Origin: an uncultured Bacilli bacterium
GTDB lineage: Bacteria > Bacillota_I > Bacilli_A > RF39 > UBA660
Direction of reading: 5' to 3'
Assembly (NCBI GenBank): GCA_947630575.1
Contig: CANRIB010000008.1
Coordinates: 1-45,334 of the forward strand
Length of the DNA stretch: 45,334 nucleotides
The position numbers were made by a program, and so were the translations under genes. The notes under the pieces were generated by a model. The model did not search any database, had not been told where the DNA came from, and was given only the letters and a program-made list of their open reading frames with translations. Positions 1 to 45,334 of this stretch are shown here, in pieces (position 1 is the stretch's first letter; every line of letters starts with the position of its first letter).

Positions 1-18
1 AACTAAAAACACATAGCT

Positions 19-70
19 ATTCTCAAAGTAAAAACTCATCAATTTAAAAAAGAGCTTTTACTTTGAGAAT
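19..70. repeat. 15-bp perfect inverted repeat (attctcaaagtaaaa / ttttactttgagaat), hairpin upstream of recF
   Basis: Direct reading; arms 19-33 and 56-70. Confidence 0.7.
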
Positions 71-194
71 TAAGAAAGAAGGCGAAATCTTAAAAAACAA
101 CTTTAAATGGCTGCTATTTTATGATATAATATTCTTAGGTATAGGAGTACATTAAAATACCAATTTTTAAAAATCAACAAAGTAGGGGCAAAAA

Positions 195-1283
195 ATGGAA
201 ATTAGAAGTTTAAAATTAATTAATTTTCGTAATTATGAATCTCTTGAACTTAAATTTAGTCCAGAAACCAATATTATTTATGGATTAAATGGTATGGGAA
301 AAACCAATTTAGTTGAAGCGATTTATATTTTAGGTTTAACCAAAACTTTTCGTCTTGGCAATGAAAATGTCATTATCAAAAAAGGTAAAAATATTACTAA
401 GATTGAAGGTTTAATCATGGATAACATCTTAAATAGTTATAAGATAGTTGTAAGTGATAATGGAAAACACATCAAAATTGATAATAATAAGATTTCCAAA
501 GTAAGTGATTATATAACAAAAGTTAATGTTATTTTATTTAACCCCGATGATTTAAAAATAATTAAAGATACTCCTATGACTAGAAGACGCCTTTTAAATA
601 TTGAAATTTCTGGCATTAATAAAGATTATTTATTACTTTTAAATAATTATAATAAACTCTTAAAACAACGAAATTCTTATTTAAAAGCTCTTAGCAAAAA
701 AAATAATTTTAATAGTGAATTCTTAAATATTTTAACAGAAGAACTTATTAATACTGGTCTAAAAATTGTTGATATTCGCCAAGCTTTTATAGCTAATATA
801 AATAAGTATATCTCTGATATTTATTTTAAAATCACTAACAAAGGTCATTTATCGTTAAATTATAAAAGTGAATATAAAAATAAAACGAAAGACCAACTAC
901 TAAATATCTATGAGAAAAATATTTCCCGGGAAATAATTATGGGTAAAACTCTGTTTGGACCTCAACATGATGATATTGAATTCATTGTTGATAAAGAAAT
1001 AGTTAAAGAATTTTCTTCAGTTGGCGAACAAAAAAACAGTGTAATTGCCTTTAAACTCGCCGAAATAAAAAATATTGAGGATAATTTAAATAAAAAGCCT
1101 ATTCTCATATTAGATGATTTATTTAGTGAATTAGACCAAGAAAAAATAAATAATATCTTAACATTACTTGATGATAAGTTACAAACATTTATAACTACTA
1201 CGGAAATAGATTTTGTTGACCCTAAATTACTCGCCAAATCTAAAATATTTCATGTTATAAATGGCAAAGTAAAGGAGGAATAA
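195..1283 (+). CDS. recF: DNA replication and repair protein RecF
   Basis: GLNGMGKTNLVEAIY Walker A, N-terminal LINFRNYESLEL, C-terminal PILILDDLFSELD; located upstream of gyrB. Confidence 0.97.
   Translation: MEIRSLKLINFRNYESLELKFSPETNIIYGLNGMGKTNLVEAIYILGLTKTFRLGNENVIIKKGKNITKIEGLIMDNILNSYKIVVSDNGKHIKIDNNKISKVSDYITKVNVILFNPDDLKIIKDTPMTRRRLLNIEISGINKDYLLLLNNYNKLLKQRNSYLKALSKKNNFNSEFLNILTEELINTGLKIVDIRQAFIANINKYISDIYFKITNKGHLSLNYKSEYKNKTKDQLLNIYEKNISREIIMGKTLFGPQHDDIEFIVDKEIVKEFSSVGEQKNSVIAFKLAEIKNIEDNLNKKPILILDDLFSELDQEKINNILTLLDDKLQTFITTTEIDFVDPKLLAKSKIFHVINGKVKEE
921..934. promoter_or_regulatory. Noc-binding-site-like palindrome ATTTCCCGGGAAAT (inside recF)
   Basis: Exact match to the 14-bp consensus known for B. 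subtilis Noc. Confidence 0.75.
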
Positions 1284-1366
1284 AGGTTGAAAATAAAATT
1301 TAATTTTTGAGACACGCCAAAAATCGTCAATGAAGACGTTAAAATAAGCAAACAATCGTTCTTTGA

Positions 1367-1385
1367 AATAGTAAATTGTTATCAG
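1367..1385. repeat. 19-bp inverted repeat, left copy (aatagtaaattgttatcag)
   Basis: Exact reverse complement of 2862-2880. Confidence 0.9.
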
Positions 1386-2632
1386 TTATTCTGCGTAACA
1401 GTATAACCTAACTTAGTTGAATAAGAAATCATATCATCAGTATTTTTAATGGATTTGTTATGCTTTTTAATTTTTTGATTAAGAAGTTTATCGAATCTAT
1501 CGTTATCAAAAGGCACTTTATTGTTAAGTATATGAAAAGCACAAGTTAAAAGAAACCTTGCAATAGCAATAATAGCTTTCTTGTGACCACGACGTTTTTT
1601 AATCGATTCATATCTGGCTTTGATATAAGGACAAGATTTATCTTTAATAGCATTTAAAGCACATTCAACAAGTAAAGGTTTAATGTACTGTCCAGCTTTG
1701 ATAATTCTAACAGATTGCTTCTTACCAGCAGATTCTTTGCATCTAGGAGTAAGACCAGCCCATGAACAAAGATGCTTATCATCAATAAAAGTATTCATAT
1801 CTGTCCCAATTTCTGCTATAATAAATATTGCTGAAGTTTCATTAATGCCTGGAATAGATAAAAGCAAATTAAGTTCTTCAGTATATTTAACAGTTAGTTT
1901 TAAAACTTGTTGTTCAATTAAATCAATACAATTATTAATTGAATCATAATGTTTTAAACAAACAGACATTTTTGATGATTGAGACTCATCAAAAATACCA
2001 TTGATAGATTTTAAAATATCTTCAGGTGATGATTTCAAATTTTTACGAAGTAATGGAGTAATATCTTCTAAAGTTAAGTTAGGGTTAGAAAGCATTAACT
2101 TTAGAATTGATTGAGATGTTTTGCCAAACACATCAGTTACAACATTAGCAATTTGAACATTAGAAACTGTAAGAGAATTTTGAAATCTATTTTTTTCTGA
2201 AGAGCGCATATTAACAAGTTTAAAACGATAACGCATTAAATCACGAAGTTGTCTAATATCAGCAGGAGGGATAAAAGAAGGTTCGACAAGACCATATTTA
2301 AATAAGTCAACAATTCTAATAGAATCACGTTTATCAGTTTTTTTGCCAGGAATACTTCTAACATATTTAGGGTGGGAAAGAATACAATGACATTTTTCTT
2401 CTAAAATATTATAAACAGGAATCCAATACTTACCAGTAGATTCCATACAAACATCTAAAGTATCATTCTCGACTAACCAATCACGACATTTAATTAAATC
2501 ATCAGTAAAAGTAGAGAAAGTTTTTAATTGATAATTGGTAACATCATGTTCATCGGTTTTAGCAATTCTCACAACAATATTCTTTTTATGAACATCAATA
2601 CCGGCACAGTTTTTATAAATAGTTTTGAACAT
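1382..2632 (-). CDS. IS110-family transposase (DEDD/RuvC-like plus transposase_20 domain)
   Basis: GIDVHKKN, CMESTGKYW, KTDKRDSIRI, LLSIPGINETSA, AGLTPRCKESAGK; start set at MFKTIYKN with upstream aggag. Confidence 0.93.
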   Translation of the reverse strand: MFKTIYKNCAGIDVHKKNIVVRIAKTDEHDVTNYQLKTFSTFTDDLIKCRDWLVENDTLDVCMESTGKYWIPVYNILEEKCHCILSHPKYVRSIPGKKTDKRDSIRIVDLFKYGLVEPSFIPPADIRQLRDLMRYRFKLVNMRSSEKNRFQNSLTVSNVQIANVVTDVFGKTSQSILKLMLSNPNLTLEDITPLLRKNLKSSPEDILKSINGIFDESQSSKMSVCLKHYDSINNCIDLIEQQVLKLTVKYTEELNLLLSIPGINETSAIFIIAEIGTDMNTFIDDKHLCSWAGLTPRCKESAGKKQSVRIIKAGQYIKPLLVECALNAIKDKSCPYIKARYESIKKRRGHKKAIIAIARFLLTCAFHILNNKVPFDNDRFDKLLNQKIKKHNKSIKNTDDMISYSTKLGYTVTQNN

Positions 2633-2861
2633 AACAATCTCCTTTCTATATAAATTTTTGTTATGCAGGCATTGACTGATAATCTTTAATTCTGAAACAG
2701 AGAAATTGTTTACCAAATATAAGGTTCCGTGCTCTATAATATAAGTTATAAAAACTTAAAGGCACACTCATTTGTACTCCAGAGAAAATCGACATATATA
2801 AAAATACGGGATATAAGAAAAAGACTTATCGCCACTCACCTCCCCATGTTCTGTAGTATAC
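2633..2861 (-). other. Non-coding 5' end of the IS110 element; candidate bridge-RNA region
   Basis: About 230 nt between transposase start and inverted repeat; position matches bridge RNAs of IS110-group elements; no structure computed. Confidence 0.35.
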
Positions 2862-2880
2862 CTGATAACAATTTACTATT
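2862..2880. repeat. 19-bp inverted repeat, right copy (ctgataacaatttactatt)
   Basis: Exact reverse complement of 1367-1385. Confidence 0.9.
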
Positions 2881-2932
2881 ATATCAAAAAAGGACAAAAT
2901 AAAATATATTTTCATGTTCGTTTGTGGCTTAA

Positions 2933-4882
<1,950 letters not shown>

Positions 4883-4893
4883 GAGGTGTTTAA

Positions 4894-7341
4894 ATGGATA
4901 GATTAGAAAAAAACAATATTGTTAAAGAAGTAAAAGACTCATTTCTTGAATATTCTATGAGTGTTATTGTGGCCCGTGCCCTTCCCGATTTACGAGATGG
5001 TCTAAAGCCTGTTCATCGTCGAATTCTATATTCAATGTATGAATCTGGTTATACTCCCGATAAACCGCATAAAAAAAGTGCTCGTATTGTCGGTGATGTT
5101 ATGGGTAAATATCACCCTCATGGGGATTCTAGTATCTATGAAGCAATGGTTCGTATGGCTCAAGATTTTAGCTATCGTTATATGCTAGTAGATGGTCATG
5201 GTAACTTTGGTAACATTGAAGGTTATGGTGCCGCTGCCATGCGTTATACCGAATCCAGATTATCTAAAATATCACTAGAATTATTAAGAGATATTAGAAA
5301 AGATACAGTAAATTTTACTCCCAATTTTGATGAATCAGAACAAGAACCTGAAATATTACCATCAAGATTTCCTAATATTTTAGTAAATGGAACTACTGGT
5401 ATTGCCGTTGGTATGGCCACTAATATTCCTCCACATAATCTTGGTGAAGTAATCGATGGCTGTGTTGCTTATATAGACAATCCTGATATTGATACCGATG
5501 GTTTAATGCAGTATATTAAAGGTCCTGATTTCCCAACTGGTGCTATAATTCTTGGGAACTCTGGCATTAAAAAAGCTTATGAAACTGGTCGTGGCAGTAT
5601 CACAATTCGTTCTCGCGCAGAAATCGAAGAAAAAAATGGCCGAGAATATATAGTTATTTCTGAAGTTCCCTATGGAATTAATACTTTAGAATTAAAAAAT
5701 AAAGTCGCCGAACTAGTTCATAATAAAGTATTAGATGGTATTACCGATTATCACGTTGATTTAAAAGAAGGCGTTAAAATAACTATTACTTTAAGAAAAG
5801 ATGCGAATGCGCAAGTTATTTTAAATAAACTTTATAAACATACTGCCTTTCAAACTACCTATGGTATTATCTTCCTAATGCTCGACAATGGAGTTCCAAA
5901 AACTTTAGGTTTAAAAGATATTATCTCTAAATACATAGATTATCAAAAAGAAATAATTATTCGTCGTACTAAATTTGATTTAGATAAAGCGGAAAAACGT
6001 GTTCATATCTTAGAAGGTTTAAAAATCGCCTTAGATCACATTGACGAAGTAATAAAACTAATTCGTGGCTCTAAATCTGACGAAGAAGCCAAACAAGGCT
6101 TAATGGATAGATTTGGCCTCTCAGACGTCCAAGCCGAAGCAATCCTTGAAATGCGTCTAAGAAGATTAACAGGTTTAGAAAGAGATAAAATAGAAGAAGA
6201 ATTAAATGAATTGTTAAAGCTTATTGAAGAATTAAGAAGTATATTAGCTTCCGAAGAAAAAGTATTAAGCATCATTAAAGAAGAATTACTTGAAATAAAA
6301 GATAAATATGGAGATAAACGTCGTACTGATATAGATATGAGTGCTATTGAATATATTGAAGACGAATCACTTATCCCAGAAGAAGATATCCTAATCGCCT
6401 TAACTAATAAAGGTTATATTAAACGTACTACCAGTGATACATTTAAAGCTCAAAAACGTGGTGGTATGGGTATAAAAGGTATGACAACCAATGAAGAAGA
6501 TTTTGTTGAACATATGATTAATTTAAGTAGTCATGATTATTTACTCTTCTTTACTAATAAAGGAAAAGTATATCGCTTAAAAGGATACGAAATACCAGAA
6601 TTTAATCGTCAATCCAAAGGCTTACCAATCATTAATCTACTCCAAATAGATAAAGATGAAAGTATTAATACAATGTTAAGTGTAACCCCACAAGAAGATA
6701 CTAAATTCCTTCTATTTGTTACTAAAAAAGGCTTAGTCAAAAAGACCGCGATAAGCGAATTTGAGAACATACGTACGTCTGGCAAAATATGTATTAATCT
6801 AAAATCTTCCGACGAATTATTAGCCGTCAAAAAGACCAATGGTAATAACTATGTTCTTTTAGGCAGTGAAACTGGTCGTATGGTTAAGTTCCGTGAAAAA
6901 CATATTAGAGCTATGGGTAGAACAGCCAGTGGAGTAAAAGGTATCAATCTAGATGGCAGCAAATGTGTTTGTGCCGAAGTAGTAACAGAAGAAGATAAAA
7001 TATTGTTGGTAACTGAGAAAGGATATGGAAAAAAGACTTTAGTAAAAGAATTTAGAGAAACAAGTCGTGGTAGTAAAGGTGTAAAAGCCCTTAATATCAC
7101 TGAAAAAAATGGTAATATCTCCTCAGTAAAAACAGTTGATGAATCTAAAGAACTTATTATAATGACAAATACTGGAACAACTATGAGGATGTCTTTAGAA
7201 CAAATAAACACTTTAAGTCGTGTAACTCAAGGAGTTAGATTAATAAATCTAAAAGATGATCAATACGTAACAACAATTAGTTTAGTAGATAAACAACCAG
7301 AAGAAGAGCAAATAGAAGAAAGTAATGCTGAAACTGAATAA
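4894..7341 (+). CDS. gyrA: DNA gyrase subunit A
   Basis: [34 protein letters not shown], GyrA-box-like [10 protein letters not shown]. Confidence 0.97.
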
Positions 7342-7434
7342 GTAAGCATTCCTTTTTTTTTTGCCTAAAAATAACTTTAATAGTATAAAAGAAAAAATGT
7401 TGATAACTAATAAAAGATATGGAAAATATCAAAA

Positions 7435-7450
7435 GGTTTCACGTGAAACA
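7435..7450. promoter_or_regulatory. parS-like site 1 (gGTTTCACGTGAAACA, one mismatch in 16)
   Basis: Matches the ParB/Spo0J parS palindrome except for the first base. Confidence 0.7.
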
Positions 7451-7587
7451 TTAAAATCACATCACCGATTGCTTTATTACGGAATTTAAGAAAAATCCTC
7501 TGGATTTGTTATTAAAATAAAAGAAAACTGCCCTACTAATTAATAAAAATTTGAAAAATTTATATATTAAATTAAAGTTATAAACAA

Positions 7588-7603
7588 TGTTTCACGTGAA
7601 ACA
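7588..7603. promoter_or_regulatory. parS-like site 2 (TGTTTCACGTGAAACA)
   Basis: Perfect 16-bp palindrome. Confidence 0.85.
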
Positions 7604-7764
7604 TTGCTTTAAAAAACAAAAAATATTAAAACTATAAAAATTAAAATATTCAATAAAAAATATTTTTTAAAAATAATAAAAACAAATAACAAAAAATTAT
7701 AATTATTTAAATAAAAATATTTATTTGCTTTAAAAAAAGTAAATAAGTTCAAACTTACTAACAA

Positions 7765-7780
7765 TGTTTCACGTGAAACA
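7765..7780. promoter_or_regulatory. parS-like site 3 (TGTTTCACGTGAAACA)
   Basis: Perfect 16-bp palindrome. Confidence 0.85.
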
Positions 7781-7880
7781 TCAAAAAGCATCCTTTCTAT
7801 TTTTAAATTACTAATAAGTTTCTAATATTAAAGCAAAAAACAAAACTAATTTAAATATAAACCAAAAAAGTTATAAACAA

Positions 7881-7896
7881 TGTTTCACGTGAAACA
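7881..7896. promoter_or_regulatory. parS-like site 4 (TGTTTCACGTGAAACA)
   Basis: Perfect 16-bp palindrome. Confidence 0.85.
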
Positions 7897-7958
7897 TTGT
7901 TTTATATAAAAACAACTTTAATATTTTGTTTGATTAAATGTAAAATTTTTAAAAAATA

Positions 7959-7974
7959 TGTTTCACGTGAAACA
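7959..7974. promoter_or_regulatory. parS-like site 5 (TGTTTCACGTGAAACA)
   Basis: Perfect 16-bp palindrome. Confidence 0.85.
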
Positions 7975-8015
7975 TTACTCTTGCCAAAAAGAAAATTTTG
8001 TGGTACATTTATATT

Positions 8016-8094
8016 GTGCAACAAATATATTGTAAACTGGTCAGGACTGGAAAGTAGCAGCCACATCAATCTCTATTTGTGTGCACCTTTTTTT
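8016..8094 (+). ncRNA. ffs: Small bacterial signal recognition particle RNA (4.5S-type)
   Basis: GGTCAGGACTGGAAAGTAGCAGCC core with GGAA tetraloop; closing stem gtgcaacaaata/tatttgtgtgcac; T-run at the 3' end; adjacent to tadA-dnaX. Confidence 0.88.
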
Positions 8095-8108
8095 ATGGAG
8101 GAATATAT

Positions 8109-8534
8109 ATGGAAGAACAATATTTCAAGATTCTTTTAAAATTAGCTCATAAAGCCGCCCGGAAAAGAGAAGTTCCAGTCAGTGCCCTAATTGTAAAGGA
8201 TAATAAAATTATTGCCAAGTATTATAATACAAGAAAATCTAAAAAAAATGTGTGCAACCATGCGGAAATGTTAGTAATTAAAAAAGCCAGTAGAAAATTA
8301 AAAGATTGGCGTCTTAATAATTGTGATTTATATGTTACTTTAAAACCCTGTCCTATGTGTGAATCCGCTATTAAACAAGCCCGTATATCCAATGTTTATT
8401 ATTTACTAGATAAATTAGATTTTAAAAAAGAATATTCTAAAACTAAATTTGCTAAAGCAAACATAAGTACGCTTGAAAAAGAATATTCTCAACAATTAAA
8501 GGATTTTTTTGCGATTATTCGGGACAAATCCTAA
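8109..8534 (+). CDS. tadA: tRNA-specific adenosine deaminase / nucleoside deaminase
   Basis: HAEMLVIKKA and PCPMCESAI zinc motifs; start set at MEEQYFK, because ORF start 8079 lies inside the SRP RNA. Confidence 0.9.
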   Translation: MEEQYFKILLKLAHKAARKREVPVSALIVKDNKIIAKYYNTRKSKKNVCNHAEMLVIKKASRKLKDWRLNNCDLYVTLKPCPMCESAIKQARISNVYYLLDKLDFKKEYSKTKFAKANISTLEKEYSQQLKDFFAIIRDKS

Positions 8535-8565
8535 TATATATGATATAATTAAATCGGTGATTAAA

Positions 8566-10197
8566 ATGGATTACAAAGTACTATATCGCAAATACCGTCC
8601 TACAGATTTTTCAAGTATAATCGGCCAAGACTATATGATTTCCATTTTAAGAAACTCTATTAAAAATAATAAAATATCTCATGCTTATATTTTTTCAGGT
8701 CCTCGTGGAACTGGTAAGACAAGTACTGCCAAAGTATTTGCTAAAGCCATTAATTGCCTCAATCCCACTGAAAATGGGCCTTGCCTTAACTGTGAAAGCT
8801 GTAAAAACTTTCAAGAAAATGCTGATATTATTGAAATTGATGCCGCCTCCAACAATGGTGTTGACGAAATTCGAGAAATTATTAACAATATAAAGTTAGC
8901 TCCTGCTTATTCTAAATATAAAGTCTATATTATTGACGAAGTGCATATGCTAAGTACTAGTGCCTTCAATGCTTTATTATTAACCCTAGAAGAGCCACCT
9001 AAACACGTCGTATTTATCTTAGCAACTACAAATATTGAAGCAGTACCTATAACTATCCTTTCTCGTTGTCAAAGGTTTGATTTTCATAAAATATCTTTGC
9101 CGGACATAGTTAAGCGCTTGGAATATGTGGTAAATACCGAAAAAATAGATATTGATTCTGATGCATTAGAAGAAATTGCCTACATAAGTGATGGAGGCCT
9201 TCGCGATGCTCTAAGCATTTTAGACCAACTATCAAGTAATAATAGTAAAGTTACTATAAATGAAGTCATTGCTCATTTTGGTTCTGTATCTAATAAACAA
9301 ATTAATGATTTATATAATTGCCTTCTAAATAACAATATTAAAGACTTTGTTACAATGATGGATAATTTCAAAAATCTTGCCATAGACTATAAACTTCTTA
9401 TCAAAAAGTTACTTGAAAAAATTGAAAAAGAAGCTATTTTATGTAAAAAAGAAAACAATTATCAAGGATTACCTTATAATTTATTAAAAGATATGGCTTT
9501 TGAATTAGCAAGTATCTCTAACTATATCAATATTAACATTAATCCCTATCTTTTAATTGAAATAACTCTTCTAAATTATTTCCCGGGAAATAATTTAAAA
9601 TCTCCATCTTCTCCAACTGAAATTTCTAAACATAATGAAACACCAGTTCCAGTTGTTAATGAACCAAAACCCCAACAAAAAGAAATACCCCATTCTAGTC
9701 CTAAAAATATAGTCAATCCCGTCGATCCCGAACTAGAAAACCTGATAAATATTCGCCTCAATAATTGCTTCTGTGGTGCTACCAAAGAAAATTTACAAAC
9801 CATTCGCAGTTATTGGCCTGATTTTATCACTGATTTTTCGGATAAGAAAATCTTAAATCTGATTATTGATAGTAACATTGCCGCGGCCAGTGATAAAATA
9901 ATCATTATAACTAATCCCCTTGAAGGAACTGTTAATCTAATTAATAAAGAATTAACGAAAATCGCATCTGAATTTAATAATAAATTTAATACATCATATA
10001 AATTTATCGCCTTAACGGACTATCGCTGGCAGCAAGAAAGGCAAAAATATATTAATAATTTAAAAAATAAAGTATCATATACCTATATGGAAGAACCTCC
10101 ATCAGACCAAACATCTGAAAAGAATAGTCCTCCCATAGATAGTATAGAAAAAGTTGCTTTAGATATATTTGATAAAGATAAAATAGAAATAGAATAA
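8566..10197 (+). CDS. dnaX: DNA polymerase III subunit gamma/tau
   Basis: YRKYRPTDFSSIIGQD, SGPRGTGKTSTAK, CLNCESCKNF zinc motif; start set at MDYKVLYRKYRP. Confidence 0.96.
   Translation: MDYKVLYRKYRPTDFSSIIGQDYMISILRNSIKNNKISHAYIFSGPRGTGKTSTAKVFAKAINCLNPTENGPCLNCESCKNFQENADIIEIDAASNNGVDEIREIINNIKLAPAYSKYKVYIIDEVHMLSTSAFNALLLTLEEPPKHVVFILATTNIEAVPITILSRCQRFDFHKISLPDIVKRLEYVVNTEKIDIDSDALEEIAYISDGGLRDALSILDQLSSNNSKVTINEVIAHFGSVSNKQINDLYNCLLNNNIKDFVTMMDNFKNLAIDYKLLIKKLLEKIEKEAILCKKENNYQGLPYNLLKDMAFELASISNYINININPYLLIEITLLNYFPGNNLKSPSSPTEISKHNETPVPVVNEPKPQQKEIPHSSPKNIVNPVDPELENLINIRLNNCFCGATKENLQTIRSYWPDFITDFSDKKILNLIIDSNIAAASDKIIIITNPLEGTVNLINKELTKIASEFNNKFNTSYKFIALTDYRWQQERQKYINNLKNKVSYTYMEEPPSDQTSEKNSPPIDSIEKVALDIFDKDKIEIE
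9578..9591. promoter_or_regulatory. Noc-binding-site-like palindrome ATTTCCCGGGAAAT (inside dnaX)
   Basis: Exact match; symmetry extends to aattATTTCCCGGGAAATaatt. Confidence 0.8.
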
Positions 10198-10215
10198 AGA
10201 AAGAAGGAAAATAAA

Positions 10216-10512
10216 ATGAATATGCAAAATCTTATGGCTCAAGCCCAAAAAATGCAAAGAGATATTACTAAAAAGAAAGAAGAACTAGATAATTCTAGCT
10301 TTGAAGGCTCATCTGAATGGGTTAAAGTAACAATAAATGGTAAAAAAGAATTACAAAATATTAAAATAACTTATGAAGGTGTAATTGAAGATGATGATAA
10401 AGAAGCTTTAGAAGATATGATTAAAATTGCAATGCAAGACGCTACCAAAAAGGTTGATAAAGCATTTGACGAAAAAATGGGAGCATATGGCTCATTAGGT
10501 GGCTTATTCTAA
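10216..10512 (+). CDS. ybaB: YbaB/EbfC family nucleoid-associated protein
   Basis: MNMQNLMAQAQKMQ start, C-terminal GSLGGLF; dnaX-ybaB-recR order. Confidence 0.95.
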   Translation: MNMQNLMAQAQKMQRDITKKKEELDNSSFEGSSEWVKVTINGKKELQNIKITYEGVIEDDDKEALEDMIKIAMQDATKKVDKAFDEKMGAYGSLGGLF

Positions 10513-11114
10513 TGAACTATCCTAAAGATTTAGAAAAACTAATCAGTTATTATCAAAAATTACCAGGTATTGGTGAAAAAAGTGCGGAACGTTTAGCCTT
10601 ATCTACCATTGAATTTAGTGATGATGAAATAACGGAATTTAGTGATACTCTCATGAACGCTAAAAAAAACTTAACTCGTTGTAGTATCTGTGGCAATATC
10701 GCTGATGAAGAACATTGTACTATTTGTCGCGATGAAACTCGTAATAAAAATCTCATATGTGTTGTTGAAGAATTTAAAAATATCGCCCCTTTTGAAAAAT
10801 CGGGTAAATATAATGGCACATATCATGTTTTAAATGGTTTAATTTCTCCCATTGACGATATTGGCCCTGAAGATATTAATCTTCCTAGTCTTTTAACTAG
10901 ATTAGATAGTCTTGAAGACCCCGAATTAATTTTAGCTTTAAAACCAACCGTGGAAGGTGAAGCAACAACTTTATATATTAAAAAAATATTAGAAAAGAAA
11001 AAAGTAACCATCTCTCGCCTTTCCTATGGTATTCCTATGGGTGCCGAAATAGATTATTTAGATAATGTTACTTTAGAAAAAGCCTTAGAAGATCGTAAAA
11101 AAATATCTGAATAA
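10512..11114 (+). CDS. recR: Recombination protein RecR
   Basis: KLPGIGEKSAERLA, zinc finger CSICGNIADEEHCTIC, Toprim region. Confidence 0.96.
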   Translation: MNYPKDLEKLISYYQKLPGIGEKSAERLALSTIEFSDDEITEFSDTLMNAKKNLTRCSICGNIADEEHCTICRDETRNKNLICVVEEFKNIAPFEKSGKYNGTYHVLNGLISPIDDIGPEDINLPSLLTRLDSLEDPELILALKPTVEGEATTLYIKKILEKKKVTISRLSYGIPMGAEIDYLDNVTLEKALEDRKKISE

Positions 11115-11142
11115 CCCAAAGAATAACATCATATTATTTAAT

Positions 11143-11337
11143 GTGATGCTTATGATAAATAAAGTAGTAAAAATAGTAAAAAAATTATGTCTAGCATTTA
11201 TTATGCTTTATGGTTTAAATTTAATTTTAGCATCAATCGATGTTTTCATCCCTATTAATGTTATAACGCTTATTGTTGTAACTCTTTTAGGTACCCCTAG
11301 CATTTTAGGTTTAGTCGTAATTTTTTTCCTAATTTAA
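11143..11337 (+). CDS. bofA: BofA-like (pro-sigmaK processing inhibitor family) small membrane protein
   Basis: C-terminal pattern IPINVITLIVVTLLGTPSILGLVVI resembles BofA; located after recR as in B. subtilis. Confidence 0.65.
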   Translation: MMLMINKVVKIVKKLCLAFIMLYGLNLILASIDVFIPINVITLIVVTLLGTPSILGLVVIFFLI

Positions 11338-11349
11338 TAGGTGGTATAT

Positions 11350-12207
11350 ATGTTTGAAAACAACAATTTGCAAGAATTAGTAACTAAATATCATGAGAAC
11401 AAGCTCGCTCATGCTTATTTAATTGAAACAAATAACCTAGAAAAAGCTTTACTTGATTTAAAAAAACTAATTAAAGTTCTTAATTGTCCTGAAGAATTTA
11501 AAGCCCCTTGCACTATGTGTAATCTTTGTAATTTAATTAATTTAAGCAATCTTCCTAGTCTTAAAATCATTTATCCTGATGGCACCGGTATTAAAAAAAA
11601 TCAAATTGAAGAACTAAAACAAAATTTTAATACTATTCCCATTTATAGTAAATATAATACTTATATTATTATGAACGCCGATAAACTTAATTCCAGTAGT
11701 GCTAATGCTATGTTAAAATTTGTTGAAGAACCAACTCCCGGCATATTAGGTTTCTTCTTAACTACCAATAAAGATATTATGATTGATACCATTAAAAGTC
11801 GTTGTCAAACAATTACTCTAACTTATCCCACAAGTTCTCTCGAAGATTCTTTAAATATTACGAAAGAAGAATATGCCAAATATAAAGAAATAATTCCTAA
11901 GTATTTAGATTATTTGCAAAAATCTCATTTAGACAATAAAAATGAACTTTTATTATCTTGCCCCAATCGTGGTGATATTGAAATAATATTAAAACTTATT
12001 TTATCTTTATATTATAATTATTTTTTAAAATTAACTAATCAAGAATATGACGAAAACATTATATCAATTTATCCCTTAACAGAAAATTTATCAGAAATTA
12101 ATCAAAAACTTCAAATTATCACTAAAATTTTAACAAATATGAGTTATAATGTAAGTATGGAATTAATATTAGATAAATTCAATTTAGAAATGCGAGGTAT
12201 CTCATGA
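11350..12207 (+). CDS. holB: DNA polymerase III delta' subunit
   Basis: LAHAYLIETNN, zinc-like CTMCNLCN, ANAMLKFVEEPTPG; start set at MFENNNLQ after aggtgg. Confidence 0.85.
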   Translation: MFENNNLQELVTKYHENKLAHAYLIETNNLEKALLDLKKLIKVLNCPEEFKAPCTMCNLCNLINLSNLPSLKIIYPDGTGIKKNQIEELKQNFNTIPIYSKYNTYIIMNADKLNSSSANAMLKFVEEPTPGILGFFLTTNKDIMIDTIKSRCQTITLTYPTSSLEDSLNITKEEYAKYKEIIPKYLDYLQKSHLDNKNELLLSCPNRGDIEIILKLILSLYYNYFLKLTNQEYDENIISIYPLTENLSEINQKLQIITKILTNMSYNVSMELILDKFNLEMRGIS

Positions 12208-13004
12208 ATTATTATATTTATGGCGTAAACTTTAAAGATAATGGCAAAATATATCATTTTAAAAGTACTTTTAAATGTCCAATTAATGTTACAGTTATCA
12301 CTGAAACAGAAAAAGGTGAACAATTTGGTAAAGTCGTTAGTTTTATCGAAAACTCTCCCATTAAAAATATTGATGAACTAAGAGATATCATAAGAATATC
12401 CACTAAAAATGATTATGAACAATATCTTCGTAATTTAAAAGATGCAGATCGTGCCCTTAAAGATTGCCGGGAAATTGTAAAAGAACTTAATTTAGATATG
12501 AAAGTAATTAATGCGACTTTTACTTTTGATCGTAAACAATTAATATTTAATTTTCTTGCCGATGAACGCATTGATTTTCGAGAATTAGCTAAACGTTTAG
12601 CTTCTATTTATCGTACACGTATTGAACTTAGACAAATTGGTGCTCGCGATAAGGCTCGAGAAGTCGGAGGCGTCGGACCATGTGGCAAAAAATTATGTTG
12701 TGCCAGTTTCCTAAGTCATATAGATTCAGTTTCTATGAATATGGCTAAAAATCAGGGACTTGCTCTAAATCCTTCTAAAATAAATGGTTTATGTGGCCGG
12801 CTCTTGTGTTGTCTAACCTATGAAGATGATGAATATATCACTTGCAATAAAGGCATGCCTGAAATTGGTGATGTTGTAAATACTCCCAATGGTTCTGGCC
12901 CTGTTGTCAGTAAAGACATCCTTAATCGTAGCTATAAAGTTTTAGTTGATAATGAAAAAATTGATATATCTTTAGGAGAAATAAATGAACCAAGTACTGA
13001 ATGA
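12204..13004 (+). CDS. ricT: PSP1/RicT (YaaT) family protein
   Basis: GGVGPCGKKLCCASFL and NGLCGRLLCCLTYEDD cysteine motifs. Confidence 0.93.
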   Translation: MNYYIYGVNFKDNGKIYHFKSTFKCPINVTVITETEKGEQFGKVVSFIENSPIKNIDELRDIIRISTKNDYEQYLRNLKDADRALKDCREIVKELNLDMKVINATFTFDRKQLIFNFLADERIDFRELAKRLASIYRTRIELRQIGARDKAREVGGVGPCGKKLCCASFLSHIDSVSMNMAKNQGLALNPSKINGLCGRLLCCLTYEDDEYITCNKGMPEIGDVVNTPNGSGPVVSKDILNRSYKVLVDNEKIDISLGEINEPSTE

Positions 13005-13695
13005 TTTATATGATTATAATTTAAAAATATATCAAGACCCCACTAAATTTAAATTTTCCTTAGACTCACTTTTACTAAGTGAGTTTGTTGAAGTATCTAA
13101 AAATAGCCATAATTTGTTAGACTTATGCAGTGGTAATGCTCCCTTACCTCTTATTTTAGCTTCTAAAACTAAACTTCATATTACCGGAGTAGAAATTCAA
13201 CCTGAAATATATAACTTAGCCTTAAAAAGTATCGCTTATAATCATTTAGAATCGCAAATTACTATGTTAAATATCAATGTCAAAGATACTAACAATTATT
13301 TCCCGGGAAATAATTTTGATATTATTACTTGTAATCCCCCTTTCTTTAAATATCAAGCTAGTTCTCTAATTAATGCTAATAAACAAAAAGCTATCGCCCG
13401 TCATGAAGTTACAATTACTCTTGAAGAAATAATAAAAATTGCCTCTTATCTGTTAAAAGATAATGGAACTTTTTATTTAGTCCATCGCCCTGATCGCTTA
13501 GAAGAAATCTTATTATTAGCAAATAAAAATAATCTAAGAGTAAAAAAAATTAATTTTATTTATACAAATCTTGAAAAAAATGCTATAATGGTTTTATTAA
13601 AATTTGTTAAAAACGGCAATATTTCCACCAAAGTATATAGCACTCTTATTACAAACAATACTAAGACATATCAAAATATTTTTAAAAATAAATAA
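12985..13695 (+). CDS. TrmN6/YabB-type tRNA1(Val) (adenine-N6)-methyltransferase family protein
   Basis: SAM-binding LLDLCSGNAPLPL and NPPFFK motif. Confidence 0.85.
   Translation: MNQVLNDLYDYNLKIYQDPTKFKFSLDSLLLSEFVEVSKNSHNLLDLCSGNAPLPLILASKTKLHITGVEIQPEIYNLALKSIAYNHLESQITMLNINVKDTNNYFPGNNFDIITCNPPFFKYQASSLINANKQKAIARHEVTITLEEIIKIASYLLKDNGTFYLVHRPDRLEEILLLANKNNLRVKKINFIYTNLEKNAIMVLLKFVKNGNISTKVYSTLITNNTKTYQNIFKNK
13298..13311. promoter_or_regulatory. Noc-binding-site-like palindrome ATTTCCCGGGAAAT (inside the methyltransferase gene)
   Basis: Exact match with flanking aatt symmetry. Confidence 0.8.
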
Positions 13696-13710
13696 AGAAA
13701 GGTGATAACA

Positions 13711-14265
13711 ATGAAATTAATCGTGGGTTTAGGAAATCCTGGAAAAGAATATGATAGTACTCGTCATAATATTGGTTTTATGGTTTTAGATGCTTATCTT
13801 GGACCTATCTCTTGGCAAAATAAATTTAATGCTCTATATACCACCACCCAAATTAATAATGAAAAAGTAATATTTTTAAAACCCTTAACATACATGAATT
13901 TATCTGGTAATGCCGTGCGAGAATTTGTTAATTTTTATAAAATTGCTTTAGAAGATATTCTTGTTATTCAAGACGATTTAGATTTACCTGTTGGCAAATT
14001 TCGTCTTAAAATAAATAGTTCCAGTGGAGGCCACAATGGCATTAAATCCATTATAGATAATCTTGGCAGTAATAATTTTGCGCGTCTAAAAGTTGGTGTT
14101 TCCAAAAATGACAATATAGATACCAAAGACTATGTTTTAGGCCATTTTAAAAAAGAAGAACTAGCCATTATTAATAAACTATTTCCTATCTTTAAAGATA
14201 TAATTAATGATTTTCCTACCAATAATATTAATATATTAATGAATAAATACAATGGAATGATGTAA
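13711..14265 (+). CDS. pth: Peptidyl-tRNA hydrolase
   Basis: MKLIVGLGNPGKEYDSTRHNIGF, FLKPLTYMNLSG, SGGHNGIKSI. Confidence 0.97.
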   Translation: MKLIVGLGNPGKEYDSTRHNIGFMVLDAYLGPISWQNKFNALYTTTQINNEKVIFLKPLTYMNLSGNAVREFVNFYKIALEDILVIQDDLDLPVGKFRLKINSSSGGHNGIKSIIDNLGSNNFARLKVGVSKNDNIDTKDYVLGHFKKEELAIINKLFPIFKDIINDFPTNNINILMNKYNGMM

Positions 14266-14266
14266 T

Positions 14267-17200
14267 ATGAATTTTTTAAATGACTATTTTAAATATGATA
14301 ATAATATTACTATTACCGGTTTAACTAATCCTTTAGCCTACTTATATATAGATAATCTTTTTAAAACTAAAAAAGAAAACATTATCGTTTTAACATCTAC
14401 TTTATATGAGGCTAATGAGTTTTATCGTGGCTTAAAAAATATTGAAGATAATACATATCTCTTTCCTATGGATGATTTTTTAGCTAGTGTTGCTCTTGCT
14501 ATATCTCCCGAATTAAAAGTTAATCGAATCGAAACCTTAAATGCTCTAAAAAAAAATAAAGGTATTATAATTACTAATTTAATGGGTTATTTAAAATTTT
14601 TAACCGATGCTAAAGTCCAAAATAAACTGAATATTAAACTTGAAAAAGGCATGGATATTAATCGTGATAAACTAATTGAAATTCTAAATGAACTTGATTA
14701 TAAAAGAGAAACTATTGTAACAACCACGGGTGAATATGCGGTAAGAGGCTTTGTTATAGATATATTTATAACTTTAAGTGAACACCCCATAAGAATTGAA
14801 TTTTTTGGTAATACCATAGAATCAATTCGCGAATTTGATGAAGCAACTCAAATATCTACCTCTGAAATCTCGAGTATTAATCTTATATCTAATGGTGAAA
14901 TAAAAACTGAACATAAATCAAGTTTATATGATTATTCTAATAATGCAATTGTAGTAACTATAGATAATTCCAGAATTAAAGCTAGTTATGAAAAACTAGA
15001 GCAAGAAATGCTTGACTATAAAATAGCAAAAGAATTACCTAAAGATACTAAATTTATGTTTGAATTAAATGAAATAAATCCCAAATATAATATTTATCTT
15101 CATATGTTAGATAATAAAACAACAGCTAAAAATGCTCTTCATTTTACCAGTAAAGATTTAACTAACTTTAATTCTGATTTTGGAAGACTAAAAGAAGCCA
15201 CTAAAGTTTGGTATAATAAAGGTTATAAAATAATATTTTGTCTAACTAAAGAAAATCAAATAAAAATTATTAAATCTGAAATTGAAGTTCCCTTTTCTAT
15301 TGTTAATATCCCTTTAATTAAAGGTTTTATGTTTGAACATTTTGTTGTAATTACTGAATATGATATTGAAAATATTTCTAAAACTGAAATTAAATATAAA
15401 AATTCTTATAAAATAGGTCGTAAAATAAAAGATTTAAATGCTCTAAATACGGGAGATTATGTTGTTCATATGGCTCATGGGATAGGCATTTATAATGGAA
15501 TTAAAACATTAACTAAAAATGGTCTAGAAAAAGATTATTTAGAAATTCTTTATGAAGGAAATGATAAAGTATATGTTCCGGTTGAAAAAATAAATACTAT
15601 TCTTAAATATGCTAGTAAAGATGGCTTAAAACCTAAAATTAATAAACTTAATTCTACTTCTTGGGCTAAAACTAAACGAAGTGTGGAAAAACGTATTAAA
15701 GACATATCAGAAGAATTACTTAAACTATATGCTGCAAGACGGGCTCTAAAAGGTGATGCTTATGAATCTTTTGTCATGGAAGACGAATTTGCAAGTTCTT
15801 TTGAATATACTCCAACTAGAGATCAAGAAAGAGCTATCAAAGAAATTGAAGAAGATTTAAAAAGCCCTGTTCCTATGGATAGACTACTATGTGGTGATGT
15901 TGGTTTTGGTAAAACTGAAGTAGCTTTTCGTGCTATATTTAAAACCGTATTAAATAATAAACAAGTTTTATATTTATGCCCTACTACTATTTTATCTCGT
16001 CAACAATATAATTCAGCTTTAAATCGTTTTAAAGACTACCCTCTAAATATTGCATTATTAAATCGTTTTACTAATCCGAAAGAAACTAAACAAATAATAA
16101 AAGATTTAAGTGAAGGTAAAATCGATATAATTTTTGGTACTCACCGTCTATTAAGTAATGATATTAAATTTAAAAAATTAGGTTTATTAATTGTTGACGA
16201 AGAACAGCGGTTTGGCGTAACTCATAAAGAAAAAATTAAAGAACTAAAAAATGATGTTAATGTTTTAACTTTATCTGCTACCCCTATTCCTCGAACTTTA
16301 AAAATGGCTATGTCTGGTCTTCGTGATTTATCAGTCATTGATACTGCTCCTGTAAATAGATATCCAATTCAAACCTATGTTTTAGAAACTGAAGACTTAA
16401 TTGTAAAAGACGCTATATATAAAGAATTATCTCGCAAAGGTCAAATATTTATTCTTTATAATAATATTGAAGGTTTAAGTAGTCTTATTAATAAAATAAA
16501 TTTATTAGTTCCTGAAGCTCGAATTATTTCTGCTCATGGTCGTATGACTAAACAAGAGCTTGAAAATATCATGCAAGACTTTATTGATTATAAATATGAT
16601 ATTTTAGTTTGTACTACCATTATTGAAACTGGTATAGACATTCCTAATGCTAATACGTTAATTATCTATAATGCTGACCATTTTGGCTTATCTCAATTAT
16701 ACCAAATACGTGGAAGAGTTGGTAGGTCAAACAAAATCGCGTATGCTTATCTTCTATATGATAAAAGTAAAATCTTAAACGAAACTGCGATTAAAAGATT
16801 AGAAGCCATCAAAGAATTTACTGAACTTGGAAGTGGCTATCGTATCGCGATGCGTGATTTAGCTATTCGTGGTGCCGGTGATATTTTAGGTAGTGAACAA
16901 GCCGGATTTGTTGATTCTGTCGGTATTAATTTATATATGCAAATGATTGAAGAAGAAATGAAACGCCTAAAAGGTGAAGAAATAAAAGAGGATACCTCTC
17001 CAACTTCCTTAATTGATGTTTCCACTCATATCAGTGATGATTATGTTAAAGACGACGAAATCAAAATTGAAATTCATAACAAAATAAATGAAGTTGATTC
17101 TAAAGAATCTTTAGAGCGAATTAAAAATGAACTAGAAGATCGTTTTGGTCAAGTATCAGAAGAATTAATAATTTATATGTATGAAGAGTGGTTTGAAAAA

Positions 17201-17452
17201 TTAGCTAACACTCTAAATATTACAAGAGTAACTCAAACCAAGAGCTTTATTGAATTAGAATTACCTGAAGAAATATCTTCCAATATCAAAGCGGATAAAC
17301 TATTCTTAGAAAGTTATAACATTAATCCTAATTTCAAATTTAAATATCAAAATAAACGTATTAAAATATCTTTAATGTTAAAACAAAATGATAAACACTT
17401 CTTATATTATTTTGTTCCCCTACTTGAATTAATAAAAGGAGAACGTAACTAA
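14267..17452 (+). CDS. mfd: Transcription-repair coupling factor
   Basis: CGDVGFGKTEVAFRA, VDEEQRFGVTHKE, TLSATPIPRTL, QIRGRVGRS; pth-mfd order. Confidence 0.96.
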   Translation: MNFLNDYFKYDNNITITGLTNPLAYLYIDNLFKTKKENIIVLTSTLYEANEFYRGLKNIEDNTYLFPMDDFLASVALAISPELKVNRIETLNALKKNKGIIITNLMGYLKFLTDAKVQNKLNIKLEKGMDINRDKLIEILNELDYKRETIVTTTGEYAVRGFVIDIFITLSEHPIRIEFFGNTIESIREFDEATQISTSEISSINLISNGEIKTEHKSSLYDYSNNAIVVTIDNSRIKASYEKLEQEMLDYKIAKELPKDTKFMFELNEINPKYNIYLHMLDNKTTAKNALHFTSKDLTNFNSDFGRLKEATKVWYNKGYKIIFCLTKENQIKIIKSEIEVPFSIVNIPLIKGFMFEHFVVITEYDIENISKTEIKYKNSYKIGRKIKDLNALNTGDYVVHMAHGIGIYNGIKTLTKNGLEKDYLEILYEGNDKVYVPVEKINTILKYASKDGLKPKINKLNSTSWAKTKRSVEKRIKDISEELLKLYAARRALKGDAYESFVMEDEFASSFEYTPTRDQERAIKEIEEDLKSPVPMDRLLCGDVGFGKTEVAFRAIFKTVLNNKQVLYLCPTTILSRQQYNSALNRFKDYPLNIALLNRFTNPKETKQIIKDLSEGKIDIIFGTHRLLSNDIKFKKLGLLIVDEEQRFGVTHKEKIKELKNDVNVLTLSATPIPRTLKMAMSGLRDLSVIDTAPVNRYPIQTYVLETEDLIVKDAIYKELSRKGQIFILYNNIEGLSSLINKINLLVPEARIISAHGRMTKQELENIMQDFIDYKYDILVCTTIIETGIDIPNANTLIIYNADHFGLSQLYQIRGRVGRSNKIAYAYLLYDKSKILNETAIKRLEAIKEFTELGSGYRIAMRDLAIRGAGDILGSEQAGFVDSVGINLYMQMIEEEMKRLKGEEIKEDTSPTSLIDVSTHISDDYVKDDEIKIEIHNKINEVDSKESLERIKNELEDRFGQVSEELIIYMYEEWFEKLANTLNITRVTQTKSFIELELPEEISSNIKADKLFLESYNINPNFKFKYQNKRIKISLMLKQNDKHFLYYFVPLLELIKGERN

Positions 17453-17528
17453 AATATATTTACAAACATTAAAATAAATGTTAAAATAAATTTGTAGAAC
17501 ATTTAAGAACAAATGCCTACAAAAAATT

Positions 17529-17636
17529 TTATTTTTTAAAGACATTTATCTTTATATCAATATTGATTAAGATAAGTGTCATTTTTATTGTTTTAAACAA
17601 TATTATCACGAATAAAATTGCTTTTATCATGACCAT
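17529..17636 (-). CDS. 35-aa hydrophobic small ORF (MVMIKAILFVIILFKTIKMTLILINIDIKINVFKK)
   Basis: Below ORF-track cutoff; strong SD aaaggaggcat before ATG; hydrophobic, basic C-terminus. Confidence 0.35.
   Translation of the reverse strand: MVMIKAILFVIILFKTIKMTLILINIDIKINVFKK
17541..17590 (+). terminator. Intrinsic terminator downstream of mfd
   Basis: gacatttatctt ... aagataagtgtc followed by atttttatt. Confidence 0.6.
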
Positions 17637-17808
17637 ATGCCTCCTTTTATTCTTTAACCCCCTGTTACCAGTAAAGTTAGAAAGAATGAAAAGGAAAAAC
17701 ACAGGGTAGGCACCCGTCTTAAATGTTCAAGTTACTATTCTAAAACTAAAAAAGAATTTTGTCTAGAAAAACCGTTCGACAAAATCCGACACATAACAAA
17801 TCTATAAA

Positions 17809-18270
17809 CTATTTTAAATATTTAGGAGTATCAATTCTACCTAATAAATAATCTGCACTTACTTTATATTTTTTACAAATATCACATAATAAATATAGTG
17901 ATATTAAATATGTTCCATTTTCATAACCTGCAATTACAGATTGAGTTGTATTAAAAATATTTGCAAATTTTGATTGAGTATATTTTAATTCTTTACGGAA
18001 TTCTTTTAATCTTTTTCCAGCATTAATTTTATTAAATTGCTTTTTAAAATTTAAGTTTTTATTTTCTGAAAATCCTAATACATAATCTATTGAAACATTA
18101 AGATAATTACAGACTTTAATTAAGTGTTTAAGTGGCATTATCGTTTCTTCTCTTTCGTAATGTCCATAAATAATAGGATCTAATTCTAAGTATTTAGCTA
18201 TTTCAACTTGTTTAATACCTTCATATTCCCTAATATTTCTAATTCTTTCGCTATATATCATATATTTCAC
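17809..18270 (-). CDS. Tandem XRE/Cro-CI helix-turn-helix regulator (two HTH units)
   Basis: Two similar units: RIRNIREYEGIKQVEIAKYLEL...YVLGF and RLKEFRKELKYTQSKFANIFNTTQSVIAGYENG...YLLGR. Confidence 0.88.
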   Translation of the reverse strand: MKYMIYSERIRNIREYEGIKQVEIAKYLELDPIIYGHYEREETIMPLKHLIKVCNYLNVSIDYVLGFSENKNLNFKKQFNKINAGKRLKEFRKELKYTQSKFANIFNTTQSVIAGYENGTYLISLYLLCDICKKYKVSADYLLGRIDTPKYLK

Positions 18271-18335
18271 CTAAATACATTTTCTCATTATTATAAGTTA
18301 CATAATAAAAAACAGACTTTATACCGATATTTTTC

Positions 18336-18364
18336 TTGACTTTTGACATTTATTAGCTTATAAT
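18336..18364 (+). promoter_or_regulatory. Putative sigma-A-type promoter for the surface protein gene
   Basis: TTGACT - 17 nt - TATAAT. Confidence 0.5.
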
Positions 18365-18421
18365 TTTAATATAAGTTAGAAATTTCTAATATGATTGATA
18401 ATCATAGAGAGAGGATTGATA

Positions 18422-19867
18422 ATGAAAATAGAAAGGTTAAGTAAAGGAAAGAGTAAGAAAATAATAATAGCTATAATAACATTACTATTTATAATGGGAA
18501 TAATATATATAACAAATAGCAAAGCAAAATATCAAGTAACCAAAAGTGTACAAATAGTTAATGGAAATGTATCGTACAGTCCATATGATTTTAAAATAAT
18601 GGCTATGTACAAAAATGATGGAGGAGAGGATACTCCAATAACAGAAATACCTGAAAGTGGATATGCAATAGACGAAACTAAAAGTTATTGTATGAGAGGA
18701 AATCAAAAAATAAAGGGATTATTAAAAACCATAAATGGCTATCATACAATATCTAAATTACATACAAATGATAAATGTACTTTATATTTTAGTAAAATAC
18801 CTACAGCAGAAGATACTTTAGCAAATTTAAATCTTGGAAATTCTCTTGGAACAATAACAACAGTAACAGGACCAAGTTGTGGTTCTAGTAATACAACATG
18901 TTATTCGGGAGATAGCAAAACAAATAATATGAAACAGAATGGAATATATGATACAGTAGATGATTATGGTAAAAGTTATGTATTTAGAGGAGAAGTAGAT
19001 AATAACTGGGTCAAATTTGGTAAAGTAAATAATCAAGATATATGGTGGAGAATCATCCGAATAAATGGTAATGGAACAATAAGATTAATATATGCAGGGA
19101 CTGGTTCTTCTGCTCCTGTAACAAATACAAGTGTTACTCAGATAGGAACAAATGCATTTAATTCGACTTATGGCGATAATAGATATGTAGGATTTATGTA
19201 TGGAAGTAGTGTAGATACATATGAGCATACACATACAAACACTATTAAAAGTACAATAATGAGTCAATTAGAAACATGGTATGGAACAACTAATTTAAAT
19301 ACATTAGAAGCAAAAATAGATGTAGATACTGGATTTTGCAATGATAGAGGATTATCTGCAGCAAATCATGGAAATTATCAAGGTCCTGGAGGTGGTACAG
19401 GAACTACCCAAACAGCATATGCTCCATGGGATAGATTGTTGAAGAGTGGTACTACAGATGCAGATACAATTCAAAGACCATCATTAAAGTGTGCAAATCC
19501 AACAAGGGATTTGTTTACAGGACAAAATTCAAAAGGAGTAACAACATCAAGTGGAACAATAGTAGGAAATAAAAAATTAAAAAATCCAGTAGGTTTAATA
19601 ACTTCGGATGAAGTAGTATTAGCAGGAGGTTTTTTGTATCAAAATAATAATAAATACTGGTTATATACCGATCAAGCCTATTGGACAATGTCTCCGGGTT
19701 ACTTTATCGACAGCGGTGCTTACGTGTTCTATGTGTATTTTAGTGGCAACCTCAACGGCAACCTCGTGGACAACGCGTACTTCGGTGTGCGCCCAGTAAT
19801 AAATCTCTCTGCTGATACAACATTTACAGGGACAGGAAAATCAGGAAGTCCATTTGTACCAAGCTAA
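18422..19867 (+). CDS. Membrane-anchored/secreted surface protein with C-terminal DUF6273/CLec-like domain; candidate DGR target protein
   Basis: N-terminal TM segment; C-terminal YWTMSPGYFIDSG...NLNGNLVDNAYFGVRPVINL; start set at MKIERLSKG. Confidence 0.7.
   Translation: MKIERLSKGKSKKIIIAIITLLFIMGIIYITNSKAKYQVTKSVQIVNGNVSYSPYDFKIMAMYKNDGGEDTPITEIPESGYAIDETKSYCMRGNQKIKGLLKTINGYHTISKLHTNDKCTLYFSKIPTAEDTLANLNLGNSLGTITTVTGPSCGSSNTTCYSGDSKTNNMKQNGIYDTVDDYGKSYVFRGEVDNNWVKFGKVNNQDIWWRIIRINGNGTIRLIYAGTGSSAPVTNTSVTQIGTNAFNSTYGDNRYVGFMYGSSVDTYEHTHTNTIKSTIMSQLETWYGTTNLNTLEAKIDVDTGFCNDRGLSAANHGNYQGPGGGTGTTQTAYAPWDRLLKSGTTDADTIQRPSLKCANPTRDLFTGQNSKGVTTSSGTIVGNKKLKNPVGLITSDEVVLAGGFLYQNNNKYWLYTDQAYWTMSPGYFIDSGAYVFYVYFSGNLNGNLVDNAYFGVRPVINLSADTTFTGTGKSGSPFVPS
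19691..19800 (+). other. Candidate DGR variable region
   Basis: Hand count 56/110 G+C versus 18/60 in 19621-19680; NNC-type codons TAC, ATC, GAC, AGC, TTC, GGC, AAC, CTC ending in GTGCGCCCAGTA. Confidence 0.5.
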
Positions 19868-19976
19868 TGGGACAAATGGTAAAATACACTTTTCAAGGAG
19901 TGTCACGTGGTGCTATCAATTTAATTCTTGAATTTATATAACATTTAATATTTATAATCCTTGCCTAAGTCGCTCT

Positions 19977-20030
19977 AAACTTTATTCTTAGGCAAGTTTA
20001 AATTCCATGCGGGGATAATCTCCTCGTCTT
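19977..20030. repeat. Dispersed repeat, copy 1 (aaactttattcttaggcaag-ttaaattccatgcg-ggata-tctc-tcg)
   Basis: Near-identical to 43576-43629. Confidence 0.75.
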
Positions 20031-20104
20031 TTAATTTTCTTTTTATTTCAAGTATAAAAAAATATATCTCGTAAATATTAATATTAGAAATGGAGTTGTA
20101 GTAC

Positions 20105-20620
20105 TTGAAATCAACTGGTGTTGTTAGAAGAATTGACGAACTAGGAAGAATAGTAATTCCAAAAGAAATAAGAAGAAATTTAGGCATCCATGATGGTGAA
20201 AATGTTGAAATATTTACTGAAAGTGACAGCATTATCCTAAAAAAACATAATCGCTTATCAACAATCTCAGATTTAGCCACTAAATTATGTAATATCATTT
20301 ATAATGAATTTAATTATAAAATAATTATCACGGACCGAGAAAAAGTCTTAACAACCTGTGGTATTCCTGAAGACTTAAATAATGCTCTTCTCTCTCAAGA
20401 ATATTTAACTATAATTGAAGAAAGAGAAATAAAACAGGAAGAAAACTATACTTTAAAAATAAACAATACCGAATTAACTGGGCATTTTTTATTTATTCCT
20501 ATAATTTCTCTTAATGATAGTCTAGGCTTAATCATAATTTATTCTGAAAATCTTTTTACTAATGAATTATATATTGGTAAACTTATCTCTAGCATTCTCG
20601 CTAGCAAACTTGACATTTAA
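20105..20620 (+). CDS. spoVT: Stage V sporulation protein T (AbrB-family regulator)
   Basis: MKSTGVVRRIDELGRIVIPKEIRRNLGIHDGENVEIF plus C-terminal GAF-like half; located after mfd as in B. subtilis; TTG start. Confidence 0.88.
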   Translation: MKSTGVVRRIDELGRIVIPKEIRRNLGIHDGENVEIFTESDSIILKKHNRLSTISDLATKLCNIIYNEFNYKIIITDREKVLTTCGIPEDLNNALLSQEYLTIIEEREIKQEENYTLKINNTELTGHFLFIPIISLNDSLGLIIIYSENLFTNELYIGKLISSILASKLDI

Positions 20621-20634
20621 GTAAAATTCGCATA

Positions 20635-20830
20635 TAATAAAAGAGCTTAAATGTTGAAGGAATGAGTATATATTATTTATGTTAAGAAAGTTCGTGGAAG
20701 ATGTAAACGAATCTTAAATAATATAGAAGATGACTCTGGAGTTTAATCGATTTACTCGCGTTAAGAGTTAAAGCGCATGAAAAAATCATGAATTAAGGTG
20801 GTACCGCGGTTATTTCGCCCTTAGTTTATG
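20635..20830 (+). ncRNA. T-box leader upstream of metG
   Basis: Conserved T-box AAGGTGGTACCGCG followed by cgcccttag terminator arm; long structured leader before an aminoacyl-tRNA synthetase gene. Confidence 0.88.
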
Positions 20831-20860
20831 GTTTTTATTTGTTTTAAAGGAGGATTTAAA

Positions 20861-22390
20861 ATGCCAGAAAAATATTATATTACTACCCCTATTTATTATC
20901 CTAGTGCTAACTTTCATATAGGACATTGTTATACCACCATTATTGCCGATGCTATCGCGCGTTATAAAAGGATGACTGGTTATGATGTTTTCTTCCAAAC
21001 TGGTACTGACGAACATGGTGAAAAAATTGAAAAGAAAGCGAAAGAAGCCGGAGTAAGTCCTAAAGAATATGTTGATAAAATAATTGAGGATGCTAAAGAT
21101 TTATGGGCATCTCTGGGCATTTCTTATGATTATTTTATTCGGACAACCGACAAAAATCATGAAGTCGCCGTGCAAAAAATATTCAAAAAGTTATATGAAC
21201 AAGGAGATATTTACAAAGGTTCATATGAAGGTTTATACTGCGTCCCCTGTGAATCATTTTGGACTGAAAGTCAAGCTGTAGATGGTAAATGTCCCGACTG
21301 TGGTAGAGAAGTAAAAATGGTTAGTGAAGAAGCCTATTTCTTTAAATTATCTAAATATCAAGATCAATTAATTAAATTTTATGACGAACATCCTGATTTT
21401 ATTTTACCCTTATCCCGTAAAAATGAAATGTTAAACAATTTTATTAAACCTGGTCTAGAGGATTTATGTGTATCCCGTACGAGCTTTAAATGGGGTATTC
21501 CTGTTGATTTTGACCCTAATCATGTTGTTTATGTTTGGATTGATGCTTTAACCAATTATATAACCTCTTTAGGTTATCCTGATGTAAATAATGAATTATT
21601 TAAAAAATATTGGCCGGCAGACCTTCATTTAGTTGGTAAAGAAATCGTGAGATTCCACACGATTATTTGGCCTTGTATGTTAATGGCTTTAGATTTACCT
21701 CTACCCCATCAAGTATTTGGTCATGGTTGGTTAAAAATTGATGGAGGCAAAATATCTAAAAGTTTAGGTAACTATAAAGACCCTCGCGAATATATTAAAG
21801 CTTATGGAGTAGATGCCGTAAGATATTATGCTCTAAGAGAAGTCCCTTTTGGTAATGATGGTAATTTCTCCGAAGAAGCTCTTATTTCTCGTACTAATGC
21901 TGATTTAGCTAATACTTTAGGTAATTTAGTTAATCGTACTATTAGTATGGCTCACAAATATTTTGATGGAGTAACCTCTAACCCTAAAATAAATGAAGAA
22001 ATAGATAACAATTTAATTTCTAAAGTTACATCTTTAAAAGAAATTGTGGAAACCAAAATGAACGAATTAAAAGTTAATGAAGCTATTGACGAAATCATGG
22101 ATGTACTTCGTCTTTGCAATAAATATATTGATGAAACAACCCCATGGACTTTAGCTAAAGATGAAACTAAAAAAAATCGTCTAGCAACTGTTTTATATAA
22201 TTTACTTGAAAGTATTAGAATATGTGCTATTCTCTTAAGTCCCTTTATTCCTGATACTTCTAATAATATTTTATTAGAACTTAATACTAAAAAAACTGAT
22301 TATGCAAGTATTGAATTTGGTTCTTTAGAAGAAAACTTACAATTAAATGAACCAAAAATCTTATTTAATCGTATTGAAATAAAAAATTAA
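20861..22390 (+). CDS. metG: Methionyl-tRNA synthetase
   Basis: TTPIYYPSANFHIGH, KISKSLGN; start set at MPEKYYITTP after aaaggagg. Confidence 0.96.
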   Translation: MPEKYYITTPIYYPSANFHIGHCYTTIIADAIARYKRMTGYDVFFQTGTDEHGEKIEKKAKEAGVSPKEYVDKIIEDAKDLWASLGISYDYFIRTTDKNHEVAVQKIFKKLYEQGDIYKGSYEGLYCVPCESFWTESQAVDGKCPDCGREVKMVSEEAYFFKLSKYQDQLIKFYDEHPDFILPLSRKNEMLNNFIKPGLEDLCVSRTSFKWGIPVDFDPNHVVYVWIDALTNYITSLGYPDVNNELFKKYWPADLHLVGKEIVRFHTIIWPCMLMALDLPLPHQVFGHGWLKIDGGKISKSLGNYKDPREYIKAYGVDAVRYYALREVPFGNDGNFSEEALISRTNADLANTLGNLVNRTISMAHKYFDGVTSNPKINEEIDNNLISKVTSLKEIVETKMNELKVNEAIDEIMDVLRLCNKYIDETTPWTLAKDETKKNRLATVLYNLLESIRICAILLSPFIPDTSNNILLELNTKKTDYASIEFGSLEENLQLNEPKILFNRIEIKN

Positions 22391-22413
22391 TTGCCTAAAA
22401 AGCAATTTTTTTA
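22389..22413. terminator. Terminator between convergent metG and mntP
   Basis: aattgc-ctaaaaa-gcaatt followed by T-run. Confidence 0.6.
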
Positions 22414-22944
22414 AATTAAATGAATTACTCCTAAAACAAGAAGAATAACAATACCTATAATATTAGCATAAGTTCCAAGTATTTTATTCGCATATTTTCC
22501 AATAATAATTCCTCCCAAAGTAAATAAAAAACTACATAAACTGAATATACTCATTGCAAGATACTTACTATTTGTAATCGCTTTTATTCCAATTCCTACT
22601 GAAAAACTATCAATACTAACCCCTAAAGCAAACAAAAACATCCCCATAAGTGTTAAATTAAACTTTTCTTCTTCATGTTTAATAACATCAATAAGCATTT
22701 GTATTGCAATAAATATCAGAATAATACCTAAAAGTATTCCTGATTTTAACTCAAATAATTGAACCAACTTATCCCCCAGTATCATCCCTATAAAAGGCAT
22801 TATAAAATGCATAACACCCACAATTAAAGATAATTCTAAAGCTTTTTTATTAGAAACATTAAACATCCCTACACTTAAAGACAACGAAAAAGTATCCATA
22901 CTAAGTGCTATCCCAATTAAAATAATACTAAATAATTGTCCCAT
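22411..22944 (-). CDS. mntP: MntP/YtaF family membrane protein (putative manganese efflux)
   Basis: Two similar halves, ALSMDTFSLSLSVGM and GVSIDSFSVGIGI. Confidence 0.85.
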   Translation of the reverse strand: MGQLFSIILIGIALSMDTFSLSLSVGMFNVSNKKALELSLIVGVMHFIMPFIGMILGDKLVQLFELKSGILLGIILIFIAIQMLIDVIKHEEEKFNLTLMGMFLFALGVSIDSFSVGIGIKAITNSKYLAMSIFSLCSFLFTLGGIIIGKYANKILGTYANIIGIVILLVLGVIHLI

Positions 22945-22978
22945 AAAAAAGCCTCCTAAAAAAATTTATTAGGAAGCT
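22945..22978 (-). terminator. Terminator-like hairpin whose 3' arm contains the mntP Shine-Dalgarno
   Basis: Minus strand: AGCTTCCTAA-taaattttt-TTAGGAGGCT-TTTTT then ATG. Confidence 0.6.
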
Positions 22979-22985
22979 ATCCATT

Positions 22986-23489
22986 TTAGAACTTATCTAA
23001 TAATTCTTTAACATATAACTTATATTCTACTTCTCCCACATCTTCTCTTTCATTATCTAACAAACATAAAGGCGGAAATAAAACACACCAGAAATTATCC
23101 CCTAAACCCTCTCCTAAAGTTATAACTAAAGATTCATAATTACCTTTAGGATATATAACTCCTTTATAATTTTTAGTAGGAAAATAATTATATCCATAAT
23201 TTATCTTATATTTAACATTATAACTATCTACAATATTTTCAATTTTATTAATATTATTCTTTAAAATATAATCTACATCTTGAGTATTTTTCGCATCTTT
23301 AATTAATGTATATATATCTTTTTCAATTTTATCTTTAATTATTAACTTTTCTTGTTGATCTTTAATACTATTACTATTAGCAACTACCCTAAATCTAATC
23401 GCATTATTAGGAATTAAAATATCTTTTTCTTTAGTATTAAAAATCATAATTAAACTAAATATAAATAAAATAATAATTATTTTTTTCAA
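22986..23489 (-). CDS. spoIIR: Stage II sporulation protein R
   Basis: IRFRVVANSNSIKDQ, YPKGNYESLVITLGEGLGDNFWCVLFPPLCLLD; TTG start. Confidence 0.92.
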   Translation of the reverse strand: MKKIIIILFIFSLIMIFNTKEKDILIPNNAIRFRVVANSNSIKDQQEKLIIKDKIEKDIYTLIKDAKNTQDVDYILKNNINKIENIVDSYNVKYKINYGYNYFPTKNYKGVIYPKGNYESLVITLGEGLGDNFWCVLFPPLCLLDNEREDVGEVEYKLYVKELLDKF

Positions 23490-23735
23490 ATTTAATCACC
23501 TAAATTTATTAAGTAAAAAAATAATTATTTTATTCAAATAATTTATTTTTTCATTAAATGAAAAATATCTTAATTTTAACCAATGATTAACACTAAAAAG
23601 ATTGACAAAAACCTATTTTTTAAGATATAGTATATTTGGTAATTTATAAAAAATTATAGCACCAAAAAAAATATAAAACATAAAAAATAGTATAAGAGCC
23701 TACTTATACCACATAGAAGTAAGGGTGTGTTAAAC

Positions 23736-24989
23736 ATGAAACAAATGATAATTGAAGGTGAGCATAAATTAACAGGAACAATTGAAATTGGTGGTGCCAA
23801 AAATAGTGCTGTTGCCTTAATCCCGGCGGCCATATTAGCAAATGGCATATGCACTATTAAAAATGTTCCTAATATCTCCGACCGTGATGCTTTAATTGAT
23901 ATTTTAGAGTTATTAAATTGTAAAGTAACATTAAATAATAATGAATTAATAATTGATTCTACAAACTTAAAAAATACTTCCATTGGGGCTAAATTATCTA
24001 ATCGCTTAAGAGCTTCCTATTATTTTATGGGAGCCTTATTAGGTCGTGAAAAATATGTTGAAATTCATATTCCGGGCGGTTGTAATATTGGTTCTCGTCC
24101 CATTGATATGCACTTAGAAGGATTTAAAGCGCTTGGTGCCACCATCGAAACACATGGGGATAAATATATTTTATCTGCCAAAAAACTTACTGGAACTGAT
24201 ATTTTTCTTAGATTCCAAAGTGTCGGGGCCACAATTAATTTAATGCTCGCGAGTGTTTATGCTGAAGGAAAAACTATTATTCATAATGCTGCATGTGAAG
24301 CCGAAATAATTAATATCGCTGATTTTCTAAATAATATGGGTGCTAATATCAAAGGAGCCGGAACAAGCACAATCACTATCACCGGTCCTACTAACCATCA
24401 TGATGCCGAAATAACTGTTTTACCAGACCGAATAGAAGCTGGAACTTATATTATTTTAGGTGCTTTATGTGGCGAAAATTTATGTATTAAAAATATTGTT
24501 CCCGAGCATTTAGAAGCTCTCACCACTAAATTAAAAGAAATGGGTGCCAATATTAAAATAAACTCCGATAATATTGTTTTAAATGCTACTAAAAATTTAA
24601 AACCAATAAATATTAAAACTTTAGTATATCCCGGATTTCCTACGGATATAGGTCAACCTATGAGTGTTCTTTTAACTCAAGCAAATGGTACATCTTTATT
24701 TGAAGAAACTATCTGGGAAAACCGTATGGGGCATGTTCCATCTTTAAATAAAATGGGTGCTAATATCAAAGTAAATGGCATGAGTGCTATCATTGAAGGT
24801 CCAACCAAATTAAAAGGTAAAGAAGTTATTGCAACTGACCTAAGAGGTGGTGCCGCCCTAGTAATCGCTGGTTTAATCGCTGAAGGAACAACCACCATCA
24901 CTGATGTTGAACATATCTTAAGAGGTTATGAAAACATAGTTTCTAAACTAACTAAGGTCGGTGCTAAAATTGAACTTAAAGAAATATAG
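23736..24989 (+). CDS. murA: UDP-N-acetylglucosamine 1-carboxyvinyltransferase
   Basis: GGAKNSAVALIPAAILA, GRE-type domain and PGFPTDIGQPM. Confidence 0.95.
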   Translation: MKQMIIEGEHKLTGTIEIGGAKNSAVALIPAAILANGICTIKNVPNISDRDALIDILELLNCKVTLNNNELIIDSTNLKNTSIGAKLSNRLRASYYFMGALLGREKYVEIHIPGGCNIGSRPIDMHLEGFKALGATIETHGDKYILSAKKLTGTDIFLRFQSVGATINLMLASVYAEGKTIIHNAACEAEIINIADFLNNMGANIKGAGTSTITITGPTNHHDAEITVLPDRIEAGTYIILGALCGENLCIKNIVPEHLEALTTKLKEMGANIKINSDNIVLNATKNLKPINIKTLVYPGFPTDIGQPMSVLLTQANGTSLFEETIWENRMGHVPSLNKMGANIKVNGMSAIIEGPTKLKGKEVIATDLRGGAALVIAGLIAEGTTTITDVEHILRGYENIVSKLTKVGAKIELKEI

Positions 24990-25020
24990 TATATTGTACT
25001 ATATTTTTTTGAGGTGTTTT

Positions 25021-25692
25021 ATGAAAAAAAAGCTCATAATCCTAACAATTATCTCTATTATTTCCACTTTTTTTATTTATAACCTAACCCATAATGATGA
25101 TATTACTATTGTTTCTTTAGGCGATGGTTTATCGCTTGGTATGACTTCTTATAATATTAAAGGTAAAAGTTTTAATGATTATTTAAAAGAAGAATATGCC
25201 AACAAACATAAATTAAAAAAATATATCCCTGATTTTGCCCATCAAAACCAAACTATTAAAGAATTAATTTATGAAATAAAAGAAAATAAAGCCTTAATAA
25301 TAAATAATAAAAAAATAGAAATAAAACAAGCTATTCATGAAGCTAATATCTTAACCATTGCCATCGGACTTGATGAACTATCCAAAATAAGTATAACTCC
25401 TCAAATAAGAAGAGAATTTACTGAAGATTTAAAAGAATTATTAAGCCAAATTAAAGCTTTAAATAACAATAAAGTCTTTGTTATAAGCATTTATTCAACA
25501 AAAGACCATGATTTATTAACTACATCCAAAATAAATGCCATTATAAGAGATATTACATTATCTAATTCTTTTAATTTTATTGATCTAAGTGATATTATAA
25601 ATGAATCATACTTTTTTAATTCCAATAGTTATTATATAAATTATGAAGGTCATAAAAAAATATATGAAAAAATAAAACAAGTTTTAAACTAA
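25021..25692 (+). CDS. SGNH/GDSL-like hydrolase fold protein (GDGL in place of GDSL)
   Basis: N-terminal signal/TM; VSLGDGLSLGM block and C-terminal YEGHKKIYEKI. Confidence 0.6.
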   Translation: MKKKLIILTIISIISTFFIYNLTHNDDITIVSLGDGLSLGMTSYNIKGKSFNDYLKEEYANKHKLKKYIPDFAHQNQTIKELIYEIKENKALIINNKKIEIKQAIHEANILTIAIGLDELSKISITPQIRREFTEDLKELLSQIKALNNNKVFVISIYSTKDHDLLTTSKINAIIRDITLSNSFNFIDLSDIINESYFFNSNSYYINYEGHKKIYEKIKQVLN

Positions 25693-25753
25693 TAAATTAT
25701 CTTAAAAATATTGCTCCTCTTAACTACATTTAGTATAATTAAATTATTAAAGG

Positions 25754-25791
25754 GCTAGTAAAGACTTTAAAGTTTTTTACTAGTCTTTTTT
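25754..25791 (+). terminator. Intrinsic terminator-like hairpin before the helicase gene
   Basis: ctagtaaa ... tttactag followed by tctttttttt. Confidence 0.65.
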
Positions 25792-25806
25792 TAGGAGTTG
25801 ATATTT

Positions 25807-27675
25807 GTGATAGTCTTTTCATGTTTAAAAAAAGAATTTATGAATTATGTAAAAGAAGGAATTATTAGTAATAAAGTTTATGATGCTTATAAAAAAATAT
25901 TTAATAAAAAAACCAAATACAACCAAATAAAAGCTTGGGCTAATAGTTTACCTCAAATGGCCGGTATTTTAGCCGATTTACCAGATAATACAGGTATAAC
26001 TATTGAATATGGTATACCTCTTACTAGTAAAAGTGTTGATATGGTTATCAGTGGTTATGACATCAACCATGAACCTACTATTATATTAGTTGAATTAAAA
26101 CAATGGTCCTACACTAAATTAATTAAATCTGTTGATGGTGTAGTTAGAACTAAAATTCATAACAAAGAAAAAAATGTTCTTCACCCCGCCTATCAAGTAT
26201 TATCCTATGCTGAATTATTAAAAGGCTATAACTTAACTATTGAAAAAGAACACATTAAGGTAATTCCCACAGTTTATCTCCATAATTATGATTTAAACAT
26301 TTCTGATGCTCTCTTTAATATTAAATATAAACCATATTATCAAAAAGTCCATATGTTTGGCCGCAATGAAGCCTTAGAACTTAAAGAATTAATCACAAGT
26401 TTTTTAAAATATGGGGATAACTTAAATGTTATTAACAAAGTTGATAATTCTGAAATTAAACCAACCAAAAAACTATTAAATGAAATTATCAATATGACTA
26501 AAGGAAACAAAGTATTTAATCTTTTAGATGAACAAAAAGTAATCATGGAAAATATTATTACTTTAGCCCATCAATCATTTATTGAAAATCAAAAACAAAC
26601 TATTATTGTTAAAGGTGGACCCGGGACTGGTAAATCAATATTAGCTATCAATGCCTTAGGAGAATTATTATCAGTTGGTTTAATGGGCGCATATGTTTCT
26701 AAAAATATGGCTCCTAGAAAAGTATATAAAAACATGATTGTTAATGGTTCAAATGAAATAAGTGTTAATGAATTATTTAAAAGTTCTGGTTATTTCTTTC
26801 GGGATAAAAAAGATAAATATGATTTTTTACTGGTTGATGAAGCCCATCGTCTTCAAGAAAAATCAGGCCTTCATAATAATTTAGGTGAAAATCAAATTAA
26901 AGAAATTATTAATGCTAGCAAACTAAGTGTCTTTTTTATTGACGAAAAACAAGCCATAACCATTAAAGATATCGGCACTATAAAAAATATTGAATATTAT
27001 GCTAAAATGTTAAAATCTAAAATAAATACTTATGAATTAACTAGTCAATTTCGTTGCAATGGAAGTGATAATTATTTGGGTTTTATTGAAGCCTTACTTT
27101 ATAATAAAAAAGAAAAACCTAAGTTTAATTTTGATTTTCAAGTAATGACAAGTCCCCAAGAATTAAAAGATTTAATAACGCGTAAAAATACTAACAATAA
27201 TGCCCGCATTGTTGCTGGTTTTTGTTGGCCGAGAAAAGTTTATACTGCCGATAATCAAAACTACCATGACATTAAGATTGGTGATTTTTCTATGAGTTGG
27301 AATCTAAAACATGGAGAACCTTTTGCCATCAGAGCAAATGCCATCAATGAAATAGGTTGTATTTATAATGTTCAAGGCTTAGAATTTGATTATATTGGAG
27401 TTATTATTGGTCCTGACTTAAAATATCAAAATGGTAAAATCATAACTGATTATAAAGCTCGTTCTAATACTGAAAAATCTTTATATGGCCTCCAAACTAA
27501 AATTAAAGAAAATAAAGATCAAAAAGCATATTATGAAAATATTGCCGATACTCTAATTAGAAATACTTATCGTGTATTACTAACAAGAGGTATTAAAGGC
27601 TGTTATGTTTATGCTTGTGATAAAAAATTACAACAACACTTAAAAAAGATGCAATCTCATCGCTTACATCTTTAA
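25807..27675 (+). CDS. DUF2075/Schlafen-type DNA/RNA helicase with N-terminal PD-(D/E)XK-like domain
   Basis: IEYGIPLTSKSVDMVISG...IILVELKQWS; Walker A VKGGPGTGKSILA; FLLVDEAHRL; C-terminal NTYRVLLTRGIKGCYVY; GTG start chosen. Confidence 0.8.
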   Translation: MIVFSCLKKEFMNYVKEGIISNKVYDAYKKIFNKKTKYNQIKAWANSLPQMAGILADLPDNTGITIEYGIPLTSKSVDMVISGYDINHEPTIILVELKQWSYTKLIKSVDGVVRTKIHNKEKNVLHPAYQVLSYAELLKGYNLTIEKEHIKVIPTVYLHNYDLNISDALFNIKYKPYYQKVHMFGRNEALELKELITSFLKYGDNLNVINKVDNSEIKPTKKLLNEIINMTKGNKVFNLLDEQKVIMENIITLAHQSFIENQKQTIIVKGGPGTGKSILAINALGELLSVGLMGAYVSKNMAPRKVYKNMIVNGSNEISVNELFKSSGYFFRDKKDKYDFLLVDEAHRLQEKSGLHNNLGENQIKEIINASKLSVFFIDEKQAITIKDIGTIKNIEYYAKMLKSKINTYELTSQFRCNGSDNYLGFIEALLYNKKEKPKFNFDFQVMTSPQELKDLITRKNTNNNARIVAGFCWPRKVYTADNQNYHDIKIGDFSMSWNLKHGEPFAIRANAINEIGCIYNVQGLEFDYIGVIIGPDLKYQNGKIITDYKARSNTEKSLYGLQTKIKENKDQKAYYENIADTLIRNTYRVLLTRGIKGCYVYACDKKLQQHLKKMQSHRLHL

Positions 27676-27690
27676 ACAACAACCATCTTT

Positions 27691-28746
27691 TTAATATTTT
27701 AATTTATAACTAGCATCTTTCATTTCACTAGTCGGAATAAATCCGGGTTGAGCATCAATTACATCAGGAATTCTATTTACTATATCTGCACAAGTAAGTC
27801 TAACAGTATCGGGTTTATTTATTACTACTGTTGTATCTGGCTCCCCATATATAGTCCACTCATTTGAATCAGCATCATTTGGCCCATATACTTTTCCAAC
27901 AGATTCTGCTTCTATTGTAATTCCCTCTTCTGTTTCCAGTATTGCAACTGCCCTCATCCCAGTTGCATCTCCGGCTTTTATATCCATTTTTAAAGTTTCA
28001 CTATGGATTTCTTCATCACTAGTTGTTGGGATCGTTTCGCTTCGCATTTTCTTTGGTGTTAAATGAAGCTTATCAGCAAGCCAACCTACAGTATTCCACA
28101 TATAAGAAGGCATAAATTCTCGATTATTAATTATTTTTTCTCTTTCTGCTTCACTAATTTTATCTACAATCGCAATTTTCTCTTCAAACTCCTCCATTGT
28201 TAGCCCTGCTCCATGGACCTGTGCTAAAGCAATTCCATAATCTTCTACATTATAAGAACTACTTCCTTTAATTTTAGTTATATTATGCGTTGAACCGGCG
28301 ATAGAAGTAATCATATTTCCCCAAAAAACATCTTGATAACCACATCCGGTAATTGTTACATTGTTTGCTTTAGCTAAAACATCTAGCTCATGATATAAAG
28401 TGGGATTAGAATTTTTAGCATAAAAGCACTCTTCCGAAGTGGTAATAACATTTACTCCATTTGTAACACAACACCTTATTTCATTTCCCACATCATTTAA
28501 ATAACTCATTGTGGTAATAACCGCAATATCAGGTTTAGTTTCTTTAAGTAAATCGTTTAATTTTGAAATATCATTAATTGTTACTCCTCTATTTTCACTA
28601 CCAATAATAACCCCAATATCTTCTCCAATAACCTCAGGATTAATATCTACTGCCCCAACAATATTACCCCCTAAATTATAAATATATTCCATGATATATT
28701 TACTCATTTTTCCACATCCAATTTGCACAACTTTAATTTGTTTCAT
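27691..28746 (-). CDS. 2,4-diaminopentanoate dehydrogenase-like NAD(P)-binding protein (dihydrodipicolinate reductase-like fold)
   Basis: [50 protein letters not shown] resemble Ord-type enzymes. Confidence 0.75.
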
Positions 28747-29647
28747 TTAAATCAACTCCTTCTTCTCTAATTATATCTGCAAACTCTATTTTAAATCTTT
28801 CAATCTCTTTTAATTTAGCATCTTCATATATATTTTTTGCATTACAAATTGCTTTATAAAAATGTTTTAAAGTAACTTCTTTCGTATTATCATATAATGC
28901 AAAAGTAAAAGCATTAGCTACTATAGTTAAACATATATCCGGATATCTAGAAGCAATTTCATATACCCTTTTATATTCGTCAGTCATTTCTACAATAAAA
29001 CGCATAATTTTCTCTTTAATAAAATCTGTATAATTGCACTTAACTCCAATCTGTCTTTCAAGTTTTGGTAAAGTTCCCATTAATATTTGGACAGTGGTAT
29101 CTTTATCGGCTTCTAATACTTCTATCTTTTGAAATCTTCTTAAAAAAGCTCTATCACGTAAAATATAATGTTCATATTCTTCCGTTGTCGTTGCCCCAAT
29201 CATTTTAATTGTACCTCTATCAAGTCCTGCTTTAAGCATATTAGCAAAATCCATACCACCCTCTTTATTTACTAAAAGATGGGTTTCATCAATAAAAACA
29301 ATTACATTATCTTTACCTGCTAATTCCTTTACTAACAAATCAATTCTATTTTCACTAGTCCCATTAATATCGGTACTTCCAATTAAACTACTAATATTAA
29401 TTTTAATAATTTGATAGTTAAGCAAAACATCCGGCACATATCCTTTAATAATTCGATAAGCTAAACCCTCCACAATCGCTGTTTTACCAATTCCCGGTTT
29501 ACCAACTAATAAAGCACTTTTCTCTGGGGTGAGTAAAGTAAGTATCATTTGCTTAATTTCATTTTCTCTTCCAATCGCTGGGTCAGTTATATATTCTTTT
29601 TCTGTTAAGTTCTCTCCATAACGTTCTAACATACTTATTTCATCCAT
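28733..29647 (-). CDS. Single-module Clp/Hsp100-like AAA+ ATPase
   Basis: [55 protein letters not shown]; no second AAA module or Clp N-domain. Confidence 0.85.
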
Positions 29648-29727
29648 AATATATTCCTTTCTATATTTCTTATATCTATATTATACCATAAAAGCTTGTA
29701 TTTCCAAATAAAAAAGCCAAGTAGTTA

Positions 29728-30105
29728 TTACTTTACTTTGACAATTTCTTTAATCCATAATCCATGCAAATTACAATAATCTAAAGCTTCTTTAATTTCT
29801 TCCTCTTTTTCTACTTTAAATTTAGCAAGTGGTTCCATATTTGGTTTTAAATCCACTTTTTTAATACCTTTATTTGTAACTAAATAAATCCACTTAATAT
29901 AATGTGCTTCTTCCATTGGATGATTAATTTCCCCAACTTTTACCGTAACTTCCTCATTATTAATATTAACCACTGGCACATGTTTTTCTTGGGCAGCATC
30001 TACACTGTTGGTAGTTAATCTAACCATATCTTCTCCACAACAAGTCTTACCATCTTCTTTTGTAGTTATATTTCCACACTTTAAACATATTAAATATTCT
30101 TTCAT
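29728..30105 (-). CDS. Desulfoferrodoxin/superoxide reductase family protein
   Basis: CLKCGN...CCGEDM, EKHVPV, HPMEEAHYIKWI, CNLHGLW. Confidence 0.92.
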   Translation of the reverse strand: MKEYLICLKCGNITTKEDGKTCCGEDMVRLTTNSVDAAQEKHVPVVNINNEEVTVKVGEINHPMEEAHYIKWIYLVTNKGIKKVDLKPNMEPLAKFKVEKEEEIKEALDYCNLHGLWIKEIVKVK

Positions 30106-30135
30106 TTTTTATCACCAATTCTATTTTACCAAATT

Positions 30136-31803
30136 TTATTCTCTAAATCTATCTTTATAAACATTTTCTTGAATTTGATCTAAACCTAATTTATCAGTAT
30201 AACTAATATTAACCAATTGAGTTTCTCTAAAAATATCTTCAATATCATCTTGTTCAAAATCATCACTTAATAAATTTAAATCAACATTAAATGTAAATTC
30301 ATAATTCTTATTAGCTTCCACACTACTAGCTAAATCTTTACTTACTTTTACTGTTTCTACATCTTCATCCTGAAATCTTCTTAAAGTTAAATATACATAT
30401 CTCTCATCATTACTTTCTGTAACTTTTAAAACATTATAAGTCTTTATAAAACTAACATTATAACTATCTTGATTATCATAATTTTTATTATCGGTTAATA
30501 TCTTATAATTCTCTTCACTAACATAAATAGTTTTATATATCTTAAAATTATTAACATATATTTTTTTCTTCTTTAAACTATTAATAAATAACTTAAACAA
30601 ATCTTTATTCCAAGAAAAATTCTCTATATCTTCTTCTAAACATACGGCATTATACCCACATTTATCTATCTCTATTTCTACTTTTAAATTATCTTTAAAA
30701 TCTGGATATTTATATTCAATTCTAACCATATCATTTAAAGTATTATCTATTTTAATTTCATCATAATTATATATCATTAAAGTATTTTTCATTTCTATAT
30801 TTCTTGTAATAGTTTTTATATCAGTTTTTGCATAATCATAAATAATCTCGGTATTAGCGATTTCTATTGCACCAATTGTAAGTCCTGTTCCCATTAATAC
30901 TATGATAATAAATAGTCTAGTTAAAATTACCCAAGATTTCATTTTTCGTTTACAAATGAAATTAATTGCTACTTCCAGGAAAAAAGCTCCTCCTAAAAAT
31001 AAAGAGAGTACTAAAAGTAATATTCCATAATATTTAACACCATTTATGAGTAAATAAATCATTAAAGCAAAGATAATTGTAATTCCTATTAAAAAACATA
31101 CTAGAAAGAAACTAACAAATATCCAAAAAGCTTTGAATAATCCATCACATATTTGATTAATTGTATCATGAGTATCCTGAGCATCATTAGTATTTTCAAC
31201 TATTTCTTTAGATTTATTATTATATTCTTTATCTTTTTCCTCTTTTTCTTCTTCGTCTTTTTCCACTATATTATTAGCAACTTTTTTAAATAATCTTTTA
31301 TCTAGCATTTTTACAAAAAATATCACAGCAATAACAGTATAACTTAAATCAATAATAAACTCCCATATATCGGCAAAAATACTTCCAATAGGACTTCCCA
31401 AATCTAAAAATAAATTTTCTCCCAAATTTTTAATTAAACTAAAAGGCAATCTAATTATTCCAATAATTATCATAATTAACGCTATTTCAATAATAATTTT
31501 AATAATATCTTTCGAACTTTTATTATCAAAAGAATCTACAAAATCACTTATTTTATTAGTAATTCTAGTTAAAAAATCTGTATTAACCTCTTCTTTTTTC
31601 TCTTTAACTTTATAAGCGGCAAGCATTTCTTTAACAATTAAATCTAATTCTCCTAACTCTTTTACTGCTTCTTCCTCTGTTAATCCTGCATTAACTTTTT
31701 CTTCAATATAACCTTCATATTCACTAATAATATCATCAATTTCTGTATCTTCTAAAACATCTAATCTTTTTCTTAATTTCCTTAAAAATTCATTTTTACT
31801 CAT
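30136..31803 (-). CDS. DUF1700/HAAS-domain membrane protein
   Basis: N-terminal LRKRLDVLEDTEIDDIISEYEGYIEEKVNAGLTEEEAVKELGE plus TM segments; adjacent to padR. Confidence 0.8.
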   Translation of the reverse strand: MSKNEFLRKLRKRLDVLEDTEIDDIISEYEGYIEEKVNAGLTEEEAVKELGELDLIVKEMLAAYKVKEKKEEVNTDFLTRITNKISDFVDSFDNKSSKDIIKIIIEIALIMIIIGIIRLPFSLIKNLGENLFLDLGSPIGSIFADIWEFIIDLSYTVIAVIFFVKMLDKRLFKKVANNIVEKDEEEKEEKDKEYNNKSKEIVENTNDAQDTHDTINQICDGLFKAFWIFVSFFLVCFLIGITIIFALMIYLLINGVKYYGILLLVLSLFLGGAFFLEVAINFICKRKMKSWVILTRLFIIIVLMGTGLTIGAIEIANTEIIYDYAKTDIKTITRNIEMKNTLMIYNYDEIKIDNTLNDMVRIEYKYPDFKDNLKVEIEIDKCGYNAVCLEEDIENFSWNKDLFKLFINSLKKKKIYVNNFKIYKTIYVSEENYKILTDNKNYDNQDSYNVSFIKTYNVLKVTESNDERYVYLTLRRFQDEDVETVKVSKDLASSVEANKNYEFTFNVDLNLLSDDFEQDDIEDIFRETQLVNISYTDKLGLDQIQENVYKDRFRE

Positions 31804-32119
31804 TTAATTCACTCCTTTTTATAAATCTATTAACATTTAAAGAAAACTTTTTCCATTCCTCTAATTGTTGCTTTTTCTTCTCTTTTCCCATCGCGGTTAA
31901 ATGATAATATTTTCGGATTGGTCCCTCATTAGATTCTTTAGTATAAGTATCAAAACACCTTTCATTTGTCAGTCTTTTTAATATTGGGTATATTGTTCCT
32001 TCATTAACATCCACGACTTTACTAACTGCTTCTACAAGTTCATACCCATACATATCTTTTTTCTCTACCATTACTAAAATTAGTAATTCTAAAACTCCTT
32101 TTTTATACTGGGTGTTCAA
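31796..32119 (-). CDS. PadR-family transcriptional regulator
   Basis: MNTQYKKGVLELLILVMVEKKDMYGYELVE, NEGTIYPILKRL, RKYYHLTAMGKE. Confidence 0.93.
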   Translation of the reverse strand: MNTQYKKGVLELLILVMVEKKDMYGYELVEAVSKVVDVNEGTIYPILKRLTNERCFDTYTKESNEGPIRKYYHLTAMGKEKKKQQLEEWKKFSLNVNRFIKRSELNE

Positions 32120-32245
32120 AACTAATCACCTCTTTCCTATATCTTAAATCTACTACTATGTTTTGTCAAGTACTAAGTAATACATATATATTTATATTTT
32201 TTTAAAATTATGCTAAAATAATAATAACACAAGGGTTGATGAATT

Positions 32246-32548
32246 ATGAAAATAAAAACTTTATTAATTATAATATCTATCGTAGTAGTCCTTCTTGCCT
32301 ATAATCTTTTTTGCTATTATTTTGCTAGCAATACCATTAAAGATCAAACAACTTACCCCATTAAAACCTATTTAAAAGAACATAATCTTTCTAATGACTA
32401 TGAATTTATTAAAGCTTTAAATAACGAAGATAATTCTTTAAGTGTCTACATCAAAATAGATAAAGATTACTATCACTTTATCTTATTAAAAGATGGTGCC
32501 TATAAAATATTAGAAGTAAATCAAGATATCCCTGTTTATATTCATTAA
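32246..32548 (+). CDS. Small secreted/membrane-anchored hypothetical protein
   Basis: N-terminal hydrophobic segment; RBS gggttgatg region. Confidence 0.55.
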   Translation: MKIKTLLIIISIVVVLLAYNLFCYYFASNTIKDQTTYPIKTYLKEHNLSNDYEFIKALNNEDNSLSVYIKIDKDYYHFILLKDGAYKILEVNQDIPVYIH

Positions 32549-32549
32549 A

Positions 32550-32580
32550 AAACATTAGACCTCAAAATCTAATGTTTTTA
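32550..32580. terminator. Bidirectional terminator between convergent genes
   Basis: aaacattaga-cctcaaaa-tctaatgttttt. Confidence 0.7.
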
Positions 32581-33942
32581 ATCTTTTAAATAATCTTTAA
32601 TCGTAAAAGTTTTCGGACTAATCTCATCTAATTTATTCCATGAAATAGGTATAGATAAAGTAGGTTTATCTTTAAGCCTTAAAGAGTAAGGCGCAACACT
32701 AGTCGCACTTTTAGTATTACGAACCCAATCAATAAAAATCTTTCCTTCTCTTTCTTTCATTCGCATATTTGCCGTATATTTATCTGGATATCTTACTTCC
32801 ATCACTTCTGCAATATTTTTGGCGATACTTCTAAACTTCTTCCATGTAATTTTTTGAGTTATAGGAACAATGATATGGTAACCCTTTCCCCCACTAGTTT
32901 TAATGCTAGCCTTCAAATCAAATTCGTCTAATGTTTTCTTTAAATCTTTAACTCCATCTTGCACTTTTTTAAGACTTAAATTTTCATCAGGATCTAAATC
33001 AAAGACCATCATATCAGGATGATTAATATCCATTATTTTAGAACCCCAAATATGAAATTCAAAACTATTCATTTGTACTTCATATATTAATCCTTGTTCA
33101 TCTTTAATATAATAATAATTTTCTTTTTTCCCTGATTCATTAGGAATATTCACTTTTCCTAAATAAGGATTTTCTTCTAAATGTTTCTTAAAAAACTTTT
33201 CTCCTCCATAACCATCAGGCATCCTAATGGTACTAATAAGCCTATTTTTAATAAGCGGTAACATCTTTTTAGCGACTTTATGATAATACATCGCAATATC
33301 AAGCTTAGTAACTTTAGGATTTTTAAAAATAACTTTATCGGGATTAGTAATTTTAATTCCTGTGACGATTCCCTCTTTTATTGAAGTTCTAGGTTTAGTT
33401 TTCTTTTTATTTAAAGTTATTTCTTCCATCGTTCTTCCTGTTTTAATACTCGTATTATAGTTGTTTATATTATCACTATTGACGTATTTATCTTCCTCTT
33501 TAATTAATAACCAATTATCTTCTTTAAATCTAACTAAAGACCATTTACCTTTGATTCTCTCTCCTTTAATATCAAATTTAAGAACACCCTTTTTTAAGCC
33601 TTGATTAAAATCATTTAAAGCATCATAATATCCCTTATCAAAAAGCATGACTTTTCCTCCTCCATACTCTCCTTTAGGAATAGTACCTTCAAAATTGCGA
33701 TATGATAAAGGATGATCTTCCACCTTCACTGCCAGTCTTTTATCTTTAGGATTAAATGATGGCCCCTTAGGTACTGCAAAACTTAACATGATGCCTTTCC
33801 ATTCTAATCTTAAATCATAATGATCTTTTCTTGCTAAATGATGTTGCAAAGAATATCTTAATCTATTACTAGACTTTTCTTTTTTCCCAACTGGTTCTTT
33901 TGTTTTATTAAAATCCCTTTTCTTATTATATTTATCTAGCAT
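32578..33942 (-). CDS. ligD: LigD-like NHEJ protein: 3'-phosphoesterase (PE) plus polymerase (POL) domains, no ligase domain
   Basis: PE: LQHHLARKDHYDLRLEWKGIMLSFAVPKGPS; POL: ITNPDKVIF, MMVFDLDPDENL, KTSGGKGYHIIVP. Confidence 0.88.
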   Translation of the reverse strand: MLDKYNKKRDFNKTKEPVGKKEKSSNRLRYSLQHHLARKDHYDLRLEWKGIMLSFAVPKGPSFNPKDKRLAVKVEDHPLSYRNFEGTIPKGEYGGGKVMLFDKGYYDALNDFNQGLKKGVLKFDIKGERIKGKWSLVRFKEDNWLLIKEEDKYVNSDNINNYNTSIKTGRTMEEITLNKKKTKPRTSIKEGIVTGIKITNPDKVIFKNPKVTKLDIAMYYHKVAKKMLPLIKNRLISTIRMPDGYGGEKFFKKHLEENPYLGKVNIPNESGKKENYYYIKDEQGLIYEVQMNSFEFHIWGSKIMDINHPDMMVFDLDPDENLSLKKVQDGVKDLKKTLDEFDLKASIKTSGGKGYHIIVPITQKITWKKFRSIAKNIAEVMEVRYPDKYTANMRMKEREGKIFIDWVRNTKSATSVAPYSLRLKDKPTLSIPISWNKLDEISPKTFTIKDYLKD

Positions 33943-33944
33943 AT

Positions 33945-33978
33945 AAAAACACCTCTAATCTTATTTTGAGGTATTTTT
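33945..33978 (-). terminator. Terminator-like hairpin at the end of the three-gene operon, containing the ligD Shine-Dalgarno
   Basis: Minus strand: AAAAATACCTC-aaaataagatta-GAGGTGTTTTT, then at-ATG of ligD. Confidence 0.6.
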
Positions 33979-33988
33979 AATTAATTAT

Positions 33989-35053
33989 TTATAAATTAGA
34001 TGCTGTTTTTCTTTTTCTTAAATCCATGATATAAACATTTAAATATGAAACATATTCTTTGGTATATATATTATTTCTAATATATTTTTTAATTAAGTTA
34101 TATTCATAATCTGTAAAACATAAAAACAAATAAAAAGCTGAAGAATAATTATGACTTTCATTAATTAAAACGTCTTTAAATCCCTTTTTAATATATTTTG
34201 CTTTAACATCATACAATTTTAATAATACTTTACTCTTATCATCTCTTCTTTTATTAAATTCAAAATAAACTGAATTATCTGTACAATTTGAAACCCAAGT
34301 AATTTCTACTTCCATATTATAAAAATGTGTAGCCAAAATATTATCAATTAAATATCTAATCTCTTCTTTATTAATTCTTTGTTCTTTATTCCAAAATAAT
34401 TTATTTAAACTCCCATATTGTACTTTTTTCCTCAAAATATTTACGACTTCTAAAATTTCCCTATCTAAAGTGATATGTTTAGTCGGATATTTATTTTGAA
34501 TATCCATTGGTAGCAAATCAAAAAAGTAATCAATATCAATTCTTAATCTGTCTTCTAGCTCAGTTATTCCCACTTCTCTCATATTTTGTAGTTCGTCTAA
34601 AAAAGTAAAATCTAAATCTTCAAAAAGAATATCATAATACGCATTTATATCATAAAATTCTTCTTTAATAAAATCTTTATAAAACTCTTGCATTTCATTT
34701 TCATATTCTATATCGACTATCTTATCAATTTTAGCCTGTAATTTCTTATTAAAGAATTCTTCAATAAACTCTTCTTTATCCATAAATTCAAATTCTTCTA
34801 ACCAAGCCAAAAAATAATATAAACCAATATTATGTATTTCTTCTAGCCCATAAAATTTATTATCTTTACTCCATTTATATAAATCTAAAAAAGCATTTTT
34901 ACATCTATCATATTGCTCATAATATAAATGCTCTGGGAAAAAAATTTTCAGTAATTTCTCGTTTAATATATCATTTATAAAAATAGTTTTACTTAAAAAA
35001 GTATTTATTATTTGATTATAAATCTTATAATTTTTAGTATTAAAAGCAATCAT
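33989..35053 (-). CDS. Putative inactive paralogue of the neighbouring PD-(D/E)XK-like protein (operon gene C)
   Basis: Alignable by eye with gene B at N-terminus (MIAFNTKNYKIYNQIIN vs MILFDTKNDNIYNKLIN) and C-terminus; catalytic positions substituted. Confidence 0.6.
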   Translation of the reverse strand: MIAFNTKNYKIYNQIINTFLSKTIFINDILNEKLLKIFFPEHLYYEQYDRCKNAFLDLYKWSKDNKFYGLEEIHNIGLYYFLAWLEEFEFMDKEEFIEEFFNKKLQAKIDKIVDIEYENEMQEFYKDFIKEEFYDINAYYDILFEDLDFTFLDELQNMREVGITELEDRLRIDIDYFFDLLPMDIQNKYPTKHITLDREILEVVNILRKKVQYGSLNKLFWNKEQRINKEEIRYLIDNILATHFYNMEVEITWVSNCTDNSVYFEFNKRRDDKSKVLLKLYDVKAKYIKKGFKDVLINESHNYSSAFYLFLCFTDYEYNLIKKYIRNNIYTKEYVSYLNVYIMDLRKRKTASNL

Positions 35054-36888
35054 TAAAATTCCTCCAATTTCTTTCCTAAATCCTCAAAAAATATTTTTAA
35101 TTTTTCATACATTTGAATATTTATTTTTCTAAAATAATTATATTGGTTTAAATTTGCATAATAAAGGATATACATTGTAAATGAATCTGCAAAAACAACC
35201 TTAAAATCTGGATTATCAACAGTTAATTTATAATTAGTCATTTTAAGAAAGGTTTTAAAATAATCCGGATCTTTACCATCTATATAAAAGTATAAAGCAG
35301 ACCCTAATAAATAAAGAAACATATAAATACCATTAATTTCTTTATTTAAATAACTTTTAATATCACTAAAATAAGTACATAAGAAAATCATTTCTTTACT
35401 ATCATTTACTGGAATACAAGAAGAATTAAACCCTTTATCAACATAATCTAACAAATATATTTTAAATTTTTTCTTCATAAAAAAGTCATAATATAAAGGA
35501 AATTTATCTTGAAGAATTTTAAAATCAGCTTTAATATCTTTTTTATTTATTCTTGTCGTTTCATTTTTCTCTGTAAAATTTCCCAAAAAGGATTCTCCAA
35601 ACTTTAAGCTTTTAACAAAATTTTTAGTATTATATCTTCCATTTAAAAAACTTAATAACAGCCTTTTAAATGCTTCATTTCCTTCCCAAATTTTTATATG
35701 TTCCAAAGAAAAAATATCTTCCGCCCTAACATCCAAAAAAAATACCAAATCATTAAATTTCTCTACAAATTCTTTTTTAAGTGTTTTATCTTCAATCATA
35801 TTATAAAATAATATTATATTATGTAAATATTGAAGGGCATCCTTAAGACTATTTATATCTTTTAATTTATTTATATAATTAAAATATTTATCAATATCTT
35901 TACTTATTTCTTTATTAATATTTGTATTATTATAATTTAAAAATTTTTTATTCTTAATTCTTGCATCTAATACTTTAACTTTAATATCATATTCTTCACT
36001 TTTATTAAATTCTTTTATCAATTTATTAACTTTCTCAATTTCTTTATCATTAAAACATATAATCACATAATAACCAATTTTACAATTCCAAGAATCCATA
36101 TATGCTCTAATTTGCTTTTCATAACCATTTTTTAAATTACTACTTTTAGCTTTTTTAATTTCTATTAAAACTTTTTCTTTTATATTTTTATAAAATTTAA
36201 AGTCAATTCTGCCACTTCCAATTAAAGATTCTCTAGTAATATCCACATCTTCATTACTAAAATAAATCTCAAATATATTTTCTAAAACTAATTGAATTCT
36301 CTCTTCGTTTATTGCCTCATCATTAACCCAAAACATAAAAGCTAAATTTCTTTCTTTCATTTCTTCATCTATAAAATCTAATAATTTATTTACTTCATAT
36401 ATTAAATTAATATTTTCTATTTGATAATCTTTAATTATTTCTTGAGGCAAAATATCTTCATATTTTTTAATTAAATCTTGTTTATCTTTTAAAAAGCTTT
36501 TTAATTTCCCTTGCTCATAATATTCTTCAAAACAAGATATAATTTTATCACTTAAAACAATATCAATCCAATTAAATTCCCAAATTTCTTCCTCAGTTAT
36601 TTCTTTTTTCATTCCTTTAGTAATACGCATTTTTTTGGCTATCTTTTCTAAAAAATTATATAACATTAATTGATGAAAAACATCTAATCGGTGATTATAA
36701 GTATCATTAGTCCATCTAATTAATTCCATCAATGCTTCTTCACATTTATAAAAATTTTTTCTATAAATATATTTTGGCATGATTAATTCAATTAAATCGC
36801 CCTTTTCATTACTCCTAATTTTTTTATTTAAAAGAATATTAATCAATTTATTATAAATATTATCATTTTTTGTATCAAATAAAATCAT
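35053..36888 (-). CDS. PD-(D/E)XK nuclease-like protein with about 270-aa C-terminal extension (operon gene B)
   Basis: SGRIDFKFYKNIKEKVLIEIKKAKS (D-x(n)-ExK pattern); start MILFDTKND after gggag. Confidence 0.6.
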   Translation of the reverse strand: MILFDTKNDNIYNKLINILLNKKIRSNEKGDLIELIMPKYIYRKNFYKCEEALMELIRWTNDTYNHRLDVFHQLMLYNFLEKIAKKMRITKGMKKEITEEEIWEFNWIDIVLSDKIISCFEEYYEQGKLKSFLKDKQDLIKKYEDILPQEIIKDYQIENINLIYEVNKLLDFIDEEMKERNLAFMFWVNDEAINEERIQLVLENIFEIYFSNEDVDITRESLIGSGRIDFKFYKNIKEKVLIEIKKAKSSNLKNGYEKQIRAYMDSWNCKIGYYVIICFNDKEIEKVNKLIKEFNKSEEYDIKVKVLDARIKNKKFLNYNNTNINKEISKDIDKYFNYINKLKDINSLKDALQYLHNIILFYNMIEDKTLKKEFVEKFNDLVFFLDVRAEDIFSLEHIKIWEGNEAFKRLLLSFLNGRYNTKNFVKSLKFGESFLGNFTEKNETTRINKKDIKADFKILQDKFPLYYDFFMKKKFKIYLLDYVDKGFNSSCIPVNDSKEMIFLCTYFSDIKSYLNKEINGIYMFLYLLGSALYFYIDGKDPDYFKTFLKMTNYKLTVDNPDFKVVFADSFTMYILYYANLNQYNYFRKINIQMYEKLKIFFEDLGKKLEEF

Positions 36889-36889
36889 T

Positions 36890-39800
36890 TTAACTCCCAA
36901 CTTTTTCTTTCTCTATCTCATTTTTTATAGCCATTTTATAATCTTTAAAACTATCAAAAGAACAAGTTTTACATATTTCACTTAACTTAAGCATATCTTT
37001 ATAAAAGCTAAGTAAAACATCCGTTAATTTATATTTTTTGAGCCATTTATAAAATGTATCTTCTAAAATTATTTTATCTAAATCAATTCTATAATAGTTA
37101 TTTTTAAATTTAAATTTAATATTATCTCTAAATAACTCTTTAAACTCTAAAAAAGCCTCATCTGTAATATAATCACATAAATCTAAATTACCCAAAATCA
37201 AACGAAGAATATTCCATAACTCATAATGAATCAAAGAGCACTCATAATTTTTTAAATCACCATAATCTAAGCTATCTAAATAAATTATAATGTGAAAATA
37301 ATCTAACATCGATAAAATAATACTATTTTCACTTTCGGTCTTAATACTCTCAATAAATTCCTCTAAATAATTTTCTAAAAAATAAATTTTAAAATTTTCT
37401 TCATCTAATTCTATTAAACATCTACATAAATCTTCAAAATAATCCATAAAAGTATAAGTAATTGAATTTAAAGGACCTAAAGCAAATATTACTTCACTTA
37501 ATAACTCCCCTTTTTGTTTTTCCTCCATTAAATGTATTCCCAATGTAATTAAATAACTATGAATTAATGGATTAATAAAAGAATAATATTTACTATGCTT
37601 AACAAAAATATCAGAATTTAATAATTTTTTAACATTTTTATCTCTCATATTAAAATCAAATATTCTATTTTTAAAAGTATCCATAGTAAAAACACTTTGA
37701 TTTTTATAAAAAGTTTCCAAGGCAATTAAAACTAAATCCATAAAATATTTACCATCAATATCTTCATTTTCTAAAATAATTTTAATTAAAATATAACAAA
37801 AATCTGTCGCTTTATCTTGAAAAAAACCTACATTTTGATAATAATCTATTAATATATCTAAAGATTCTTTATTATATCTAAAAGCCTTTAAATAACTAGT
37901 ATTGTCACTTAAATAACGAGTCAATTTCTGTGCTTCATTTTCTTCTAATCTATCTTTAATAATTTGTTCTATCTCTCTATTTTTAAGACCCTCTTCAAGT
38001 TGAAAAAAGTTATAACAGTACTCTTTAATATCATTAATATCTTTCTTTAAATTATCCTCATAATCATCTATATCATCTTCTAAATAAAAACTATGTACTT
38101 CATCATAATTTAGCACCTTTTCATATTGCTCTTTCTCGATATTTAGATAATTTAAATCTGTATCTAATAAAATTAATAATTCTTCTAAAGAACTATAATC
38201 TTTTTGCTCTTTAAAATATTCTAAATCTTTGCTAACCAATGTTTTAAGTAGTAACTCAAAATCATCATTATTTATAAATTCCTTATATTCTTCTGGAAAT
38301 ATATTTTCAAAATTATTTATATAGTATAATTCTGATGCATACATACAATTATCATAATAAATCTGAATAATTTCTTTACCATCATAAATTTTAAATTTGC
38401 TAATTTTTTCTACTATATTTATTAACATACTAAGCCAATCTTTAAAAATATATTTTCTATCTTTTTTTCTTAAAGCTTCCAATACATCTTCAAATTTCAA
38501 ACATATAAAATTTTTTAATTTTAAACTTAAATTCTCAATCTCTAAAAGTTTACTTAACTTAAATAAAGTTTGCTCTTCCTCACTCATTTCCTCAAATGGT
38601 AAATCTTCCCCTAAATGACTTCTTACCATATTATAATCATCAAAATTATTAATAATATTATCTTCAATTGATTTTTTAGTAACTCCCAAATCTTCTAAAT
38701 TACTAACATGAATACTAAGCAAAAAAACAAATTGATTAAAATACATTAAAGCATCAGTAATAATAAATCCCCAAGATTCTAAAGTATACATATATTCATA
38801 AAGAAAATCCATAATCGAATAATTTAAAAAAGCAATTCTCACCCCTAATTTCTTATTATACTTAGTTTTCAAAAAAACATTTTCTAATTGTTCTAAGATA
38901 TTATTAATTTCATATTCTTCTAAGTTAATACCCTTTTCTTTAGCCAATTTAAAGACATTTAAATATAATTTTCTTAAATCTTTTAAAAGAATCTCCCCAT
39001 TAAAAAACAAAATCAAATATAATATAACTTGTGCCGCTTTTGATTGTTTTATATATATTTTCTCTAAAAAATTAAAAGGACAATCTAAATCTTCCAAAAG
39101 AGAATTATAATATTCAAAATCTTTAACTTCTAAATCAAAACCATTATTAAGATATGTTTCTATAACTCGAGGATTAAAATTTTTATGATATAGCACTTTA
39201 TCTATATTATCAATAATATATTTAATATAATAAAAATTTAAATTAGATGTATATAATAATTTTAATAAAATATCTACTCTAAATTTTAAACTATAATCTT
39301 TTAATTGTAAAATAACTTTTTGTTTTATTAAAATCTCTTCAACATCTATATTACTTATAAGCCCTTGCTCTAAAACATAATTTCTCGATGTTAAAACTAA
39401 AATTTTATTTTTACTTTTTTCTATCTTTTCAATAAATTCTTTTAATTTTTTTTCTTCTGTATAACTATAATTAGTTTCTTTAAATTTATGACCCCAAAAA
39501 TCATCAAAGAAAAATATTTGTTTTTTATTTGGATAATATACTTTATTCGCACTATCAACATTATGTATATAAATAAACTGATAATCCTTTTTTTGTACAA
39601 AATAAGCCATAATAGCTCTAGCTAAACTTGTTTTACCAATCCCTGGATTACCTGTGATTAAAAGATATCTATTTTTTTGTAAATTGTTAATAATACTCCC
39701 AAAATTATCTACTGGTACAAAATACTTCATCATATTTTTAATATTTTCATATTCTGCTCTAGATTCTTCATATATAGCATTATTTACTATATTATCTAAT

Positions 39801-40258
39801 TTATTTAAAAAAGTATTTCCACTATTAAACCATAAATTAGGGTAATTAAGTTCAACCTCAAAATATTTACTTGAACCCAATAAATTATTAAGATCACTTT
39901 GTCCTAGTATATCTTCCGTATTTTTAATATAGCCTTTAAAAAGTTGAAAAATTTGTTCTTTTTCGCCAATTCCTAAATCAACACTTGTAACAATAATATA
40001 TCGCATGGGCTTAAATTCTTCTACTTTAGGCAATTCATATTTTTTTAAACTATAAAGCAATTTTTTAAAATTATTTTCATATCTTTTTATTTGCACAATA
40101 ACTGAATTATTATAAATTGTTTTTCTTAAATCAATTCCTCCATCTTTTCCCGGCGAAAAACTTTCAAAAAAACATTTTTCTTTTATTTGCAGGATATCTC
40201 TAACTAAATACTGGAACTCATAAGGCTCTAATAATTGATGAAAATCATATTTTACCAT
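36890..40258 (-). CDS. Restriction-endonuclease (Mrr-like) - STAND NTPase - helical C-terminal protein, Avs/nSTAND3-like (operon gene A)
   Basis: GKDGGIDL...NNSVIVQIKRY; Walker A LLITGNPGIGKTSLARAI; Walker B KQIFFFDDFWG; start MVKYDFHQ after gaggtggg. Confidence 0.82.
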   Translation of the reverse strand: MVKYDFHQLLEPYEFQYLVRDILQIKEKCFFESFSPGKDGGIDLRKTIYNNSVIVQIKRYENNFKKLLYSLKKYELPKVEEFKPMRYIIVTSVDLGIGEKEQIFQLFKGYIKNTEDILGQSDLNNLLGSSKYFEVELNYPNLWFNSGNTFLNKLDNIVNNAIYEESRAEYENIKNMMKYFVPVDNFGSIINNLQKNRYLLITGNPGIGKTSLARAIMAYFVQKKDYQFIYIHNVDSANKVYYPNKKQIFFFDDFWGHKFKETNYSYTEEKKLKEFIEKIEKSKNKILVLTSRNYVLEQGLISNIDVEEILIKQKVILQLKDYSLKFRVDILLKLLYTSNLNFYYIKYIIDNIDKVLYHKNFNPRVIETYLNNGFDLEVKDFEYYNSLLEDLDCPFNFLEKIYIKQSKAAQVILYLILFFNGEILLKDLRKLYLNVFKLAKEKGINLEEYEINNILEQLENVFLKTKYNKKLGVRIAFLNYSIMDFLYEYMYTLESWGFIITDALMYFNQFVFLLSIHVSNLEDLGVTKKSIEDNIINNFDDYNMVRSHLGEDLPFEEMSEEEQTLFKLSKLLEIENLSLKLKNFICLKFEDVLEALRKKDRKYIFKDWLSMLINIVEKISKFKIYDGKEIIQIYYDNCMYASELYYINNFENIFPEEYKEFINNDDFELLLKTLVSKDLEYFKEQKDYSSLEELLILLDTDLNYLNIEKEQYEKVLNYDEVHSFYLEDDIDDYEDNLKKDINDIKEYCYNFFQLEEGLKNREIEQIIKDRLEENEAQKLTRYLSDNTSYLKAFRYNKESLDILIDYYQNVGFFQDKATDFCYILIKIILENEDIDGKYFMDLVLIALETFYKNQSVFTMDTFKNRIFDFNMRDKNVKKLLNSDIFVKHSKYYSFINPLIHSYLITLGIHLMEEKQKGELLSEVIFALGPLNSITYTFMDYFEDLCRCLIELDEENFKIYFLENYLEEFIESIKTESENSIILSMLDYFHIIIYLDSLDYGDLKNYECSLIHYELWNILRLILGNLDLCDYITDEAFLEFKELFRDNIKFKFKNNYYRIDLDKIILEDTFYKWLKKYKLTDVLLSFYKDMLKLSEICKTCSFDSFKDYKMAIKNEIEKEKVGS

Positions 40259-40312
40259 ACTACCCACCTCATTTTTGGCACTATTATAACAGATATTTAA
40301 ATTAAATAAAAT

Positions 40313-40338
40313 AAAAAAACTCATTTAACATGAGTTTA
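40313..40338 (-). terminator. Terminator downstream of tRNA-His
   Basis: Minus strand: AAACTCAT-gttaa-ATGAGTTT followed by TTTT. Confidence 0.65.
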
Positions 40339-40349
40339 AAATCAATATC

Positions 40350-40426
40350 TGGGGCGAAATAAGGGAGTCGAACCCTTGCATAATAGAGCCACAATCTACC
40401 GTGTTAACCACTTCACCAATTCCGCC
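40350..40426 (-). tRNA. tRNA-His (anticodon GTG), CCA encoded, G-1:C73 pair
   Basis: Minus strand GGCGGAATTGG...GATTGTGGC...AGGGTTCGACTCCCTTATTTCGCCCCA. Confidence 0.95.
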
Positions 40427-40472
40427 ATACATCAATAGTATCAAATAATTGTTGAAAAATCAAGTATTTAAA

Positions 40473-40652
40473 TCAATTATTTACTTCACAATCTTCTTTT
40501 TCCATGCGCTTAATATAATCCCATAAACTTTCACCTTCTCTAACAGAGTTATTTGTTTCACAATTTTTATTCCTATTAACAAGTCTTTCCTGTTCTAATT
40601 CAATATCACTATCATCAAAACCATAGAATTTCTTTTTTTCTCCTTCTTCCAT
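40473..40652 (-). CDS. 59-aa acidic hypothetical protein (MEEGEKKKFYGFDDSDIELEQERLVNRNKNCETNNSVREGESLWDYIKRMEKEDCEVNN)
   Basis: Below ORF-track cutoff; upstream gaaagga RBS. Confidence 0.5.
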   Translation of the reverse strand: MEEGEKKKFYGFDDSDIELEQERLVNRNKNCETNNSVREGESLWDYIKRMEKEDCEVNN

Positions 40653-40766
40653 AATTAATTCCTTTCATTTAAAAATATTTAATCATTTTTTATTATCAAA
40701 TCACGACTTCTTTTCCAAAAAAATAAATAATATTTCCAAAAAATATCATACTAATATTGATGATTT

Positions 40767-42209
40767 ATGAAAAATTATAGTATATGGAATGAATATAAAA
40801 GTAAAACAAAATGTAATACCCTAGAAAGTGATATTGAAACAGACATATTAATCGTTGGTGGAGGAATAACAGGCTTATCTATTCTAGAAGAATTAAAAGC
40901 CCAAAACTTAAACTGCATTTTAATTGAACGAAATGAATGTGGCCGTGGTGTAACTAGTAGAAGTACTGCTAAAATAACTTATTTACAAGAAAAAATATTA
41001 ATGAATATTAGAACTCTTGTAAGTGTTGAAGCTGCCGATAAATATTTAAAAAGTCAAATACTCGCCATTAATAAAATAAAAGAATTAATTACAAAGAATA
41101 ATATTGCTTGTGATTTTAAAGAAGTTGATTCGTATCTTTTTACTAACGATGAAAATAATATTTCAAAATTAGAAGAAGAATATAACTTTTTAATCAAAAA
41201 TAACATAGATGTTTCCAAAATAACTAAGCCACCCTTTAAAGAATCTTGTAAACTCGCTTTAAAAGTCCCTAACACTTATGTTTTTCATCCTCTAAAATAT
41301 CTTGATTTTTGGAAAAATAAATATCAAAAAAGCATGTATGAACATACCAAATTAGAAAGTATTAATAAAAAGAATAATTATTATGAATGTTATGCCAATA
41401 ATCATTTAATTAAAGCCAAATATTTAATTATCGCGACTCACTACCCTTATTTTTTAACTCCCTTTTGCTTACCAATAAAAAGCCATATCGAAACGTCTTA
41501 CATTGGTGCTTCCAAAACGACTAACTTCAAAAACATCAGTGCCATAAACATTGATAAACCAACTATATCATTAAGATACCATGAAGATAATCCAAATAAT
41601 TATTTAATATACTTAAAAAACAGTTATATATCAAGTAATATAACTAATATCAAAGATAATTTTAATAAATTAACAGATATAAAAAAATTTAACTATCTTT
41701 GGAGTAATAAAGATATTATAACTAATGATTATATGCCATATATAGGAAGTATCACCAAAGATAATACCTTTTTAATCGCCTGTGGTTATAACACTTGGGG
41801 TATGACTAATTCCATTCTTGCTAGTATCATTATCAAAGATATTATCTTAAAAAAAGATAATCCCTACATTTCGTTATTCTCACCAAAAAGAAACTTCAAT
41901 TTAAGTAAACTTATTAGATTTCCAATCGACATTAAAAGCAATATTAAAGCCATCATCAAAAGTACCAAAAATAATGTTAATAACTCTCAAGTTATCTACA
42001 CTAAAAGAAATAATCAAAATGTTGCAATCTATAAAGATGAAAAAAATAATGAACACATAGTTTTAAATAAATGTCCTCACTTAAAATGTGGTTTAGTCTT
42101 TAATGAAATAGAAAAAACATGGGATTGTTTATGTCATGGCTCTCGTTTTAATATCGATGGAAAATGTATCGAAGGACCAAGTAATTATGATATAACTTTT
42201 AAAGAATAA
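40767..42209 (+). CDS. FAD-dependent oxidoreductase (DAO family) with C-terminal Rieske [2Fe-2S] domain
   Basis: DILIVGGGITGLSIL; CPHLKCG...CLCHGSRF. Confidence 0.92.
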   Translation: MKNYSIWNEYKSKTKCNTLESDIETDILIVGGGITGLSILEELKAQNLNCILIERNECGRGVTSRSTAKITYLQEKILMNIRTLVSVEAADKYLKSQILAINKIKELITKNNIACDFKEVDSYLFTNDENNISKLEEEYNFLIKNNIDVSKITKPPFKESCKLALKVPNTYVFHPLKYLDFWKNKYQKSMYEHTKLESINKKNNYYECYANNHLIKAKYLIIATHYPYFLTPFCLPIKSHIETSYIGASKTTNFKNISAINIDKPTISLRYHEDNPNNYLIYLKNSYISSNITNIKDNFNKLTDIKKFNYLWSNKDIITNDYMPYIGSITKDNTFLIACGYNTWGMTNSILASIIIKDIILKKDNPYISLFSPKRNFNLSKLIRFPIDIKSNIKAIIKSTKNNVNNSQVIYTKRNNQNVAIYKDEKNNEHIVLNKCPHLKCGLVFNEIEKTWDCLCHGSRFNIDGKCIEGPSNYDITFKE

Positions 42210-42221
42210 TTAAATTTTTAG

Positions 42222-42249
42222 TTGCAAACTTCCAATAATATGATATAAT
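42222..42249 (+). promoter_or_regulatory. Sigma-A-type promoter for rpmE
   Basis: TTGCAA - 16 nt - TATAAT. Confidence 0.6.
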
Positions 42250-42305
42250 ACTAAAGACAAACGAAATAACTATGTCAAAAAATTTGATATGGCGGGAGGG
42301 AAACT

Positions 42306-42515
42306 ATGAAAAAAAATCTACACCCAGAAATGAAAGAAGTAACAATTACTTGTGCTTGTGGAGCAAATTTCAAAACTCATTCAACTAAAGATAATATTCA
42401 AGTTGAAGTTTGTAGTGAATGTCATCCATTCTATACAGGAGCTCAAGGAAAAGTTAAAAAAACTGGTAATATTGAAAGATTTAACCGTAAATATGGTTTA
42501 ACAGAAGAAAAATAA
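42306..42515 (+). CDS. rpmE: 50S ribosomal protein L31 (zinc-binding form)
   Basis: [39 protein letters not shown]. Confidence 0.97.
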
Positions 42516-42541
42516 TGATTACAAACGTAGTCATTTTTTAA
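42514..42541 (+). terminator. rpmE terminator
   Basis: aatgattac-aaac-gtagtcatttttt. Confidence 0.7.
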
Positions 42542-42631
42542 TACCTAAAAAACTTGAATATCTTATATAATTTTCTGATGTTATACAATATAAAATATGA
42601 TATAATTTATATACATGGAGGTGTGAATAAA

Positions 42632-43351
42632 ATGCAATTGTTACTTTGTGGAGGAGGATCTGGCAAGCAAAATACACTAGCAAATCAAAAACTTAATGAA
42701 ATAATAGATCATACAAGACCAATATTGTATATCCCCCTTGCTATGGATGAAAATAATCATCCTTATGATAGTTGTTATGAGTGGATTCAAAGTGAATTAG
42801 TAAATGTATCTGTTCCTAATATTGAAATGGTTAGAAGTTTTGAAGAACTAGCATCTAAAGATTTGCAACAATATTCTGCATTATTCATTGGAGGTGGAAA
42901 TACCTATAAATTATTATTTGGCTTAAAACAAAGTGGTGCTTTTAATAATATCAAAAATTATGTTAATAAAGATGGAATTGTAATTGGTGGAAGTGCTGGA
43001 GCAGTTATATTTGGATATGATATAAATATTATATCAAGTATGGATTCCAATGATGTTAATTTAACAGATACTAAAGGTTTTAATTCTATATCAGGCATTT
43101 CAATTTTTCCACATTATACAAATAAGAAAGCCAAATTGACCGAAGAAGAAAATGAAGCAAGATTCAAAAATTTTACTAATTCTATAATCAAATTTTCACA
43201 AGAAATTGGTGAAGTTATTGCTCTTCCAGAAGAAGACGCTATTTATGTTAATGGTAATAGTATTGAAGTAATTGGTACTAGACCTTATTATACTTTTAAA
43301 AACGGATTATCAAATAAATTTGAAATAGAAAATAAAACTATAAGGAGATAA
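42632..43351 (+). CDS. Peptidase S51 (dipeptidase E-like) family protein
   Basis: FIGGGNTYKLL and GGSAGAVIFG nucleophile motif; start MQLLLCGGGS after ggaggtg. Confidence 0.85.
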   Translation: MQLLLCGGGSGKQNTLANQKLNEIIDHTRPILYIPLAMDENNHPYDSCYEWIQSELVNVSVPNIEMVRSFEELASKDLQQYSALFIGGGNTYKLLFGLKQSGAFNNIKNYVNKDGIVIGGSAGAVIFGYDINIISSMDSNDVNLTDTKGFNSISGISIFPHYTNKKAKLTEEENEARFKNFTNSIIKFSQEIGEVIALPEEDAIYVNGNSIEVIGTRPYYTFKNGLSNKFEIENKTIRR

Positions 43352-43356
43352 AATAT

Positions 43357-43590
43357 ATATCAATTAATTCTTTTTGCAGTAGTTTCAATACAAAAAATGC
43401 TTTTTGGCCTGAGCTAGCTGAACAATTAAAGAAAGATTTAACAGGAACTGAAAGAAAAGTATATATTCCTGTATCTAATAAACTAGAAAAACTTCCAAAA
43501 GCATTATACGTTCTGACATTTACTGAACATTTTAAAAAAATAGGAATAACACTAAATAAACATATAAACAATAAAAAACTTTATTCTTAG
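43357..43590 (+). pseudogene. N-terminal fragment of a second S51-like protein, without ATG and truncated at a dispersed repeat
   Basis: Frame reads SINSFCSSFNTKNAFWPELAEQLKKDLTGTERKVYIPVSNKLEKLPKALYVLTFTEHFKKIGITLNKHINNKKLYS*; no start codon at the 5' end. Confidence 0.55.
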
Positions 43591-43629
43591 GCAAGATTAA
43601 ATTCCATGCGAGGATATTCTCTTCGCTTT
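43576..43629. repeat. Dispersed repeat, copy 2; 3' part forms a gcgagga...tcttcgc-T(7) hairpin
   Basis: Near-identical to 19977-20030. Confidence 0.75.
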
Positions 43630-43715
43630 TTTTATATAATAGGAAAGTCATCCTTAAATTTTAAATAAAAAATGAGACGAACTTATGTCGAAAGAAAAAT
43701 CAATAATCTAAAAAT

Positions 43716-43737
43716 GCAAGACGAAAGTCTTGCTTTT
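43716..43737. other. Strong hairpin GCAAGAC-GAAA-GTCTTGC-tttt (terminator or IS91-type end structure)
   Basis: 7-bp perfect stem with GAAA tetraloop. Confidence 0.55.
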
Positions 43738-43768
43738 AAAAAGCTTTAAAAAAATATTTAATAATTAA

Positions 43769-44029
43769 TTAATTATCTTTGTAGATATGATGATAACCTC
43801 TTTTAGATTTATAATCCATTGGAACACATAATTGATTGCCACATTTAGAACAAATAGTATAAGGTGGAGTAGAGATAGGAAGATTATTCCATTCATCTTC
43901 TTCCTCAAATTCTAAAACAGCTTCTAATGGGGCTTCAAATTTGTGCTTACATTTAGGACAAATGTAAATAACAACTTTACCACTTAAAGGTAAAGGATAA
44001 CTTTTAAAATCAAATTTTTCAATATCCAT
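43769..44029 (-). CDS. Small zinc-ribbon protein adjacent to the transposase
   Basis: CPKCKHKF ... CSKCGNQL. Confidence 0.6.
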   Translation of the reverse strand: MDIEKFDFKSYPLPLSGKVVIYICPKCKHKFEAPLEAVLEFEEEDEWNNLPISTPPYTICSKCGNQLCVPMDYKSKRGYHHIYKDN

Positions 44030-44043
44030 TTATATTTTCTCCT

Positions 44044-45228
44044 TCAGGTAACTTCAAAAACAAAATCCATTTTAGTATCACATTTGGGACAATTATAAGG
44101 ATCTCTATTAAAGCTTTTTAAAATAGATAATCCATATTTAAGTAATGTTTTTCTAATATGTCTTTTTGTTTTATTAATTAACAATATCATTTTATCATGA
44201 ATTGGTTGTTTTTTTCTATAAAAACCATAATATCTTATAATTTTATATTGATAAGGAACAATATGTTGAATAAGAAGTAGAATAAACTTTTGAGCAGAGA
44301 TGGTAATTTCATGATAAGAATTATCATAATGGTCTATATAAGAAAAAGTAACAACTTTACCATCATAGTTAATAATTCTGTTTTCACTTATAGGAACACG
44401 ACCACAGTAACGAGTGACGTATTCAATACCATCTTTTAAAGATTTAAATTTTTTCTTTTCGGCATAAACATAAAAACCTTTTTTATATTTATTATAAAGT
44501 TTAGATTTTAAAGGTTCAAAATCTTTACCTAATTCTTTAGATAATAAGTCTAATAAAATTTTTTGGAAGCGAATAGATAAAGCATCAAAATTAAAATAAT
44601 CCCATTTTAAAACTAAATTATTTGATATTTTAATTTCAGCGAGTAAAATATGGATATGAGGATTCCATTTTAAATCACGACCGAAGGTATGTAAAAAAGC
44701 GAAGAAACCAGGGATAAAATTAAATTTAGATTTGTATTTAATTAATTTATTTTTCTTTTTAGAAAATTTAAAATTTTCATTTAAAATGGAATATAAAGTA
44801 TCTCTAACAGCTTTAAATAGAATATCAATTCTACTTGAAAAAGGGAAGAAAAAGAAATTACGAAGTTCTTTTGGGATAGTAAAAACAATTTGACGATGAT
44901 TACATTTGTAAGCAGTTTGTAAAATATTTTCAACCCGATTATTTTTATATTTATAACCACAAGAAGAACAAAGACGAGATTTACAAGTATGGCCAATTAA
45001 AATCATATCATGGCAATTAGGACATTCATAGACAGAGCAACCTAAATTTTTGTTGTAGCAATTAATAACTTTATGAACTTCTGTATTAGCATTAGGTCGA
45101 AATTTATCAATAATAACTTTATTATTAGAATAAAAAGAAGGCCAATGGTCTTCAAAGATAGAGGCAATAAGACCAGTTTTCTTAAAAGAGTTATATTTAG
45201 GGTTAAGAGAGCCATCAGATTTAAACAT
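44044..45228 (-). CDS. IS91-family (HUH/Y2) transposase
   Basis: N-terminal zinc domain YECPNCHD..HTCKSRLCSSCGYK; HTFGRDLKWNPHIHILL HUH motif; YVTRYCGRVPIS double-Tyr motif. Confidence 0.88.
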   Translation of the reverse strand: MFKSDGSLNPKYNSFKKTGLIASIFEDHWPSFYSNNKVIIDKFRPNANTEVHKVINCYNKNLGCSVYECPNCHDMILIGHTCKSRLCSSCGYKYKNNRVENILQTAYKCNHRQIVFTIPKELRNFFFFPFSSRIDILFKAVRDTLYSILNENFKFSKKKNKLIKYKSKFNFIPGFFAFLHTFGRDLKWNPHIHILLAEIKISNNLVLKWDYFNFDALSIRFQKILLDLLSKELGKDFEPLKSKLYNKYKKGFYVYAEKKKFKSLKDGIEYVTRYCGRVPISENRIINYDGKVVTFSYIDHYDNSYHEITISAQKFILLLIQHIVPYQYKIIRYYGFYRKKQPIHDKMILLINKTKRHIRKTLLKYGLSILKSFNRDPYNCPKCDTKMDFVFEVT

Positions 45229-45334
45229 GTTTTCAGTATAAGAATTATTTAAAAATTGGAAGAATAAAAAAATAAGTTCCCGTCTATCATGATATAAGGT
45301 ATGTTAATAAAAAAGTTCCCATAAATAAGTACAA

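Follow-up and report, generated by a model that had tools for sequence, protein, structure and literature searches.

Two-gene defense systems that combine a nuclease with a partner include Hachiman (HamAB) and Gabija (GajAB), and the families with PDC names in PADLOC-DB are phage-defense candidates. Nucleases of the RecB/Cas4 type carry a signature which consists of D, E-x-K, and QxxxY in this order. Avs5 combines an nSTAND3 NTPase and helical repeats with a SIR2-like effector (PMC12931631), and Hachiman is described as a two-gene defense system of a nuclease and a partner (PMC12278908).

The locus analyzed here lies in a stretch of 45,334 nucleotides (the window) from an uncultured Bacilli bacterium and contains three genes of the minus strand, namely A, B, and C. 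In the reading which is preferred, with a probability of roughly 0.6, these genes are a composite and probably horizontally acquired antiphage operon, placed in a hotspot between tRNA-His and ligD and consisting of two separable modules. The undescribed part of the locus is the B-C pair, not A. The features of the region are the following:

32578 to 33942, minus strand: LigD-type NHEJ polymerase/phosphoesterase (PF21686, PF13298), downstream border of the slot
33989 to 35053, minus strand: gene C, 354 aa, paralog of B lacking the C-terminal region and the catalytic residues (pseudonuclease)
35053 to 36888, minus strand: gene B, 611 aa, N-terminal helical region, RecB/Cas4-like nuclease domain, and a C-terminal region of ~290 aa
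36890 to 40258, minus strand: gene A, 1122 aa, Mrr-like PD-(D/E)XK domain, nSTAND3, and a long helical C-terminus; PDC-S73 family, enlarged
40350 to 40425, minus strand: tRNA-His(GTG), upstream border of the slot (ARAGORN)
40767 to 42209, plus strand: FAD oxidoreductase with a Rieske domain, past the tRNA, a conserved host gene (Pfam)

Organization of the Locus and Its Slot

The three ORFs of the original prediction are all present, and their tight packing was read directly in the sequence. In detail, a single A separates the TAA stop of gene A from the ATG of gene B (TTAAAATG), and the TAA of B overlaps the ATG of C by one base (TTTTAATG). The observation of these three genes is far beyond chance. 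A longer start of A at 40324 would add 22 residues to the protein. The true initiation codon is the ATG at 40258. A GAGGTGGG ribosome site precedes this codon, which supplies the second methionine (residue 23 counted from 40324), and here the PDC-S73 profile begins. The terminator scan of the A-B-C region gave no passing candidate, and a short CCTC...GAGG hairpin lies 5′ of ligD, where it overlaps the ribosome site of this gene. The three genes are probably carried on one transcript, which does not necessarily make them parts of one pathway.

The insert is located exactly between tRNA-His (40350–40425) and the ligD polymerase gene (33942), with nothing else in the slot. Its genes have a GC content of 20–21%, compared with 27% for the window, and they rank within the bottom four by GC among the window's ORFs of 150 aa or longer. 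The tRNA-His gene is present at both the empty and the occupied sites of the congeners, and LigD-type polymerases are found in 25 of the 36 congeneric genomes; ligD is a host gene common in the genus and stands outside the cassette. Similarly, the FAD oxidoreductase holds the same position in five congeners (G001, G002, G013, G026, and G028).

The content of the slot varies among these species. The gap between tRNA-His and ligD is empty (~135–145 bp) in G001 and G013, it carries two C5 methyltransferases with AAA and McrBC/LlaJI-like genes in G028, a C5 methyltransferase in G026, and other cargo in G002. Genes which adjoin ligD or are found near it, not always in the same slot, include those of LlaJI type (G015), PDC-S53 (beside ligD in G023), a type ISP enzyme (G030), PDC-S73 (beside ligD in G019), and a gene that looks recombinase-like by eye (G011). 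The fact that the slot of sister species is either empty or filled with restriction-modification genes indicates a defense hotspot. A classical att repeat is absent, as no second copy of the 3′ end of tRNA-His turned up in the window.

Three further observations concern the surroundings of the locus. With the ligD flanks included, the hotspot with its species-dependent cargo comprises positions 33942–40350 of the window and the loci L062, L064, L067, L068, L072, L073, and L076. In G030, a protein of 660 aa (L073:9845–11827) adjoins ligD next to the type ISP enzyme and has no Pfam or PADLOC match. Within the window, genes for IS110-type and IS91-like transposases lie at the ends (1382–2716 and 44044–45228), and a Schlafen group 3 helicase-domain protein (PF09848, E=5e-91) is encoded at 25798–27675, with neighbors conserved in congeners.

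Gene A and the PDC-S73 Family

The reading of A as an Mrr-like nuclease followed by a P-loop NTPase and a helical C-terminus was confirmed. The NTPase is of the nSTAND3 type (PF20720, E=1.4e-40) and the nuclease matches Mrr_cat at the borderline (E=5e-4, just under the gathering cut-off of 21 bits), both in Pfam. In PADLOC, A matches PDC-S73 with E=6.8e-97 over profile positions 1–722 of 752, a match which covers the REase, the nSTAND3, and the helices. Judged by these profiles, A is a member of PDC-S73, an already catalogued single-gene defense candidate, for which no paper using the name was found in a literature search. The REase, nSTAND3, and helical regions are common to A and PDC-S73, but A is ~350 aa longer at its C-terminus, a property shared by the proteins of G530 and G550, and it is located here directly upstream of B-C.

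The scan with PDC-S73 gave 209 matching genomes, most of which matched in the P-loop region only and were set aside. Homologs of ~770–780 aa stand alone in G227, G175, G067, G019, G485, and G041, and long homologs (1084–1116 aa) were found in G550 and G530. The closest full-length relative is the G530 protein of 1116 aa, with 33% identity from residue 17 to 1133, and its gene has housekeeping neighbors without B or C. Because this match extends along nearly the full length, the long C-terminus of A is not peculiar to the A-B-C operon. No partner gene common to the homologs was found beside them in these eight genomes, and the C-terminus of A has no detectable relation to B or C. Searches with A against PDB sequences gave nothing, and the viral-contig scan gave no relatives.

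By analogy with STAND and Avs5-type proteins, the helical C-terminus of A would probably sense a phage component, the NTPase would then oligomerize, and the Mrr-like domain would cut DNA and in this way stop the infection.

The B-C Gene Pair

B and C share 26% identity over ~348 aa (BLASTP, E=9e-26), and C possesses the N-terminal and nuclease-like regions known from B. The catalytic residues of B are D229, E243-x-K245, and Q259xxxY263, in this order. According to the residue table, D229, ExK, and QxxxY occur in each of the four B proteins as well as in a single-gene relative from an Atopobium MAG (L011), whereas D229, K245, Q259, and Y263 are gone in all four C proteins, with differing replacements, and E243 is also gone in two of them. 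In the alignment, a tryptophan is found in every C at the position of Arg219 of B. Both earlier claims, that B carries a second nuclease-like motif and that C is its shorter and degenerate paralog, are upheld by the conserved RecB/Cas4-like residues of the four B proteins, the BLASTP match, and the active-site losses of C. The long retention of the dead frame suggests that C does something.

The order of D, E-x-K, and QxxxY in B is that of RecB/Cas4-type PD-(D/E)XK nucleases, and B gives a faint match to the PHROG of a Cas4-domain exonuclease (E=0.019), but the N- and C-terminal regions differ and no significant profile or structure match to this type was obtained. The AlphaFold models of B and C are of moderate quality (pLDDT 75–80). 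The core of the B model has the order strand-strand-strand-helix-strand-helix-strand; Foldseek gave no significant match for either model, those of B to EndoMS and RPB5 having E>0.05. Searches of PDB sequences with the B/C profile and the nuclease-domain profile also gave nothing significant. Neither protein matches a Pfam or NCBIfam model, nor is there a convincing PADLOC family match, the only one being that of B to GajB, which is weak and misplaced (E=0.0025, residues 143–315, that is, the nuclease region). Since there is no model for the pair in these three collections, tools of defense annotation would miss it.

The C-terminal region of B (35053–35940 of the window, residues ~316–611) is absent from C and from L011 and has no family match. 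A degenerate zincin (helix-strands-helix, with FADSF in place of the glutamate helix) was considered for this region and found no support from any tool.

More distant relatives share the nuclease domain. B matches phrog_30194 with E=7e-14, and PDC-M36A-like proteins of ~460–490 aa are encoded on plasmids of Sinorhizobium, Nitrosospira, Rhodobacter, and Paenarthrobacter. Ten nuclease-domain relatives have D216, E220, D229, E243, K245, Q259, Y263, and D308 in common (B numbering). In phrog_30194, the plasmid proteins, and the proteins of G729 and G280, the domain is homologous to that of B but is C-terminal, and in the plasmid proteins it follows a PDC-M36A-like N-terminal region instead. PDC-M36 is matched by these distant relatives alone, and not by B, C, L011, or the B of L010. 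No dead paralog was recognized beside the plasmid proteins in the four annotated plasmid records. In G280, a gene judged by eye to encode an AlbA_2, NB-ARC-type STAND, and TPR-like protein (L034:3286–7490) directly precedes a B-type nuclease of 481 aa.

Homologs of B/C themselves are few. A genome-collection scan and profile searches gave four lineages beyond the window (L007/L008, L009, L010, and L011), thus five in total and nearly all from MAGs, where L007/L008 are the same contig from the genus of the window and are counted once. B/C were found in two of the 100 relatives, which are the two genomes of the genus, the window's own included, and in three of the 386 genomes of the family, one of which (G729) has a distant single-gene relative only. 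B is directly followed by C in L007/L008, L009, and L010, with an overlap of 14 bases or a gap of 21, so the pair is adjacent, with B first, in all four B-C loci when the window is included. The C of L010 (10883–11944) has one in-frame TAA at codon 220 next to an intact B, and in L009 the N-terminus of B lies in another frame (1148–1486); both may represent decay or MAG/assembly errors. Viral-contig scans with B and L011 gave no relatives, L011 had no match among phage records, and literature searches found no description of the pair.

Phylogenetically, all C proteins group together in a clade (99/95) to which L011 is sister (96/95). As L011 is C-sized and its active site is intact, this grouping indicates that C probably lost its active site after the duplication. 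The simplest history that the sequences suggest is a duplication, with the C-terminal region gained in B and the active site lost in C. Most likely, C is the partner of B in a heteromer and regulates or positions it; the pair would then be a nuclease with one active site, in which C is a scaffold or a brake. A special case of this heteromer, not distinguishable from it by sequence, is that C inhibits B like an immunity protein or antitoxin, and a toxic nuclease is restrained until infection removes C. C has the N-terminal and nuclease-like regions of B, always adjoins it and is always dead, and a lone catalytic protein exists in L011; this inhibition is nevertheless quite unlikely, because antitoxin genes more often precede toxin genes and here B is ahead of C, because no partner gene was found for the active-looking L011, and because the stop in L010 breaks C and leaves B intact.

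The vicinity of ligD raises the question of whether B-C is tied to NHEJ and not to defense, with the nuclease and its partner processing ends for Ku and LigD. The ligD polymerase gene adjoins the pair in two of the four loci, that is, in the window and in L010 (Ku-ligase-ligD-B-C). On the contrary, no NHEJ gene is found near L007 or L009, LigD-type polymerases are far more widespread in the genus than its two B-C genomes, the ligD flank also takes restriction-modification and other defense genes, and the Atopobium relative lies among defense genes, its neighbors being DUF1016 (PDC-S02), AbiD, and an ApeA-like HEPN gene. The hotspot explains the presence of ligD beside B-C in the window and L010 without any link to end joining, which is very improbable. 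The genomic context supports a defense role, which is likely for both modules.

Two Modules and Their Known Counterparts

The original prediction regarded A-B-C as one undescribed system, and this did not survive the comparison with other genomes. A is PDC-S73, its full-length relatives occur without B or C, and B-C occurs elsewhere without an adjacent A: none adjoins the pair in L007/L008, L009, or L010, and in these genomes the PDC-S73 search gave P-loop fragments at most (one of them, G022, is only 56% complete). This occurrence of B-C apart from A is what the original prediction itself had named as speaking against it. One obligate three-gene system, with A as the sensing and signaling component and the B-C nuclease as an additional effector, could draw on the spacing of 1 nt between A and B and the overlap of B and C, which suggest one transcript with coupled translation, as well as on a slot filled by these genes alone and on their equally low GC. 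It is unlikely, given that the other B-C loci have no adjacent A, that the relatives of A, the closest full-length one included, are without B-C, and that a single locus with the A-B-C arrangement was found in total.

The composite operon of two modules remains the preferred reading. A more far-reaching one, which taken as a whole is rather doubtful, would see B-C as an unrecognized defense system where a dead paralog, derived from an active stand-alone nuclease, is the obligate partner of a RecB/Cas4-like nuclease; a homomeric enzyme would have become a regulated heteromer, wired in the window behind a STAND sensor as second effector. As an active-looking nuclease with a dead sister, B-C is a clear-cut example, and the comparison with the active-looking single-gene form of Atopobium makes the role of a pseudonuclease in defense directly testable. 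The tRNA-His/ligD slot is in turn a defense hotspot that can be mined in poorly studied Bacilli of small genome size.

Compared with Hachiman and Gabija, B-C similarly consists of two genes that include a nuclease, but it has no helicase or ATPase partner. PADLOC found no match to HamA or HamB in A-B-C, and B has no helicase match in Pfam that would correspond to the UvrD-like helicase of GajB. A resembles Avs5 in that its nSTAND3 NTPase is flanked by an N-terminal effector and a helical C-terminus (PMC12931631). The effector is SIR2-like in Avs5 and an Mrr-like nuclease in A, which showed no SIR2 match in Pfam or PADLOC and no match to the Avs models of PADLOC. On the basis of its domains, A is not a member of Avs5, but it probably works like an Avs5-type protein in which a nuclease replaces SIR2.
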